In this document: positions 1-64,000 of the stretch, piece after piece
Layout of the letters: each line of letters begins with the position of its first letter
Position numbering within the stretch: position 1 is the stretch's first letter
Assembly: GCF_000350525.1 (NCBI RefSeq)
Contig: NZ_AOCN01000026.1
Span: 196,770 to 260,769, forward strand
Direction of reading: 5' to 3'
Length of the DNA: 64,000 nucleotides
Source: Leucobacter salsicius M1-8
GTDB taxonomy: Bacteria; Actinomycetota; Actinomycetes; Actinomycetales; Microbacteriaceae
The notes under the pieces: generated by a model
Told to the model about the DNA's origin: nothing
The model's input: only the letters and a program-made list of their open reading frames with translations
Database searches by the model: none
Translations under genes and position numbers: made by a program

Positions 1-444
1 CTGCGCATGATGCGCGATCTGCAGACCTCCGCCTGCTTCGTCACGACGAACGGCCGCAAGCTGCTCGGCGTGGTGCGCGACAAGGACATGCTGCGTGAAG
101 TGCGAGAGGGCGGCACGAATCTCACCGACAAGGTGCGCCCCACGCCCTCCATCGTGGGCCGCGACCAGTACATCGCCGACCTCTTCGAGCTCGCAGTCGA
201 GAGCCCGCTGCCCGTAGCCGTGGTCGACGATCAGGATCGCCTCATCGGCGTGGTCCCCCGCGTCACGCTGCTCGCATCACTCACCAACGTGCCCGCAGTC
301 ACGACGGAGATCCCGATCATCGAGCCCACCCCCGACGTCCCCAAGGCCGTCATCACGGAGACGCTCGCGCAAACCCACCCCGGCTTCCCGATGGGTGAAC
401 CCGCGCCCGAATCACCGGCCTCAACCCAGGGAGCACAAGCATGA
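1..444 (+). CDS. proV: Glycine betaine/proline ABC transporter ATP-binding subunit, C-terminal end only
   Basis: The reading frame is already open at the first base, so the gene is cut by the window edge and only about 147 C-terminal codons are present. What is visible is a CBS-domain pair fragment, with phrases such as LLGVVRDKDML and RLIGVVPRVTLL that are typical of the regulatory tail of ProV/OpuAA ATPases. The ATPase core lies outside. CBS domains in this family sense ionic strength or nucleotides to gate osmolyte uptake. The stop TGA overlaps the ATG of the permease gene (ATGA), which indicates translational coupling. The family call leans on the proW and proX neighbours. Confidence 0.85.
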   Translation: MRMMRDLQTSACFVTTNGRKLLGVVRDKDMLREVREGGTNLTDKVRPTPSIVGRDQYIADLFELAVESPLPVAVVDDQDRLIGVVPRVTLLASLTNVPAVTTEIPIIEPTPDVPKAVITETLAQTHPGFPMGEPAPESPASTQGAQA

Positions 445-1340
445 ACGACTTCAGACTCCCCCTCGGTGATGGCGCAAAGGCCGTCGTCGACTGGCTCACC
501 ACCTCGGCCGAGGGACTTTTCTCGGTCATCAAGTTGATCCTCAACGGCGCATTTGAGAGCCTCAACTTTGTGCTCGCGGAGCCGCCCTTCTGGGCGATCA
601 TCATTGTGCTGGCCGCCGCAGCGTGGCTCGCCAAGGGATGGAAGCTCGCTGTCGGCACCATCATTGGCCTGCTCATCATCGTGGGCGTCGATCAGTGGGA
701 AGCGGCAATGAACACGCTTGCCCTGGTGCTGGTCGCGAGCATCATCGCGCTCGCGCTCGCGATTCCGCTGGGCATTCTGGCGGCACGAAACGACACGGCA
801 TCGAAGGTCATTCGACCGATTCTCGACTTCTTGCAGACCATGCCCGCGTTCGTCTACCTGATTCCCGCCCTCATGTTCTTCAGTGTGGGCGCGGTGCCCG
901 GCATTGTCGCAACCATAGTGTTCGCGCTCGCCCCCGGCGTTCGCCTCACGGAGCTCGGCATTCGCGGAGTCGACTCGGAGGTGGTCGAGGCCGGCTACGC
1001 ATTCGGATCCACTCCCGGCCGCATTCTGCGCCAGATCCAGCTCCCCCTCGCGATGCCGTCCATCATGGCCGGCGTGAACCAGGTCATCATGCTGTCGCTC
1101 TCGATGGTCGTCATCGCGGGCATGGTCGGTGCCGGTGGGCTCGGCGGCGAGGTCGTCAAGGCCCTAAACCGCATCGACGTCGGGCTCGGCTTTGAGGCGG
1201 GCGTATCCGTAGTGATTCTCGCCATGATTCTCGATCGCACCACCGGCGCACTCGGCACCCGCACCAAGAAGCGCAAACCGGCCGCCGCCGCGGTGGTGGC
1301 CAAGGCCGAGCCCGAGACCGCAGCACCCGTGGCCGCGTAG
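441..1340 (+). CDS. proW: Glycine betaine/proline ABC transporter permease
   Basis: A 299-residue integral membrane protein with a single-permease BPD_transp_1 layout. Hydrophobic segments lie near residues 50-70, 75-110 and 130-250. The cytoplasmic EAA-type loop is around residues 180-205 (VVEAGYAFGSTPGRILRQI), which docks on the ATPase. With the CBS-tailed ATPase upstream and the lipoprotein downstream it forms an osmoprotectant importer of the ProU/OpuA type. The start ATG overlaps the proV stop. The C-terminal 30 residues are a Lys/Ala-rich cytoplasmic tail. The substrate (betaine, proline, choline or carnitine) cannot be told from sequence. Confidence 0.9.
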   Translation: MNDFRLPLGDGAKAVVDWLTTSAEGLFSVIKLILNGAFESLNFVLAEPPFWAIIIVLAAAAWLAKGWKLAVGTIIGLLIIVGVDQWEAAMNTLALVLVASIIALALAIPLGILAARNDTASKVIRPILDFLQTMPAFVYLIPALMFFSVGAVPGIVATIVFALAPGVRLTELGIRGVDSEVVEAGYAFGSTPGRILRQIQLPLAMPSIMAGVNQVIMLSLSMVVIAGMVGAGGLGGEVVKALNRIDVGLGFEAGVSVVILAMILDRTTGALGTRTKKRKPAAAAVVAKAEPETAAPVAA

Positions 1341-1448
1341 GCACGCGATCCGGATCAATAAATTTGGCGGGCTCAGCCCGTCGCACCCCCGCGCGCTACG
1401 TGCGGGGATCCCCAACAACCGCGCCTGGCGCGGAAGGAAAGGAACATC

Positions 1449-2339
1449 ATGAAGAAGCGTTTTATCACCGGAGCGGTCGCGCTTGGCGCCGCTGCAGCGC
1501 TTGCCCTCACGGGTTGCTCGAGCAGCGGTACGGACAATGCCGACGGCGGCGACGGCAAGGGCACCGTCACCATTGGCATGTTCAACTGGGACGAAGACAT
1601 CGCCGTCACCCACCTGTGGAAGGCAATCCTCGAGGAGCAGGGTTACGAGGTCGACATCGAGTCCGCTGACCCGGGTCCCGTGTTTAAGGGGCTGGCTGAC
1701 GGCGCCTACGACACAGTGCTCGATGTATGGCTGCCGCTCACGCACGCCACCTACCTCGAAGAGTACGGCGACAAGATCGTCGAGCTGGGCGCCTGGAACG
1801 ACGAGGCCCTGCTCACCATCGCGGTGAACGCAGACGCCCCCATCGACTCGCTCGATGAGCTCGCCGCCAATGCTGACCTGTTCGACAACAAGCTGGTGGG
1901 CATTGAGGCTGGCGCGGGGCTCACCGAGACCACCGAGAATGCGGTCATCCCCGGTTACGGCCTCGAGAAGATGGACTACATCGTCTCATCGACGCCCGCG
2001 ATGCTCACCGAGCTCGACACTGCCATGTCGAAGGGTGACAACATCGCCGTCACGCTGTGGCGCCCCCACTGGGCCTACGACGCCTACGATCTGAAGGACC
2101 TCAAGGACCCCAAGGGCACCCTGGGTGACGCCGAGAGCCTCTACTCCTATGGCAGCAGCACTTTCACGGAGGACTTCCCCGAGGTCGCCGAGTGGATCAG
2201 CAACTTCAAGATGAGCTCGGATCAGCTGCACTCGCTCGAGAACAAGATGTTCAACGAGTATGACGGCGACGACTTCGAGCCGATCATCGCCGAGTGGATC
2301 ACCGAGAACCAGGAGTACGTGGACTCGCTCACCGCGTAG
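1449..2339 (+). CDS. proX: Glycine betaine/proline-binding lipoprotein
   Basis: A 296-residue substrate-binding protein. Residues 1-22 are a lipoprotein signal peptide with lipobox LTGC (Cys23), followed by a Ser/Gly/Asp-rich linker. The rest is an OpuAC-type domain starting near residue 38 (GTVTIGMFNWDED), with Trp residues (NWDED, LWKAI, LWRPHWAYD) of the kind that form the aromatic cage for quaternary amines. It delivers osmolyte to ProW. AGGAAAGG precedes the ATG by a few bases. The 108-base gap after proW contains small GC-rich inverted repeats (1386-1432), which may help express the binding protein separately. A strong terminator follows. Confidence 0.92.
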   Translation: MKKRFITGAVALGAAAALALTGCSSSGTDNADGGDGKGTVTIGMFNWDEDIAVTHLWKAILEEQGYEVDIESADPGPVFKGLADGAYDTVLDVWLPLTHATYLEEYGDKIVELGAWNDEALLTIAVNADAPIDSLDELAANADLFDNKLVGIEAGAGLTETTENAVIPGYGLEKMDYIVSSTPAMLTELDTAMSKGDNIAVTLWRPHWAYDAYDLKDLKDPKGTLGDAESLYSYGSSTFTEDFPEVAEWISNFKMSSDQLHSLENKMFNEYDGDDFEPIIAEWITENQEYVDSLTA

Positions 2340-2358
2340 TCCCGTTACATTGACCTCA

Positions 2359-2409
2359 GACTGCGCTCCTGCTTCTTGCACACCCCGTGCATGAAGCAGG
2401 AGCGCAGTC
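2359..2409 (+). terminator. Terminator after proX
   Basis: A perfect 17-bp inverted repeat (2359-2375 with 2393-2409) continues, after one T/T mismatch, into a 5-bp inner stem (2377-2381 with 2387-2391) with a 5-base loop. There is no clean T run on the plus strand. The position 19 bases after proX fits a terminator that insulates valS. Confidence 0.8.
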
Positions 2410-2441
2410 GTGTCTCCCGCCTGTCATCTGGGCTGTCACGG

Positions 2442-2543
2442 TAGACTAGTGGGGTTGACCATTAGGCACCCCGGCCCTGCGGGCCGACGACACGGTGCCG
2501 TCCATATCGAACCCGACGACACGTCGAGACCGGAGCAACACGC
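2442..2543 (+). promoter_or_regulatory. valS promoter and structured leader
   Basis: A -10-like TAGACT lies at 2442-2447. The following leader of about 95 bases can fold: GGCACC (2465-2470) pairs with GGTGCC (2494-2499), enclosing CGGCCC (2472-2477) paired with GGGCCG (2481-2486). I see no T-box consensus sequence. The leader may be an attenuator or only a stable 5' structure. Confidence 0.4.
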
Positions 2544-5126
2544 ATGAGCGCGATCCCCGATAAGCCGAAACTCGAAGGCCTCGAGGAAAAGTGGGGAACC
2601 GTCTGGGACACCGCAGGCACCTACGCGTTTGATCGCGACGGCGCTGGCGAGGTCTACAGCATCGATACTCCCCCGCCCACCGCGTCAGGCTCCCTGCACG
2701 TCGGTCACGTCTTCTCATACACGCACACTGACACGGTTGCGCGCTTCCACCGGATGCGCGGCAAGCGTGTGTTCTACCCCATGGGCTGGGATGATAACGG
2801 CCTGCCCACTGAGCGTCGCGTGCAGAACTACTACGGCGTGCGCTGCGACCCCACGCTTCCCTACACCGAGGGCTTCGTCCCCCCGCACGACGGTGGCAAC
2901 GGCAAGAGCATCAAGGCCGCCGATCAGCAGCCCATCTCGCGCCGCAACTTCATCGAGCTGTGCGAGAAGCTGACGATCGAGGACGAGAAGCAGTTCGAGG
3001 ACCTGTGGCGCACCCTCGGCCTGTCCGTGGATTGGGCACAGACCTACCGCACCATCGGCCAGGGTTCGCTGCGCGCATCGCAGCTCGCATTTATTCGCAA
3101 TGTCGAGCGTGGCGAGGCCTACCAGGCCCAGGCCCCCACGCTGTGGGATGTCACGTTCCGCACCGCAGTAGCGCAGGCCGAGCTTGAGGACCGCGAGCAG
3201 CCGAGCGCGTACCACCAGCTCGCCTTCCACCGCACCGACGGTGGCGGCGACATTCTGATCGACACGACGCGCCCCGAGCTGCTCGCGGCCTGTGTCGCGC
3301 TCGTGGCGCACCCCGATGACGAGCGATTCCAGCCGCTGTTTGGCACGACCGTGCGCACGCCGCTGTTCGACGTCGAGGTGCCCATCATGGCTCACCACCT
3401 GGCCCAGAAGGACAAGGGCACGGGCATCGCCATGATTTGTACGTTCGGTGACGTCACCGACGTCGTCTGGTGGCGCGAGCTGCAGCTGCCCAACCGCGCG
3501 ATCCTGGGCTTTGACGGCCGCATCATCTCGGAGGCCCCTGAGGCCATCACGAGCGAGGCCGGCCGTGCCGCGTTCGCCGAGATCGCCGGCAAGACCGTGT
3601 TCAGCGCCAAGCAGGTTGTCGTCGACAAGCTCACCGAATCGGGCGAGCTCGTGGGTGACATTCGCAAGATCACGCACCCCGTCAAGTTCTTCGAAAAGGG
3701 CGACAAGCCCCTCGAAATCGTGTCGACCCGTCAGTGGTACATCAAGAACGGCGCCCACGATGAGGGCCTGCGCGAGCGTCTGCTTGCCCACGGCCGCGAA
3801 CTCAACTGGAACCCCGATTTCATGCGTGTGCGCTACGAAAACTGGGTTGAGGGCCTCGCTGGTGACTGGCTGATCTCGCGCCAGCGTTTCTTCGGCGTGC
3901 CGATCCCCGTCTGGTACCCGCTCGATGTTGACGGCAACCCGGTCTTTGACCAGCCGATCATCCCGGCGATCGATCAGCTCCCCGTAGACCCGTCCAGCGA
4001 TGTGCCTGCTGGCTACACCGAGGAGCAGCGCGGCCAGCCCGGCGGCTTCCAGGGCGAGGTCGACGTTATGGACACCTGGGCTACCTCGTCGCTCACCCCG
4101 CAACTCGCGGGCGGCTGGGAGCGCGACTCCGAGCTTTTCGCACAGGTCTACCCGTACAGCCTGCGCCCGCAGGGCCAGGACATCATTCGCACCTGGCTGT
4201 TCTCGACGCTGCTGCGCTCCGAGCTCGATTGCGGTCAGCTGCCGTGGAAGAACGCCGGCATCTCAGGCTGGATCCTTGATCCTGACCGCAAGAAGATGTC
4301 GAAGTCGAAGGGCAATGTGGTCACGCCCGCCGGCATGCTCGAGCAGCACGGTTCCGACGCCGTCCGCTACTGGGCCTCGTCCGCGAAGCTCGGCACGGAT
4401 GCCTCGTTCGATCCGCAGAACCCCACGCAGATCAAGATCGGCCGTCGCCTCGCGATCAAGCTGCTCAATGCGGCGAAGTTCACGCTGAGCTTCGACGCTT
4501 CGGGTGCCGGATCGGTCACCGAGGCCATCGACCGCTCGATGCTCGCGCGACTCACGACCGTCATCGAGAACGCGACCACCGCGTTCGAGAACTACGATCA
4601 CGCCAAGGCCCTCGAGCTCACCGAGTCGTTCTTCTGGACGTTCTGTGACGACTACCTCGAGCTCGTCAAGGAGCGCGCACACAACGCCACCGGCCAGGAT
4701 CAGGCCTCTGCCGTCACCGCGCTGCGCACGGCCCTCAGCGTGTTCGCGCGCCTGTTTGCTCCGTTCCTCCCCTACGCGACCGAAGAGGTATGGTCGTGGT
4801 TCAACGAGGGCTCCGTGCACCAGGCCGCATGGCCAACGGCCGCCGAGGCTTCGGCACTCGCCGGGGATGACGCTGACGCCGGCCTGCTCGATCTCGTCGG
4901 CGGCGCCCTAATTCGCGTGCGCGGCGCCAAGACCGACGCCAAGGCATCGCAGCGCACCCAGGTGACCCTCGCAGTCGTTCAGGTGCCCGCGGCCGACCGC
5001 GATCGTCTCGCGAGCGCTGCGGCAGATCTGTCGGCCGTCGGCCGCATCACCGAGCTGCGCATCGAGGTGGCCGACGTGGAGCACGTCACCGTCGCCGAGA
5101 TCCAGCTCGAGCAGGCAGAGGGCTAG
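2544..5126 (+). CDS. valS: Valyl-tRNA synthetase
   Basis: An 860-residue class I aminoacyl-tRNA synthetase that charges tRNA-Val; two of its substrates are encoded at about 28.5 and 30.1 kb. The HIGH-type signature is HVGH at residues 52-55 and the KMSKS loop is at 584-588. A CP1 editing domain lies between them (about 200-420). The C-terminal anticodon-binding helical domain (about 640-790) is followed by a short tail. Phrases such as MGWDDNGLPTERRVQ place it in the ValS family common to many actinobacteria and archaea, which lacks the long coiled-coil arm seen in E. coli ValS. AGCAACACGC precedes the ATG and only a weak Shine-Dalgarno is visible. Confidence 0.97.
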   Translation: MSAIPDKPKLEGLEEKWGTVWDTAGTYAFDRDGAGEVYSIDTPPPTASGSLHVGHVFSYTHTDTVARFHRMRGKRVFYPMGWDDNGLPTERRVQNYYGVRCDPTLPYTEGFVPPHDGGNGKSIKAADQQPISRRNFIELCEKLTIEDEKQFEDLWRTLGLSVDWAQTYRTIGQGSLRASQLAFIRNVERGEAYQAQAPTLWDVTFRTAVAQAELEDREQPSAYHQLAFHRTDGGGDILIDTTRPELLAACVALVAHPDDERFQPLFGTTVRTPLFDVEVPIMAHHLAQKDKGTGIAMICTFGDVTDVVWWRELQLPNRAILGFDGRIISEAPEAITSEAGRAAFAEIAGKTVFSAKQVVVDKLTESGELVGDIRKITHPVKFFEKGDKPLEIVSTRQWYIKNGAHDEGLRERLLAHGRELNWNPDFMRVRYENWVEGLAGDWLISRQRFFGVPIPVWYPLDVDGNPVFDQPIIPAIDQLPVDPSSDVPAGYTEEQRGQPGGFQGEVDVMDTWATSSLTPQLAGGWERDSELFAQVYPYSLRPQGQDIIRTWLFSTLLRSELDCGQLPWKNAGISGWILDPDRKKMSKSKGNVVTPAGMLEQHGSDAVRYWASSAKLGTDASFDPQNPTQIKIGRRLAIKLLNAAKFTLSFDASGAGSVTEAIDRSMLARLTTVIENATTAFENYDHAKALELTESFFWTFCDDYLELVKERAHNATGQDQASAVTALRTALSVFARLFAPFLPYATEEVWSWFNEGSVHQAAWPTAAEASALAGDDADAGLLDLVGGALIRVRGAKTDAKASQRTQVTLAVVQVPAADRDRLASAAADLSAVGRITELRIEVADVEHVTVAEIQLEQAEG

Positions 5127-5130
5127 ACCC

Positions 5131-5427
5131 GTGCAGCTGGGGGCGCGCTGGCGCGCAGGCGAGGAACCGCACCGCGGCGTGCCCCCGGTGCTCTACTCGG
5201 CGATCGCCGAGCAGGAGGCGGCGCACCCCGCCGCCTCCGCATGGACGCTCACGTTTCTGGAGGGCCGCCCCCGGTGCGCCCTCGATGATGCCGTCACGGT
5301 CACCCTCGACGCGGCGGGCTCCGTCGTCGTCGAGGGTGGGCTGGGCCTCACGGCCGATCGATTCTCACAGGGCACCGCCACGGTTGAGGGCGTGCCCGAT
5401 GATGGCGACGACGACTGGCTGAGCTAG
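5131..5427 (+). CDS. Small conserved-type hypothetical protein downstream of valS
   Basis: A 98-residue acidic protein starting at GTG four bases after the valS stop, so it is almost certainly co-transcribed. It has no membrane segment or signal peptide. The pattern of short strands (WTLTFLEGRPRCALDD, VTVTLDAAGSVVVEG) suggests a small beta-rich fold, and the tail is Asp-rich (DDGDDDWLS). Codon use matches the neighbours. I do not recognise a named domain. A role linked to valS is only suggested by position. Confidence 0.7.
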   Translation: MQLGARWRAGEEPHRGVPPVLYSAIAEQEAAHPAASAWTLTFLEGRPRCALDDAVTVTLDAAGSVVVEGGLGLTADRFSQGTATVEGVPDDGDDDWLS

Positions 5428-5461
5428 CGCCTGACGGCGCCGAGCCCCTGGACGCGGTTGC

Positions 5462-6736
5462 CTAGGCGCTTTCGCGGTCGAGCTGCTGCGACTGCAGCAC
5501 CCGTGGCGGAGCCTCGCCGGTCACGGATTCCCGTGTGACGATCACCTTGGTGACGCTGTCGTTCGAAGGCACGTCGAACATGACCGGCCCCAGCACGCCC
5601 TCGAGTATTGCGCGCAGGCCACGAGCGCCAGTCTTGCGATCCACCGCGAGCTCCGCGACGGCGTGAAGCGCCTCGGGTTCGAACTCCAGGCTTACGCCGT
5701 CGAGCTCGAACATGCGCTGGTACTGCTTGACGAGGGCGTTCTTCGGCACGGTGAGAATGTCAGTCAGCGCCGCTACATCGAGCGGATCGACCGTGGCCAC
5801 CACGGGAAGGCGGCCAATGAACTCGGGGATCAGACCGTACTTGTGGAGATCCTCGGGCTGTACCTGCGAGAACAATCGGTCGCCGTTGCGCTTACTCGCG
5901 ACGGTGGCGCCGAAGCCAATACCGCCCTGCCCGAGCCGCGAGCCGATGATCTCCTCGAGGCCCGAGAAGGCGCCAGCCACGATGAAGAGCACGTTGGTGG
6001 TGTCGAGCTGAATAAAGTCCTGGTTGGGGTGTTTGCGGCCACCCTGGGGCGGAATCGAGGCGACGGTGCCCTCGAGAATCTTGAGCAGCGCCTGCTGCAC
6101 GCCCTCGCCCGACACGTCGCGGGTGATTGACGGATTCTCGGCCTTGCGCGTGATCTTGTCGATCTCGTCGATGTAAATGATGCCGGTCTCGGCACGCTGC
6201 ACATCAAAGTCGGCGGCCTGCAGCAGCTTCAGCAGGATGTTCTCGACGTCTTCGCCAACATAGCCAGCCTCGGTGAGCGCGGTCGCGTCCGCCACAGCGA
6301 AGGGCACGCCGAGTTGGCGTGCCAACGACTGCGCGAGATAGGTCTTACCGCAGCCCGTGGGACCAATCATCAGAATGTTGGACTTGGCAATCTCGACCTG
6401 ATCGGCGGCGTTCTCTGCGCTGGTCAGGGTTGAGAGCGCGCGCACGCGCTTGTAGTGGTTGTAGACGGCGACCGCGAGCGACTGCTTTGCACGCTCCTGG
6501 CCGACCACATACTCATCGAGGAAGTCAGCGATCTCACGGGGCTTATGCAGTGTAAAGTCTGAGGGCTCCGCGGTCTGGTTTTCGGCGAGCCGCTCTTCGA
6601 TAATTTCGTTACACAGGGCAACGCATTCATCGCAGATATAGATCTGCGGGCCAGCAATGAGCTGCTGCACCTGCTTCTGCGATTTTCCGCAGAAGGAGCA
6701 CTTGAGCAGGTCACTGCTTTCGCCGATCTTCGCCAT
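5462..6736 (-). CDS. clpX: ATP-dependent Clp protease ATP-binding subunit ClpX
   Basis: A 424-residue AAA+ unfoldase that feeds substrates to ClpP. The N-terminal zinc-binding domain has Cys13, Cys16, Cys35 and Cys38. Walker A GPTGCGKT is at 125-132, Walker B is the IIYIDEID stretch near 185-195, and the pore loop GYVGEDVE lies shortly before. The IGF-type loop IGFGAT near 270 docks on ClpP. Length is normal for the family. The start is supported by AAAGGAG seven bases upstream. It lies last in the tig-clpP1-clpP2-clpX order, separated from clpP2 by a GC-rich hairpin, so it may have partly independent expression. Confidence 0.98.
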
Positions 6737-6815
6737 GCGGAGGCTCCTTTACGCTCGAATGAGAACTACTGAAGAGGATAGCGCGCACCACTGACAAAGC
6801 TGTGCGGCACGCCGC

Positions 6816-6842
6816 GGGCCCGGGGGCATCGCCCCCGGGCCC
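6816..6842 (-). terminator. Hairpin between clpP2 and clpX
   Basis: A perfect 12-bp GC-only stem (6816-6827 with 6831-6842) with a 3-base loop lies just after the clpP2 stop. It has no T run. It could be a leaky terminator or an mRNA-stabilising hairpin that sets the ratio of ClpP to ClpX. Confidence 0.6.
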
Positions 6843-6849
6843 CACGCGA

Positions 6850-7521
6850 TTACTCGCCCAGCACCGGCTGGGGGTTCTTGCGGCTCGTGAGAACCTGGTC
6901 GACGAGGCCGTATTCGAGGGCCTCCTGCGCGCTCAGGATCTTGTCTCGGTCGATGTCGAGGTGCACCTGTTCGGGGGTGCGCTTCGAGTGCTTCGCAAGC
7001 GTCTCCTCGGTCCACTCACGCATACGCATGATTTCACGCGCCTGGATCTCGATGTCAGAGGCCTGGCCGTGGCCGCCCTGACCGGAGGAGGGCTGGTGAA
7101 TCAGCACGCGGGCATTCGGCAGCGCAAGGCGCTTCCCCGGCGTACCACCGGCGAGCAGCACAGCTGCGGCCGAGGCCGCCTGGCCGAGGCACACCGTCTG
7201 GACGTGGGGGCGAATGTACTGCATGGTGTCGTAGATCGCCGTCATCGCGGTGAACGAGCCACCGGGTGAGTTGATGTACATCGTAATGTCTCGCTCGGGA
7301 TCCTGGCTCTCGAGCACGAGCAGCTGGGCCATCACATCATCAGCCGAGGCGTCATCCACCTGCACGCCGAGGAAGATGATGCGATCCTCAAAAAGCTTGG
7401 CGTAGGGGTCTTGGCGCTTGTAACCGTAGGCCGTGCGCTCCTCAAAGGTGGGGAGCACGTAGCGTGAGTTCGGCATCTGCAGCTGCGGTCCGCCGGAACT
7501 GGGCATGTGGTTCATGTTCAT
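6850..7521 (-). CDS. clpP2: ATP-dependent Clp protease proteolytic subunit (ClpP2-type)
   Basis: A 223-residue serine protease subunit. Catalytic Ser117 sits in GQAASAAAV, His142 in LIHQPSSG, and the Asp lies near 191 in LDIDRDK. The N-terminus is longer than in E. coli ClpP (about 30 extra residues), as in actinobacterial ClpP2, which lets the two ClpP types form a mixed tetradecamer. AGGAAG precedes the ATG at about eight bases. It follows clpP1 by 22 bases and is surely in the same operon. Naming P1 versus P2 follows gene order and the mycobacterial model. Confidence 0.96.
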
Positions 7522-7544
7522 TGAATCTGGCTTCCTGTTCTGGC

Positions 7545-8129
7545 TTACTTGCTCGTGCCGCCGCCGCCGATGACGTCGGTGGCCGAATCACGAATGAAAT
7601 CAACAAAGCCGTAGGCGAGCGCTTCGTCAGCGGTAAACCAGCGATCGCGATCGCCATCCTCGTTCACCTGCTCGACGGTCTTGCCCGTCTGCGCTGCGGT
7701 GATCTCGGCCAGGCGGTTCTTCATCGAGGTGATGAGCTGTGCCTGCGTCTGAATGTCGCTCGCCGTGCCACCGAAGCCGCCATGCGGCTGGTGCAGCAGC
7801 ACGCGGGCGTTCGGCGTAATGTAACGCTTGCCCTTGGTGCCAGCGGTGAGCAGGAACTGCCCCATGGAAGCGGCCATACCGATGCCCACCGTGACGATAT
7901 CGTTTGGCACAAACGACATTGTGTCGTAAATCGCCATGCCCGCGGTGATCGAGCCACCGGGCGAGTTGATGTACAGGTAGATATCGGCCTCGGGGTCCTC
8001 GGCCGCGAGGAGCAGGATCTTTGCGCAGATCTCGTTCGCGTTATCGTCGCGAACCTCAGACCCGAGCCAAATGATCCGGTCCTTCAGCAGTCGTTCAAAC
8101 ACGCTGTTGGGTGGCGTCTGTTCAGCCAT
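7545..8129 (-). CDS. clpP1: ATP-dependent Clp protease proteolytic subunit (ClpP1-type)
   Basis: A 194-residue ClpP with catalytic Ser88 in GMAASMGQF and His113 in LLHQPHGG. I chose the ATG at 8129 ([15 protein letters not shown]) because TGGAGC lies upstream and the predicted N-terminus then matches the family. The frame stays open for another 29 codons upstream, but those residues are Arg-rich and unlike ClpP. With ClpP2 it should form the two-ring mixed protease that works with ClpX. A long terminator hairpin separates it from tig, so it probably has its own promoter in 8130-8220. Confidence 0.96.
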
Positions 8130-8220
8130 GCGGCGCTCCAATCGTTTGTCGTCTGTTTCGAGAGTACCGACTTCCCGATCCAAAAACGGTCGTGTTCGCC
8201 GTCGGCACAGCGTCAAATGC

Positions 8221-8258
8221 GAGGATCCCTCGCCCCCGAAAGGGGGCGAGGGATCCTC
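8221..8258 (-). terminator. Terminator after tig
   Basis: A perfect 17-bp stem (8221-8237 with 8242-8258) with a GAAA loop on the plus strand, lying 27 bases after the tig stop. The stem is GC-rich and has no long T run, as is common in actinobacteria. Confidence 0.85.
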
Positions 8259-8285
8259 GGCATTGCTCAGGTAAGAGGCGCTGGA

Positions 8286-9767
8286 TTACTCCGCGGCCTT
8301 CTCAGCCTCTGCGGCGGCCTTCTTGGCTGCGCGCGTAGCGGCTGCCTTCTTGGCCGCAGCCGAACGAGCTGCCTTCTTGGCGGCCTCTTCGTCTGCTGCT
8401 GCATCCTCGGCAGGAGCCTCGGTTGCGACCTCGACAGCGGCGGGCGCCTCAGCGGCGTCCTCGTCCACCTCGTCCTCAACGGGCTCGTTGTCGACGGCGG
8501 TGAACTCGGTCAGGTCAATCTTGTTGCCAGCCTGGTCGACGACCTCGGCCTTAGCAAGCGCGATGGCGAGAGCCTTGTTGCGCGTAACCTCGCCGAGGAT
8601 GACGCCCATCTGGTTGCCCTGGCTGATTGCCTGGAGGAACTGGGTGGGCTCCATGCCGTACTGCTGTGCCGACTGGAAGATGTACTGCGACAGTTCGTTC
8701 TGAGTCGGGGTAACTTCCTCGACCTCGACGAGAGCGTCGAGCAGCAGCTGGAGCTGGATCTGCTCTTCAGCCTGCTTGCGTACCTCTGCGCGGTGCTCGT
8801 CGTCCTCGAGACGACCCTCACCCTCAAGGTGACGGTGCACCTCTTCTTCAACGAGCTCCTCGGAGATCGGGATACCGGCCTGCTCGATGAGCGTTGCGGT
8901 GAAGAGGTCGCGTGCCTGCTGGCCCTGGGCGAAGACCGACGCGCGGCCGGCCTGCTCCTTGAGGCTCTCGCGCAGCTCGTCGATCGTGTCGAACTCGCTT
9001 GCGAGCTGTGCGAACTCGTCGTCAGCCTCGGGCAGCTCGCGCTCCTTGACAGCGGTCAGCGTGACCGCAACCTCGGCGTCGCGGCCCTCGTGCTCGCCAC
9101 CGAGCAGCTGCGAGGTGAACGTGGTCGACTCACCAGCGGTGAGCGTCTCGATTGCCTCGTCGGTGCCCTCGAGGAGGTTGCCTGCGCCGACCTCGTACGA
9201 AACGCCGCTGGCCTGGTCAACCTCTTCGCCGTCAATCGTGGCGCTGAGGTCGAGCTCAACGAAGTCACCGGTCGCCGCGGGGCGGTCGACGGTCACGAGG
9301 GTGCCGAAGCGCTCGCGCAGCTTGGTCATCTCGGCCTCAACTGCAGCCTCGTCAACCTCAGCGTTGTCGACCGTCAGCTTCAGGCCGTCGTACTTGGGGA
9401 GCGTGAACTCGGGGCGCACCTCGACCTCGAACACGAGAACGAGGGTGCTCTCGGGATCCTTGGCTTCGATCCACTGCGCTACGTCAGCAGTGGGGCGGCC
9501 CATGGGCTGCTCGCCCGACTCGGCCAGCGCCTGCTGGAAGAAGGTGTCGAGCGAGGCGTTGACTGCCTCCTGGATCACGGCTTCGCGCCCAACGCGCTGG
9601 TCGATGATCTGTGCGGGAACCTTGCCCTTGCGGAAGCCCGGGACCGAAACCTGCTCGGAAATGGTCTTGTAGGCCTGCTTCAGGTGCGGCTCAAGCTCGT
9701 CGAGCGTAACCTCTACGCTCAGCTTTGCGCGGGTCGGGGTGAGCTTTTCAGCAGTCGTCTTCGGCAA
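8286..9767 (-). CDS. tig: Trigger factor, with a long Ala/Lys-rich tail
   Basis: A 493-residue ribosome-associated chaperone and peptidyl-prolyl isomerase. The ribosome-binding signature is GFRKGKVPAQII near residues 44-55. The FKBP-type PPIase domain spans about 155-240 and the C-terminal chaperone arms follow to about 430. After that comes an acidic segment and a basic Ala/Lys repeat (AAKKAARSAAAKKAAA and similar) to the end. The tail makes it some 40-60 residues longer than typical trigger factors. It resembles the histone H1-like tails seen in some actinobacterial proteins and could bind nucleic acid, but that is inference. tRNA-Pro lies 55 bases upstream. Confidence 0.97.
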   Translation of the reverse strand: MPKTTAEKLTPTRAKLSVEVTLDELEPHLKQAYKTISEQVSVPGFRKGKVPAQIIDQRVGREAVIQEAVNASLDTFFQQALAESGEQPMGRPTADVAQWIEAKDPESTLVLVFEVEVRPEFTLPKYDGLKLTVDNAEVDEAAVEAEMTKLRERFGTLVTVDRPAATGDFVELDLSATIDGEEVDQASGVSYEVGAGNLLEGTDEAIETLTAGESTTFTSQLLGGEHEGRDAEVAVTLTAVKERELPEADDEFAQLASEFDTIDELRESLKEQAGRASVFAQGQQARDLFTATLIEQAGIPISEELVEEEVHRHLEGEGRLEDDEHRAEVRKQAEEQIQLQLLLDALVEVEEVTPTQNELSQYIFQSAQQYGMEPTQFLQAISQGNQMGVILGEVTRNKALAIALAKAEVVDQAGNKIDLTEFTAVDNEPVEDEVDEDAAEAPAAVEVATEAPAEDAAADEEAAKKAARSAAAKKAAATRAAKKAAAEAEKAAE

Positions 9768-9822
9768 TTTGGCCTCTCATCGTTTGAAATCTTGGAAATG
9801 CATGAGTCGGGCCAAATGACCC

Positions 9823-9900
9823 TGGTCGGGGCGACAGGATTCGAACCTGCGACCTCCCGCTCCCAAAGCGGGCGCTCTAGCCAAGCTGAGCTACGCCCCG
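9823..9900 (-). tRNA. tRNA-Pro(TGG)
   Basis: The minus strand folds as a full cloverleaf: acceptor CGGGGCG/CGCCCCG, anticodon loop TTTGGGA giving TGG, and T-loop TTCGAAT. The discriminator is A and the CCA end is encoded (9823-9825). Confidence 0.97.
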
Positions 9901-10035
9901 AAACCTGTAGGTTTCTGGTGTTAATTGGCGCCCGGAAGCGCGCAACCTGAGCAAGTCTAGCCGAAACCGGTGCCTTCGTGCATCTCGGGCCCCGTTCGGT
10001 GTGTACAGGCAGCCCACACAGGTCGACAGAAACAC

Positions 10036-10067
10036 AAAACCCCCACGCCGTTGAGCGTGGGGGTTTT
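10036..10067 (-). terminator. Terminator after tRNA-Gly(TCC)
   Basis: A 13-bp stem (10036-10048 with 10055-10067) with a 6-base loop, flanked by A and T runs on both sides. It can work in both directions. Confidence 0.85.
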
Positions 10068-10074
10068 GACTCAG

Positions 10075-10145
10075 AGGGGCTGACGGGAATCGAACCCGCA
10101 TAACCAGTTTGGAAGACTGGGGCTTTACCACTAAGCTACAGCCCC
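10075..10145 (-). tRNA. tRNA-Gly(TCC)
   Basis: The minus strand gives acceptor GGGGCTG/CAGCCCC, anticodon loop CTTCCAA (TCC) and T-loop TTCGATT. It is 71 bases long and CCA is not encoded. Confidence 0.96.
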
Positions 10146-10224
10146 GCACCGAAGAACGGTGGGGTGGCGCTTGCGCCTCCACGATCGTACTACATGCGAC
10201 GCCTCACTTCGCACCTCGGTCGCG

Positions 10225-10809
10225 CTAACCGCGTGTCGCGTTCCGATGGGCCGCGGTGTAGCCAATGTAGCGCTCAGCATTGAGCCGCACGGCCGTTCGG
10301 TCCGACTCCCGCAACTCACGCACCACACGTGCCGGCACCCCGGCAACCAACGACGCTGGGGGAATCTGCATTCCCTGCGGCACGAGCGCACCGGCAGCCA
10401 CGAGCGATCCCTGGCCAACAACGGCACCACTGAGCACCGTGGCGTTCATCCCAATGAGGCATCCACTTTCGATGTGCGCTCCGTGCACGATAGCGCCGTG
10501 GCCCACCGACACGTCGTCATCGATCACTGCGGGATGGCCAGCCTCGGTGTGCACCACGACGCCGTCTTGCAGGTTCGTGCGAGCGCCGATGCGCACGGCA
10601 TCAGAGTCTCCGCGCACGACCGCGTTGTACCAAACGCCGCTGTTCTCGCTGATCGTGACATCGCCGACGACCACCGACCCGTGTGCGAGCCACACCGACT
10701 CGTGCACCTCAGGCCTTCCGTATGGCGGCACGGTGAGCACGACCCCGTGTCGGCCCCCCAGTGCTCCCGCCGCGCCCATCTCGCCTGCCGCACCTGACGC
10801 CTCAAGCAT
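10225..10809 (-). CDS. Gamma carbonic anhydrase-like hexapeptide-repeat protein
   Basis: A 194-residue left-handed beta-helix protein made of imperfect hexapeptide repeats (ISENSGVWYNAVVRGDSDAV, then DDVSVGHGAIVHGAHI). His residues in HTEAGH, VGHGAIVHGAHI fit the zinc site of gamma-class carbonic anhydrases (YrdA/PaaY/CaiE group). The N-terminal 20 residues are Gly/Ala-rich and variable. AAGGGGAG precedes the chosen ATG. It stands alone between tRNA genes. Members of this group vary in activity, so carbonic anhydrase function is probable, not certain. Confidence 0.85.
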   Translation of the reverse strand: MLEASGAAGEMGAAGALGGRHGVVLTVPPYGRPEVHESVWLAHGSVVVGDVTISENSGVWYNAVVRGDSDAVRIGARTNLQDGVVVHTEAGHPAVIDDDVSVGHGAIVHGAHIESGCLIGMNATVLSGAVVGQGSLVAAGALVPQGMQIPPASLVAGVPARVVRELRESDRTAVRLNAERYIGYTAAHRNATRG

Positions 10810-10868
10810 GCCACTCCCCTTCGAGTTCCACTTCGACTCAAGTTCGAGTCTTTTGTTTCAGATACGCA

Positions 10869-10896
10869 AAAGGCCCTCACCGAAGTGAGGGCCTTT
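10869..10896 (-). terminator. Terminator after tRNA-Asn
   Basis: A perfect 12-bp stem (10869-10880 with 10885-10896). On the minus strand the loop is TTCG and a short T run follows, as expected after the tRNA. Confidence 0.9.
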
Positions 10897-10904
10897 CTGT
10901 GTTG

Positions 10905-10977
10905 CTCCCCCGGCTGGGCTCGAACCAGCGACATCCTGATTAACAGTCAAGCGCTCTGCCAACTGAGCTACGGGAGA
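10905..10977 (-). tRNA. tRNA-Asn(GTT)
   Basis: The minus strand shows acceptor TCTCCCG/CGGGGGA with one G-T pair, anticodon loop CTGTTAA (GTT) and T-loop TTCGAGC. CCA is not encoded. Confidence 0.96.
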
Positions 10978-11070
10978 TCATTGCGTGCTGCAACTCTTAA
11001 AGATTAACAAGGGCAAGAAAGCGATTGCAAATCGACGGGGCGTTGGCACGGTTCCCGGGCGAGCCGCCGC

Positions 11071-11919
11071 TTATTCCTCGGCAATCTCGTCGTACGCGTT
11101 TGCCCGCAGCGCCTGCGCGAGAAGCTGCACGTACCCGTGGTCGGCATGCCGAAAGATCTCATTGATGTCGCCACGCCCGATGAGCTGGCCCTGCTGGAGC
11201 ACGATGACTTCTTGCACGAGTGCTTCGAGCATGCCGATGTCGTGGCTAATGAGCAGCATCGACGCATTGGTACGTTCGCGATACCACTTGAGCAGGTTGA
11301 CGATCTTGGGGCGATTGTTTGCATCGACGCCGAGAGTGGGCTCGTCGGCAACGAGTAGCGCAGGGTCGAGCATCAGAGCACGAATGACGGCGACACGCTG
11401 CCGCTGCCCCTTCGAGAGCTCGTAGGGGTACTCCTGCAGTTTGGCGAGCGGCATGGCCACGATGTCCATCATCTCGGCCACTCGTTCGCCGACCGCGTCG
11501 CGATCGAAGTCTTTCGCCCGTTCAACGATCGGTTCCATTAGGAGGTCGCCCACGTTGAGCTCGGGCGTCAGCGTTGCGCCGGCCTCCTGCGATAGAAACC
11601 CGGTGTAGGCCGTGAGCCGGGCGCGATTGCGTCGTCCCAAGCGCTTCATCGGCATATCCATTACGCTCGCCGATCCACCCACCAGCTTGATTCGGGCGGA
11701 CTTTTCACCGGCATCGTCACCGCGCGCGGCAAGGAAGCGCGCCAACGTCGACTTGCCTGAACCACTCTCGCCGAGCAGAGCGACGACTTCACCGCGCCGC
11801 ACCTCGAAGCTCAACCCCTCGATGGCCTGGAACGCCCGACCCCCAGCGTGCGCGGGATACGCGAGCGACAGGTCAGACACGCTGACGCAGGGGTCCGCTT
11901 CAGGTATCGGGTGTGCCAT
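11071..11919 (-). CDS. Orphan OppF/DppF-like ABC transporter ATPase
   Basis: A 282-residue ABC ATPase. Walker A GESGSGKST is near residue 51, the Q-loop is in GFLSQEAGATLTP, the signature is LSKGQRQRVAV (a variant of LSGGQ with Lys in second position), and Walker B is LLVADEPT. The arrangement is that of one nucleotide-binding subunit of a dipeptide/nickel (Opp/Dpp) importer. No permease, partner ATPase or binding protein gene is in the window, so it may serve a transporter encoded elsewhere. AAGGAG precedes the ATG. It follows dnaG by 36 bases with a possible -10 (TAGGGT) in the gap. Confidence 0.85.
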   Translation of the reverse strand: MAHPIPEADPCVSVSDLSLAYPAHAGGRAFQAIEGLSFEVRRGEVVALLGESGSGKSTLARFLAARGDDAGEKSARIKLVGGSASVMDMPMKRLGRRNRARLTAYTGFLSQEAGATLTPELNVGDLLMEPIVERAKDFDRDAVGERVAEMMDIVAMPLAKLQEYPYELSKGQRQRVAVIRALMLDPALLVADEPTLGVDANNRPKIVNLLKWYRERTNASMLLISHDIGMLEALVQEVIVLQQGQLIGRGDINEIFRHADHGYVQLLAQALRANAYDEIAEE

Positions 11920-11955
11920 CTAAAACTCCTTGATCGGGGAAAGTACCCTAGTAGG

Positions 11956-13911
11956 CTACTCCGCGCGCAGCCCTCGGCGGGCTGCCTCGAGCGCAACCAG
12001 CTGCTCCTGAATGCGCCGGGAGCCGGGGTCGGATGGATCCGGAATCCGCTGCAACCGCGCGCGCAGTTCGCGCCCGAGTGACAGCAGATCGCGGTCCAGA
12101 AGCGAAATTACGACATCGCGGGCATAAATTGCGACCTGGTCGGCACGCCGCTCTGGGATCGGCGCGATCGACAACTCACGGATCAGACCGTGATGAGTCT
12201 CGGGCGCGCCGCTGAGCACGGATTCAAGCGTGCAGGCTCCAGTCGATGCGAGCGCCGCTCCGATCGCGTCGCGCACGACGGCCAGATCCGGATCAAACAT
12301 CTGTGCCGTGGAAGCCTGCAGCAGGAGGTCACTGCCGACGTCGTCGGGGTGCTGCAGCATCGCCATGAGGGCGTCACGCTCCAGCCAGGTCGTCGGCTGC
12401 TGACGCAGCGTCGACATGGCAATGCGCCGGGCCGGGGCCGCCTCTGCGCCGAACTGGCCCTGATAGCTTCCTTGCCCCTGCTGGCTGTGCTGGCCCTGCT
12501 GGTTCTGCTGCGCGAACTGCGGCTGCTGCCCAAACTGCCCACCAGATGGCGCGTCAGGGCGTCGTTGCTGCTGCTGGCGCCCGCTGGGTCGCGATGCACC
12601 CTCGGCGCGCCGGATCGCCTGTCCCACCTCGGCAAGCTCAAGTCCCAGCATGCGCGCGAGCTCGCGGGTGTACCCGGGACGCAGCGATGGGTCGCGGATC
12701 TCGGCCACGATGGGAGCCGACTCCCGGAGCGCGAGTGCGCGACCCTCCACGCTGTTGAGATCGAAGCGTGACACGGCCTGCCGCAGCGCAAACTCGAACA
12801 ACGGCACCTTCTGGGTGAAGAGATCACGGACCGCCTCGTCGCCGCGCTGCTGTCGCAGGTCGCTCGGGTCGAAACCCTCCGGTGGCACTGCGACGTATGT
12901 CTGGGCGGTAAAGCGCTTCTCCTCGGCGAACGCACGCAGCGCCGCCTTCTGGCCGGCCTCATCCGGGTCGAAGGTGAAGATCACCTCGCCCGATGTGTCG
13001 TCGCCCATAATGCGCCGCAACACCGAAATGTGCTCCTTGCCGAATGCGGTGCCACAGGTGGCGACCGCCGAGTCAATTCCTGCAAGGTGGCACGCCATCA
13101 CGTCGGTGTACCCCTCAACCACGACCGCGCGTTTACCGCGCGAGATCGCTTTCTTCGCGAGATCGAGGCCGTAGAGCACCTGGGACTTGTGGTACACCGG
13201 CGTCTCGGGCGTGTTGAGGTACTTGGGGCCTTGGTCGTCTTCGTAGAGCTTGCGCGCACCAAAGCCAAGCACCTGCCCGCTCGTGTCTCGAATCGGCCAG
13301 ACGATGCGGCCCCGAAACCGGTCGTAGGCGCCGCGACGACCTTCCGAGGCCAGGCCCGACTGGATCAACTCGGGGGCGGTGTATCCCTGCTGCGACAGGG
13401 CGCTGGACATGCCATCCCAGCCCCGGGGTGCATATCCCACTCCAAATGATTCACAGGCGGCGGCGTCAAACCCGCGCTGGGCGAGAAATTCGCGCGCGGT
13501 CTGCGCTTCGTCGCTCGCGAGCTGCGTGACGAAATAGGCCGCGGCTGCCTGATTCGCAGCCAGCAAGCGTGCGCGGTTGGGTCCGTCGTCGCGGCGCGTC
13601 GTGCCCTCTTCATAGGTCAGCACGTAGTGGATGCGCGCGGCGAGCCGCTCGACCGCCTCTGAAAACGTGAGGTGGTCGGTGCGCTGCACGAACGTGATCG
13701 CGTCGCCGGATTCGCCGCAGCCGAAGCAGTGATAGTAGCCCGCTGCTGGCCGCACGTGGAAGCTCGGGCTGCGCTCGTCGTGGAACGGGCAGAGCCCCTT
13801 CATCGAGTCAACGCCCGCGTTCTTCAACGTGACGTGATCGCCCACCAGATCAGCAAGGTTGACGCGGCGCTTCACCTCTTCTATGTCGCTCGCGCGAATC
13901 CTCCCCGCCAT
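11956..13911 (-). CDS. dnaG: DNA primase
   Basis: A 651-residue primase that makes RNA primers at the replication fork. The zinc-ribbon has Cys41, His44, Cys62 and Cys65. The catalytic core and Toprim domain occupy about 130-370, with VVVEGYTDVMA and the acidic TFDPDEAGQ motif visible. Between the core and the C-terminal helicase-binding domain (about 500-650) lies a linker of roughly 45 residues that is extremely rich in Gln and Gly. The helicase-interaction domain appears intact. It is the last core gene of the recO-uppS-dus-dgt-dnaG group. A TAGACT box lies eight bases before the ATG. Confidence 0.97.
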   Translation of the reverse strand: MAGRIRASDIEEVKRRVNLADLVGDHVTLKNAGVDSMKGLCPFHDERSPSFHVRPAAGYYHCFGCGESGDAITFVQRTDHLTFSEAVERLAARIHYVLTYEEGTTRRDDGPNRARLLAANQAAAAYFVTQLASDEAQTAREFLAQRGFDAAACESFGVGYAPRGWDGMSSALSQQGYTAPELIQSGLASEGRRGAYDRFRGRIVWPIRDTSGQVLGFGARKLYEDDQGPKYLNTPETPVYHKSQVLYGLDLAKKAISRGKRAVVVEGYTDVMACHLAGIDSAVATCGTAFGKEHISVLRRIMGDDTSGEVIFTFDPDEAGQKAALRAFAEEKRFTAQTYVAVPPEGFDPSDLRQQRGDEAVRDLFTQKVPLFEFALRQAVSRFDLNSVEGRALALRESAPIVAEIRDPSLRPGYTRELARMLGLELAEVGQAIRRAEGASRPSGRQQQQRRPDAPSGGQFGQQPQFAQQNQQGQHSQQGQGSYQGQFGAEAAPARRIAMSTLRQQPTTWLERDALMAMLQHPDDVGSDLLLQASTAQMFDPDLAVVRDAIGAALASTGACTLESVLSGAPETHHGLIRELSIAPIPERRADQVAIYARDVVISLLDRDLLSLGRELRARLQRIPDPSDPGSRRIQEQLVALEAARRGLRAE

Positions 13912-14004
13912 AGCTCAAGAGTCTACTCAGTCGCGGGTGTGAACGGACTGGCGGGGCAGCGCGGCGCGGCAACCAGGTTAAACCAGCCGGCGCAGTGGCG
14001 CCGC

Positions 14005-14051
14005 TACCTCTGGTCGGAAATCGCTTCGCGATTTCTTTTAGACCAGAGGTA
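14005..14051. repeat. Bulged hairpin capped by GCGAAGC, overlapping the dgt stop
   Basis: An 11-bp outer stem (14005-14015 with 14041-14051) encloses a 6-base bulge on one side and a 2-base bulge on the other, then a 7-bp inner stem (14018-14024 with 14028-14034) with a 3-base loop that reads GAA on the minus strand. The dgt stop codon lies inside the structure. No T run follows on the minus strand, so it is not a standard terminator. Its architecture matches the hairpins beside the two tRNA-Val genes. Confidence 0.8.
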
Positions 14052-15303
14052 CCTGACACAACCGCTGGTACCAGGCGATCGCCGACTGGTCGGTAAGCGA
14101 CGCAACCTGGTCAATGATCGCGCGACGCGCGGCCGCTTCGGAGCCGGCCTCACGAAAATCGGCGGCGTAGGCGGGCTCGAGTTGACTGGGGCCCGACTCC
14201 CACAGCGTGTGCAGCAGCTCGGTCAGCAGCGAGCGTTGGCGCCGATAGGTCGGCTGTCGTCGGCCCGCCTGCATCACAAACGCGGCGACGATCCCCTTGA
14301 GCACGGCAATCTCGGCCTCGACGTGGCGTGGCACGACCACATCACCGCCGTACCGAGCGAGTGGCCCGCTCGTTGCCGCCAGCGTCGCCTTGATCGAATC
14401 TCGGGCAAAGCGCCCAATCATGTCACTCGTAAAGTTCTTCAGCTTGGCCTGGTCGCGTCGCGAGCCGTCCCAGCTCGTCAGCCAGGTCGCGCTGCGCGAC
14501 ATCCGATCAAACGCTGCCCCGAGTTCGTCGCTCGAGAATTCGCCGCCCGCCCACTCCGCCACGGCACGGATCAGCGAGGCGTGCCCCGATCGCGCCGTCA
14601 GGATCGCCGGGTCAATGTGTTCGCTGACGATCGCATCTTCAAAATCGTGGACCGAATAGGCGATGTCGTCTGACAGATCCATGACCTGCGCCTCGGCACA
14701 CTTGTGCCGATCCGGAGCCCCGGCACGCAGCCAGTCGAACACCTCGGCATCGTCGGCGAGGTACCCGAACTTCGCGCTTCCTGCCGGAGCTTCTTCGAGC
14801 GCCCAGGGGTACTTGCAGCTCGCGTCGAGCGTCGCCCGGGTCAGGTTGAGCCCAATGCTCTCGCCCTCGGGCGTGAACCGCTTGGGCTCAAGGCGCGTAA
14901 GAATGCGCAGGGTTTGGGCGTTGCCTTCAAAGCCGCCAAAGCCTTCGGCCCACTCGTTGAGCGCGCGCTCGCCATTGTGCCCAAACGGCGGGTGCCCCAG
15001 ATCGTGCGCGAGGCACGCCGTGTCCACGATGTCTTGCGACAGCCCGAGCGACACCGCGAGCTCGCGGCCGATTTGGGCGACCTCGAGGGAGTGCGTGAGG
15101 CGGTTGCGCGCAAAGTCGATGCCGCTCGTGGGGCTCAGCACTTGCGTCTTCGCGGCGAGCCTGCGCCAGCCGCTCGAGTGCAGCACGCGGGCCCGGTCGC
15201 GCGCGAAGTCGCTGCGGGCACCGCTGTGGGTCTCGGGGGCGAACCGCTCGGCGTCCTCGCCGCGGTAGCCCGAGGGCAGTGCCGGATCAGCCACCGTCGA
15301 CAC
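14038..15303 (-). CDS. dgt: Deoxyguanosinetriphosphate triphosphohydrolase-like HD protein
   Basis: About 421 residues with start at GTG 15303; GTG 15294 is equally possible. It is an HD-domain phosphohydrolase that splits dNTPs into nucleoside and triphosphate. The metal ligands are in RLTHSLEVAQ and CLAHDLGHPPFGHNGE, with a further Asp in MDLSDDIAYSVHDFED. The frame is open upstream to 15432, but that stretch lies inside the dus gene and has no resemblance to the family. The start overlaps the dus 3' end, which indicates coupling. The last codons form one arm of an unusual bulged hairpin. Confidence 0.93.
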   Translation of the reverse strand: MSTVADPALPSGYRGEDAERFAPETHSGARSDFARDRARVLHSSGWRRLAAKTQVLSPTSGIDFARNRLTHSLEVAQIGRELAVSLGLSQDIVDTACLAHDLGHPPFGHNGERALNEWAEGFGGFEGNAQTLRILTRLEPKRFTPEGESIGLNLTRATLDASCKYPWALEEAPAGSAKFGYLADDAEVFDWLRAGAPDRHKCAEAQVMDLSDDIAYSVHDFEDAIVSEHIDPAILTARSGHASLIRAVAEWAGGEFSSDELGAAFDRMSRSATWLTSWDGSRRDQAKLKNFTSDMIGRFARDSIKATLAATSGPLARYGGDVVVPRHVEAEIAVLKGIVAAFVMQAGRRQPTYRRQRSLLTELLHTLWESGPSQLEPAYAADFREAGSEAAARRAIIDQVASLTDQSAIAWYQRLCQVPLV

Positions 15304-16504
15304 CGACGCCCGACATTTCGGCCTCCGCGAGTGCCGCGCGGTCGATGCTGTCGCTGGTGCGGCTCTCGAGCCAGCCGTTAGGCAGGTGTACGCGCTTGGG
15401 GCTGCCCGCTCGGCCACGCTGGCCTTCGGCACCGATACCGGGGTACGGCATGTCGGAGTCCATGGTGGCGAAAATTTCGTCCATGTGTTCGAGCGATTCC
15501 ACGGTCGCTAGCGAGCGACGCAGATCGCCCCCGAGCCCGTAGCCCTTGAAGTACCAGGCAACGTGCTTGCGAATGTCGCGGCACGCGTGCGCCTCATCCT
15601 CGAAGAACTCGGAGAGCAGCTCGGTGTGGCGGCGCATGGTCTGCAACACGAATCCGAGCGGCGGCTTCGCCATCTGCTGTGCAGCTTGCTCGTGGCTGAT
15701 CTCGCCGGCCTCGGCCCGAAACGCTGCGTCGAGGTCACCAAACAGCCACGGGCGCCCGAGGCAGCCACGGCCGACCACGACGCCGTCGCAGCCGGTCTCG
15801 CGCATCATGCGAACCGCGTCCTCGGCCGACCAAATGTCGCCGTTGCCGAGGATCGGCACGCTCGTGATTGCCTGCTTCAGCTCTGCAATCGAGTTCCAGT
15901 CGGCGGTGCCCGAGTAGTGCTGGCTTGCCGTGCGGCCGTGCAGCGCGATCGCGGCAACACCCGCCTGCTCAGCCGCGCGTGCAGCGTCAAGGAACGTGAG
16001 GTGATCCTCGTCGATGCCCTTGCGCATCTTAATCGTGAGGGGAATGTCGCCCGCCGCCTGCACTGCATCGGTCACGATGGCGTTAAACAGGTCACTCTTC
16101 CACGGCAGCGCTGAACCGCCGCCGCGCCGCGTCACCTTGGGCACGGGGCAACCAAAATTCAGGTCGATGTGATCTGCTAGGTCTTCGCCCACCAGAAACT
16201 TCACGGCCTCGGCGACCGTCTTCGGATCGACACCGTAGAGCTGAATCGACCGCGGGGTTTCGCTCTCGTGGTGCTTGATGAGGCGCATCGACGTGGGAGT
16301 GCGCTCGACGAGCGCACGGCTCGTGATCATTTCGCTCACATAGAGTCCGGCACCGTGTTCGCGGCAGAGCCGGCGAAACGCGGTGTTCGTAATACCGGCC
16401 ATGGGCGCGAGCACGACAGGTACGTCGAGCTCGATCGGGCCAATGCGCAGCCGTGGCGCGGTCAATGATGATTGCGAAAGCGTAAGAGAAGACATCGCGT
16501 CCAT
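15287..16504 (-). CDS. dus: tRNA-dihydrouridine synthase
   Basis: A 405-residue FMN enzyme that reduces uridines in the tRNA D-loop. The flavin-binding barrel starts with LAPMAGITNTAFRRL (near 32-47). Catalytic Cys119 is in DLNFGCPVPKVTRRGGGSA, and the phosphate-binding LGNGDIWSAEDA and GVVVGRGCLGRPW motifs follow. It resembles the DusB group. I chose ATG 16504 (MDAMSSL); ATG 16495 is an alternative. Upstream codons overlap uppS and do not resemble the family. It is in the uppS-dus-dgt operon. Confidence 0.95.
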   Translation of the reverse strand: MDAMSSLTLSQSSLTAPRLRIGPIELDVPVVLAPMAGITNTAFRRLCREHGAGLYVSEMITSRALVERTPTSMRLIKHHESETPRSIQLYGVDPKTVAEAVKFLVGEDLADHIDLNFGCPVPKVTRRGGGSALPWKSDLFNAIVTDAVQAAGDIPLTIKMRKGIDEDHLTFLDAARAAEQAGVAAIALHGRTASQHYSGTADWNSIAELKQAITSVPILGNGDIWSAEDAVRMMRETGCDGVVVGRGCLGRPWLFGDLDAAFRAEAGEISHEQAAQQMAKPPLGFVLQTMRRHTELLSEFFEDEAHACRDIRKHVAWYFKGYGLGGDLRRSLATVESLEHMDEIFATMDSDMPYPGIGAEGQRGRAGSPKRVHLPNGWLESRTSDSIDRAALAEAEMSGVGVDGG

Positions 16505-16571
16505 TCTCGCATGGACCACTGACGTTCGGCCCAACGCTGCGCCCCGGCTCTTATGCCGGCCACGGCCCCGG

Positions 16572-17360
16572 CTATTTCCCGTCGTCAGGCGTATCGACCG
16601 CGCCGCCAAAGCGCCGGTCGCGGTCGTGATAGATCTCGATCGCGCGCCACAGTTCACCGCGGTCAAAGTCGGGCCACAGCGTGTCAAGAAACACCATCTC
16701 GGCGTAGGCCGACTGCCACAGCATGAAGTTTGAGGTGCGCTGCTCCCCCGAGCTGCGCAAGAACAGGTCGACGTCGGGCAGCTCCGGCACGTACAAGTGC
16801 CGTTCGATCGTGCGCTCCGTGATGCCCTTGGGCGAGAGCCTTCCCGCCTCGACCTCGGCGGCAATCGCTCGCACTGCGTCGGTGAGTTCGTTACGACCAC
16901 CGTAGTTGACACACATCGTGAGGGTGAGGCCCGTGTTGGTGGCCGTGGCACGCTCAGACGCACGCAGCTCGTTGATCACCGACCCCCACAGCCGGGGCTT
17001 GCGCCCTGCCCAGCGCATGCGCACATTCCAGGCATCAAGCTGCGCCCGCCGTCGCCTCAAGACGTCGCGGTTGAATCCCATGAGAAAGCGCACCTCGTCG
17101 GGCGAGCGGCGCCAGTTCTCCGTCGAGAACGCGTAGACGCTGAGATGCTCCACACCCGCTTGGATGGCGCCGGCAACCACGTCGAGCAGTGCCTGCTCCC
17201 CCATGCGGTGCCCTTCGACACGCGCCAAGCCACGCTTGTTCGCCCAGCGACCATTTCCGTCCATCACGATCGCAACGTGCGCCGGCGCGGGGCCCCGAAA
17301 CACGGGGGGCTGCTCACCCGTCCAGTCGACGGGCACGAGGGATTGTGGAGCTACGGGCAT
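16572..17360 (-). CDS. uppS: Isoprenyl (undecaprenyl/polyprenyl) diphosphate synthase
   Basis: A cis-prenyltransferase of 262 residues from the ATG at 17360, which makes the polyprenyl carrier lipid for cell wall synthesis. The Mg-binding Asp is in [16 protein letters not shown], followed by the His in GHRMGEQA, and the C-terminal [15 protein letters not shown] with [10 protein letters not shown]. An ATG four codons further upstream (17372) is part of a -10 box TATGCT that ends seven bases before 17360, so I prefer a leaderless start at 17360. It is located between recO and dus, as in other actinobacteria. Confidence 0.95.
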
Positions 17361-17413
17361 GTTTGAAAGCATAGGCCGTTACCCGGCCCGGCCCGTGATC
17401 CGGTGTCTCCGGA

Positions 17414-18136
17414 TCAGCGGCGCGCCACTCCCAGTGACCGGAGCCCACGCTCGAGATGCCACTGCGCATAGGCCGCCGCGATCCCCGCGGCCTGCTCGCG
17501 CTGGCGCGCATTCGATGCGACTGCGGTCTCCCAGTCCCCCTCGAGCAAGGCGTTCAACAGGGCGACGCTTTCGGGGTCGAGTCGGGGTGGCCCCGCCACC
17601 CGGCAGGCCTCGCACAGCACGCCGCCCGCCTGCACCGACACCACGGTGTGCGGTCCGGGCGCGCCGCAGCGCACACAGTCGACAAATCCGGGCGTCCAGC
17701 CCGCCGCCGACATCGCCCGCAACAGGTAACCGTCACGCACGAGTTCCGGATCAATCTTGCCCGCCGCGAGCGTGCGCAGCGCGCCAATGAGTAACGCGTA
17801 GAGCGGCAGCGACGGGCCTCCCTCGCCCAGCCGCTCGGCGGTCTCGACGATCGCGCTGCCCGCGCGGTAGCGGTCGTAGTCGGCGCTGATCGCCGCGCCG
17901 TAGGCCCCGAGCGTTTCTGCCTGGGTGACGCTGTCGAGGCTGCGGCCCTCGTAGCACTGCAGGTCGACCACCATAAAGGGTTCGAGTCGGGCCCCAAACT
18001 TCGAGGTTGTGCGCCGCACGCCCTTCGCAACCGCGCGCAGCAAGCCGCGACCGCGCGTCAGCAGCGTGACGATGCGGTCGGCTTCGCCGAGCTTGTGCGT
18101 GCGCAAGACGACGCCTTCTTCGCGATAGAGGGGCAC
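17414..18136 (-). CDS. recO: DNA repair protein RecO
   Basis: A 240-residue recombination mediator that helps load RecA with RecF and RecR. The N-terminal OB fold begins [21 protein letters not shown], the middle is helical, and a four-Cys zinc module is visible in CVRCGAPG with CEACRVAG. The start is GTG 18136. A GATACT box ends six bases upstream, which suggests a leaderless mRNA. The frame continues upstream to 18691, but that part is antisense to the next gene and is not coding. First gene of the recO-uppS-dus-dgt-dnaG group. Confidence 0.95.
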
Positions 18137-18220
18137 CCGTCCAGTATCACGCACCCGGGTGCGCGGGTGCTGGGCACGGCGCGCTGGCACGGCACGCTCC
18201 GGTTCTGCACATTCATGTGA

Positions 18221-19180
18221 ATGAGGGAAAATGGAAGGGTGCTTGACGAGACTTTCCGCATTGCCCTTCCGATTGATCTGATTGCCGCTGCCGTGGGCAG
18301 TCTGCAGGGCGCCATGTTTGCGGCAGGGTTTAAGCGCATCGATCTGCTCGGTGTGGCGATGATCGGCATCTTCTCGGGCATTGGTGGTGGATTCTTGCGC
18401 GATGTGCTGCTCGGAATCAGCCCCGCCGCGTTCTCCGACAACCTGTACCTCATCGTGGGCACACTCGCCGCGTTCATGGGCATGCTGCTCGCGCGACTGC
18501 TCGAAAAGGTTGACCCTGTCATCACCGTGTTTGACGCGGTGAGCATCGGCATATTCGGCGCGCTGGGCACCACGAAGGCGCTCTCGTTTGGGCTCCCCGT
18601 CGTGCCCGCGCTCTTCATCGGCACCGTGGCAGCAGTGGGTGGCGGCGTGCTCCGCGACCTCATGCTCAACATTCCGATCGCGCTCATGCACGTCGGGTCA
18701 CTGTATGCGGTCGCGAGCCTCGCGGGCGTCGGGACGCTCGTAGTGCTCCTCTCATTCGGCGTGCCCGTGATGACTGCGGGTATCGTCTGCGTCGTGGTGA
18801 CGGCTGTGCTGCGGTTGCTGGCGGTGCGATTCGGCTGGAGCCTCCCCGAGCAGCGCACCCTGAGTCGGATTCAGCTACGCAGGCAGCGGCAGGTCGAACA
18901 GGCCGTCGAGGAAGCCCTCGCGACCGGCGCGATCACGCTGCCGATCTCGTTGCCCGGGGAGTCACTCGACGATGGTTCGCGGCCCAGCACGCAGCCGGAG
19001 TCTCTGCCAAGGCCGCTTCCTGGCTCGCTTCTCGACGCGCTCCCGGAACCGCTGCCCAGCGCGAGCGATGCGGATACTGGTCGGGGCTCACACGATTCCC
19101 ACGACGCCCACAGCGCTCACGACGCTCACGACGCTCACGACGCTCGTGACACTCGTGATTCTCGCCCCCCGGAGGCATAG
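18221..19180 (+). CDS. Trimeric intracellular cation channel (TRIC/YicG) family protein with His-Asp-rich tail
   Basis: A 319-residue membrane protein. Two UPF0126 (TRIC) repeats span about residues 15-100 and 100-205, with the duplicated [11 protein letters not shown] and [11 protein letters not shown] motifs that line the pore in this family. Seven transmembrane helices are expected. After residue 215 there is a long cytoplasmic tail, ending in repeats of His-Asp-Ala encoded by 9-bp tandem repeats (19105-19150). Prokaryotic TRIC homologues conduct K+ and Na+. It is divergent from recO and converges with the HNH gene, with 14 bases between the stops. Confidence 0.9.
19105..19165. repeat. Tandem 9-bp repeat in the TRIC gene
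   Basis: Units close to GCTCACGAC recur several times in tandem and then decay. They encode His-Asp-Ala triplets at the C-terminus of the channel. Confidence 0.85.
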
Positions 19181-19194
19181 CCGTTCCAAGCGTT

Positions 19195-20880
19195 TTAGAA
19201 CGGGGACGGGCCTGCGGAGGCATCAGTGCCATGCTCGTCGGAACTATCTGGATTGTCCAGACTATCCAGACGTTTGTAGAAGTCTGCGCCGAATGGATGC
19301 GCCTGATGTATCGAAGGTTCGGCGTCAGTCCCGGTTTCCGCGTCGGACTCGGCGGTGAATCTCACAGTTCGCCCCGTCCGCAACGAAGGGGTTCGTGGGC
19401 GGCCCGGTGGGTCGCCATAGCGGCGCCCCGGTGGCCTGTCGCTGTAGACCCGCTTGGAAGGACTCGTCCAGGTGAGCGTACCCGTTTCATCGAGCTCAGG
19501 GTTCCACTCGCTGTGGTGCTTCAAAGTGTGATGCCCCTTGCAAAGGTGTTCAAGATTGGTGGTCGAGGTCGGTCCACCGTTTTGCCAGTCAATGGTGTGG
19601 TCAATGTCACACCGCACTGCGGGCCGAGTACACCCCACGAATCGACAGCGCTGGTCTCGAGCCCGCAGCAGGTCTTTCATTCGTTTTGAGGGATGCCGCC
19701 GTTCGACGGCCAACACGTTGCCGACCGCATTGACATCAACGCGGTAGATGTTGTGGGAGGATTCGAGCATTTCGACGGCCAGGAGTGTGGCGATAGGCCC
19801 GTATCCGACAAGCTCGCATACCGGCCGCTGACGCCCGGTGAGGTTGAGGTCCGAGCAAAAGCCCGATCCCGAAGCAGAACCAGAACCAGAACCAGAACCA
19901 GAACTACCGGCCGAAAATTGATCGCCTGGTTGCAGGGCCTCAACCGGAACCAGGACCTGCAGATGAGCGAAGTAGCCGCGCTCCGCGACCCGCGCTTTCG
20001 CGCCGTCGCTGAGGTCCATGTCCGTATATGGGTTCGCGTTCAACAGGAGTTCGGCAAGGGTGTCGGCGCGGACCTCGTCCAGGCTCCGCGCCGGGGGCAA
20101 GTCGTGTTCTGCCGCGCTGCCACTGCCACTGCCAGCCAGCAAACCAGCGGTAGCCACCCCCGATGAGTCGGGAGCCGCCCCGGGTTCCGCTTGCCACACG
20201 GTCTTCGCGATCTGATGCAATCGGTCTTTGATGGCGTAGGCCACTTCGGCTGGCAAGTAGGCATAGAGCTCAGCCATGCCGTCTTCACAGTCGTGCACCT
20301 CGACCCGGCGTAATCTGCGCGCCGCCGCATGCCGCTCGTCGAGCGAGACCTCAGCAAACTCTTCGGCAAGCCGCTTAGCGATCGACCGCAGTCGGGCTGG
20401 CGTCTCTTCAATCGCGTAGGGCAACACCGCTGCTTCGTAGAGCGCATGGTTCAGGAGTGCCCCGCTGCCAGTTCCGATCACCACGCCGGCATCACAGATC
20501 ACGCGCACATGAGCCACGCTCACCAGGCCTGCGCCGAGCACCTCCCCCAACCCGGGGTACCGCGTATCGATGGCGCAGGCGAGATCGAGTTCGCGTTCAA
20601 CCGAGTGCTCACTCACATGCTGAGCGGCCGCAAGTTCGGCCCGCAACGCGCGGTAAGAAAATTCTGTCGAGGCCTCACCCTCGACCGCAGCTCCCAGGAG
20701 CGCGGCATAGGTCGCGAGCCGGTCACGGTCCAGAGCCCGCTGCTGCCGAGTAAAGTACTCAACCAGCCCGATCCCGTCGGCGCCAGCTGGCCCGGCCGCA
20801 GCCGAGCCATCACCAGCACCCGAGCCGGCACCATCGCCACGCGACGCGCGGGGAACGGAATCTGGAGCCGGGATGTTCAT
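19195..20880 (-). CDS. DUF222 / HNH endonuclease domain protein
   Basis: A 561-residue protein of the actinobacterial DUF222-HNH family (the 13E12 repeat proteins of mycobacteria). The helical DUF222 region occupies about 40-300. A Ser-Gly repeat linker at about 330-350 is encoded by a hexanucleotide repeat. The HNH module near 425-465 reads CRFVGCTRPAVRCDIDHT and then HLCKGHHTLKHH, with all metal and catalytic positions present. The C-terminal 80 residues are Pro/Arg-rich. Such genes are multicopy and mobile-like in related genomes. Its place directly downstream of ruvC, where ruvA and ruvB normally stand, suggests insertion or rearrangement. Confidence 0.9.
   Translation of the reverse strand: MNIPAPDSVPRASRGDGAGSGAGDGSAAAGPAGADGIGLVEYFTRQQRALDRDRLATYAALLGAAVEGEASTEFSYRALRAELAAAQHVSEHSVERELDLACAIDTRYPGLGEVLGAGLVSVAHVRVICDAGVVIGTGSGALLNHALYEAAVLPYAIEETPARLRSIAKRLAEEFAEVSLDERHAAARRLRRVEVHDCEDGMAELYAYLPAEVAYAIKDRLHQIAKTVWQAEPGAAPDSSGVATAGLLAGSGSGSAAEHDLPPARSLDEVRADTLAELLLNANPYTDMDLSDGAKARVAERGYFAHLQVLVPVEALQPGDQFSAGSSGSGSGSGSASGSGFCSDLNLTGRQRPVCELVGYGPIATLLAVEMLESSHNIYRVDVNAVGNVLAVERRHPSKRMKDLLRARDQRCRFVGCTRPAVRCDIDHTIDWQNGGPTSTTNLEHLCKGHHTLKHHSEWNPELDETGTLTWTSPSKRVYSDRPPGRRYGDPPGRPRTPSLRTGRTVRFTAESDAETGTDAEPSIHQAHPFGADFYKRLDSLDNPDSSDEHGTDASAGPSPF
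19880..19910. repeat. Hexanucleotide microsatellite in the HNH gene
   Basis: About five tandem copies of AGAACC on the plus strand. On the coding strand they encode alternating Gly and Ser residues. Slippage would add or remove two residues at a time without changing frame. Confidence 0.9.
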
Positions 20881-20911
20881 GTACTAAGTACAGACCATAC
20901 CTCCGACATTC

Positions 20912-20931
20912 AGGCCCCATTTTCGGGGCCT
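20912..20931 (-). terminator. Hairpin between ruvC and the HNH gene
   Basis: A 7-bp stem (20912-20918 with 20925-20931) with a 6-base loop, 135 bases after the ruvC stop. It may end the thrS-HIT-yebC-ruvC transcript. The rest of 20881-21065 shows no gene. Confidence 0.5.
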
Positions 20932-21065
20932 CACCATACAAACTTTCGAATGATTCGTTGTTGAGGGCCCTACAAAAACCGATCGAGCAAGGCGGGTGGA
21001 CGCGATTTCACCCTCCGATACAGGCAGAAGGCACCAGCACCACTCTAAAAGCTCGAGGAGCCCAA

Positions 21066-21656
21066 CTAGCCCCGCGCGCCACGCTTCGCGCCGGCCCTGG
21101 CCTCAGCCTCGCGCCACGCACGCTGGGCGGGCGTCTCCCCGCCTGGAGCCGGGCTACGGCCCTCGCGATCCGGCGCACCACCGCGCCCCAGATGCCACAC
21201 GTGCGTGATCGCGAGCGCGAGCGCGTCGGCGGCGTCAGCGGGGCGAGGCGGGGCGGCAAGCCCCAAAAGCCGCGTCACCATCGTGGTGACCTGGGCTTTC
21301 TCGGCGCTGCCGTAGCCGGTCACCTGCGCCTTCACCTCGTTGGGGGTGTACATTGCGACCGGAATATCGCGCTGGGCCGCGAGAAACATCACGACGCCGC
21401 TAATCTGCGCGACCCCCATCACGCTGGGAAGGTTCTGCTGCGCAAAGACGCGCTCGAGAGCAATCGCGTCTGGTCGCTCACCATCGAGAATGCGTTCGAT
21501 GCCGGATCCCAGCAAATGTAACCGACGCGGCAGGCTCTCACTCGCGGCACTCTGCAGCACCTCCACGTGCTCGAACACCACACGCCGTCCCGCCCCAGAC
21601 GAGACGATCCCGACCCCACATCGCGTGAGGCCGGGATCGATTCCGATAACGCGCAC
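21066..21656 (-). CDS. ruvC: Holliday junction resolvase RuvC
   Basis: A 196-residue RNase H-fold nuclease that cuts Holliday junctions. The four catalytic acidic residues are visible: Asp7 in GIDPG, Glu68 in ALERVFAQQN, and Asp141 and Asp144 in DAADALALA. The C-terminal 35 residues are an Ala/Arg/Gly-rich extension. It starts one base after the yebC stop. RuvA and RuvB, which normally follow, are absent from the window on this side. Confidence 0.97.
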   Translation of the reverse strand: MRVIGIDPGLTRCGVGIVSSGAGRRVVFEHVEVLQSAASESLPRRLHLLGSGIERILDGERPDAIALERVFAQQNLPSVMGVAQISGVVMFLAAQRDIPVAMYTPNEVKAQVTGYGSAEKAQVTTMVTRLLGLAAPPRPADAADALALAITHVWHLGRGGAPDREGRSPAPGGETPAQRAWREAEARAGAKRGARG

Positions 21657-21657
21657 G

Positions 21658-22422
21658 TTACTCGTCGTTCGCCAGTTCCTCCTGCACCGAAGCGGGCAGG
21701 TCGAAGTTGGAGAACACGTTCTGCACGTCGTCGCTGTCTTCGAGTGCGTCGATGATGCGGAACACCTTGCGAGCAGTGTCTGCGTCGACCTCGACCTTCA
21801 TGCTCGGCACGAACTCAGCGTCTGCCGAGTCGTAGTCGATGCCAGCGGCGACGAGGGCGTCGCGAGCAGCGCCCAGGTCGGCAGCCTCGGTGATGATCTC
21901 GAACGCCTCGCCGTTGGGGGTCTGCGCGACCTCCTCGGCGCCGGCCTCGAGCACTGCCATCATGACGTCGTCCTCGGTCGTGCCCTCAGCGGGGACCGTA
22001 ATGACGCCCTTGCGAGCGAAGTTGTACGCGACGCTGCCCGGATCCGCGAGCGTTGCACCATTGCGGCTGAGCGCTGTGCGCACCTCTGCTGCGGCACGGT
22101 TCTTGTTGTCGGTGAGACACTCGACCATGAGCGCGACGCCGTTGGGCCCGTACGCTTCATACATGATCGTGATGTACTCGACCGCGTCACCGTCGAGACC
22201 AGCGCCGCGCTTGATCGCGCGATCGATGTTGTCGCCCGGTACCGAGTTCTTCTTCGCCTTGTGCACCGCCTCAGACAGCGCTGGGTTGCCTGCCATATCG
22301 GGCCCGCCGATACGTGCAGCAACTTCGATCACCTTGATGTACTTCGCAAACGCCTTTGCGCGACGCGAATCAAGGATTGCCTTCTTGTGCTTAGTGGTTG
22401 CCCACTTGGAGTGTCCTGCCAC
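21658..22422 (-). CDS. yebC: YebC/PmpR family protein
   Basis: A 254-residue three-domain protein with the hallmark start [14 protein letters not shown]. The motifs [16 protein letters not shown]-like and [13 protein letters not shown] follow. Family members were long named transcriptional regulators. Recent work on homologues (YebC/YeeI, TACO1) assigns a role in relieving ribosome stalling at proline stretches. AGGAGCT-type Shine-Dalgarno lies upstream. It is coupled to ruvC. Confidence 0.95.
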
Positions 22423-22508
22423 TGGAGCTCCTCTTTCTTCAGTTCAAACGTTGGATATCAGTCTAGGTGTGCGCCTCGCCGCTGGGGGCGAGGCTGTGCG
22501 TGCTGCTT

Positions 22509-23051
22509 CTATGGGTGCGGCCAGGCCGCGGCGATGGCGTCGCGCACATCACCGAGCAACTGCGGCATTGCCTTCGTCTTTGCGATGATCGGAAAGAAAT
22601 TAGCGTCTGACGCCCACCGCGGCACCACGTGCTGGTGCAGGTGAGCCGCGATTCCCGCGCCGGCAACCTCACCCTGGTTCATGCCAATGTTGAAGCCGTC
22701 GCAGTTGAGCGCCGCGCGGGCGGCCTGCATAGCGCGCTGGGTGAGTTCACCGATCTCGGCGATCTCCTCGGGCGTCGCTTCTTCATAGCTCGCAATATGC
22801 CGGTATGGGCACACGAGCATGTGCCCGCTGTTGTACGGGAACAGGTTGAGCAATACGTACGCGGTCTTGCCGCGAGCGACAATCAACGCGTCGTCATCAG
22901 CCTTCGCGGGTGCGGCGCAGAACGGGCAATCGGTGTGATCGGGCTGATGGTGGTCTGCCACGTACACCATGCGGTGCGGCACCCACAGCCGCTGCGTCTC
23001 GTCAGGCGAGCCCACAGCGGCCGTGGTGGCGAGGGTTTCTACTCCGTCCAC
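22509..23051 (-). CDS. HIT family hydrolase/nucleotidyltransferase-like protein
   Basis: A 180-residue histidine-triad protein. The triad is His137, His139 and His141 in [16 protein letters not shown] motif at 42-45 probably binds zinc with a later His. This matches the actinobacterial HIT group that includes mycobacterial Ap4A phosphorylase-like enzymes, located next to thrS. Its start overlaps the thrS stop by 13 bases, so the two are translationally coupled. ThrS can form Ap4A, so Ap4A turnover is a reasonable but unproven link. Confidence 0.9.
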
Positions 23052-25006
23052 GCCGTCGACACCTGCTCATGGCTCGCGATCGCGCCCGTGATGCGCGCAA
23101 TCGCCTCGGCCACGGGCACACCGTTGAGCTGCGTGCCGTCGCGGAAGCGGAAGCTCACAGCACCGGCCGCACGGTCGTCCTCGCCAGCGATGAGCTGGAA
23201 GGGCACCTTCGCCTTGGTGTGCGTGCGAATCTTCTTCGGCATGCGGTCGTCGGAGTGATCCACCTCGGCTCGCACACCCTGCTCGCGCAGCTGGGCAATG
23301 ACACCGTCGAGGTACTCGCCATACTGCTCGGCCACGGGAATGCCCACGACCTGCACAGGCGACAGCCACACGGGGAATGCACCGGCATAGTGCTCGAGCA
23401 GAATGGCGAAGAAGCGCTCCACCGAACCAAGCAGTGCGCGGTGAATCATGACGGGCTGCTTGCGCGTGCCGTCGGCGGCCGCGTACTCGAGCTCAAACAG
23501 CGCAGGCTGGTTGAAGTCGAGCTGCACAGTCGACAGCTGCCAGGTGCGGCCAATAGCGTCGCGCGCCTGGACCGAAATCTTGGGGCCGTAGAACGCGGCG
23601 CCACCGGGGTCGGCGACGAGCTCAAGACCCGATTCCTCGCCCACTTCGCGCAGCGTCTGCTCGGCGTCGGCCCACTGTTCTGCGGTGCCCACCGACTTCT
23701 CAGGGTCGCGTGTCGAGAGCTCGAGGTAGAAGTCGTTGAGCCCGTAGGCGCGCAGCGTGTCAAACACGAAGTTGAGCTGGCGCTTGATTTCGTCCTTGGC
23801 CTGCTCATCGGTGACGTAGATGTGCGCGTCGTCCTGAGTCAGGCCGCGCACGCGCGTGAGGCCCGAGAGGGTGCCGCTCTTCTCGTAGCGGTAGACGGTG
23901 CCGAACTCGGCGAGGCGCAGCGGCAGCTCGCGGTAGCTGCGAGCACGTGCCCGGTAGATCAGGTTGTGGAACGGGCAGTTCATGGGCTTCAGGTAGTAAT
24001 CCTGGCCCGGCTTGATCGTCTCGCCCGTCTCATCGTTCACGACCGCATCGAGGTGCATGGCCGGGAACATGCCGTCCTTGTACCAGGCCAGGTGCTGGCT
24101 GGTCTCGAACAGGCTGCCCTTGGTGATGTGCGGGGTGTTCACTACCTCGTAGCCGTGCTTGATCAGCTCCGAGCGCATGAAGTTTTCGATCTCGTGGCGG
24201 ATGATGCCGCCCCGGGGGTGGAACACCGCGAGGCCTGAGCCGATCTCGTCGGGGAAGCTGAACAGGTCGAGCTCGACGCCCAACTTGCGGTGGTCGCGCT
24301 TGGCTGCCTCCTCGAGACGCGTCTGGTGGGCGCGCAGCTCGTCCTTGGTGGGCCAGGCTGTGCCGTAGATGCGCTGCAGCATCGGGTTCTTCTCGCTGCC
24401 GCGCCAGTAGGCACCGGCCGAGCGCATCAGCGCCCAACCGTTGCCAATCATGCGCGTTGAGGGAACGTGCGGCCCGCGGCACAGGTCGCTCCAGCACACC
24501 TCGCCGGTCTTCGGATCGACGTTGTCGTAAATGGTGAGCTCGGCACCGCCGACCTCAACACTCTCGTTGTCGTCGCCGGTTGCTCCCCCCTTGAGCCCGA
24601 TGAGTTCGAGCTTGTAGGGCTCGGCGGCGAGCTCGGCCCGCGCCTCGTCCTCAGTCACCACGCGACGCACGAAGCGCTGGCCCTGCTTGATGATCTTCTG
24701 CATTTCCTTCTCGAGGGCCTTGAGGTCCTCGGGGGTGAATGCAGTCTCGGGGGCAAAGTCGTAGTAGAACCCATCGGTGATGGGCGGGCCAATGCCGAGC
24801 TTCGTTTCGGGGTTAACTCGCTGCACGGCCTGCGCAAGCACATGCGCGGCCGAGTGGCGCAGAATGTTCAGGCCGTCCTCGGAGTCGATGGACACCGGCT
24901 CGACTGTGCTGGTGTCCGTGACCTCTGCGGCGAGATCTTTCAACTCACCATCGACGCGCATGGCGACGATCGAACGATCGGTAAACAGCGAGAAGCCATC
25001 GGCCAC
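23039..25006 (-). CDS. thrS: Threonyl-tRNA synthetase
   Basis: A 655-residue class II synthetase. The N-terminal TGS-like domain is short, the editing domain starts at [12 protein letters not shown] (about 52-63), and the catalytic core has motif 2 and the zinc-binding MNCPFHN stretch near 325. The C-terminal anticodon-binding domain includes [11 protein letters not shown]. The start is GTG 25006 with AAAGGAG nine bases upstream. It heads the thrS-HIT-yebC-ruvC group. No T-box is visible in the short 72-base upstream gap. Confidence 0.97.
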
Positions 25007-25078
25007 AGGGGCACACTCCTTTTAAGTCGGATGCTAACCCAATGATTCTATCGGGAACCGGCGCGTGAATCCCGTGAC

Positions 25079-26845
25079 CTATTCAGTGAGGGCGAGCCGC
25101 GCCCCCTGCCAACGCTCGCGCAGCCACCGGTCATGCGAGGCCACAACCACCGTCCCCGGGTAGCTCTCGATTGCGCGTTCCAGGTCACTGACGAGGGTCA
25201 GCGACAGGTGATTCGTGGGCTCGTCGAGCAGGAGCAGGGCGGGCGGGCTTGCGAGCAGGATCGCGAGCGCGAGGCGACGCTGCTGCCCGAGGCTGAGGAC
25301 GGCAACCGGCTGCCGTTCGTCCTCTGCCCGCAACAGTCCGAACGTCGCGAGCGGCACCAGCTCCGCACGATCGATCCCCACGCGATCGCGATAGGCCTCG
25401 GCCGCGGTGCGCCCGGGCCCACGCTGATCCGGATCAGGGATATGTACGCGCTGGGTCAGAAGCCCCACGCTCGCACCCGGGGCGAGATCGACCGCGCCCG
25501 TGGTCGGGGCGAGGTAACCGCCCAGCAGACCCAACAGGGTGGACTTGCCGACGCCATTGGGGCCGGTGATGAGCAGCTTCTCCCCCGCCTCGAGCTGCAG
25601 ATCGACGGGCCCGAGCCGCCCGTCGACCGCGGCTCGGGTCGCGGTCATGAGCGGGGCGGGCGTGTCTTGATCCGGATCGGCCAACTGCCGACCAGGGTCT
25701 TCCATCGACGCAATCCCCAGGAACTGCAATTGCTCGCTCGGTTTGCGAATCTGCCGGGCATCGAGTTCCTCGAACCGCGCACGAACATCGTTGACGCGAC
25801 GCGCGACGACTCGGGCGTTGCGATCGGCGTAAAACTTTTGGGCCATCCGCGATTCAGAACGCGGCTTCCAATCCTCGTGCCCCACCTGCTGGCTATCCCC
25901 GATGCCGGCGCGCAACCGCGCGAGTTCAGACTGTTCATCACGGTACTGCCGCTCCCATCGTGCGCGCGTCTGGGCGCGCTCGGCGAGGTACTCGCTGTAG
26001 CTGCCGGTGAAGCGCGTCACACCCAACCCAGAGCCTGCCTCATTGCCCGATTCCGCGGCACGCACGGTGCGCGGAGCGGGATCAAGGTCGACCAGGCTCG
26101 TCACCGTTTCGTCAAGAAACGCGCGGTCGTGGCTCGCAATGAGCACGGGGCCGCGCCAGCTGTCGAGCACGCGTCGCAGATGCTCGATTGCTGAGTCATC
26201 GAGGTGATTGGTGGGCTCATCGAGCAGCAGCACGTCTGGCGCACGCAGGAGCAGCCAGGCCAGCGAGAGTCGGGCAAGCTGGCCACCCGAGAGGGTATGT
26301 GCGCCCCGGTCGACGTCGATGCCCGCGAGCCCGAGCCCGGCCAACATGCTCGCGATGCGCGCATCTATGGTCCACGCGTCGAGCCGTTCGGCATTGTCGA
26401 GGGCAGCGGCATAGCGGTCGGCGGCACCCTCGATGGACTCGCCGAGCGCTGCAGCGGCCAGGTCGACCTCGGCCACAGCATTGCGCGACGGCGCGACGGC
26501 CTGTTCGAGCGCGTCTCGTATCGAAGATTCAGGGGCAAATGGCGGTTCCTAGTGCAGGAGTCCTACGGTGGCGCGACCGTCAGCCGCGGCCGCGGCGCCG
26601 ACGGGACCCGCGAAGCCGCGATCCGGCACGATGAGACCCGCAGCCGCGCGCAGCAGCGTGGATTTTCCCGAGCCGTTTTCGCCGATAAGTCCGGTGCGCT
26701 CCCCTGAGGCCACGGTGAAGGTGACATTGGTGAGCACGCGGCGCGTCGCGAATGCGACCGAGATCGCATCGATGCTCAGGTGCAGCGGAGAGGTAGTGCG
26801 CCCGCTCGCATGAGAAAGAGGGGTGACGTGAGGCGATAGAGCCAA
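25079..26845 (-). pseudogene. ABC-F family ATPase gene interrupted by an in-frame TAG codon
   Basis: The N-terminal piece (26845-26549) has Walker A GENGSGKST and ends GRATVGLLH, then TAG. The remaining piece (25079-26476) is in the same frame and continues EPPFAPESSIRDALEQ, then signature LSGGQLARLSLAWLLL, Walker B LLLDEPTNHL, the linker region and a complete second ATPase domain (GPNGVGKST, LSLGQQRRLAL, LLLDEPTNHL). Joined, it is a normal two-domain ABC-F protein of about 588 residues (translation or antibiotic-protection factor type). The stop at 26549-26551 replaces the Q-loop residue of domain 1, where a CAG codon is expected. It may be a recent pseudogene, a sequencing error or a suppressed stop. 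A GTG at 26476 could restart the second part, but without Walker A of domain 1. The first codon is TTG at 26845, with low certainty. Confidence 0.85.
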
Positions 26846-27013
26846 TGGGTAGCCTTAAGCATCGAAGGGTCCCGCCGGGCAGTGCCGCAGCGCGGGAGTG
26901 TTTCGAAACTTAAGAGATCACGACGACAGCCTATCAGTGAACTGGCTTCTGTCCACAGGATTGACGAGCCGAAGCACGTTGAACATGCTCATGACACTTG
27001 GTCAGCACCCTGG

Positions 27014-27025
27014 TAGATTCATGGC
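27014..27025 (+). promoter_or_regulatory. -10 box directly before the acyltransferase start
   Basis: TAGATT at 27014-27019 is followed by six bases and then the ATG, the spacing expected for a leaderless transcript. The surrounding 26846-27013 stretch is lower in GC and shows no gene. Confidence 0.55.
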
Positions 27026-28111
27026 ATGATACCTCGTCGTATCTTATGGATTGACACAGCCCGCGGCATTGCAATCATTGCTGTGGTCTTCTTCCACGCG
27101 GCGTTGCTCTTGGGGCTGGTCGGATACGCCCCTTTTTGGAACAAAGCACTGGAGCTTCTGGAAACGCTGCGGATGCCTCTATTTCTGTTCGTCTCAGGGC
27201 TAGTTTCGTACAAGCTACCGACCTATTCGTTTAAGACACTGTGGAACAAGCGGCTGTCACTGCTCCTCTACCTGTACGCAGTCTGGGTTGCGGGCAGGAC
27301 GCTGTACGTCCAGTTCATACATCCGCCAGCGCTTGATCCCCACTGGCAGGACGCCTTCAAATTATTTACGAGCCCGCACACGAGTCTTTGGTTTCTCTAC
27401 GCACTTGCGCTGTATGCCATCACGATTTGGGCACTGCGTGGAGTGAACTCGAACATCGTGCTTATCGCAGCAGCACTGATTTCAGTGTTGGCGCTATCTG
27501 GCCTGCTCCCAATTGCGAACTTGGAATGGTTGAAGACCGTTTCTTATTTCTTCTTTTATGTTGCAGGCATTAACCTTCGCGCCTGGTCGTTGCGCAAAGT
27601 TGAACAGTTGAACGTGGTCACGGCGGTGATTCTCATCACCGTATACCTCGGGGTTTCAGTCTTCAATCGCGCCGGACTCATTCCGAGTGTGGTCGGCGTG
27701 AGGTTCATTATTTGCATTCTCGGCGTCGCTGCAGGAGTAGCGCTCGCGTCCCTTCTCGTTCGGATCAAGGGCTTCGGGTGGGTTGCGCTTCTAGGGCGAC
27801 GAACAATGCCGATCTACCTAATACATTTCCTTCCGCTACTCGCGCTTTCCCTCATACTGAGCAAGGTGACTGTGCAGGTCCCGATGGGTGTTCAGCTGAT
27901 CTTCGTACCAATCGCAGTCGCAATTTCCATCCTCGTTGCGCTGGCTCTGTACAAGCTGCTTGCCGGTGTCCCTGGGGTGTTCACGGTTCCCTGGAAAACT
28001 CGGGTTGATGATCCTGGCACCGCACGTCGCGCCCCGTCGCAGATGGCACAGCCTGACCCCGAATCGCCGAATCGATTGGCCACGCCCCCTGAGGCGCCGG
28101 AGCCCAATTAA
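27026..28111 (+). CDS. Acyltransferase family (acyltransferase 3-type) membrane protein
   Basis: A 361-residue polytopic protein with about ten hydrophobic helices. The N-terminus has the family hallmark WIDTARGIAIIAVVFFHA, with the Asp-Arg pair and the catalytic-type His, followed by RMPLFLFVSG. These enzymes O-acetylate sugars or lipids at the cell surface; the substrate here is unknown. The last 50 residues are a Pro-rich hydrophilic tail. Base composition and codon use (many T- or A-ending codons) differ from the neighbours, which suggests horizontal acquisition. It stands beside a tRNA cluster. Confidence 0.85.
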   Translation: MIPRRILWIDTARGIAIIAVVFFHAALLLGLVGYAPFWNKALELLETLRMPLFLFVSGLVSYKLPTYSFKTLWNKRLSLLLYLYAVWVAGRTLYVQFIHPPALDPHWQDAFKLFTSPHTSLWFLYALALYAITIWALRGVNSNIVLIAAALISVLALSGLLPIANLEWLKTVSYFFFYVAGINLRAWSLRKVEQLNVVTAVILITVYLGVSVFNRAGLIPSVVGVRFIICILGVAAGVALASLLVRIKGFGWVALLGRRTMPIYLIHFLPLLALSLILSKVTVQVPMGVQLIFVPIAVAISILVALALYKLLAGVPGVFTVPWKTRVDDPGTARRAPSQMAQPDPESPNRLATPPEAPEPN

Positions 28112-28350
28112 ACTTGCGACGGTGACCCTCAGGGACCGCCAGGTTGGCAATTCTCGCGGCATGAGCGAACGACATATGCAGCGGGGCGCGGAATGGTTCC
28201 TCACGTTCAAAGAAATCCCACTCAGTCTCTACGACGCAGGACTAGAGGCGGCAGAAGGACTCTGGCTACGCATTGGATGGGCCAGACGGAGCTAAACGCG
28301 CCCCACACCATCCACTCTTTGTGTCCTAAGTTTGCCAAGCACTTGCCAAG
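28112..28350. other. Gene-free stretch with a hairpin-module remnant
   Basis: I see no convincing gene here. The 17 bases at 28143-28159 are identical to one arm of the hairpin at 28465-28481 beside tRNA-Val(GAC). The rest looks like decayed sequence. Confidence 0.5.
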
Positions 28351-28361
28351 CAAAACAAAAA

Positions 28362-28394
28362 AGCCCCGGATTCCATTTTCAGGAATCCAGGGCT
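28362..28394 (-). terminator. Terminator of the Gly-Cys-Val tRNA cluster
   Basis: A 13-bp stem with one wobble pair (28362-28374 with 28382-28394), followed on the minus strand by a run of six T. It lies after the duplicated tRNA 3' end. Confidence 0.9.
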
Positions 28395-28404
28395 GATCTG
28401 GCAT

Positions 28405-28436
28405 TTCTCAAGTGCGCGATACTGGGATCGAACCAG
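28405..28436 (-). repeat. Duplicate copy of the tRNA-Val(GAC) 3' end
   Basis: These 32 bases are identical to 28528-28559, which contain the T-arm end, acceptor end and the first bases after tRNA-Val(GAC). The two copies are in direct orientation, 123 bases apart. The copy has no anticodon arm, so it is not a tRNA gene. Confidence 0.95.
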
Positions 28437-28480
28437 CGCGAGAATTTCAGAGCCGACGCGAAGCGTTGGCAATTCTCGCG
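28437..28480. repeat. Bulged hairpin capped by GCGAAGC (copy A)
   Basis: The outer arms 28437-28446 and 28471-28480 pair perfectly. After a 5-base bulge, the inner arms 28452-28459 and 28463-28470 pair with one G-T, closing on a GAA loop. It is about 80% identical to copy B at 30244-30286 and points away from the tRNA in the same way. Confidence 0.9.
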
Positions 28481-28501
28481 GGTCACTGGAGATCCAACAC
28501 G

Positions 28502-28529
28502 AAAAGCCCCGACCGAAGTCGAGGCTTTT
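28502..28529 (-). terminator. Terminator directly after tRNA-Val(GAC)
   Basis: A 12-bp stem (28502-28513 with 28518-28529) with one wobble, loop TTCG on the minus strand, ending in T residues. Confidence 0.8.
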
Positions 28530-28535
28530 CTCAAG

Positions 28536-28607
28536 TGCGCGATACTGGGATCGAACCAGTGACCCCTTCCGTGTCAGGGAAGTGCGCTACCGCTGCGCCA
28601 ATCGCGC
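28536..28607 (-). tRNA. tRNA-Val(GAC)
   Basis: The minus strand gives acceptor GCGCGAT/ATCGCGC, anticodon loop CTGACAC (GAC) and T-arm ACTGG-TTCGATC-CCAGT. The discriminator is A. CCA is not encoded. Its 3' end is duplicated downstream. Confidence 0.97.
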
Positions 28608-28637
28608 CTATATATTTCAGGCTATTCAGTTGTAGAG

Positions 28638-28708
28638 AGGTGGCGACGGGATTCGAACCCGTGTAAACGGCTTTGCAGGCCGGTGCCTATCCTCTCGGCC
28701 ACGCCACC
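28638..28708 (-). tRNA. tRNA-Cys(GCA)
   Basis: The minus strand gives acceptor GGTGGCG/CGCCACC, anticodon loop CTGCAAA (GCA) and T-loop TTCGAAT. CCA is not encoded. It is the middle gene of a Gly-Cys-Val cluster. Confidence 0.97.
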
Positions 28709-28753
28709 TAAGTGGTTGCCCACGCAGTAATCTTAGTTACCTAAAACTACTAG

Positions 28754-28826
28754 AGCGGATGACGAGATTCGAACTCGCGACCCCAACCTTGGCAAGGTTG
28801 TGCGCTACCAGCTGCGCCACATCCGC
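28754..28826 (-). tRNA. tRNA-Gly(GCC), first copy
   Basis: The minus strand gives acceptor GCGGATG/CATCCGC, anticodon loop TTGCCAA (GCC) and T-loop TTCGAAT. It is identical in sequence to the plus-strand copy at 31200-31272, so the pair forms a 73-bp inverted repeat. Confidence 0.97.
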
Positions 28827-28983
28827 ATGTCTGACCCGATCACGTTTCCGTTTGCGGCGACGTAGATAACTATAGGGGGGCCGCGGGCACCCACGCAAAT
28901 CACACTACCGACCCCGGGCGTGCCGCGCCAAATCATGCGGATTCTTGTGCCTCCACCCCTCGACCCGGGGCCCTCCACCCCGA

Positions 28984-28995
28984 TACGGTTGTGGC
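28984..28995 (+). promoter_or_regulatory. -10 box directly before the HELLH protein start
   Basis: TACGGT at 28984-28989 is followed by six bases and the ATG, which fits a leaderless transcript. Confidence 0.5.
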
Positions 28996-30012
28996 ATGAG
29001 TGGCCCGCCGGCCGCACGTGTGCGGCACATCATCGCGATCGTCTTGGCGTGCGCACTCATCGCAGCAACCGTGGTCGCGGTGATGAACCGACAGCTGATT
29101 CAAGACAAAATCTCGGCCGCAAGCTTCACCCCCACCGCTGCAGTTATTGATCTCAAGGATTCACTGAAACTCACCGATGAGGGAACACGCATCTTTCTCG
29201 CGAGTCGCCCTACCCTCGACGGTACCCAGTACTTCAACACTCAGTGCTCCGAAGTGAAGCACGGTGCAGCAGGCCACGTCCTCGGCTGCTTCATCGAAGA
29301 TCGCATCCACCTGTACAACGTGGCCGATCCGCGCGTATCCGGGATCGTCAAGGTAACCGCCGCTCACGAACTTCTGCATGCCGCATACGCGCGCATGCAG
29401 CCCGGCGACCGCACAGCACTGGCCGAGAAACTGCTCAAGCTTTACGATGAACGTTCGCAGAAGGAACCGGATCCTACCCGGCGAATGGAGATGTATGCCA
29501 GCCTCCCCCGCACCGCATTTGCGGCCGAACTCCACTCGGTCTTTGGCAGCGAACAAGAGGATCTTCCCGAGTGGCTTGAAGAGCATTACGCGCAATGGTT
29601 CACAAACCGTGCGGAGATCACCAAAAGCTACCGGGGATACCAGAGCGTGTTTCGGGGACTCCAGAACGACGCGAGCGACCTCAGGTCTCGCATGAAAGAG
29701 CTGCGCATTGATGTCGAAGAGCGCAAGGTGGAATACGACAAGGCCGTTGCCGCGTTCGATGCGGATACGGCAGAATTTAACCGCAGAAACAAGAAGCGCG
29801 AGTTCGCCTCGAACCCCAAAGCCGGCGAGGCAATAAACAGATCGCTCAAGGAGCGGCGTGCTGGCCTCAACCAGACCCTCACTGAACTCCAGGATGACAT
29901 CGCTCACTACAACGAAATGCGCACCGAACTCGAGCACCTAGGTAACGTCAGTACCCAACTCGAGGCCCACCTCGACAGCGCACTCGCACCGATAACGACA
30001 CGCCCGAACTAG
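28996..30012 (+). CDS. Membrane-anchored protein with HExxH motif and coiled-coil tail
   Basis: A 338-residue protein with an N-terminal transmembrane anchor (about 12-29), so most of it lies outside the membrane. HELLH at 124-128, in VTAAHELLHAAYARM, is a zincin-type zinc motif, and the later EDLPEWLEEHYAQWF could give the third ligand. Residues 225-330 are highly charged with long helices that could form a coiled coil. I cannot assign a named family. A metallopeptidase is plausible but not proven, because such motifs also occur in inactive proteins. I chose ATG 28996 because a TACGGT box stands six bases before it. Confidence 0.75.
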   Translation: MSGPPAARVRHIIAIVLACALIAATVVAVMNRQLIQDKISAASFTPTAAVIDLKDSLKLTDEGTRIFLASRPTLDGTQYFNTQCSEVKHGAAGHVLGCFIEDRIHLYNVADPRVSGIVKVTAAHELLHAAYARMQPGDRTALAEKLLKLYDERSQKEPDPTRRMEMYASLPRTAFAAELHSVFGSEQEDLPEWLEEHYAQWFTNRAEITKSYRGYQSVFRGLQNDASDLRSRMKELRIDVEERKVEYDKAVAAFDADTAEFNRRNKKREFASNPKAGEAINRSLKERRAGLNQTLTELQDDIAHYNEMRTELEHLGNVSTQLEAHLDSALAPITTRPN

Positions 30013-30121
30013 TGGTGGCGAATCCGCAGGATCTCGCGCCTTCCCTGTCGGGCTCGCAAGCGTCGACCCAAATCCGTGTACTATCGAACTCGTTGGCTTT
30101 CGTAAGGAAGCATGACAAAAT

Positions 30122-30196
30122 GGGCGTTTAGCGCAGCGGTAGCGCGCTTCCTTCACACGGAAGAGGTCACTGGTTCGATCCCAGTATCGCCCACCA
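30122..30196 (+). tRNA. tRNA-Val(CAC)
   Basis: Anticodon loop TTCACAC gives CAC. The T-arm is ACTGG-TTCGATC-CCAGT and CCA is encoded (30194-30196). The acceptor GGGCGTT/ATCGCCC has a T-T mismatch at the sixth pair. Its 3' end is duplicated downstream at 30287-30316. Confidence 0.95.
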
Positions 30197-30198
30197 CC

Positions 30199-30222
30199 AA
30201 GCCCCGACCACGGTCGGGGCTT
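30199..30222 (+). terminator. Terminator directly after tRNA-Val(CAC)
   Basis: An 11-bp stem (30199-30209 with 30212-30222), followed by TTCTT. Confidence 0.8.
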
Positions 30223-30243
30223 CTTCCATCCCACCAGTGACCT

Positions 30244-30286
30244 CGCGAGAATCACCAACGCTTCGCGTCGGCCCCAAATTCTTGCG
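30244..30286. repeat. Bulged hairpin capped by GCGAAGC (copy B)
   Basis: The outer arms 30244-30252 and 30278-30286 pair (9 bp, one G-T). A 6-base and a 2-base bulge follow. The inner arms 30255-30261 and 30265-30271 close on a 3-base loop, GAA on the minus strand. Sequence, loop and bulge positions match copy A. Confidence 0.9.
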
Positions 30287-30316
30287 CTGGTTCGATCCCA
30301 GTAGCGCCCACCACCA
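30287..30316 (+). repeat. Duplicate copy of the tRNA-Val(CAC) 3' end
   Basis: Matches 30170-30199 in 29 of 30 bases, in direct orientation, 117 bases downstream. It carries the T-arm end and acceptor end of this tRNA, not of the other tRNA-Val, and no anticodon arm. Confidence 0.95.
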
Positions 30317-30374
30317 CAAGACCCCAGCCAGGCAAAGGGAGTCTCCCATTGTTCTGCGCTGTAGGCTGGCCCGC

Positions 30375-31051
30375 ATGATGAGCACCCCACGGTTCGCAAT
30401 CGCTTGGATTCGGATCGCCATCGGTTCGGCCGCCATTGCGGTCGTGGGCTACGCCTACCTCGATGGGCTCGCCGCCGGCAACAGTAGTCCGTTTGACTTC
30501 TTTGGCTACTTCACCAACCAGACAAGCCTTGGCACGGGCGCGATTCTGATCGCGACGGGCGTCACGACCCTGCGGGGCCAACCCGTCGCCTGGCTCAGCT
30601 ATGCACGCTCAGTCTCCGTCGCCTGCATGTTGATCGTGTCCGCGATCTACAACGGCATCGTGCCCGGCACCGGCTCCGCCCCCGCGTGGGTGAGCATCGC
30701 GCTGCACATCGGGCTCCCCCTCTTTGTGGCGGCAGACTGGGTGCTCGTGGCCGACCGACCCACGCTCCCCTGGCGCACGATCTGGCTCTCGTACTTCCGT
30801 ATCCCCTCGTTTGGCTCACGGTGGTTCTGATTCGCGGCGCCACGGACGGCTGGGTGCCCTACGGATTCATGCTCCCCGAGCACGGGCTCCCGTCGCTCTC
30901 GCTACACATCGCTGGCCTACTGCTCGCGCTCCTCAGCGCCGGTGCACTGACCTGGGCGGCGAGCAGGGTCAGGTTAGGGCTTGGAGGCCCCCGCGAGGCA
31001 CCCAAAGCACTCGATCACCCCAAGACACACCCGAGCATCCCACGCCCCTAA
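30375..31051 (+). pseudogene. Frameshifted Pr6Pr-type membrane protein gene
   Basis: The first frame (from ATG 30375) encodes about four hydrophobic helices with FFGYFTNQTSLG and YNGIVP, typical of the bacterial Pr6Pr (FAR-17a/AIG1-like) family. It ends early at 30830. The rest of the family pattern (LVLPYPLVWLTVV, then RGATDGWVPYGFMLPEHG) continues in another frame to 31051. A one-base loss near 30783-30790 would explain this; adding one base after ATCTGG restores a normal protein of about 225 residues. It is either a real pseudogene or a sequencing error. A TAGGCT box stands seven bases before the ATG. Confidence 0.8.
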
Positions 31052-31199
31052 GCCCGCCGATTGCCCAAAATTCTAGGCCACATATGGCGAGACACCCCAT
31101 TCGGGCAGCACGGTGAACCCCTGGCGGTAAACCGATGCCTGCGGGCCACCATATACTTAATCAGGTCGCCGAGGTTGTAAAAAACCGCGGGCAGACAGT

Positions 31200-31272
31200 G
31201 CGGATGTGGCGCAGCTGGTAGCGCACAACCTTGCCAAGGTTGGGGTCGCGAGTTCGAATCTCGTCATCCGCT
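31200..31272 (+). tRNA. tRNA-Gly(GCC), second copy
   Basis: Cloverleaf and anticodon as in the copy at 28754-28826, with identical sequence in opposite orientation. CCA is not encoded. Confidence 0.97.
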
Positions 31273-31281
31273 CAGATACAC

Positions 31282-31313
31282 AAAGGCCGCGGCTCTTCGG
31301 AGCCGCGGCCTTT
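31282..31313. terminator. Bidirectional terminator between tRNA-Gly and the antitoxin-like gene
   Basis: A perfect 14-bp stem (31282-31295 with 31300-31313) with a TTCG loop and AAA/TTT ends. It can end both the tRNA transcript and the opposing minus-strand operon. Confidence 0.9.
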
Positions 31314-31331
31314 GTGCTGTGTACTCGCGAG

Positions 31332-31547
31332 CTACTCGTTGCCGATCTTGCCGTCGAGCGTGTCGCGCACGCCCTCGACCTTGTCGGCGAATTTGCCACC
31401 GGTCAGCTTGTTGGCGAGGCCGGCAGCTCCGTCAAGAACCTTGTCGCTTACGCCCTCGGCCTGCTCGCTCTTCAGCGCTCCATCAATCTTTTCGGCATTC
31501 TGCTTTGCGAAGTCACTCGCCTGCTTACCCAGATCTTCCAGCCCCAT
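31332..31547 (-). CDS. MT0933/Rv0909-like antitoxin family protein
   Basis: A 71-residue, charged, helical protein starting MGLEDLGKQASDFAKQNAEK, with GLANKLTGGKFADKVE near the end. This matches the MT0933_antitox family of small actinobacterial proteins named after a mycobacterial toxin-antitoxin locus. Many chromosomal members have no proven antitoxin function and may be stress-response proteins. It lies 97 bases downstream of a PemK/MazF-like gene on the same strand, which makes the pairing interesting but unproven. Confidence 0.75.
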   Translation of the reverse strand: MGLEDLGKQASDFAKQNAEKIDGALKSEQAEGVSDKVLDGAAGLANKLTGGKFADKVEGVRDTLDGKIGNE

Positions 31548-31644
31548 TGCCTACTCCGTTCGCTCAATACGATAGAGACGCGAGTCGCGTCACCACCAGT
31601 ATGTCTTGCAACGCTACGACACGCGAGACTTCTTTCTCGCGAAT

Positions 31645-32283
31645 CTAGCGCGTGCCCCGCATGGGATGCACGCGCGCGAGACCCGAAACGGCACGGGTGA
31701 AGTGATCCGGGCTCAGCACGTGGCCCTCTCGCCGCATGCCCGGCTCAGTCACCCGCAGCACGCGCTCTGGCGACAGGAAACTCTCGCGCCCCTGTGGGTC
31801 CCAGGCTCCCTGCCCCACGGAGATGAACCCACGATGCTGCTTGGTGCTCAGGTAGCACCCTGCGGTCGCCCCGTCGGAGGTGCGGGCGATAATGAGTACG
31901 GGCCGGTCCTTGCCGCGGCCATCTTGCTCGGCGTACGGCACCCAGGTCCACACGATTTCACCGGGATCCGGATCGCCATCGGGGTTGGGTTCATAGGAGG
32001 GGGCCAGGTTCGCGATTTCCTGCGCTGTGAGGTCTCGGGTGGCGTCTCGGCCGAACTGGCCCGGGCTCCCCTCGGCTGGCGAGATCGTAGCGCCCGATAC
32101 CGTAGCGCCCGATACCGTAGCGACCGGCGAGCCGTGGGTGCGTTGCGCGCGAAGCCTGGGCTGGCCGCCCGATGGCGGACGCTTCGCGCCCGGCGAACGC
32201 GGCTCACCCTGCTGCCTGGTGGACCGCAGCAGCGCAGCGATGACCGCGGCCGCTAGGGCTTTCAGGACACCGCGTGCTGCCAC
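31645..32283 (-). CDS. PemK/MazF-like protein with an N-terminal hydrophobic segment
   Basis: A 212-residue protein. The C-terminal half has the PemK/MazF signature PDPGEIVWTWVPYAEQDG, then GKDRPVLIIAR and GCYLSTKQH. This fold is an mRNA interferase in true toxins. The N-terminus has a hydrophobic stretch (about 5-19) that may anchor it to the membrane, then a low-complexity linker with VSGAT pentapeptide repeats encoded by 15-bp tandem repeats. The start is GTG 32283, seven bases after the zapE stop. Actinobacteria often carry one such chromosomal gene, and it need not be a toxin. Confidence 0.8.
   Translation of the reverse strand: MAARGVLKALAAAVIAALLRSTRQQGEPRSPGAKRPPSGGQPRLRAQRTHGSPVATVSGATVSGATISPAEGSPGQFGRDATRDLTAQEIANLAPSYEPNPDGDPDPGEIVWTWVPYAEQDGRGKDRPVLIIARTSDGATAGCYLSTKQHRGFISVGQGAWDPQGRESFLSPERVLRVTEPGMRREGHVLSPDHFTRAVSGLARVHPMRGTR
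32085..32127. repeat. 15-bp tandem repeat in the PemK-like gene
   Basis: GTAGCGCCCGATACC-type units repeat in tandem, two full copies plus partial ones. They encode VSGAT pentapeptides in the linker. Confidence 0.85.
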
Positions 32284-32289
32284 GGCGCG

Positions 32290-33348
32290 CTACGCGATCT
32301 CGCTCGAGGTGAGCGCGTTCAGGCGCGACATGCAGCGCTGGTACTTCTTGCGGTATCCACCGTCGATCATGCCGCCGCCAAAGATTGAAGTCAGTGACGT
32401 TCCGGTCGCCCGGATCGGAATCTGCGCGTCGTACACGCGGTCGATAAACGCAACGAAGCGCAGCGCGGCCGATTGATCCGTCAACTCGTGCACGTCGCGC
32501 AGCCCGATGCACTGCACGCCGCCGAGCAGCCCCGAATAGCTCGAGGGGTGCACTGTAGCGAGGTGCTTGATGAGCTCCGAGAAATCATCGTCGCTCATGC
32601 GTTCACCCGAGGCCGAAACGTCGGCGAGCGAGAACCGGTATTCGTCTTCGGTGAGCGCGACCGCATCTCCGGTGATATCGCGCTGGCGATAGTCGGTACC
32701 GTCGATCCGGATCGTCTCGAAGCGATCAGACATCGCCTGAATCTCGCGCATGAAATCGGCGGCCGCGAAGCGGCCTTCGCCCAGAGCGTTCGGAGGCGTG
32801 TTCGAGGTTGCGACGATGCGGGTGCCGCTCGCAGTCAGCTCACCAATGAGCCTCGTCATGAGCATCGTGTCTCCCGGATCATCGAGCTCAAACTCGTCGA
32901 TACAGATGAGGCGAGCACCCTGCAGCACGTTGAGGGCCCCCGCGTAGCCAAGCGCCCCCACAAGGGCGGTGTACTCGATGAAGGTGCCAAAGTATTTGCG
33001 GCCGCTCGTGGCGTGCCAAGTTGCAGCAAGCAGGTGCGTCTTGCCGACGCCGAAGCCACCGTCGAGGTAGATGCCCGGCTTCGTTGGCGCCGCAGGGCGA
33101 TCCTCGGCCTGCTTCTTGCGTCCAAACCCAAAGAATCCACCCCGTCCCACGGGGGCAGGGGGCGCGGCGAACGCACTCAGGGCGTCTCGTGCCTGAGCCT
33201 GCGAGGCAAACGTGTCGTCTGGTCGATACGACTCAAACGTGGCGTGGGCGAACTGGGGCGGGGGCACGAGCGTCGCCACTAGCTCCGGGCCCGAAATGGT
33301 CGGGCGTCGGTCGACGAGGCGTGCGGACGTGAGCTGCTGTTCGGACAT
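32290..33348 (-). CDS. zapE: Cell division ATPase ZapE (AFG1-like)
   Basis: A 352-residue P-loop ATPase of the AFG1/ZapE family. Walker A GGFGVGKT is at 97-104 and Walker B LICIDEFEL is near 148-156, followed by RIVATSNTPPNALGEGRF. In proteobacteria ZapE acts at the division septum; in actinobacteria its role is less studied. I chose ATG 33348 (MSEQQLTSARL) because the upstream codons are Arg/Gly-rich and unlike the family, and a TAGACT box ends seven bases before it. It heads a probable zapE-PemK operon. Confidence 0.92.
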   Translation of the reverse strand: MSEQQLTSARLVDRRPTISGPELVATLVPPPQFAHATFESYRPDDTFASQAQARDALSAFAAPPAPVGRGGFFGFGRKKQAEDRPAAPTKPGIYLDGGFGVGKTHLLAATWHATSGRKYFGTFIEYTALVGALGYAGALNVLQGARLICIDEFELDDPGDTMLMTRLIGELTASGTRIVATSNTPPNALGEGRFAAADFMREIQAMSDRFETIRIDGTDYRQRDITGDAVALTEDEYRFSLADVSASGERMSDDDFSELIKHLATVHPSSYSGLLGGVQCIGLRDVHELTDQSAALRFVAFIDRVYDAQIPIRATGTSLTSIFGGGMIDGGYRKKYQRCMSRLNALTSSEIA

Positions 33349-33388
33349 CAGAGCCAGTCTAGCGGTCGCCGGGCCGCTTTCCTCCCGC

Positions 33389-34609
33389 TCATCCCCGCCA
33401 GGCCGGCCGAGGCAACGCCCGCGCGAACGTCTCGGTGACGCGCTCCCACGATTCCGGCTCAACATTCCAGAGCTTGACGTGCTCTCCGCGGTCCACGAGA
33501 CGCAGGTGCACGAGCCCCGGGCAGAGCTCAGCCAGCCGCTCAGCGCCGGCCGAGGGAACGAATGTGTCGCCTCGGCTTGCGTGAATCAGGGTGGGTACGC
33601 GCAGGTCGCGGGCAAGGGTCTCCGGCGTCACCTGTGACAGGTCGATTCCCTCGGCGGCATCCGTCGACACGACACCGCGCTCGATGAGCGACATCCCCAG
33701 GCGCGCAAGGAAGCCCGGCGCGCGGTGCAATCGCGCCTGGTGTTCGAGTAGCCCCGGCCAGTCAACGGCAGGTGAATCGAGGATGAGACCGTCGATCCGG
33801 TCGCGGTGCGCACCCCGTGCTGCCGCAACGAGGCATGCGGTCGCACCCATCGACCAGCCCACGAGGGTCACACGGTTCGCCCCGTGCTTGAGCGCGTACT
33901 TTACTGCGGCGTCGACGTCTTGGGCCTCCGTGACACCAAACCCGTAGCGACCACTCTCCCCCGCCGGCGCGCCCGGATCATTGCGGTAGCTCACCACCAG
34001 ACTGGTGATGCCCGCCCGCGCAAGCGGCGCCACTCCGCGCAGAGTCTCCGCCGGCAGCGCGCCGCGGCCGTGCACGTGGATCGCCCAGCGGCCCCTGCGC
34101 CCCGGGCGCGCACGCCGGGCGGGCCGCAGGATCCAGGCGGGGGCAGGGCCACCATCGAGCGGCAGTGACACCTCCTCGACACCGCTGATATCGGCGTTCT
34201 CCTCCGCAAGCACCTGCGCCGAGGGATACCACCAGCCCGTGATCCGGCACCGCTCACCCTCGCGCAGTTGCCCCGCATCGACCGAGATGATCTCGCGCGC
34301 GACGAGACCTGCCGAACGACCCAGTACCTGGCCGAGCCGTGCGTGGCCGCCGTCCCAGAGCAGGCCATACCGCCCCGGCAACGCGACGTCTGGCCCGCGC
34401 AGCCACACCACAGGGGTGTCGCCGACCCGGCCGAGGCGCGCAACTTCCGTGGGGACCGCGGGGCGCTCCACCGGAGTTGCCACCGCCCGCGCAAACACCG
34501 CGCTCCCCGCGAGCACCGCGCCCGCGGCGATTGCCCCGCCGGCCACCAGCCCGGCCGCCGCAATCATGCCCCAGTTACCGCCAAGATTCCCTGCCGCACG
34601 CTCACGCAT
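33389..34609 (-). CDS. Membrane-anchored alpha/beta hydrolase
   Basis: A 406-residue protein with an N-terminal transmembrane segment (about 15-45) and a hydrolase domain from about 170 on. Nucleophile Ser253 is in LVGWSMGATA. An acidic residue is in HASRGDTFVP and the His in DRGEHVKLW. The middle region (about 55-165) is an all-beta stretch specific to this group. The substrate is unknown; an ester, thioester or peptide is possible. GGAGG lies seven bases before the ATG. It is divergent from the DUF3000 gene. Confidence 0.85.
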   Translation of the reverse strand: MRERAAGNLGGNWGMIAAAGLVAGGAIAAGAVLAGSAVFARAVATPVERPAVPTEVARLGRVGDTPVVWLRGPDVALPGRYGLLWDGGHARLGQVLGRSAGLVAREIISVDAGQLREGERCRITGWWYPSAQVLAEENADISGVEEVSLPLDGGPAPAWILRPARRARPGRRGRWAIHVHGRGALPAETLRGVAPLARAGITSLVVSYRNDPGAPAGESGRYGFGVTEAQDVDAAVKYALKHGANRVTLVGWSMGATACLVAAARGAHRDRIDGLILDSPAVDWPGLLEHQARLHRAPGFLARLGMSLIERGVVSTDAAEGIDLSQVTPETLARDLRVPTLIHASRGDTFVPSAGAERLAELCPGLVHLRLVDRGEHVKLWNVEPESWERVTETFARALPRPAWRG

Positions 34610-34715
34610 TGCTGGCCTCCCTTGATTCGATATCGATCACTCCGCCACCCGTCGCTTCGTGCTTCACCGGCGTGGCGACGATAAGTTCCTCACAGCAAAC
34701 TCTAGTGTTCCGAGT

Positions 34716-35327
34716 GTGATGGCAAGGATCGCGGGCGAACCCGCCGTGTTCGCAGCCGCCTCAGCGCAGGTGCGCGACGCGCGGTTACGCAGCGAGCTTA
34801 CGACCCGTGAGATCGCATCGCCAGACCACATCGCCCCCCATTCGGTGGCGATAGCGGCAGCGATCTCCCGTGGACCCCACCACCCGGGCACCGTCCCCGA
34901 ACTCGCATCGCCGTTCGGTTCCGGCAGATTCTTGCTGCTGCACGATCCGGCCTCACGCGACGAATGGGGCGCTGACTTTCGGGTCGTGTGTTTCGCGCAG
35001 GCCCCCCTCGAACAAGAGATCGGCGTCGACCCGTTCATCTCGGATGTCGCATGGTCCTGGCTCGTCGACGCACTCGATACGCACGGAGCCGAGTATCGTT
35101 ATCTCTCGGGGACGGCGACCAAGACCCTGTCGAGCGGCTTCGGCTCGCTCGCACAACAGGGGGACGCCGCACAGATTGAGCTGCGCGCCTCGTGGACGCC
35201 GCTCGGTACAGACTTTGCGGCCCACGCGGAGGCCTGGTCTGAACTGCTCTGCCTGCTTGGCGGACTCCCCCACCACGAAGGTATCGAATCGATTGCCGCG
35301 CATCGCGCGCGGACGCGGGGGAAATGA
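34716..35327 (+). CDS. DUF3000 family protein
   Basis: A cytosolic protein of about 203 residues, conserved in actinobacteria next to ribonuclease D. No catalytic motif is recognisable. Visible features are the opening ARIAGEPAVFAAASAQ and the middle SGRFLLLHDPASRDEWG. I chose GTG 34716 because a TAGTGT box ends seven bases before it; the next codon, ATG 34719, is equally possible. Its stop overlaps the rnd start (ATGA), so the two proteins are co-translated. The conserved pairing hints at RNA metabolism, but function is unknown. Confidence 0.85.
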   Translation: MMARIAGEPAVFAAASAQVRDARLRSELTTREIASPDHIAPHSVAIAAAISRGPHHPGTVPELASPFGSGRFLLLHDPASRDEWGADFRVVCFAQAPLEQEIGVDPFISDVAWSWLVDALDTHGAEYRYLSGTATKTLSSGFGSLAQQGDAAQIELRASWTPLGTDFAAHAEAWSELLCLLGGLPHHEGIESIAAHRARTRGK

Positions 35328-36523
35328 CAAAGCGAATGGTTGCGCAATCCGAACTCCAGGCGAACTGGACGTTCGTTACCGATGATGCGGGCGTCGAGAC
35401 GGCCGCCGCGGCGCTGGCCGCGGGCAACGGCCCCGTGGGCGTGGATGCCGAGCGGGCCTCGGGCTACCGCTACGGCGGCGAGGCCTATCTCGTGCAGATG
35501 TACCGCCGGGGTTCAGGCACGTTCCTGTTCGATCCAGTGGGCATCGACAACTTTGCTCCCCTCGCGAAGGCACTGGCCGACACCGAGTGGATTTTTCATG
35601 CGGCCACGCAAGACATCCCCTGCCTCGACGCGATCGGGCTCCACCCCCCGCAGCTGTTTGACACCGAACTCGCGGCGAGGCTGCTCGGCTACGAGCGCGT
35701 GGGCCTCGGCGCGATCGCCGAGAAACTTCTCGACGTAAACCTCGAAAAGGCCTACTCCGCGGCCGATTGGTCCACGCGACCCCTGCCTGAGGCGTGGCTC
35801 GAGTATGCGGCGCTCGATGTCGTATTGCTGCCGGATCTGCGCGACCTCGTACAGAGCGAACTGGAGCAGCAGGGCAAGCTCGAGTTTGCCAGCCAGGAGT
35901 TCACCGCGGTGCTCAATCAGAAGCCGAAGCCTGCCCCGGTCGATCCGTGGCGCAAGCTCTCGGGCACGCAGGCGCTGCGCACCCCGCGGTCACTCGCGCT
36001 CGCACGCGAGCTCTGGATCACGCGCGATGCGCTCGCGCAGGAGCGCGACATCGCTCCGGGGCGACTGATTCCAGATCGCTCGATTATCGCGGCGGCTGCC
36101 GCGAATCCTCGTTCCCCCGAGGACCTGAGCCGGCTCGCAACGTTCAAGGGCCGCGAGAGCCGCACTGAGCTCATGCGCTGGTGGAAGGCGATTCTCAGGG
36201 CGAAGACCACTCCAGATCTTCCCGGCCCGCGACCCCGAGACCCCGACTCCATCCCGCACCATCGCGGCTGGGCCGAGCGGCACCCCGAGGCCGCGGCCCG
36301 CCTCGCGATCGCCCGTGTCGCGATTGAGGAAGAAGCCGAACAGCGCAACATTCCCACCGAGAACCTGCTCAAGCCGGCCCTGGTGCGCGCACTCGCCTGG
36401 GAACCGCCGCGCGACGGCTCCATCGAAGACATCGAACGGCGTCTCAAAGAGCTGGGGGCGCGGGATTGGCAGATTAGCATTACTGCACCAATTCTTGCCG
36501 CCACTTTTGTAGCTTCCCTATAA
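35324..36523 (+). CDS. rnd: Ribonuclease D-like 3'-5' exonuclease with HRDC domain
   Basis: A 399-residue DEDDy exonuclease. The first acidic motif is VGVDAERASGYRYGG, the second is HAATQDIPCLDAIG, and the third is EYAALDVVLLPDL with its Tyr. One HRDC domain follows (about 215-290) and a second helical domain ends the protein. RNase D trims tRNA precursors. The start overlaps the DUF3000 stop. Glu replaces the usual partner in DAE, as in other family members. Confidence 0.93.
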   Translation: MTKRMVAQSELQANWTFVTDDAGVETAAAALAAGNGPVGVDAERASGYRYGGEAYLVQMYRRGSGTFLFDPVGIDNFAPLAKALADTEWIFHAATQDIPCLDAIGLHPPQLFDTELAARLLGYERVGLGAIAEKLLDVNLEKAYSAADWSTRPLPEAWLEYAALDVVLLPDLRDLVQSELEQQGKLEFASQEFTAVLNQKPKPAPVDPWRKLSGTQALRTPRSLALARELWITRDALAQERDIAPGRLIPDRSIIAAAAANPRSPEDLSRLATFKGRESRTELMRWWKAILRAKTTPDLPGPRPRDPDSIPHHRGWAERHPEAAARLAIARVAIEEEAEQRNIPTENLLKPALVRALAWEPPRDGSIEDIERRLKELGARDWQISITAPILAATFVASL

Positions 36524-36569
36524 GGAATTTCACCACTAGTCGCCACATTCCGCGACTTTTCAGGTAGCG

Positions 36570-36600
36570 TTACCCTCCGTGAGACTTAGTCTCATATGAT
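36570..36600 (+). promoter_or_regulatory. Beta-oxidation promoter with a palindromic operator
   Basis: A perfect 15-bp palindrome TGAGACTTAGTCTCA (36580-36594) sits between a possible -35 (TTACCC, 36570-36575) and the -10 TATGAT (36595-36600). A repressor bound here would block the promoter. A TetR- or GntR-type regulator that senses acyl-CoA is the natural candidate, but none is encoded nearby. Confidence 0.7.
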
Positions 36601-36636
36601 GGGATTCACGCAGATCACATACCTGATGGAGGCGAA

Positions 36637-37839
36637 GTGGCCGCAATGAGAGATGTCGTATTCGTAGACGGGGTGCGAACCCCGTTCGGTCGCGCAGGCG
36701 AGAAGGGCATGTACGCGTCAACGCGCGCAGATGACCTGGCCGTGAAAGCGCTGCAGGGACTTATGGAGCGTAATCCCGCGCTCGATCCGGCACGCGTCGA
36801 TGACGTAGGTATTGCTGCGACCACACAGCAGGGCGACCAGGGGCTCACCCTCGGCCGCACGGTGTCGATTCTCGCTGGCCTGCCGGTCACCGTGCCCGGT
36901 TTTGCGCTCGATCGCATGTGCGCGGGCGCGCTCACTGTCGCATCCTTTATGGGTGCGGCGATCGGTTCCGGACAGTACGACATCGCCGTCGCTGGCGGCG
37001 TGGAACACATGGGCCACCACCCGATCGGGCTCGATGCCGACCCCAACCCGCGGTTCGTCGCCGAGAAGCTCGTGAGCCCCGACGCCCTCAACATGGGTGT
37101 GACCGCCGAGCGCCTACACGACCGCTTCCCTGAGCTGACCAAGGAGCGTGCCGACACCTTCGGAATGTTGAGCCAGCACAAGGTGCAAGCCGCCTACGAT
37201 CGCGGAGACATTCAGGCCGACCTGGTGCCCGTAGCGCTGCGCTCGGCCGAGGGCTGGGGACTCGCTACCGAGGACGAGGGCCGCCGGCCACAGACCACGA
37301 TGGAGGGCCTCGCGTCGCTCAAGACGCCGTTCCGCCCGCACGGACGTGTGACGGCGGGCAACGCTTCGCCCCTCACTGATGGTGCCACCATGTCGCTTCT
37401 CGCGGGAGCCGACACCGCAAAGGAACTCGGTCTCACCGCCAAGATGCGCATGGTCGGATTCGCCTTTGCTGGCGTGCAGCCCGAGGTGATGGGACTCGGT
37501 CCAATCCCTTCCACAGAGAAGGCGCTGAAACGCGCTGGGCTCACGATCAACGACATTGGGCTCTTCGAACTGAACGAGGCATTCGCCGTTCAGGTGCTCT
37601 CCTTTACCGATCACTTCGGCATTGCCGACGACGATCCCCGCGTCAACCCGTGGGGTGGCGCGATCGCCATCGGTCACCCACTCGCGGCAACCGGCGTGCG
37701 TCTGATGATCCAGCTGGCACGCCAGTTCGCCGAGCGCCCGGATGTGCGCTACGGCGTCACGGCAATGTGCGTGGGGCTCGGCCAGGGTGGTACCGCCATT
37801 TGGGAGAACCCACACTTTGACGGCAAGAAGAGGAAGTAA
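36637..37839 (+). CDS. fadA: Acetyl-CoA C-acyltransferase (3-ketoacyl-CoA thiolase)
   Basis: A 400-residue thiolase. Catalytic Cys95 is in LDRMCAGALT, the His is in GGAIAIGHPLAATG and the second Cys is in TAMCVGLGQGG. It cleaves 3-ketoacyl-CoA in the last step of fatty acid beta-oxidation. The start is GTG 36637, four bases after GGAGG; ATG 36646 is possible. It is followed six bases later by the multifunctional FadB-like gene, so both make the beta-oxidation complex. Confidence 0.95.
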   Translation: MAAMRDVVFVDGVRTPFGRAGEKGMYASTRADDLAVKALQGLMERNPALDPARVDDVGIAATTQQGDQGLTLGRTVSILAGLPVTVPGFALDRMCAGALTVASFMGAAIGSGQYDIAVAGGVEHMGHHPIGLDADPNPRFVAEKLVSPDALNMGVTAERLHDRFPELTKERADTFGMLSQHKVQAAYDRGDIQADLVPVALRSAEGWGLATEDEGRRPQTTMEGLASLKTPFRPHGRVTAGNASPLTDGATMSLLAGADTAKELGLTAKMRMVGFAFAGVQPEVMGLGPIPSTEKALKRAGLTINDIGLFELNEAFAVQVLSFTDHFGIADDDPRVNPWGGAIAIGHPLAATGVRLMIQLARQFAERPDVRYGVTAMCVGLGQGGTAIWENPHFDGKKRK

Positions 37840-37845
37840 GGCGAC

Positions 37846-39981
37846 ATGACTGACTACAGCAAGATCGATTTCAGCCCGCTCATCGCGGCCTCTGCTGATG
37901 AGGTCGTCACTGAATCATTCGTGCGCGACGTCGCGCTCCCCTCGGGGGGCACGCTCGCGCTCATCACCATCGATAACGGTCGGGATCACACCCGCCCCAG
38001 CACCCTGGGTCCCCGAACCCTCCAGGGCCTGTCCGAAACGCTCGACGCGCTGAGCGCCCGCGCCGCCGCGGGTGAGATCGCAGCCATCGCGATCACCGGC
38101 AAGCCGTTCATCTTTGCGGCAGGAGCAGACCTCTCGAAGGTATCCACGCTCGCCACCCCCGAAAATGCGCGCCTGATGGCTCAGTTCGGGCACTACGTGC
38201 TCGGCAAGTTCCGCAGCATCGGCGTACCCTCGTTCGCCTTTGTAAATGGCCTGGCCCTCGGCGGGGCAATGGAGATCGCGCTCAACTGCGACTACCGCAC
38301 GCTTGACTCGTCCGCCGCGGCACTCGCATTTCCCGAGGTGTTTCTCGGCATCATCCCCGGCTGGGGCGGGGCGACCCTCGTGCCCAACCTCATTGGGATC
38401 GAGAACGCCCTCGAGGTTATCGTCACGAATCCGCTCAAGAACAACCGCATGCTCAAGCCCGCGCAGGCGCTTGAACTCGGCCTCTTCGACCAGATGTTTG
38501 GCGCCGCGAGCTTCATCGAACAATCCATTGTCTGGGCTGACCGAGTCGTATCGGGCGCCGAGAAGGTATCGCGTCCGCACGTTCCCGGCAAGCTCGAGCG
38601 TCTCACGAAGTGGCCCGTGGCAATCAAGGTTGCCCGCGACACCCTTCGCGCCCGCATCGGCACCGCGGCCAAGTCACCGTATGTCGCCCTCGATCTACTC
38701 GCGGCCGCAAAGGACGGCGACATCGAGCGCGGATTCGAGCGCGAAGATGAGGCGCTGGCCGAGCTCATCTCGGGTGACCAGTTTGCCGCCTCGATCTACG
38801 CGTTCGATCTGGTGCAGAAGCGGGCCAAGCGCCCCGCAGGTGCCCCGGATAAGGCGCTCGCAAACCCCGTCCGCAAGGTCGGCGTCATCGGAGCAGGGCT
38901 CATGGCCAGCCAGTTCGCGCTGCTGTTTGCGCGCAAGTTGCGGGTGCCCGTGCTCATTACCGATCTCGACCAGTCACGGGTCGACAAGGGCCTCGACTAC
39001 ATCCGCGGTGAGATCGACAAGCTCGAGCAGAAAGGGCGACTCTCCCCCGACGATGCCAACCAAGTGCGCGCACTCGTGCACGGCACGACGGACAAGACCG
39101 AGTACGCCGACTGCGACTGGGTCATCGAGGCCGTGTTCGAAGAGCTCTCGGTGAAGCAGCAGGTCTTCGCGGAGATCGAGCCCATCATTTCTGAGACCGC
39201 GGTCCTGGCGACGAACACCTCGTCGCTCTCGGTCCACGAGATCGGCCAAAACCTCGCTCACCCTGAGCGACTTGTCGGGTTCCACTTCTTCAACCCGGTC
39301 GCGGTCATGCCCCTCATCGAGGTCGTCAAGACGCCCGACACGGACGACTCGACCCTGTCGACCGCCATGGTGGTGGCACGCAAGCTCGGTAAGAGCGCCG
39401 TTATCACGGCCGACCGGCCCGGCTTCGTCGTGAACCGCCTGCTCGCAAAGGTCATGGGCGAGGCTGCACGCGCGCTCGATGAGGGCACGCCGATGCCCGT
39501 CGTCGAACGTGCACTCGCCCCCATCGGGCTCCCGATGGGACCGTTCGAGCTGATCGATCTCGTCGGCTGGAAGGTGGCGGCACACGTGCAGGACACGATG
39601 GTACACGCGTTCCCCGACCGGTTCTATGCGTCCCAGAACCTGCACAAGCTCGCCGAGGTCGAGGCGCCGCTCGTCAAGTCGAAGCACGGCAAGATCGAGG
39701 ACCTCTCGAAGGCAGCCAAGAAGGCGATCACGCTGGGCGATCACCAGGTCAGCGAGGCCGAGATCCTTACACGGGTCGAGAATGAACTCGCCGGGGAGAT
39801 CAAAATCATGCTCGATGAGGGCGTCGTCGCGGCGGCCGAGGACATCGATCTGTGCCTGATCCTGGGTGCCGGCTGGCCGTTCCAGGCGGGCGGGGCAACC
39901 CCGTACCTTGACCGTGCGGGGGCGAGCGAGCGCGTCTTCGGTGCGACGTTCCACCAGCCTCCCGTGGCAGGGCACCGCTAG
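37846..39981 (+). CDS. fadB: Multifunctional enoyl-CoA hydratase / 3-hydroxyacyl-CoA dehydrogenase
   Basis: A 711-residue two-part enzyme. The N-terminal crotonase domain (about 15-290) has the oxyanion-hole segments ITGKPFIFAAGADLSK and NGLALGGAMEIAL, with catalytic-type Glu in FPEVFLGIIPGWGG. The NAD-binding dehydrogenase begins at VGVIGAGLMASQFA (about 345) and has the HFFNPVAVMPLIEVV signature. The C-terminal dehydrogenase domains follow. It hydrates and then oxidises the chain to 3-ketoacyl-CoA for the thiolase. It is of normal length for FadB/FadJ. Confidence 0.95.
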   Translation: MTDYSKIDFSPLIAASADEVVTESFVRDVALPSGGTLALITIDNGRDHTRPSTLGPRTLQGLSETLDALSARAAAGEIAAIAITGKPFIFAAGADLSKVSTLATPENARLMAQFGHYVLGKFRSIGVPSFAFVNGLALGGAMEIALNCDYRTLDSSAAALAFPEVFLGIIPGWGGATLVPNLIGIENALEVIVTNPLKNNRMLKPAQALELGLFDQMFGAASFIEQSIVWADRVVSGAEKVSRPHVPGKLERLTKWPVAIKVARDTLRARIGTAAKSPYVALDLLAAAKDGDIERGFEREDEALAELISGDQFAASIYAFDLVQKRAKRPAGAPDKALANPVRKVGVIGAGLMASQFALLFARKLRVPVLITDLDQSRVDKGLDYIRGEIDKLEQKGRLSPDDANQVRALVHGTTDKTEYADCDWVIEAVFEELSVKQQVFAEIEPIISETAVLATNTSSLSVHEIGQNLAHPERLVGFHFFNPVAVMPLIEVVKTPDTDDSTLSTAMVVARKLGKSAVITADRPGFVVNRLLAKVMGEAARALDEGTPMPVVERALAPIGLPMGPFELIDLVGWKVAAHVQDTMVHAFPDRFYASQNLHKLAEVEAPLVKSKHGKIEDLSKAAKKAITLGDHQVSEAEILTRVENELAGEIKIMLDEGVVAAAEDIDLCLILGAGWPFQAGGATPYLDRAGASERVFGATFHQPPVAGHR

Positions 39982-39999
39982 CCCACCGCATCAACGATC

Positions 40000-40035
40000 A
40001 AGCGCCCTACCCCGAGCGATTGGGGTAGGGCGCTT
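40000..40035 (+). terminator. Terminator after fadB
   Basis: A perfect 14-bp stem (40000-40013 with 40022-40035) followed by T residues. Confidence 0.92.
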
Positions 40036-40105
40036 TTCTGTCGCATCCCGACGAGCGGGGGCCCGGCGAAGCCGCCGCCAGGATCGTACCCTGCTGCAGG
40101 AACGC

Positions 40106-40141
40106 AAAAGCCCCACGGGACCGAAGTCCTGTGGGGCTTTT
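40106..40141 (-). terminator. Terminator after qcrB
   Basis: A 16-bp stem with one wobble (40106-40121 with 40126-40141). On the minus strand the loop is TTCG and the stem ends in TTTT. Confidence 0.92.
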
Positions 40142-40152
40142 ACTAGTGAGTC

Positions 40153-41766
40153 TTAGTGACCCTCGTGGCCACCCTGCTCGATCTCACCCTTGCTCGGGGG
40201 AACGATGCGATCCTCGAAGAACCAGCGGCTGAAGCCGGCACGGAGACGCTCGCCGAACGAGATTCGGCCATTGTCATCGGGGCGCAGCATGAGCGGTGCG
40301 TAGTCGTGGTAGCTGACGAGCTCCCACGATTCGTACTCGTCCATGGGCTTGTGCACCTCGACGAACTCGCCGCCGGGGAGCTGCACAATGCGGCCCGATT
40401 CGTACCCGTGCAGAGCGATCGCACGGTCCTTCTTCTGCAGGCCGAGGCAGATGCGCTTCGCAAGGAAGTACGCAACGATCGGTCCGAGAATCAGCAGCGC
40501 CTGGAGGGTGTGAATCACGCCTTCCATGGAGAGCTGGAAGTGGGTTGCCATGATGTCGGAGCTTGCGCCTGCCCACATCACTGCGTAGAACGTGACACCG
40601 GCTGCACCGATCGCGGTACGCGTGGGAGCGTTACGCGGGCGGTCGAGCAAGTGGTGCTCGCGCTTGTCACCGGTGACCCAGGCCTCGATGAAGGGGTAGA
40701 TCATGACGAGGACAATGAAGCCACCCATGATGATCATCGGCACCAGCATGTTCCATGACCAGGTGAAGCCGAACCACTCGGTTTCCCACCCGGGCGGAAT
40801 CAGGCGCAGCATGCCGTCAGCAAAGCCGATGTACCAGTCAGGCTGGGTACCAGCAGACACCGGTGAGGGGTCGTAGGGACCGTACGCCCAGATCGCGTTG
40901 ATCCCGAAGATCGAAGCGATCAAAACGATGACACCGAAGACGATGAAGAAGAAGCCGCCAGCCTTCGCCGCGTACACGGGGAGGACGGGGAAGCCAACAA
41001 CGTTCTGCTGCGTCTTGCCGGGCCCAGGGTACTGGGTGTGCTTGTGGATAACCACGAACGCGAGGTGCAGTGCGACAAACAGGATAACCAGTGCAGGCAG
41101 CAGCATGATGTGCAGCATGTACAGGCGACCCACGATGTCGGTGCCCGGGAACTCGCCACCGAAGAACAGGAACGAGAAGAACGTGCCCACAACCGGCATC
41201 GACTTGAGCAGGCCATCGATGATGCGGAGGCCGTTGCCCGAAAGCACATCGTCGGGAAGCGAGTAGCCGGTGAAGCCCTCGGCCATCGCAAGGATGAAGA
41301 GAACGAAACCGATAACCCAGTTGAGCTCACGCGGCTTGCGGAACGCACCCGTGAAGAAGATGCGCAGCATGTGCAGGCCGATCGACGCCACGAACAGCAG
41401 CGCTGCCCAGTGGTGTACCTGACGCATCAGCAGACCGCCACGCACCGAGAACGAGATGTCCATAGTGGAGGCCATGGCCGCCGACATCTCGACGCCCTTC
41501 ATGGGGACGTAGGGGCCGTTGTACACGACCTCAGCCATCGTCGCCTGGAAGAACAGGGTCAGGAAGGTGCCCGAGAGGAGGATGACGACAAAGCTGTACA
41601 GCGCCACCTCACCCAGGAGGAACGACCAGTGGTCAGGGAAGACCTTGCGGCCGAATTCCTTGACGGCACCGCTGATGCTGGTGCGCTCGTCGATATAGTT
41701 TGCCGCGGCTGCAGTGAAACGGCTGGAGCCGTTCTTCGCCGGGGTCTCTGTTACGGTGCTGCTCAC
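40153..41766 (-). CDS. qcrB: Cytochrome bc1 complex cytochrome b subunit
   Basis: A 537-residue membrane subunit that oxidises menaquinol. The N-terminal eight-helix region has the haem-binding His pairs (RQVHHWAALLFVASIGLHMLR and the later MLPALVILFVALHLAFVVIHKH). The PEWY-equivalent quinol-site segment is PDWYIGF. A long actinobacterial C-terminal extension (about 400-537) includes two more helices and a cytoplasmic tail. The ATG overlaps the qcrA stop. It works in a supercomplex with cytochrome aa3 encoded nearby. Confidence 0.97.
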   Translation of the reverse strand: MSSTVTETPAKNGSSRFTAAAANYIDERTSISGAVKEFGRKVFPDHWSFLLGEVALYSFVVILLSGTFLTLFFQATMAEVVYNGPYVPMKGVEMSAAMASTMDISFSVRGGLLMRQVHHWAALLFVASIGLHMLRIFFTGAFRKPRELNWVIGFVLFILAMAEGFTGYSLPDDVLSGNGLRIIDGLLKSMPVVGTFFSFLFFGGEFPGTDIVGRLYMLHIMLLPALVILFVALHLAFVVIHKHTQYPGPGKTQQNVVGFPVLPVYAAKAGGFFFIVFGVIVLIASIFGINAIWAYGPYDPSPVSAGTQPDWYIGFADGMLRLIPPGWETEWFGFTWSWNMLVPMIIMGGFIVLVMIYPFIEAWVTGDKREHHLLDRPRNAPTRTAIGAAGVTFYAVMWAGASSDIMATHFQLSMEGVIHTLQALLILGPIVAYFLAKRICLGLQKKDRAIALHGYESGRIVQLPGGEFVEVHKPMDEYESWELVSYHDYAPLMLRPDDNGRISFGERLRAGFSRWFFEDRIVPPSKGEIEQGGHEGH

Positions 41767-42875
41767 TTGAGGCGCTCCCAGAAGCTCGGGCCAACAGGTT
41801 CATGAAAATCGCTCTGAGCGACGAGGTAGCCCTCTTCGTCCACCGTGATGGGCAGCTGAGGCAGCGGCCGCTTCGCGGGACCGAAGACCACCTTGGCGTG
41901 CTCGGAAACATCGAACTGCGACTGGTGGCAGGGGCAGAGAAGGTGGTGGGTGTGCTGCTCGTAGAGCGCAACCGGGCAACCAACGTGCGTGCACACCTTC
42001 GAGTATGCGACGATGCCGTCGTACGACCACGACTCGCGCTCGGGAAGCTCCTTGAGCTCCGACTGATCGAGACGCATCAGCAACACGATGGCCTTGGCCT
42101 TCGCATCGAGGAAGTTCTCGCTACCGCCACGCTCTTCAGCGTTGAGCGTTGCGAAGTCCTCGTGAGTCAGGTTCTCGGGAATCACGTGGAATGCCGAGCC
42201 GATCGTGACCTCGCTGGCCTTGATCGGGACACCGGATGGGTCGCGCGCCAGGCGCAGGCCCTTGGTCCACATGGTGTTCTTGAGCAGCTCTACCGGATCT
42301 TCGTCCTGCGGCGCGAGACCGCGCAGCAGCGTGATGCCCGGGATCGGGAACGCAATCAGTGCACCGATCAAGCTGTTACGCACGAGCGAGCGACGGGAGA
42401 AGCCCGACTCCTCGTTCGATACCTCGAAGACCTCAACTGCGGCCTTACGGGTTTCCTCATCACTCGCAACCGGGTGGCGCATATCGATCGACTCGTGATC
42501 CGCCATCAGTGCCTTGCCCCAGTGGACTGCACCGATACCTACGGCGAGGAGCGCGAGCGCCATGCCGAGGCCCACGAAGAGCGTGTGGAGCCGAATCGCC
42601 ATGAGTTCGCCCGTTTCAATCGGGAAGAACATGTAGGCGAGAACAGCACCGAGGCTACCCGCGATCGAGATGTAGAAAAGCGAGTAGACGACGCGCTCTG
42701 CCTGCTTCGCCTTCTTCGGATCGAGATCCGTAACGCGCTTGCGGTGCGGGGGAAGGCCCGGATTCTGCACGGCATCGGATGAAATAACGGCGGTTCCCGC
42801 CGAAACATCTACCGCTCCGTGGCCCTGGGCGGCGACAACGGCGTCGCCGCCGTTGTTCTTCGCTTCCTCTGCCAT
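41763..42875 (-). CDS. qcrA: Cytochrome bc1 complex Rieske iron-sulfur subunit
   Basis: A protein of about 370 residues. Three transmembrane helices at about 65-190 are typical of actinobacterial QcrA. The Rieske 2Fe-2S site is CTHVGCPVAL with CPCHQSQF near residues 305-330. I chose ATG 42875 because AAGGAG stands just before it; the upstream ATG 42899 lacks a Shine-Dalgarno. The N-terminal 45 residues are hydrophilic and variable. It transfers electrons from quinol to the cytochrome c subunit. Confidence 0.96.
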   Translation of the reverse strand: MAEEAKNNGGDAVVAAQGHGAVDVSAGTAVISSDAVQNPGLPPHRKRVTDLDPKKAKQAERVVYSLFYISIAGSLGAVLAYMFFPIETGELMAIRLHTLFVGLGMALALLAVGIGAVHWGKALMADHESIDMRHPVASDEETRKAAVEVFEVSNEESGFSRRSLVRNSLIGALIAFPIPGITLLRGLAPQDEDPVELLKNTMWTKGLRLARDPSGVPIKASEVTIGSAFHVIPENLTHEDFATLNAEERGGSENFLDAKAKAIVLLMRLDQSELKELPERESWSYDGIVAYSKVCTHVGCPVALYEQHTHHLLCPCHQSQFDVSEHAKVVFGPAKRPLPQLPITVDEEGYLVAQSDFHEPVGPSFWERLK

Positions 42876-42921
42876 GTTGCTCCTTGACTCCTGACTCATG
42901 AATTCTTGTCTGCGTTGTCGA

Positions 42922-43731
42922 CTAGTTCGACTTCGCGGTCACCCAAACGGTGAGACCAACGATCGACCCCAGGCCGATGATCCAGATGAACAGACCCTCT
43001 GCGACCGGACCGATTGAACCGAGTGACAGGCCACCAACGGCGGGCTGGTTCTCGATGTACTTGAGGTACGAGATGATGTCGGCCTTCTCCTGCGATGAGA
43101 TGTTCGCATCGCTGAATACCGGCATGTTCTGCGGGCCGGTGATCATTGCTTCGTAGATGTGCGTCGGGGCAACACCGGTCAGAGCAGGTGCGAACTTGCC
43201 CTCGGTGAGTGCGCCGCCGACGGCTGCCACGTTGTGGCACATCGCACAGTTGATCCGGAACAGATCGCCACCGTTTGCAATACCGGCGTCATCACTATCT
43301 GCCTGCAGGTAACGCGAATCGGGCAGCGCGGGGCCGGGGCCCAGCGATGCAACGTATGCGGCCATCTGCAGCGTCTGCTCTTCGTCAAACTGCTTCGGCT
43401 TCACCATGCCCTGGGGGCCCTGGAAAGCGAGCGGCATACGACCGGTGCCGACCTGGAAATTGACCGATGCTGCACCAGCACCGACAAGCGAGGGGCCGTC
43501 GGGCGTGCCCTGGGCAGCTGCACCGTGGCAGGTTGCGCAGTTGGCACCGAACAGCTTCTCGCCGGCGTCGATCGTTGCGGGGGCATTCAGATCGATCTCT
43601 GCGGTCGCAGAGGTCTGGCTAATGCCGGTGTATGCAGCACCGGTAACCAGCAGTCCCACTCCGACGAGTGCTGCGGTCGCGAGCGGGTGCCTGCGACCAG
43701 ACTTGCGAAGGTTCTTCTTAGCGCGAGCCAT
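42922..43731 (-). CDS. qcrC: Cytochrome bc1 complex dihaem cytochrome c subunit
   Basis: A 269-residue cytochrome cc. It has an N-terminal signal anchor (about 17-38), two class I cytochrome c domains with haem motifs CATCHG (Cys65, Cys68, His69) and CAMCHN (Cys162, Cys165, His166), and a C-terminal helix (about 245-263). This membrane-attached dihaem subunit replaces soluble cytochrome c in actinobacteria and hands electrons directly to the CuA site of CtaC. It follows ctaE by 21 bases. Confidence 0.97.
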   Translation of the reverse strand: MARAKKNLRKSGRRHPLATAALVGVGLLVTGAAYTGISQTSATAEIDLNAPATIDAGEKLFGANCATCHGAAAQGTPDGPSLVGAGAASVNFQVGTGRMPLAFQGPQGMVKPKQFDEEQTLQMAAYVASLGPGPALPDSRYLQADSDDAGIANGGDLFRINCAMCHNVAAVGGALTEGKFAPALTGVAPTHIYEAMITGPQNMPVFSDANISSQEKADIISYLKYIENQPAVGGLSLGSIGPVAEGLFIWIIGLGSIVGLTVWVTAKSN

Positions 43732-43752
43732 GTTGGCGATAACTCCTGACCC

Positions 43753-44382
43753 CTACTTGAGGACGTAAATGATGATGAACAGAATGATCCACACAATGTC
43801 GACGAAGTGCCAGTAGTACGACACGACAATCGCGGTGGTCTCTTCCTTGCGTGTGAAGTTCTTCACCGCGTAAAGACGGCCGATGACCATGAGGAAGGCT
43901 ACGAGGCCCAGGGCCACGTGGATGCCGTGGAATCCGGTGGTCATGTAGAACGCCGAGCCGTACGGATCACTGTTGAAGGCGACGCCCTCAGAGACGAACA
44001 CAGCGTACTCGTAGGTCTGGCCTGAGACGAAGATGGCACCCATGAAGAACGTCAGGAAGAACCACTCAACGGTTCCCCAGTTCTTGGGCCCACGTCCAAT
44101 CGCACGGGGCTGGTGGCGCTCAGCCGCGAACACGCCCGCCTGGGCCGTGAACGAGGACGCAACCAGAACCAACGTGTTGATCAGGGCGAAGGTGAAGTTG
44201 TGCTTCTCGGTCTGTTCAGCCCACAGATCGGGATTCATGGCGCGCAGCGTGAAGTAAATCGCGAACAGGCCCGCGAAGAACATGACCTCGCTGCCGAGCC
44301 ACACGATCGTGCCGACGGCGACGAGATTCGGTCGCTTCACCGCAGGCACGGCTGACTTGGTATTCATAGTGGTCGTTGTCAC
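43753..44382 (-). CDS. ctaE: Cytochrome c oxidase subunit III
   Basis: A 209-residue, five-helix subunit of aa3 oxidase. The conserved GSEVMFFAGLFAIYF near residue 30 and FHGIHVALGL near 150 mark the family. It heads the ctaE-qcrC-qcrA-qcrB operon and is divergent from trpD; the 173-base gap should hold both promoters. Confidence 0.96.
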   Translation of the reverse strand: MTTTTMNTKSAVPAVKRPNLVAVGTIVWLGSEVMFFAGLFAIYFTLRAMNPDLWAEQTEKHNFTFALINTLVLVASSFTAQAGVFAAERHQPRAIGRGPKNWGTVEWFFLTFFMGAIFVSGQTYEYAVFVSEGVAFNSDPYGSAFYMTTGFHGIHVALGLVAFLMVIGRLYAVKNFTRKEETTAIVVSYYWHFVDIVWIILFIIIYVLK

Positions 44383-44543
44383 CCCTCCATTATGGCTGAA
44401 AGTTTGGTGTGCGTTTTCACTTGAAGCGGGCGCGCCGAACTTTCTGCGAGTTTCCTGCCAAGCCTACCGCGTCTGGGGCCCCTCCGTGAACACGGGGCGG
44501 GGGTGTCGTTGCAAACCACGCTTATAACATGACGGGCCGTAGA

Positions 44544-44555
44544 TAGGATTGACGC
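44544..44555 (+). promoter_or_regulatory. -10 box directly before trpD
   Basis: TAGGAT at 44544-44549 is followed by six bases and then the ATG, with no Shine-Dalgarno. This is the classic layout of a leaderless actinobacterial gene. Confidence 0.65.
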
Positions 44556-45611
44556 ATGATCGACGAGCGAACCTGGCCTACAGTCCTCACAACCCTCCTC
44601 CAGCGCGAGGATTTGAGCGTGTCTCAGGCCGAATGGGCAATGTCCCGCTTCATGACCGGTGACGCCACCGGTGCGCAGATTGGCGCATTTCTGGTCGCTC
44701 TTCAGGCGAAGGGCGCCACCGTTGACGAGGTCATTGGCTTCCGTGACGCGATCCTGCAGGAGGCACGCCCGCTCAGCTTGCCGGCTATGTCCCTCGACAT
44801 CGTGGGCACCGGCGGCGATCGCTTCGGCACCGTGAACATTTCGACGATGGCGTCGATCACGGCGGCCGCCACCGGCGTTCCCGTTGTGAAGCATGGCAAC
44901 CGTGCGGCGAGCAGCCTGTCGGGCTCCTCGGACGTGCTGAGCGCCCTGGGCATCGACCTCACGCTCGACGCCGATGCCCTCGCGCGAGCGTTTGATCGCG
45001 CCGGCATCGCCTTCGTCCACGCCGCGCACTTCCTACCCGGCTTTCGCCACGTGGCGCCGGCCCGCGGCGAGCTCGGTATTCCGACGGTCTTCAATTTTCT
45101 CGGCCCCCTCTGTAATCCCGTGCGCCCCGAGGCGTCGGCAGTCGGCGTGGCAGACATTGAGAAAGTGCCGATCTTCGTCGGCGTGTTCCGGCTGCGTGGT
45201 GCCTCGGCCCTCGTCTTTCGTGGTGATGACGGCCTCGACGAGCTCACGACCACCGGGCACTCCCGCCTCTGGGAGGTCACCCGTGGCGGCCTGACCGAGC
45301 ACGATATCGATCCCCGAGATCTCGGAATCGCGCGCGCGAACATGCAGGATCTCGTCGGAGGCTCCCCCGACGAGAATGCCCTCGTCGTCCGGCGTGTCTT
45401 CGCGGGCGAGCAGGGCCCCGTGCGCGATATCGTGCTGTTGAACGCCGCCGCTGGCCTCGTGGCCTATGATCTCGCGGCCCGGCCGGAGAGCGCTGAGCAG
45501 CCGCTGCTTGAGCGTCTCGCTGCGAAGATGCAGGTCGCCGCGACCGCCATCGATTCTGGAGCGGTCGAGCGCAAGCTGGCTGACTGGGCTGAGGCGACGA
45601 GTACTCACTAG
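44556..45611 (+). CDS. trpD: Anthranilate phosphoribosyltransferase
   Basis: A 351-residue enzyme of tryptophan synthesis that joins anthranilate and PRPP. The PRPP-binding GTGGD is at 84-88 in DIVGTGGDRFGTVNIST, and the second loop is KHGNRAASSLSGSSDVL. The later FNFLGPLCNPVRP is also diagnostic. No other trp gene is near; trpD alone beside ctaE is common in actinobacteria. The 3' end overlaps the oppositely oriented TetR gene by four bases. Confidence 0.96.
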   Translation: MIDERTWPTVLTTLLQREDLSVSQAEWAMSRFMTGDATGAQIGAFLVALQAKGATVDEVIGFRDAILQEARPLSLPAMSLDIVGTGGDRFGTVNISTMASITAAATGVPVVKHGNRAASSLSGSSDVLSALGIDLTLDADALARAFDRAGIAFVHAAHFLPGFRHVAPARGELGIPTVFNFLGPLCNPVRPEASAVGVADIEKVPIFVGVFRLRGASALVFRGDDGLDELTTTGHSRLWEVTRGGLTEHDIDPRDLGIARANMQDLVGGSPDENALVVRRVFAGEQGPVRDIVLLNAAAGLVAYDLAARPESAEQPLLERLAAKMQVAATAIDSGAVERKLADWAEATSTH

Positions 45612-46051
45612 CCCAACACACGGGCGGGCGCGACAAGCGCCCCCCGTGTGAGCTGCGCTGCCGCCGAGAGCAGGACCCGGTCCCGGTACTCGCCCTCGAG
45701 ATAGCCCGCGGCATCGAGCTGCTCACGAATCTTCGGGCCATGATCCGGATCATTCGCTGTCGCGATCGCCTGATAAACCAGTAGCGCGGCGGCCTCACGA
45801 CTGTCAGTGTCCGACGGGGCGGAGCTCAGGAGCTCACACGCCCCATCGAGACAAGCGAAGAACAGCTCAGGCTTACCGCTGAAGTTTGCGTATACATGCG
45901 GCTGGGGCACCCCTGCGCGCGCTGCGATGCGGGCGGTGGAGGTGCCGTGATAGCCGTACAGGCCGAACTCGTTGAGTCCGGCCTGTAGGAGGAGTGCCCG
46001 GTTTTCGCCGGGCTTGCGGCGGGCGCGACGCTCGGTCACGCCACTAGCCAA
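45608..46051 (-). CDS. Short TetR-family transcriptional regulator
   Basis: A 147-residue protein. The N-terminal helix-turn-helix is intact (ALLLQAGLNEFGLYGYHGTSTARIAARAGVPQPHVYANFSGK). The ligand domain is short: TetR proteins usually have 190-220 residues, so two or three helices seem missing at the C-terminus. It starts inside the last codons of the GNAT gene and converges on trpD with a 4-base overlap, so a truncation by rearrangement is possible. The target and ligand are unknown. Confidence 0.82.
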   Translation of the reverse strand: MASGVTERRARRKPGENRALLLQAGLNEFGLYGYHGTSTARIAARAGVPQPHVYANFSGKPELFFACLDGACELLSSAPSDTDSREAAALLVYQAIATANDPDHGPKIREQLDAAGYLEGEYRDRVLLSAAAQLTRGALVAPARVLG

Positions 46052-46487
46052 GATCGAGGATCTTGCGGTAGTGCTCGCCCACCGGCTCGAATCCTCGGTG
46101 GTTGTAGAACGAGCCGATGCGACCCGTTGAAGCCGAGAGCTGACGAACGCCCCGGCCCATGCAGTAGTGCTCGTTCGCCTGCATCAGGCGATCCCCCACT
46201 CCGTGCTCGCGGGAGGCTTCGTCGACGACGATCTCCTGCAGGTGGGCGGTGAGGCCCGGAGCGTGGAGCAAACGAGAGACCGTCATCAGTGAGTAACCGA
46301 CTATCCGGGAATCGAGCTCGGCGACAAACAGGACGTTTGTTTCCTGCTCGCGGCGCCGCAGAATGTTATCGAAGGCGACGAGAAACTCGTCGCGCCCAAT
46401 AGCTTCGCGGCCGGTCTGAAACTGGCGCGCCAGCGCGAAGACGGACGAACCGTCTTCGCGCTGGCCGCGACGAATGTTGATGCTCAA
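46044..46487 (-). CDS. GNAT family N-acetyltransferase
   Basis: A 147-residue single-domain acetyltransferase. The acetyl-CoA loop is seen in LQEIVVDEASREHGVGDRLMQ, where the usual R/Q-x-x-G-x-G/A is REHGVG. The C-terminal HRGFEPVGEHYRKIL is typical. The substrate is unknown. It starts 12 bases after ctaF and overlaps the TetR gene by 8 bases, so it may be co-transcribed with the oxidase genes. Confidence 0.88.
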   Translation of the reverse strand: MSINIRRGQREDGSSVFALARQFQTGREAIGRDEFLVAFDNILRRREQETNVLFVAELDSRIVGYSLMTVSRLLHAPGLTAHLQEIVVDEASREHGVGDRLMQANEHYCMGRGVRQLSASTGRIGSFYNHRGFEPVGEHYRKILDLG

Positions 46488-46499
46488 GGTGTGGATAAC

Positions 46500-46922
46500 C
46501 TAGCGAGCGAAAACGCCGCGGTAGTACTCGTATACCCAACCGACCACGGCAATCAAGAGCACCGGGATCATGAAGAACGAGAACCAGAAGTTGAATCCAA
46601 TAGCCAGACCCATCAGCGTGAACGCACAAGCGAACGCGAGGACGAGGGGCCACCAGCTCCACGGGCTGAACTCACCGAGCTCAGGATCCGCGTCATCAAT
46701 GTCGGCCTCGAGGCGATCCTGAGGGGTCTCACCCGGCTGCTTCTTGATCACCAAGAAGAGGTAGAACGCGATGAAACCGGTCAGTGCACCGCAGAGGATG
46801 AGCGCCGTTCCGCCGGCCCACTCAATGGTGCCGTGGGAGATGATGTTCCAACCGATGTACGTGGCTGCAACAACCGCGAAGTAGGCCGTGAGAATCGTGA
46901 AGATTACAGCATTTGCCTTCAT
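46500..46922 (-). CDS. ctaF: Actinobacterial cytochrome c oxidase subunit 4
   Basis: A 140-residue protein with four hydrophobic segments (about 5-25, 35-60, 90-110 and 115-135). It matches the small actinobacterial subunit IV that sits on the aa3 oxidase and is encoded behind ctaD. It lies 22 bases downstream of ctaD, in the same operon. Confidence 0.93.
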   Translation of the reverse strand: MKANAVIFTILTAYFAVVAATYIGWNIISHGTIEWAGGTALILCGALTGFIAFYLFLVIKKQPGETPQDRLEADIDDADPELGEFSPWSWWPLVLAFACAFTLMGLAIGFNFWFSFFMIPVLLIAVVGWVYEYYRGVFAR

Positions 46923-46944
46923 GTTACTTCGTTACCTTTCCGCT

Positions 46945-48582
<1,638 letters not shown>

Positions 48583-48598
48583 TGCTTTGCCTTACCCC

Positions 48599-49474
48599 TT
48601 AGTACTGGTTCTCGTTCTGGGACTTGGCTTCATCGCCGTAGAATGCCTCCTGGTTCGGGTTGAACTCCACGCTCACCTGCCCAGTGTTGCCTGCATCGCG
48701 CAGCGAAGCGACGTATGCGTCGTACTCGTCCTGCTCAACGACGTTTACCTCGAAGAGCATCATCGAGTGGTACTCGCCACACAGTTCCGCACACTTACCC
48801 ATGAACGTGCCGGTCTTCTCCGGCGTAATGCTCATGTAGTTCGTCTGACCCGGAATCATGTCCTTCTTGTACAGGTACTCAACGACCCAGAAGGAGTGGA
48901 TGACGTCACGCGTCTCAAGACGAAGCTCGGTGGTCTTGCCCACCGGCAGGTAGAGGACCGGCATGGTCTCTTCCGTTGCTTCGCCCTCGGCGTCGGTCTG
49001 CACCTGAACGCCCTGGAAGTAGACATCATCATTTACGTAGTTGAAGTCCCACGCCCAGCGCTTACCAACAACCTCGACAACGTTCTCGGGGTTCTCGTAG
49101 CGCTTCTCGATGGATGCCTGCTCCTGCGCGGTGAACGCGAAGAAGCCGAGGACCAGAAGCACAGGCACAACCGTAAAGAAGGTCTCGATCGGCATGTTGT
49201 ACCGCATCTGCACGGGCAGGCCGGTCTGGCCCTTCCGGCGACGGTAGGCGATAGTCGCCCAGATGATCAGACCCCAGGTGATTGCACCGATTACGAGCAA
49301 CACAATCCAGGAGGTCACCCAAAGACCGGTGATCCCGTCCGTGTGGTTGGTTGCACCCTCAGAGCCTGCAGGCAAAAATCCCCGCTGCTGCTCCGGGGTA
49401 CAGCCCGCGAGCAGCAGGGCTGCCGAGAGCGCGACCGGAGCCGCGACCCATTTCATTCGACGATTGGAACGCAC
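48599..49474 (-). CDS. ctaC: Cytochrome c oxidase subunit II
   Basis: A 291-residue lipoprotein: signal peptide with LLLAGC (Cys25), then two transmembrane helices (about 53-75 and 100-120). The periplasmic cupredoxin domain has the CuA site CAELCGEYHSMM and the upstream VIHSFWVVEY. It receives electrons from QcrC. The start is GTG 49474, with AAAGG upstream. The 138 bases between ctaC and erpA should hold the promoter of the ctaCDF operon. Confidence 0.96.
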   Translation of the reverse strand: MRSNRRMKWVAAPVALSAALLLAGCTPEQQRGFLPAGSEGATNHTDGITGLWVTSWIVLLVIGAITWGLIIWATIAYRRRKGQTGLPVQMRYNMPIETFFTVVPVLLVLGFFAFTAQEQASIEKRYENPENVVEVVGKRWAWDFNYVNDDVYFQGVQVQTDAEGEATEETMPVLYLPVGKTTELRLETRDVIHSFWVVEYLYKKDMIPGQTNYMSITPEKTGTFMGKCAELCGEYHSMMLFEVNVVEQDEYDAYVASLRDAGNTGQVSVEFNPNQEAFYGDEAKSQNENQY

Positions 49475-49612
49475 CGCATACCTTTCGAAACATTTCTCGC
49501 CCCCTCTTTATGGGCAGGCGAAGCTGATTACTCCCTGTTAGCTTAGCGCGAAGCTGAGCGTTCCCCGAACCACGCGCGGGTGTCGCGCGCAGATTTCGAA
49601 GCAATTTCTGGT

Positions 49613-49990
49613 TTAGCCGAAGCTATCGCCACACGCGCAGCTGCCGGCAGCGTTCGGGTTATCGATCGTGAAGCCCTGCTTCTGGATCGAATCCTCGAAG
49701 TCAATGGAGGCACCATTGAGATAGGGCACGCTCATCGCGTCAACCACCACTTCAACGCCGTCGAAGTTTGCGACCGCGTCATTCTCGAGCTCACGCTCGT
49801 CGAAGAAGAGCTGGTAGATCAGCCCAGAACAACCGCCAGGCTGCACCGCGATGCGCAGGCGAAGATCGTCGCGGCCCTCCTGCGCGAGCAAGCTGCGCAC
49901 CTTGTCGCGAGCAGTCTCGCTCAGCGTGACGCCGTGGGCGTGTTCGGCCACCGGCGTCGAACCGCCAGCGTCTAAAATTTCCGTGCTCAT
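49613..49990 (-). CDS. erpA: Iron-sulfur cluster insertion protein (ErpA/HesB type)
   Basis: A 125-residue A-type carrier. The three cluster-binding Cys residues are Cys54 in QPGGCSGL and Cys118 and Cys120 in GSCACGDSF. I chose ATG 49990 because GAGGAG stands five bases upstream; a GTG two codons earlier is possible. It likely supplies clusters to proteins such as Rieske and glutamate synthase encoded in this window. It is divergent from the DUF3043 gene. Confidence 0.95.
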   Translation of the reverse strand: MSTEILDAGGSTPVAEHAHGVTLSETARDKVRSLLAQEGRDDLRLRIAVQPGGCSGLIYQLFFDERELENDAVANFDGVEVVVDAMSVPYLNGASIDFEDSIQKQGFTIDNPNAAGSCACGDSFG

Positions 49991-50148
49991 GGGCACTCCT
50001 CACCCTCAATGCAAGTAACACCTCCACTCTACCCCGGACGTGCGAATTGGGCCCGGCCAAGCACGGTAGTCTTGGGCTGGTGCGGCTAGAGCCGCGTGAC
50101 CGTTACATACTGTGCGATATTTGCACCCAGTGGAGAGGACAGGCCTTG

Positions 50149-50712
50149 GTGAAGAAGGGCGCTGAAGACGCGAGCAACTTGGGCGAACCCGAGGCCACAG
50201 TCGGCAAGGGACGCCCGACGCCCTCGCGCAAGCAGGCGCAGGCTGCCAATGCTCGCCCGATCGTGGGGTCAAAGGACAAGGCCGTTCAGAAGCAGCTGCG
50301 TCAGCAGCAGAACGAATCCCGCGAACGCGCACGCATCGGCATGATGCAGGGCGAGGAGCGCTATCTCGGTCCCCGCGACCGTGGCCCGCAGCGCCGCTAC
50401 GTACGCGATTACGTCGATGCACGCTGGAACCTCGGCGAACTGCTTATTCCGATGATGCTCGTCGTGCTCGTCATGACGTTTATTCCGGGCATTATGCAGC
50501 TAGTCAGCCTGTTCGCAATCTGGGTCTTCGTTGGCCTCGCGATTATTGACGCTGTGATTCTGGGCTTCACGCTCAAGAAGAAGCTTGCGGCCAAGTTTGG
50601 CGAGGCTCAGGTGCAGCCCGGCTTCCGCTGGTACGCCGCGATGCGCGCGTTCCAGTTCCGCCCGCTGCGCATGCCCAAGCCGCAGGTGCGCCGCCGGCAG
50701 TACCCCGAGTAG
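50149..50712 (+). CDS. DUF3043 family membrane protein
   Basis: A 187-residue protein. The N-terminal half is hydrophilic, rich in Lys, Arg and Gln (SRKQAQAANARPIVGSKDK). Two transmembrane helices follow near residues 105-150 (LLIPMMLVVLVMTFIPG and LFAIWVFVGLAIIDAVILGF), then a basic C-terminus. This matches DUF3043, an actinobacterial family of unknown function found near erpA and ctaC. I chose GTG 50149 from the position of AGG upstream; earlier codons in frame look non-coding. Confidence 0.88.
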   Translation: MKKGAEDASNLGEPEATVGKGRPTPSRKQAQAANARPIVGSKDKAVQKQLRQQQNESRERARIGMMQGEERYLGPRDRGPQRRYVRDYVDARWNLGELLIPMMLVVLVMTFIPGIMQLVSLFAIWVFVGLAIIDAVILGFTLKKKLAAKFGEAQVQPGFRWYAAMRAFQFRPLRMPKPQVRRRQYPE

Positions 50713-50725
50713 GCCACAGCCGCTC

Positions 50726-50760
50726 AACGAATCAGCCCCGAGACCAGGGGCTGATTCGTT
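50726..50760. terminator. Bidirectional terminator between DUF3043 and pyrD
   Basis: A perfect 14-bp stem (50726-50739 with 50747-50760) with a 7-base loop, between convergent genes. Confidence 0.92.
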
Positions 50761-50771
50761 AGGCCGTGTTG

Positions 50772-51818
50772 TTAGGCTGCGTTGCCGCGAAAGCCCAATC
50801 GCTTCAGTCCACGGTTAATGTGTGCGGCCCAGAGCGGCCCCTCGTAGATGAACGCGGTGTACCCCTGCACCAGCGTCGCACCGGCGGCCACCCGCTCGTA
50901 CACGTCGTGTGCGTCGGCGACGCCCCCGACTGAGATCACGCAGAAGGCGGGGTCGGGTGCGACCTCGCGGATCCGGCGCAGCACCTCGAGCGACCTGACT
51001 CGCAGCGGCTCCCCTGAGAGGCCACCCGCGCCCATCTCGGCGACGCGCGCGTCGCTCTCGTTGAGACCGTCGCGAGAAATCGTCGTGTTCGTCGCGATGA
51101 TTCCGTCGAGCCCAAGGCGCAGGGCGAGTTCGACGATTCCGTCGATCTGAGTGTCGTCCATGTCGGGAGCAATTTTCACGAGCAGCGGGGTCTCCCCCGC
51201 CGCGCGCTTGACCTCGGCGAGCAGCGGTTCGAGCAATTCGACCTCTTGCAGCCCCCGCAGCCCGGGCGTGTTGGGCGAGCTCACGTTGACAGCGAGGTAG
51301 TCAGCGATCGGCGCGAGCCGTTCGGCGCTCCACACGTAGTCCGCGGTGGCGTCTTCGACCTCGGTGATGCGGCTCTTGCCGATATTGACACCGATGACGG
51401 GACGGTGGCGCGACATCCTTGCCCGTTCCACGCGCGGCACCGCTGCGGCCGAGCCGCCATTGTTGAAGCCCATGCGATTAATCAGGGCGCGGTCGCCCAC
51501 GAGCCGGAATATGCGCGGCTTCGGGTTGCCGTCTTGGGCGTGCTTGGTGAGCGTGCCCACTTCGACGTGCCCAAAGCCGATGGCACCGAGGCCCAGAATT
51601 GCGGCGGCATTCTTATCGAATCCCGCCGCAAGCCCGAACGGGCTCGGAAACACGAGCCCGAGCGTGCGCACGCGCAGTGCCGGGTCGGGCGCGCAGAAGC
51701 GTGCGAGCAGCGGGCGCACCGCGGGGGCCGCCTGAATCACTGCGAACGCGAGGTGGTGCGCGCGCTCGGGATCCACGCGCCGCAGCACGGTGTTGAACAG
51801 TGCCGGGTAGAACCGCAT
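50772..51818 (-). CDS. pyrD: Dihydroorotate dehydrogenase (quinone), class 2
   Basis: A 348-residue FMN enzyme of pyrimidine synthesis. An N-terminal amphipathic region (MRFYPALFNTVLRRVDPE) marks the membrane-bound class 2 type that passes electrons to quinone. The FMN barrel has FGLAAGFDKNA, the catalytic Ser region NVSSPNTPGLRGLQ and the phosphate site ISVGGVADAHDV. ATG 51818 was chosen because upstream codons overlap nrdR and are not family-like. It is the last gene of hisD-nrdR-pyrD. Confidence 0.95.
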   Translation of the reverse strand: MRFYPALFNTVLRRVDPERAHHLAFAVIQAAPAVRPLLARFCAPDPALRVRTLGLVFPSPFGLAAGFDKNAAAILGLGAIGFGHVEVGTLTKHAQDGNPKPRIFRLVGDRALINRMGFNNGGSAAAVPRVERARMSRHRPVIGVNIGKSRITEVEDATADYVWSAERLAPIADYLAVNVSSPNTPGLRGLQEVELLEPLLAEVKRAAGETPLLVKIAPDMDDTQIDGIVELALRLGLDGIIATNTTISRDGLNESDARVAEMGAGGLSGEPLRVRSLEVLRRIREVAPDPAFCVISVGGVADAHDVYERVAAGATLVQGYTAFIYEGPLWAAHINRGLKRLGFRGNAA

Positions 51819-51825
51819 CTCTGTG

Positions 51826-52296
51826 TTACTCCTGATCGTTGGGGGTGGGGCTCGGGTGTGCGCGCAGCTCTGCAATCGCTGCGTCGAAGTCGGCGAGCGA
51901 CTCGAAGGCCTGGTAGACGCTTGCGAAGCGCAAGAACGCGACCTCGTCGAGCTCGCGCAGGTGCGGCAGCACGGCGAGCCCAATCTCGTTGGCGTCAAAC
52001 TGCGCGATGCCGGTGCCGCGCATGGACTCCTCGACCTGCTGCGCGAGCAGCGCGAGGTCGGCGTCGGTGACGGGGCGGCCCTGGCATGCCTTGCGCACTC
52101 CCGCCATCACCTTCTCGCGGCTGAAGGACTCGACCACGCCTGAGCGCTTAATCACGGTGAGGCTCGCGGTCTCGGTCGTGGTGAACCGCCGGCCACACTC
52201 GGGACACTGGCGGCGGCGGCGAATCGAGAGACCGTCGTCGGCCGTGCGCGAATCGATGACGCGGCTGTCGGGATGCCGGCAGAAGGGGCAATGCAT
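51826..52296 (-). CDS. nrdR: Ribonucleotide reductase transcriptional repressor NrdR
   Basis: A 156-residue regulator. The N-terminal zinc ribbon is CPFC (3-6) with CPEC, and the ATP-cone domain ([16 protein letters not shown] onward) senses ATP and dATP. It represses nrd operons, which are not in the window. ATG 52296 is preceded by GGGGAGG at good spacing and lies one base after the hisD stop. The linkage with hisD and pyrD ties it to nucleotide-related operons. Confidence 0.96.
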
Positions 52297-52297
52297 C

Positions 52298-53611
52298 TTA
52301 TGCCTCCCCTTCAAACCGCGCGCTGACGGCCTCGCCGTGCGCGGGCAGCCCCTCGGCTCCTGCCAGCGCCAGCAGCGGAGCCTCGAGCGTCTTCAGCGTG
52401 TCGCGGTCGTAGCGCACGATCTGCTGCGGCCGGAGGAACGTGTGCGCGCCGAGCCCGGAGGCGAAGCGGGCGGTGCCACCGGTCGGCAGGACGTGGTTGG
52501 ATCCTGCGAGGTAGTCCCCCAGGCTCACCGGGGTGTAGCTCCCCACAAAGATCGCGCCGGCGTCGGTAATGCGGGCGAGCACTGCATCGTCGTCGCCGGT
52601 CTGAATCTCGAGGTGCTCGGGGCCGTAGGCGTTGCTCACCCGCGCGGCAATCTTGAGATCGTCGACGAGGATCACGGCCGACTGCGGGCCAGCTAGCGCG
52701 ACCGCCACGCGCTCGGCGTGGCGCGTGCGCGGGGCACGGGCGGTGATCTCGGCGGCGACCCGCTCGGCGAGCTCCGTTGAAGTGGTCACGAGCACCGATG
52801 CCGCAGCCTCGTCGTGCTCGGCCTGGCTAATCAGGTCGGCGGCGATGAAGCGCGCGTCGGCCGACGCGTCGGCGATCACCATGATCTCCGTGGTGCCGGC
52901 CTCGGAGTCGATGCCGCACAGCCCGCTGACGACGCGCTTGGCCGCGGCCACGAACACGTTACCCGGGCCCGTCACGACGTCGACGGGGTCGAGATTGATT
53001 TCGGGCACACCGTGGGCAAAGGCAGCAATCGCGCCCGCGCCGCCAATGGCGTAGACCTCTTCGATGCCGCAGAGCGCTGCTGCCCACAATACCGCGGGGT
53101 GTGGCAGCCCGTCGTTGTCGCGCTGAGCCGGCGACGCGAGGGCCAGCTCGGGCACGCCAGCGACCTGTGCCGACACTGCGTTCATGATCACTGAAGACGG
53201 GTAGGCGGCCTTTCCGCCGGGGGCGTAGAGCCCCACCCGGGAGACCGGCTGCCATCGCTGCGTAATTGTCGCGCCGTCACTCATGTGGGTGATCTGCGCG
53301 GCGGGCACCTGGGCGGCCGCCCCGCGACGTAGGCGCGCGATGAGTTCGGTGAGTGCCGCCTCGATCTCGGGCGGGCAGTCGGCAAGCGATCCCTGGATGG
53401 CCTTGACCGGCACACGTAGCGCGTGGCCCGACACACCGTCAAATGATTCGGCCTGCTCGCGCAGCGCAATCTCACCGCGCGCAGCGACGTCGTCAACAAG
53501 CGGGCGCACGCGCGCCACCGCATCATCAGCGCTCAGAGCGGCCCGGGGAACCAGCCCCAGCAAATCAGCTCGCGAGAGCACTCGGCCCCGCAGATCTATC
53601 GTTCGCATCAC
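52298..53611 (-). CDS. hisD: Histidinol dehydrogenase
   Basis: A 437-residue NAD enzyme for the last two steps of histidine synthesis. Visible signatures are [29 protein letters not shown] and the zinc/base region with SQAEHDEAA and YGPEHLEI. The start is GTG 53611 or the adjacent ATG 53608. A TAGACT box ends six bases before the GTG, so the mRNA may be leaderless. It heads hisD-nrdR-pyrD; other his genes are outside. Confidence 0.96.
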
Positions 53612-53654
53612 CCGTCCAGTCTACCGGGGCGGCGGGGCTCTCCCTGCGCGGCAG

Positions 53655-55199
53655 CTATCCCTCTGCAGCGACCATTCCCAGCCACGCGAGCTCACGCACG
53701 CTGGAGATCAGTGCCTGACGGGCAGCCGCCTCATCCACCTCGAGCAGTGTGGCGAGGGCATCCGCAATCTGGACGAGCGTCAGATCGCCGTCACACGCTC
53801 CGAGCGCCGCCGCGAGGAGCGGGTCGGCCGCTACCCGACGCGAGATGGGTCGCTCGATCGACAGCGAGATGGCGCGCGGCGCCTCGACACCGGGCTCGTG
53901 CTCCCGGTGCTCTGCGACGGCGGGCTCTCGCACCCAATGCGCCTCGAGCACCTCGGCGTCAGTCATGCGCGCGGCGCGCACGCCAGCTTCGAACGCCGCC
54001 GCGAACGCGCGGCCGGTCTGCTCCGTGGTGATCGCGCCGGCAGCCTGCTCGAGGTGCACGAGCGGCTCTCGCTCGGGGCTCGACGTGCGGCTGATCCGGA
54101 TCGAGCCCAGCCCGATGCTCACCACGCGCCGAGCCTCGAAGTCGTCGAGCCAGGCGGCGAGCTTGCGATCGTAGCCCGCGCTGCCCGGGCGTTCCCCGCC
54201 GTCTCGGGCCCACATTTGCGCGTAGCCGAGCGGGTCGAGGCGGTCGCGCTCGATCACCCAGGCGGCGAGCCCGGCCTGCTTCGCCGCGGCGACCCAGCCG
54301 CGCACGCGCTCGAGGCCGTTGCCGCCCCAGGGGCTCTCCCAGTTCGCAAGGCACACGAGCACGCCTTCGGGTGCGAGGTGCTGGGCGCCCTGGCGCACGA
54401 CGTCGGCGGCCAGATCGTCGCCCGCGCGGCCACCATCCCGGTATTCGTAGACGGGCTCACCAGCAATGCGGGGCGTGATCACGAACGGCGGGTTCGACGC
54501 GATGAGCACAAATTCCTCGCCCGCGACCGGCTCGAATAGGCTCCCCGCACGAAACTCGATGCGGTCAGCGAGGCCGTTCAACCGGGCGTTCAGTCGGGCC
54601 ATCGCGAGCGCACGCTCGGAGATGTCGGTGGCGACGACGCGGTTGCTGCGCAGCGCGAGATGCAGGGCCACGATGCCGCAGCCCGTGCCGAGATCGAGGG
54701 CGGCCCCGTGCACGCCGCCCGGGGGCAGCTGTGCAATGAGCGAGCGCGTCGCGCCGCCGACTCCCATGACGTGATCGGTGCGCGCGGGGCCACCGCGCAG
54801 GTGGTCATCAAGGTCTGAAACGATCCACCAGTCTCGCGCGGCTAGCTCAGCCGCGGCGTCGACCGCGTCGTGCACCGTCACCGCGTTGAGTGACCTGGTT
54901 GCGCTGAGGTGGCCGTCGGCGAGCTTCGCAAGTTCGAGGACTATGAGCCCCGCACTCCCTACCCCGGGCAGGGCCTCGTCAACCAGCGCTTGGAGCACGC
55001 TCTCGCCGAGCAAGAACAGCCGCGTCAGCGTCGCGAGCGGTGAGACTTGCCGATGCCCCAGCACGCGCTTGGCCGGCAGCATCGTGCCCGCCTGACGGGC
55101 ACGATCCGCCGATTCTCCCAGCAACGTCTCAATGGCGGCGGTCGAAAAGTCGGCGCGCGCGAGGTCGGCCGCGAACAGGTCAAGAAGATCGTCAGTCAC
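53655..55199 (-). CDS. SAM-dependent methyltransferase of the N6-adenine/N5-glutamine type
   Basis: A 514-residue protein. The N-terminal 130 residues form a helical domain (DUF7059-like). The class I methyltransferase follows, with SAM motif ALDLGTGCGIVALHLAL near 165-180 and catalytic NPPF in VLIASNPPFVITP near 240. NPPF/NPPY enzymes methylate amino groups of adenine, guanine or glutamine; the substrate here is unknown. The C-terminal 130 residues are again helical. The start is GTG 55199 with TACGCT seven bases upstream, which fits a leaderless gene. Confidence 0.87.
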   Translation of the reverse strand: MTDDLLDLFAADLARADFSTAAIETLLGESADRARQAGTMLPAKRVLGHRQVSPLATLTRLFLLGESVLQALVDEALPGVGSAGLIVLELAKLADGHLSATRSLNAVTVHDAVDAAAELAARDWWIVSDLDDHLRGGPARTDHVMGVGGATRSLIAQLPPGGVHGAALDLGTGCGIVALHLALRSNRVVATDISERALAMARLNARLNGLADRIEFRAGSLFEPVAGEEFVLIASNPPFVITPRIAGEPVYEYRDGGRAGDDLAADVVRQGAQHLAPEGVLVCLANWESPWGGNGLERVRGWVAAAKQAGLAAWVIERDRLDPLGYAQMWARDGGERPGSAGYDRKLAAWLDDFEARRVVSIGLGSIRISRTSSPEREPLVHLEQAAGAITTEQTGRAFAAAFEAGVRAARMTDAEVLEAHWVREPAVAEHREHEPGVEAPRAISLSIERPISRRVAADPLLAAALGACDGDLTLVQIADALATLLEVDEAAARQALISSVRELAWLGMVAAEG

Positions 55200-55346
55200 T
55201 CGCTCAAGCGTAGTGGTTGCCCGCTACGGGCAGTTGCGGGGAATAGACAGGGAGCCAAACTAGTAGGTGGCTGTAACTATTACGAGGCCGCATCAATTTC
55301 GCACCGCCGCAACGGTGTCCCTGTGGGCTATCAGGGGCGGCTCCCC

Positions 55347-55991
55347 TTAGTAGGCGATGGTGAGCTGCGCCCGCCGATGCTCGCCACTTTCGATCTCGTC
55401 AACGATCGCGACACCGAAGTCGGCGCCCGAAATTGATGAGTTACCCTCATCATCCGTGAGCAGCACATCGCCGCCCACCCGGTAGTCGCCCGTGTACTCC
55501 CCTGCCGCCCAGGGCCCAAATGTGGCGGCAGGGCTGACGTAGAACCAGTCGAGTGTTGGTGCGCCGGCCCTCAGGTCTGCGAGCACGTCGCGCATCTCGG
55601 TCGCCTCGGGCTTCGCCTCCGGTGAGAAGTCAGGCGAGTTCAGCAGTAGGTCGCCGCCCGCGCGTTCGAGCAGGCTTCCTGCGCCACCAATGACGCCGAG
55701 TCGCACGCCAGCCTCGGCGGCCTCGGCCGCGAGCTCGGCAATCGCCGGGCGCACACGCCCCAGCATGTCTCCCCGAGCCGACACCGCGACAATCGCCACC
55801 TCTGCGCCAGCGAGCGCGCGGCCACGATCGGCCGCATTTTCGATCGTGCCGAGCAGGTAGTGCACGCCTCCGATCTGTTCGGCCGGCTCGTGGCGCGAGA
55901 GGCTGACGACGTCATGTCCGGCCACCACGGCGGCCTCCACGATGTGTCGGCCCGCGTATCCGCTGCCACCAATCACTGCGATTCTCGTCAT
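55347..55991 (-). CDS. NAD(P)-binding epimerase/oxidoreductase-like protein
   Basis: A 214-residue Rossmann-fold protein of the atypical SDR (NAD(P)H-binding) group. The dinucleotide motif is IAVIGGSGYAGRHIV at the start. There is a GGAGSLLE loop, and FYVSPAATFGPW replaces the usual YxxxK. Homologues include flavin reductase-like and NmrA-like proteins. The chosen ATG 55991 has GGGAGG six bases upstream; 55994 also reads ATG. No operon partner is evident. Confidence 0.85.
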   Translation of the reverse strand: MTRIAVIGGSGYAGRHIVEAAVVAGHDVVSLSRHEPAEQIGGVHYLLGTIENAADRGRALAGAEVAIVAVSARGDMLGRVRPAIAELAAEAAEAGVRLGVIGGAGSLLERAGGDLLLNSPDFSPEAKPEATEMRDVLADLRAGAPTLDWFYVSPAATFGPWAAGEYTGDYRVGGDVLLTDDEGNSSISGADFGVAIVDEIESGEHRRAQLTIAY

Positions 55992-56059
55992 CATCGACCT
56001 CCCAGCGGGCCCGGGTGTGCCCTCTTCCTTCACCATACTCCTGCACTCGGGGCCCCGCG

Positions 56060-57499
56060 CTAGTGCATCCCTCGATCGCTTGCCCGCACCGGTGATGGGA
56101 GTCGGATTTCGCCCATCAAATAGGCGTCAGCCGAAGCGGCCGCCGAGCGCCCCTCCGCGATCGCCCACACGATGAGGGACTGACCCCGGCCCGCATCACC
56201 CGCGACAAACACGCCGGGCTCCGCCGTGGCGAACCGGTCGTCCCGTGCCAGCGCGCCCCGCCCATCGGTGTCCAGACCGGTGACCGGCTCCGCACCCACG
56301 AAGCCCATCGCGAGCAGCACGAGCTCGGCCTCAAGCAGCCGTTCGGTGCCAGGAAGCGGTTCGCGGCCGCCCGCCGTGAACCCGGTTTCGGCTACCCGCA
56401 GACCCGTGACCCCGCGCTCATCCCCAGTGAACTCGACCGTGGAGGCCAGGTACCTGCGATCTCCGCCCTCTTCGTGCGAGCTCGAGACCTCAAAGAGGTT
56501 CGGGTGCGTGGGCCAGGGCTGCCCCGCAGTGCGCTCGGAGGTCGGCTGGCGCCCGATGGCCAAACTGGTGACGCTCGTGGCCCCCTGGCGCAGGGCGGTG
56601 CCTACGCAGTCCGAGCCCGTGTCGCCGCCGCCAATCACGACCACCCGCTTGCCGCGCGCGTCCAGATGGTCAGGCGCGTCCCCCCGCGTCGCCACGGCGT
56701 GATTCGCCGCCGTCAAGTAGGGCATGGCGTGCACGATGCCGGCAAGGTTGCGCCCCGGCAGCGGCAATTCGCGCGGCACGGCGGCGCCGGTCGCCACGAC
56801 CACCGCGTCAAAGCGCCGCCGCAGCTCGGGCCAGCTCATGTCGCGGCCGATCGCGACCCCGCAGCGAAACCTGGTGCCCTCGGCCTTGAGCTGGCCGATG
56901 CGCCGTTCTACCAGCTGCTTGTCGAGCTTGAAATCGGGGATGCCGAACCTGAGGAGCCCGCCGGGTTCCTCGTCGCGCTCGAACACGACAACCGTGTGAC
57001 CCGCGCGCGTCAGCTGCTGCGCTGCGGCCAGCCCCGCGGGGCCCGAGCCCACGACGGCTACCCGCTTGCCGGTGAGCCGCTCGGGCGGGTGGGGCGTCAC
57101 CCAGCCGTGCGCGAACGCCTCGTCGATGATGCTGTTCTCAATCTGTTTGATTGTGACGGCGGGCTGATTGATGCCGAGCACGCACGCCGATTCGCAGGGG
57201 GCGGGGCAGGCCCGACCCGTGAACTCCGGGAAGTTATTGGTCTCGTGCAGCCGCTCGATGGCCTCACGCCCACGGCCGCGGTGCGTCAGGTCGTTCCACT
57301 CGGGAATCAGGTTGCCGAGCGGGCACCCCTGGTGGCAGAAGGCGACGCCACAGTCCATACAGCGCGAGGCCTGGCGGGCCACGATCTCGGGCTGGGCCGG
57401 ATCGACGACCTCCCGCCAGTCACGCAGGCGCAGCGCGACCGGCCGTTTCGGGGCGAGCTCACGCTCGCGCACGGTCAAGAATCCATGTGGGTCAGCCAC
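56060..57499 (-). CDS. gltD: Glutamate synthase small (beta) subunit
   Basis: A 479-residue flavoprotein. The N-terminal Fe-S region has CMDCGVAFC and CPLGN plus CPAPCESAC. The FAD motif is VAVVGSGPAGLAAAQQL and the NADPH motif is VVVIGGGDTGSDC; GVFVAGDAGRG ends the FAD domain. It supplies electrons from NADPH to GltB. GTG 57499 has GGAGG six bases upstream, and the start overlaps the gltB stop by eight bases. The last residues (PSPVRASDRGMH) are variable. Confidence 0.96.
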   Translation of the reverse strand: MADPHGFLTVRERELAPKRPVALRLRDWREVVDPAQPEIVARQASRCMDCGVAFCHQGCPLGNLIPEWNDLTHRGRGREAIERLHETNNFPEFTGRACPAPCESACVLGINQPAVTIKQIENSIIDEAFAHGWVTPHPPERLTGKRVAVVGSGPAGLAAAQQLTRAGHTVVVFERDEEPGGLLRFGIPDFKLDKQLVERRIGQLKAEGTRFRCGVAIGRDMSWPELRRRFDAVVVATGAAVPRELPLPGRNLAGIVHAMPYLTAANHAVATRGDAPDHLDARGKRVVVIGGGDTGSDCVGTALRQGATSVTSLAIGRQPTSERTAGQPWPTHPNLFEVSSSHEEGGDRRYLASTVEFTGDERGVTGLRVAETGFTAGGREPLPGTERLLEAELVLLAMGFVGAEPVTGLDTDGRGALARDDRFATAEPGVFVAGDAGRGQSLIVWAIAEGRSAAASADAYLMGEIRLPSPVRASDRGMH

Positions 57500-60400
57500 G
57501 GGTCGCCTCCAAGATATCGTTCCAAACGGTTGCGCCGTCGGGGTCCTGCCCCGCGGCGTGCGCGCGTTCACGCACCTCGAGCACGCGAGCGTATCCACTC
57601 GGGACAACGTGGGTGAACCGCGCGAGGGTGCGCTCGCGGTCTCGGTCGAGCTCGGCCAGCAGGTGCCGCGCGACCGGTGACCCAGTTTGCTCGAGGTGCC
57701 GACTCATGAGGCTCACCACTCGGGCCTCGAGGACGTCGCGAGCGGGCCGCTCCGCAAGGCTCCCGAGGCAGAGGGATCCGGATCCCAGTTCGGACGCGTT
57801 CACGTGCGCGGTATCCAGGTCGAGCACAACGGCCTCGCCGCCCGACATGCCCGCGCCGAAGTTGCGGCCGGTGGGTCCGAGGATTAGGGCGAAGCCGCCC
57901 GTGAAGTACTCGAGGGCGTGGTCGCCGACGCCTTCGACGACCGCGATCGCGCCCGACCCGCGCACGAGGAAGCGCTCGCCGACCTCGCCCGAGATCCAGA
58001 GGTGGCCGCTCGTGGCCCCGTACCCGATCACGTTGCCTGCGATCGTGCCGACGGGCCCAGCGGCGGCCTCGGCCGGGTGGGGGCGAATCACGATCTCGCC
58101 GCCCGAGAGCCCCTTGCCAACGTAGTCGTTGGCGTCTCCGGTGAGGCGCAGCGTGATGCCGGCTGGCAGAAAGGCTCCGAGCGATTGCCCGGCCGAGCCC
58201 GTGAGGGAGATGTCGATCGTCTCGGGGGCCAGTCCATCGGCACCCCACCGCCGGGTCACCTCCGATCCCAGCAGCGTGCCGACCGCGCGGTCGGTGTTGC
58301 CGACGGGCAAGTCGAAGATGCGCGGTTCCCCTCGGTCGAGTGCGCCCGCGCAGTCCGCGAGCAATGCGGCGTCGAAGTGCTCCCCAACCCCGTGTTGCTG
58401 CGCGAACCGGTGGCGCCTGCCGACGGCGCCCGTGTCAGGGCCCCATAGCAGTGGGGTGAGGTCGAGCCCGTCCGCTTTCCAGTGCCGCACGGCGTCGTCG
58501 ACGTCGAGGGCTGCCGTGTCGCCGACCGCCTCGTCGAGCGTGCGGTAGCCGAGGGAGGCGAGCAGCTCACGCACCTCCTCGGCCAAGAACATGAAGAAGT
58601 TGACGATGTGATCGGCCTGGCCGGTGAAGCGCGCACGCAGCTCGGGGTTCTGGGTGGCGACGCCCACCGGGCAGGTGTCCAAGTGGCAAGCGCGCATCAT
58701 GATGCAGCCCGAAACCACGAGCGGGGCCGTCGCAAAACCGAACTCCTCGGCGCCGAGGAGCGCGGCGATCACGACGTCGCGGCCCGTCTTGAGCTGCCCA
58801 TCGACCTGCAACACGACCCGCTCCCGCAGTCCGTTGAGCATCAGCGTCTGCTGCGCCTCGACGAGGCCGAGCTCCCACGGCGACCCCGCGTGCTTCAGCG
58901 AGTTCATCGGGCTCGCGCCCGTGCCGCCGTCGTGGCCGGATACCAGGATCACGTCTGAGAGCGCCTTGGCGACGCCCGCGGCGACGGGGCCGATGCCCGA
59001 CTGCGACACGAGCTTCGTCGAAATACGCGCGGCCGGGTTGGCGCGTTTCAGGTCGTAGATCAGCTGCTTCAAGTCCTCAATCGAGTAGATATCGTGGTGC
59101 GGAGGCGGCGAGATGAGGCCCACCCCCGGGGTCGCGTGCCGGGTGCGCGCGATCCAGGGGTACATCTTCGTGGGCGGGAGCTGCCCGCCCTCCCCCGGCT
59201 TCGCGCCCTGCGCGAGCTTGATCTGGATCTCCTCGGCGCTCACGAGGTAGGCACTCGTCACCCCGAAACGGCCAGACGCGACCTGCTTGATCTTGCTGCA
59301 GCGCTCTGGGTCGGCGAGTCGCTCGGGCGTCTCCCCGCCCTCTCCCGTGTTGGACTTACCGCCGATCCGGTTCATGGCGATCGCAAGGGTTTCGTGCGCC
59401 TCGGGCGAGATCGAGCCGAAGCTCATGGCCCCCGTGGCGAACCGTTTGACGATCTCGGTCGCGGGCTCGACCTCGGCGATATCGACCGCGGGACGCTGCG
59501 GCGAGAGCGTGAGCAGCCCGCGCAGCGTCATGAGCCTAGACGCCTGGTCGTTGACCCGTGCCGAGTACTGGGCGAACAGGTCGCGGCGGCCCGTGCTCGT
59601 TGCATGCTGCAGCTTGAAGATCGTCTCGGGGTCAAACAGGTGGGGCGCCTCACCCCGCCGAAACCGGTACTCGCCCCCCGTCTCGAGCCGCTCGTGGACG
59701 CGGGGCGCGGTGTCGTCGGGGTAGGCGGCGCGATGACGCACCGCGACCTCGGCCGCAAGCACGTCGAGGCCAACGCCGCCGAGTTTCGTCGCGGTGCCCG
59801 AGAAGTATCGATCCACGATCTCGCGGCCAAGGCCGATCGCTTCAAACGCCTGGGCACCGCAGTAGGAAGCGACGGTTGAGATGCCCATCTTGCTCATGAT
59901 CTTGAGCATGCCCTTGCCGAGGGCCCGGATCAGGCGCGCGGTGGCCTCGGACTCGGTGAGCCCTTCGATCACGCCGTCGCGCACCGCGAGCCCCACGGTT
60001 TCCATCGCGAGGTACGGGTTGACCGCCGCCGCACCGTAGCCGATGAGTGCGGCGACGTGGTGCACCTCCCGCACGTCGCCCGCCTCCGCGATGAGGGCGA
60101 CCCGCATACGCTCGCCCGCGCGGATCAGGTGGTGGTGCACGGCCGACACCGCGAGCAGCGACGGGATGGGAGCGAGGTCCTTGTTCGAGTCGCGGTCTGA
60201 GATCACCACGAACTCGGCGCCCGCGGCGACGGCCGCGCTCGCCTCCCGGCACATCTCGTCCACGCGCTCCGCCAGCCCGCGGGCGCCGAAGTCAACGGGG
60301 TACAGCCCCCGAATGGTGACGGCACGCTCGGTGAGTGGGTCCTCCCCGAAGTGCTGGATGCGGGCGAGCAGGTCGCCATCGATCACCGGGAAGTCGAGCA

Positions 60401-62087
60401 CCACCTGGCGCGCGTGCTCGGCCGACTGGGTCAGCAGGTTCAGTTGTGGCCCCATGCCCGCGCGCAGGCTCGTCACGAGTTCCTCGCGCAGCGCGTCGAG
60501 CGGCGGGTTGGTGACCTGCGCGAACTGCTGCACAAAGTAGTCAAACAGCAGCCGGGGCCGCTCGGCCAACACCGCAATGGGGGTGTCGGTGCCCATGGCG
60601 GCGATCGGCTCGATTCCGGTGCGCGCCATCGGCTCGAGCAGCAGCCGCACCTCCTCCTCCGTATACCCAAACGTGCGCTGTCGGCGCAGGATCGAGGCCT
60701 GCGGGTGCACGAGGGGCTCTCGCTCGGGTTCGTCAGCCAGCCGGATCCGGCCGTGCTCCAGCCAGGCTCCCCAGGGGGCCGCTGCCGCGAGTTCGGCCTT
60801 TACCTCGGCATCATCCCTAATTCGCCCGCTTGCGAGATCCACTGCGAGCATGCGACCCGGGCGCAACCGTCCGCGGTGCGCGACGCGCTCGGGGGCGATG
60901 TCGAGCACCCCGGTCTCGCTCGCGATGACGAGGAGTCCATCGTGCGTTTCGAGGGTGCGGCCGGGGCGCAGCCCGTTGCGGTCGGTGAGCGCCACCAGCT
61001 CCTCACCGTCTGTGGCGATCATCGCGGCGGGTCCGTCCCAGGGCTCCATCACGAGCGAGTGGTACTCCAGAAAGTCGACGAGGCCGGGATCAAGGCTCGG
61101 CTCGTTCTCCCACGCCTCCGGCACCATCATGGCGAGCGCGTGCGGCAGCGACCGGCCCGCGCGCACCAGGAGCTCGAGCACCTCGTCAAAGCTTGCCGAG
61201 TCGCTGCCGCCCGCCGAGCAGATGGGCAGAAGCTGCCGCACGTCGCCGAGCGCTTCTGACTCGAGTTGGGCCTCGCGGGCCCGCATCCAGTTGCGGTTGC
61301 CCCGCACGGTGTTGATCTCGCCGTTGTGTGCGACCATGCGCAGCGGCTGCGCGAGGTGCCACGACGGAAACGTGTTGGTCGAATAGCGCGAGTGCACAAT
61401 GGCGAATCTGCTGGCGAACCGCGGGTCCCCCAGCTCGGGATAGAACGCGGGCAATTGCAGCGTGGTGACCATGCCCTTGTACACGATCGTGCGAGCGCTG
61501 AGCGAGGGCAGGTAGCAGCCCGTCTCGTGTCCGATGCGCTTGCGCGTGCGAAAGGCGTGCCGTTCGAGCGCGGCCCCGTCGAGCGGCACGCGCGCGGGCG
61601 CCAGAATCAACTGCGAGATGTGTGGCGCGGCGTCGGCCGCCGCGGCCCCCAGGCCCGCGGCCTCCGTGGGAATCTCGCGCCAGGCCACCAGGCTGAGGCC
61701 TTCCTCGGCCGCGATCGCCTCGATCCGGTATCTGGTGGCCCGGCGCTCCGCCGCTCCAGCCGGCAAAAACACGTGGCCAGCGAGGTACCCGCCCGCGGGT
61801 GGCAGGGTGGCTTCGGGATGTGACGTTGCGAGCTCGCTCCGGATCAGGGCGTCGGGCACGTCGGTAAGAATGCCGGCGCCGTCGCCGGTTCCCGCGTCAG
61901 AGCCGACGGCGCCGCGGTGCTCCAAGTGTGCAAGGGCGTTCAACGCGAGCCGCACGGTGTCGTGGGTGGCTGTGCCGGTGAGCGACACGACGGCAGCGAG
62001 ACCGCAGGCATCGCGTTCCTCTGCCGGGTTGTAGAGCCCAACGGGTTCGGTGGGTTGGCGTGGGGCCTGTGCTGGGTTGGCAGTCAT
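57492..62087 (-). CDS. gltB: Glutamate synthase large (alpha) subunit
   Basis: A 1531-residue enzyme that makes glutamate from glutamine and 2-oxoglutarate. After a propeptide of about 27 residues, the N-terminal nucleophile is Cys28 in ERDACGLAAV. The class II amidotransferase domain runs to about 430, then the central domain, and the FMN barrel (about 830-1220) with GAMSFGSISPEAHE and SGHDGGTGASP. The 3Fe-4S cluster Cys residues are in CIMMRACHLDTCPVGVATQ. The C-terminal GXGXG beta-helix closes the protein. ATG 62087 was chosen by AGGGGG upstream and the propeptide length. Confidence 0.97.
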   Translation of the reverse strand: MTANPAQAPRQPTEPVGLYNPAEERDACGLAAVVSLTGTATHDTVRLALNALAHLEHRGAVGSDAGTGDGAGILTDVPDALIRSELATSHPEATLPPAGGYLAGHVFLPAGAAERRATRYRIEAIAAEEGLSLVAWREIPTEAAGLGAAAADAAPHISQLILAPARVPLDGAALERHAFRTRKRIGHETGCYLPSLSARTIVYKGMVTTLQLPAFYPELGDPRFASRFAIVHSRYSTNTFPSWHLAQPLRMVAHNGEINTVRGNRNWMRAREAQLESEALGDVRQLLPICSAGGSDSASFDEVLELLVRAGRSLPHALAMMVPEAWENEPSLDPGLVDFLEYHSLVMEPWDGPAAMIATDGEELVALTDRNGLRPGRTLETHDGLLVIASETGVLDIAPERVAHRGRLRPGRMLAVDLASGRIRDDAEVKAELAAAAPWGAWLEHGRIRLADEPEREPLVHPQASILRRQRTFGYTEEEVRLLLEPMARTGIEPIAAMGTDTPIAVLAERPRLLFDYFVQQFAQVTNPPLDALREELVTSLRAGMGPQLNLLTQSAEHARQVVLDFPVIDGDLLARIQHFGEDPLTERAVTIRGLYPVDFGARGLAERVDEMCREASAAVAAGAEFVVISDRDSNKDLAPIPSLLAVSAVHHHLIRAGERMRVALIAEAGDVREVHHVAALIGYGAAAVNPYLAMETVGLAVRDGVIEGLTESEATARLIRALGKGMLKIMSKMGISTVASYCGAQAFEAIGLGREIVDRYFSGTATKLGGVGLDVLAAEVAVRHRAAYPDDTAPRVHERLETGGEYRFRRGEAPHLFDPETIFKLQHATSTGRRDLFAQYSARVNDQASRLMTLRGLLTLSPQRPAVDIAEVEPATEIVKRFATGAMSFGSISPEAHETLAIAMNRIGGKSNTGEGGETPERLADPERCSKIKQVASGRFGVTSAYLVSAEEIQIKLAQGAKPGEGGQLPPTKMYPWIARTRHATPGVGLISPPPHHDIYSIEDLKQLIYDLKRANPAARISTKLVSQSGIGPVAAGVAKALSDVILVSGHDGGTGASPMNSLKHAGSPWELGLVEAQQTLMLNGLRERVVLQVDGQLKTGRDVVIAALLGAEEFGFATAPLVVSGCIMMRACHLDTCPVGVATQNPELRARFTGQADHIVNFFMFLAEEVRELLASLGYRTLDEAVGDTAALDVDDAVRHWKADGLDLTPLLWGPDTGAVGRRHRFAQQHGVGEHFDAALLADCAGALDRGEPRIFDLPVGNTDRAVGTLLGSEVTRRWGADGLAPETIDISLTGSAGQSLGAFLPAGITLRLTGDANDYVGKGLSGGEIVIRPHPAEAAAGPVGTIAGNVIGYGATSGHLWISGEVGERFLVRGSGAIAVVEGVGDHALEYFTGGFALILGPTGRNFGAGMSGGEAVVLDLDTAHVNASELGSGSLCLGSLAERPARDVLEARVVSLMSRHLEQTGSPVARHLLAELDRDRERTLARFTHVVPSGYARVLEVRERAHAAGQDPDGATVWNDILEATRG

Positions 62088-62330
62088 CGCCGTCCCCCTT
62101 CTGGTGGTGGGACTACGGCGGCCCATTGGGGCTGGCGCGGCGCTCAGGACGTCGGTGTCGCGGCGAGGCACGTCAGCGGGAGTGCCACACTATCACCAGA
62201 AAATTCGGTCAGTTGACGCCCTAGCCCACACCGTCGCTCATTTGCGGCGCCTGAATACTTCCTCACCGAATAATCTACATTTCTCACGACAGTTCACCGA
62301 ACGGCGCCAAGAACCTTTACACGCCGGAAA
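62088..62330. promoter_or_regulatory. gltB upstream region
   Basis: No gene is visible in the 300 bases between gltB and the SDR gene. The octamer TCACCGAA occurs at 62263-62270 and 62294-62301, 31 bases apart, about three helical turns. A minus-strand GATAGT (near 62187) may be a -10 for gltB. The repeats could be activator or repressor sites. Confidence 0.4.
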
Positions 62331-62371
62331 CACTTCTGGCGCGTCCCCGAAACGGGAACGCGCCAGAAGTG
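62331..62371 (-). terminator. Terminator after the SDR gene
   Basis: A 14-bp stem, one mismatch, then four more pairs (62331-62349 with 62353-62371), 17 bases after the SDR stop. Confidence 0.88.
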
Positions 62372-62387
62372 ACAGCCAGGTGTGACG

Positions 62388-63155
62388 CTACTCGGCTGCG
62401 CCGAAGCTCGACACGTCGCCCACGAGGCGCGTGTGATCTGCGGGGACGGGCTCGACCGCAGCGAGCGCAACCTCGGCGGCGAACTCGGCCACGTTGTAGA
62501 GTCGACCGGCCTGCTCGCGACGATCCTCGAGCGCGCCCGGGTTCATGCGGTTCAGCAGTGTCGCGGTGACCGTGCCCTCGATCATGTCGCCCGACACCAC
62601 CACGAACTCGATGCCGCGCTCAGCCAGGCCAGCGATGCGCTCGCGCAGCGCGTCCTCACCCGCACGCTTGGAGCGTGCCACGGGCTCGTACTCGGGCATT
62701 GTGGGCGTCGTGTTGATGAAGTGCGCCTGGTGACTCGTCACAAACACCACGCGGGATCCCTCGCCCATGAGCGGCAGCGCCGCGTCAAGCACCGAGAGCT
62801 GGGCATCGCGGTTGAGCTTGAGGGCGTAGTCCTCAGCCATGCCGCTCTCCATGCCACCCGAGGCGTTCAGCACGAGCACGTCCAGGCCGCCGAAGGCCTC
62901 GCGCACCGCGTCCATCATGCCAGCTACCGACTCGGGGTCGGTCAGGTCAGCGCCCTGCACAAGGGCCTGCACGCCAAGTTCACGCAGCTGCGCCGCGAGC
63001 TTTTCAGCACGCGGGGCCTTGTTGCGGAAGTTCACGACTACGTCGGCCCCCGCCTCAGCAAAGTAGCGTACGGTGTCGGCGCCCACGCCACGGGAAGACC
63101 CGGTTACCAGGGCGCGCTTGCCAGCGAGGCTGCCAGCTTCAAGAATCTGTGTCAC
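62388..63155 (-). CDS. Short-chain dehydrogenase/reductase family protein
   Basis: A 255-residue SDR with the NAD(P) motif VTGSSRGVGADTV, NASGG in place of NNAG, and the catalytic Ser in VFVTSHQAHF. The active-site Tyr is in PEYEPVARSKRAGE, where the spacing is Y-x6-K instead of Y-x3-K. The alcohol, sugar or acyl substrate is unknown. It lies alone, divergent from rbpA. Confidence 0.88.
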   Translation of the reverse strand: MTQILEAGSLAGKRALVTGSSRGVGADTVRYFAEAGADVVVNFRNKAPRAEKLAAQLRELGVQALVQGADLTDPESVAGMMDAVREAFGGLDVLVLNASGGMESGMAEDYALKLNRDAQLSVLDAALPLMGEGSRVVFVTSHQAHFINTTPTMPEYEPVARSKRAGEDALRERIAGLAERGIEFVVVSGDMIEGTVTATLLNRMNPGALEDRREQAGRLYNVAEFAAEVALAAVEPVPADHTRLVGDVSSFGAAE

Positions 63156-63199
63156 CAGAACTCCTCAATTCGTTTGGTTCACGTCACGACAACCCTACT

Positions 63200-63224
63200 G
63201 GAACGTCCATGCAGGTACGCCGTC
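63200..63224 (+). promoter_or_regulatory. Possible SigR-type promoter of rbpA
   Basis: GGAAC at 63200-63204 and GTC at 63222-63224 are 17 bases apart, close to the GGAAT-N18-GTT pattern of actinobacterial disulfide-stress sigma factors. rbpA is under SigR control in Streptomyces. The match is partial. Confidence 0.35.
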
Positions 63225-63314
63225 ACACATGGGCCTACCGCTTCGCCTGTGATCCCGGTACGCTGCAACAAATGGCAGTGGACACAATGTGTGCACGTGG
63301 CGAGGAGGTCCAAC

Positions 63315-63674
63315 ATGGCCGATCGTACGCTCCGAGGAACACGTATAGGCGCGACAAGCTTGCAGGGCGAAGAGGGCGTCAAGCTCTCCCCCCGGCGAGG
63401 CGTGGAGTATCTCACCGAGCGCGGGGAGAGGTTTACCGTACTGTTCGATGCAGACGCTGAGCCCCCCGCAGAATGGTACGAACAGAAGACCGGAGAACTC
63501 GGTTTCCTCGACGACGAAGCGGGCCGCACGGCGCGCACCGAGTTCGAGGACAAGGCCTCGTCTCAGCGCACACCGTGGGACATGCTCGTCGAGCGACGCA
63601 GCATCGAGGAGCTCGAAGAACTCCTCGATGAGCGGCTGCAGTTGCTCCGGGCGCGGCGCGGCACCAAGAAATAA
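63315..63674 (+). CDS. rbpA: RNA polymerase-binding protein RbpA
   Basis: A 119-residue actinobacterial transcription factor that binds the principal sigma factor and stabilises open complexes. The start MADRTLRGTRIGATSLQ, the beta-rich core domain (VEYLTERGERFTVLFD) and the C-terminal sigma-interaction domain (TPWDMLVERRSIEELEELLDERL) are all present. ATG 63315 has GGAGG six bases upstream. The frame is open far upstream, but that part is antisense to the SDR gene. Confidence 0.97.
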   Translation: MADRTLRGTRIGATSLQGEEGVKLSPRRGVEYLTERGERFTVLFDADAEPPAEWYEQKTGELGFLDDEAGRTARTEFEDKASSQRTPWDMLVERRSIEELEELLDERLQLLRARRGTKK

Positions 63675-63691
63675 TGCCGCGCCTCCTCTAA

Positions 63692-64000
63692 CTACGAGGC
63701 GTTCGCCACTTCCACGTCGGCAACCTTTGCGGCGGGGACGACTGGTGGGCGCCCCTTGGCGTCCCGCCAGCGTTGCTGGGTGCCTTCGGCGATCCGCTGC
63801 CACGAACGGTCGCGAATGAAGATCGCGTCAATCGCGATCATGGTGAGCGAGAACCACGGCAGCCCCATCACGACGCCAATCGCAATGTGGAAGCTCAGGA
63901 TTCCGGCCAGCGCGATGAGCCGGGTCGGGCGCGTGAGCAGCATGAGCGGGAAGCCGATTTGAATCAGGATCGAACCCCATGCGGCGATGGTGACCATCGG
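63692..64000 (-). CDS. HTTM-domain-like membrane protein, C-terminal end only
   Basis: At least 102 C-terminal residues are present, and the 5' part lies beyond the window end. Two or three hydrophobic helices (IAAWGSILIQIGFPLMLL, then IALAGILSFHIAIGVVMGLPWFSLTMIAID) contain the SFHIAIGVVMGL motif of HTTM (vitamin K-dependent carboxylase-like) membrane proteins. A short hydrophilic tail ends the protein. It converges on rbpA with 17 bases between the stops. Confidence 0.7.
   Translation of the reverse strand, partial: PMVTIAAWGSILIQIGFPLMLLTRPTRLIALAGILSFHIAIGVVMGLPWFSLTMIAIDAIFIRDRSWQRIAEGTQQRWRDAKGRPPVVPAAKVADVEVANAS

Follow-up and report, generated by a model that had tools for sequence, protein, structure and literature searches.

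The window, by which we mean the whole 64,000-nt stretch of Leucobacter salsicius M1-8 DNA analysed here, carries on its minus strand a tRNA-Val(GAC) gene (28535..28607; ARAGORN; Rfam RF00005, 66.9 bits) whose 3' part has been copied. Read along the minus strand, the tRNA is followed by a terminator-like hairpin recognised from the sequence (28501..28530), which forms the first turn of an array; by CCAGTGACC (28481..28489), a sequence match to the tRNA's own variable loop and T-stem 5' strand as a 9-nt inverted copy at an offset of 5; by a 44-nt bulged hairpin (28437..28480), the second turn, detected by a geometric scan and by models R1 and R2, of which R2 was trained mainly on tRNA-linked copies; and by CTGGTTCGATCCCAGTATCGCGCACTTGAGAAA (28404..28436; locus L003), which repeats the tRNA 3' end and the bases just behind it exactly over 33 nt. 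This order had been described in an initial annotation of the sequence, and it is real. The bulged hairpin consists of a 10-bp outer stem, an 8-bp inner stem with one A.C mismatch, a 3-nt loop and a 5-nt bulge on the 3' side, and folding of the tRNA together with the module gave z = -6.1. Two other minus-strand stretches lie nearby: at 28142-28158, about 280 nt beyond the hairpin, CGCGAGAATTGCCAAC repeats 16 nt of the hairpin's 5' arm exactly, without the 3' arm, and is likely a remnant; at 28340-28403, behind the second tail copy, a terminator is followed by a TTGGCAAGTGCTTGGCAAAC-like stretch. Because the latter resembles, by eye, the end of elements integrated at tRNA-Val in three other loci (L011, L020 and L024), a mobile element may once have used the window's tail copy as its site.

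The same order recurs on the plus strand behind tRNA-Val(CAC) (30122..30196; ARAGORN), here with the CAC tail, which confirms a second statement of the initial annotation: a terminator-like hairpin (30199..30222, from the sequence) precedes CCAGTGACCT (30234..30243), where the variable loop and T-stem of this tRNA recur in inverted form (sequence match; an 11-nt match at offset 6 in locus L002) and which is followed by a bulged hairpin found by hairpin-model search (30244..30286; G000:C26:227013-227055) and a direct copy, by sequence match, of the tRNA 3' end with one mismatch in 30 nt (30287..30316). The GAC and CAC hairpins, within one genome, are clearly related, and their flanks derive from the local tRNA at each locus. 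The T-arm of tRNA-Val(CAC) is of the GAC type, which is absent from most of the relatives' CAC genes examined; among these genes the module occurs only together with a GAC-type T-arm (in the window and in [Zimmermannella]), and at least three CAC genes of the GAC type are without it (L030, L125 and L135). A displaced original tail at this tRNA was considered and rejected, as the current tail is also found on a relative's CAC gene. The acceptor stem of the gene contains a T.T mismatch (GGGCGTT/ATCGCCC), and the AGCGCCC of the downstream tail copy would pair better.

A geometric scan for bulged hairpins, run on both strands of the window and on one strand only of four Markov-shuffled controls, returned two in the window and none in the four shuffles, the CAC copy lying below its threshold. 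Fifty tRNAs of the genome were each examined over 400 nt (over 241 nt in one case) for a copied tail or for an inverted piece of 12 nt: the module is present at two of them, tRNA-Val(GAC) and tRNA-Val(CAC), and the remaining direct repeats look like adjacent tRNA genes (Met, Glu). A chance origin was rejected on the basis of the scan against shuffles and of this genome-wide tRNA comparison. The hairpin model identified four hairpins in the whole genome, namely those at GAC and CAC, a third where dgt ends (14005-14051) and a fourth on a different contig.

By pattern search and inspection, the tRNA-Val module is present in 17 of 54 Leucobacter genomes and absent from the other 37; the strict pattern likewise counted 17, from which G027 was removed (its two matches look like chance) and to which G023 was added (missed by the pattern, recognised by eye). 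Across the family, the covariance model matched 24 of 398 genomes, and inspection by eye placed the module in 19 of the 398, under six genus codes, a count that takes in reduced or degenerate copies (G186, G347 and G394), an array that lies some 1 kb away from its tRNA (G283), and one accepted on spacing that matches L110 (G444). Four covariance-model matches in which neither tRNA nor module was visible (G096, G104, G109 and G183) and one hairpin without a tRNA (G290) were set aside. Named genera outside Leucobacter that carry the module include Herbiconiux, Gulosibacter and [Zimmermannella]. The pattern matched 35 loci in genome contigs; the surroundings of 21 of these and of three viral loci were inspected, as were the 90 nt upstream of T-arm matches, and among the inspected loci outside Leucobacter the module was found only at L094, L110, L117 and L119, the others resembling tRNA genes or chance. 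Spread in viral contigs was rejected: three such contigs match the pattern, and all resemble tRNA genes by eye. Across the order, a hairpin-model search gave no hit in 395 other genomes, some of them from the same family; its filters were strict, at the cost of weak matches.

Individual arrays hold one to five tandem units (five in L170). The terminator-like hairpin between tRNA and inverted piece is absent, by eye, from at least five of them (L019, L110, L146, L148 and L150), and in a Leucobacter array, L008, the inverted piece extends, again by eye, back through the tail to the terminator; L007 contains an assembly gap. The initial annotation had regarded restriction to the two tRNA-Val genes with vertical inheritance as the mark of an old duplication. 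Presence is instead patchy: on a quick tree of 30 dgt genes from 30 genomes, with tRNA-Val and dgt states assigned by eye, the tRNA-Val module undergoes eight changes.

Copies beside different tRNA genes, which the initial annotation took as a sign of a mobile or targeted element, do exist. In several species, the succession of tRNA, terminator, inverted T-arm piece, hairpin and tail copy is also present at tRNA-Ala(GGC) and tRNA-Ala(CGC), where an array can hold as many as three hairpin units and where different hairpins may share one array (L262 and L263), and less complete copies occur at tRNA-Glu(CTC), where the layout is accompanied by an extra small hairpin, and at tRNA-Leu(CAG) and tRNA-Arg(ACG), as partial or rearranged forms. 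The Val, Ala and Glu cases carry the tail of their own local tRNA, as had been anticipated. At tRNA-Ala, the inverted piece tracks the local T-loop across three alleles (AATCG, ATTCG and ACTCG) in 11 of 12 copies. A separate tRNA-Glu 3' fragment with two hairpins in place of its T-loop lies 5 kb from the tRNA-Glu array (L277; G009:C1:1680825).

The two copied parts stand in a near-constant relation to each other. In 49 of 56 tRNA-linked copies, a count made without a shuffled control, the inverted piece starts 5-6 nt further upstream in the tRNA than the tail copy does; the 56 are the matches within 900 nt behind a same-strand tRNA, out of 113 matches at 78 chosen loci, after seven reverse-strand readings were dropped. 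Where there is a tail copy, it begins with CTGG in Val, except that the start is shifted two bases downstream in the degenerate L147 and one base downstream in the final copy of L170, and with CCCC in Ala; it measures at least 13 nt in 47 of the 56. The inverted match is at least 6 nt long in 43, and in the other 13 the offset rests on 3-5 nt. The seven exceptions to the offset are three tail-less Val copies, one degenerate Val copy, one copy at Ala (L161) and those at Glu and Leu. An old tandem tRNA duplication with decay of the extra copy, one of the two origins initially envisaged, would yield direct tail copies and tandem units. However, it leaves the inverted piece and the structured hairpin, which recur across genera, unexplained; no 5' tRNA half is present in any examined copy directly behind a tRNA, a like layout occurs at protein genes, and we regard this origin as highly improbable.

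That the tail copy begins inside the T-arm is also what would be seen if the units were shrunken integrative elements, cis-mobilisable remnants that tyrosine integrases had stacked at the tRNA T-loop. In L171 and L172 (G028 and G019), elements whose ORF looks by eye like an integrase do occupy this T-loop and separate the array from tRNA-Val, and the stretch behind the window's second tail, with its by-eye likeness to the L011, L020 and L024 element ends, fits as well. Yet none of the elements examined ends in the bulged hairpin, hairpins of this family are also found where protein genes end, and the inverted piece is left without an explanation, making this a quite improbable account. Integron cassette arrays and CIMEs consist of tandem units that share an end at a fixed attachment position; the present units resemble tyrosine-recombinase cassettes or a CIME in that direct repeats flank a unit at the tRNA T-arm, but the short tandem units examined leave no room for a gene. 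In L172 (G019, Leucobacter luti), about 2.4 kb with an ATPase-like ORF (11629-12948, by eye) sits, cargo-like, between two hairpin-tail units (11500-13940). Longer copies of the tRNA-Val 3' part, reaching back to the anticodon arm, lie tens of kb from the matching tRNA-Val at L173 (3240) and L176 (13323), and these may mark a second kind of site at which elements integrate in those tRNAs.

The third hairpin of the family in the window, found by the geometric scan, the hairpin model and comparison with relatives' dgt ends, lies at the 3' end of dgt (14005..14051, plus strand; dgt sense is minus). In dgt sense, the last codons are followed by the stop codon in the bulge, then by a small hairpin and by the last codons inverted. 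Behind it stands a second small hairpin, CGGCGCAGTGGCGCCG, recognised from the sequence (13988..14003; L180), and after this, on the minus strand, CTGGTTTAA, a partial direct copy of the dgt end that is too short to score. A search for the dgt end in 40 Leucobacter genomes gave matches in 34, of which 30, including this genome, were examined: nine have the hairpin by eye (that of G076 decayed), and the rest end plainly, for example in ...CCGCTGGTCTAG. Well-preserved cases run from a small hairpin through the gene's own last codons, inverted, to a second small hairpin, an arrangement that is repeated in G023, G016 and G007; the outer stem is thus local sequence, being made, by eye, of the gene's own end and its inverted copy. 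The dgt hairpin undergoes six changes on the 30-gene tree, at least four of them forced by well-supported branches, and the label is weakly clustered (37 of 500 label shuffles need as few changes).

At E up to 0.001, the hairpin model is positive in 27 of 40 Leucobacter genomes, with 0 to 18 copies per genome, and outer stems vary by locus among the dispersed hairpins; G008, G009 and G036 belong to the hairpin-rich genomes. Since the same hairpins stand at protein-gene ends, recognition of tRNA T-arms, suggested in the initial annotation, does not hold as a rule. Read in the sense of a protein gene, the hairpin often coincides with the very end of the frame: 13 of 44 dispersed copies have the stop codon in the bulge (offset 10-11), several of them from the same locus (L164, L247); on the opposite strand a frame also ends nearby in 13 of the 44, but at no offset more than twice. 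A second perfect hairpin with a stem of at least 5 bp accompanies 34 of 46 dispersed hairpins (a few, such as L166 and L272, without a YAC loop), and a direct copy of at least 6 nt follows the second hairpin in 10 of 46, at an offset of 4-6 nt in 8 of these 10; neither count had a shuffled control, and some of the ten come from one array. In G008 (L253, L256, L258 and other loci), many hairpins cap a larger intergenic palindrome (GATCCTGCG ... CGCAGGATGACGG and variants).

The paired positions of the bulged hairpin covary. In 58 model matches (54 distinct rows; alignment A3, which includes a few doubtful or reverse-strand matches), 93.5% of cells pair and 16 of 18 pairs vary on both sides; two-sided changes amount to 201 cells, compared with 51 after shuffling (rows that share an array or a genus are not independent), and the signal is lost when the partner is slid by 1-3 columns. 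Wobble pairs are rare, with 3 G-T cells among 354 standard cells (alignment A1), so that nearly all pairing is Watson-Crick, as expected if one arm was copied from the other; such templated copying would mimic the covariation of a structured RNA. Mismatches on the top strand, which at tRNAs is the tRNA strand, are A.C rather than G.T in 45 against 13 cases, counted as sequences and not as events (31 against 8 in 54 tRNA-linked hairpins, 14 against 5 in 46 elsewhere). If one strand folds, this excess indicates the complementary one, which tolerates G.U; the bias could come in part from mutation bias or shared ancestry. The GCGAAGC cap to which the initial annotation gave a key role is a plus-strand reading only, the minus-strand loop being GCTTCGC, and it is not conserved: across 100 distinct hairpins the loop triplet varies (GAT in 28, TTC in 13, and others). 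What is conserved is a GC-NNN-GC motif at the end of the inner stem, and most of the second hairpins found have a YAC loop in gene sense.

Covariation of this extent, the mismatch bias with its implied G.U tolerance of the complementary strand, and the stop-codon peak on a single strand are features that a functional RNA would show, acting in 3'-end stability, termination or tRNA/mRNA 3'-end control and spread and kept by selection, with the tails as by-products. We nevertheless consider this unlikely, as at tRNA-Val and tRNA-Ala the mismatch bias favours the antisense strand of the tRNA, G-U pairs are scarce and the tRNA-Val module is missing from 37 of 54 Leucobacter genomes. In the window, Rfam gives nothing but tRNA at gathering scores, and locally only sub-threshold hits, by which a known RNA family was rejected. 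T.G wobble in dgt sense, seen by eye in G005 and G031, suggests, together with two-sided changes in that sense, that some hairpins may subsequently have been kept as RNA.

The near-constant offset at different sites, and the motifs common to the small hairpins, might instead be the work of an enzyme. A mobile single-stranded hairpin element, with an enzyme that cuts gene ends at a fixed 5-6 nt stagger and repair that copies the target on both sides, would also accommodate the patchy distribution (including the forced changes at dgt), the 0 to 18 copies per genome and the differing hairpins within one array. Against it, the dgt outer stem is local and not carried in, and the transposase family searched, Y1 (PF01797; Y1_Tnp/RAYT), is absent from all 54 Leucobacter genomes, in a search that was positive in 5 of 14 control genomes; the same result counts against the single-strand DNA mobile element of the initial annotation, and an element of the kind outlined here seems to us rather doubtful. 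Framed as an undescribed hairpin-inserting activity of Leucobacter and some relatives, which would capture small bulged hairpins at tRNA and protein-gene 3' ends with a fixed 5-6 nt stagger and have the target strand copied on both sides, each move adding one local layer and leaving the duplicated gene end functional, the idea is a tentative possibility. The near-constant offset and the shared small-hairpin motifs suit an enzyme at least as well as they suit strand switching. Taken as a whole, the initial interpretation is partly supported.

The tRNA and protein-gene cases share a common scheme, X, hairpin, X', hairpin, X, in which X is the gene 3' end and X' an inverted local copy, with tandem repetition possible. 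At tRNA-Val(GAC) in the window, X is the tRNA tail, the turns are the terminator and the 44-nt bulged hairpin, and X' is CCAGTGACC. This layout points to an undescribed way of making hairpin repeats from the adjoining gene end. Our preferred reading, to which we assign a probability of roughly one half, is that the modules are fold-back arrays produced by replicative strand switching at hairpins, followed by tandem expansion. DNA synthesis would fold back at a hairpin, copy a few bases of the opposite strand and return, by strand or template switching; direct copies of the tail would then recombine with one another and so alter copy number; a hairpin that arose at one site could be carried elsewhere and there acquire a further outer layer, copied from the sequence at its destination; and gene-end hairpins, once made, may be retained as RNA structures of the protein gene's sense strand.

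Several observations favour fold-back. The copied parts depend on the local gene, the offset is near-constant, gene ends are plain in hairpin-free relatives and occurrence is patchy. The inverted piece of L008, reaching the terminator, is the full fold-back that would be expected; the dgt outer stems are built from each species' own gene end, which is plain in species without them; and the dispersed copies with offsets of 4-6 in 8 of 10, the one to five tandem units and the nearly all Watson-Crick stems are in line with it. Template switching has been reported to create and maintain perfect hairpin stems (PMC8794818). Other observations count against fold-back. Ordinary template switching should vary in length, yet the offset is near-constant at several sites, and both small hairpins keep motifs (GC-NNN-GC; YAC loop) that local copying alone does not explain. 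At tRNA-Val and tRNA-Ala the tRNA did not serve as template for the outer stem, so the model needs a carried-in hairpin in addition. The first turn is missing from the five arrays that lack a terminator-like hairpin, 7 of 56 copies break the offset rule (three of them without a tail copy), 13 of 56 inverted matches are only 3-5 nt long, and no more than 10 of the 46 dispersed copies were scored, some of these ten belonging to a single array, with offset counts made without a shuffled control.

Among known systems, REP/BIME sequences (RAYT-associated GTAG families and CGTC families) are described in PMC3733652 as short intergenic palindromes with paired hairpins, clusters and an uneven spread among species; the word 'actinobacteria' occurs 0 times in that text. 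The arrays are likewise short palindromes between genes, with paired hairpins, clusters and uneven spread, but wherever a test was possible the local gene was the source of their outer stem and flanks, which are thus not a fixed sequence, and the Leucobacter arrays have low copy number and duplicated tRNA tails. A conserved stem with a GTAG or CGTC tag was not found, a GTAG-like string occurring, by eye, only inside the second hairpin, and a REP transposase system was rejected on the absence of PF01797. Double-hairpin elements of fungal and sponge mitochondria, according to PMC2800124, are tandem hairpin pairs scattered between close species, for which mobility has been proposed, and those of Allomyces are without flanking duplications. 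The Leucobacter arrays share with them two consecutive hairpins as one repeated unit, but are bacterial and have a local inverted copy between the hairpins, a 5-6 nt offset and duplicated tRNA tails. In template-switch (quasipalindrome) mutations, a single event gives rise to perfect stems and to inverted copies of local sequence (PMC8794818), whereas the Leucobacter layout recurs at several loci, with a near-fixed offset, similar small hairpins and arrays.

The tyrT/rtT repeats of Escherichia coli stand in tandem behind a tRNA gene, as 178-bp units each with a 19-nt copy of the tRNA 3' end, and the Leucobacter tandem units likewise each contain a tRNA 3'-end copy; we know of no inverted T-arm piece or bulged hairpin in the tyrT/rtT repeats. 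The rtT family has no match in the window at gathering score, nor in 28350-28620 at E up to 5. A narrow search of the open-licence literature found no paper on tRNA repeats with palindromes or actinobacteria, nor on REP together with RAYT and actinobacteria.

Related species have occupied or empty sites at one and the same gene, which allows the creation of hairpin repeats to be followed stepwise. Strong covariation in such repeats may reflect arm-to-arm copying and not compensatory selection. If the hairpins are made by an enzyme, they would represent a new way of moving DNA hairpins; if they are not, they would record with unusual regularity how strands switch where genes end.
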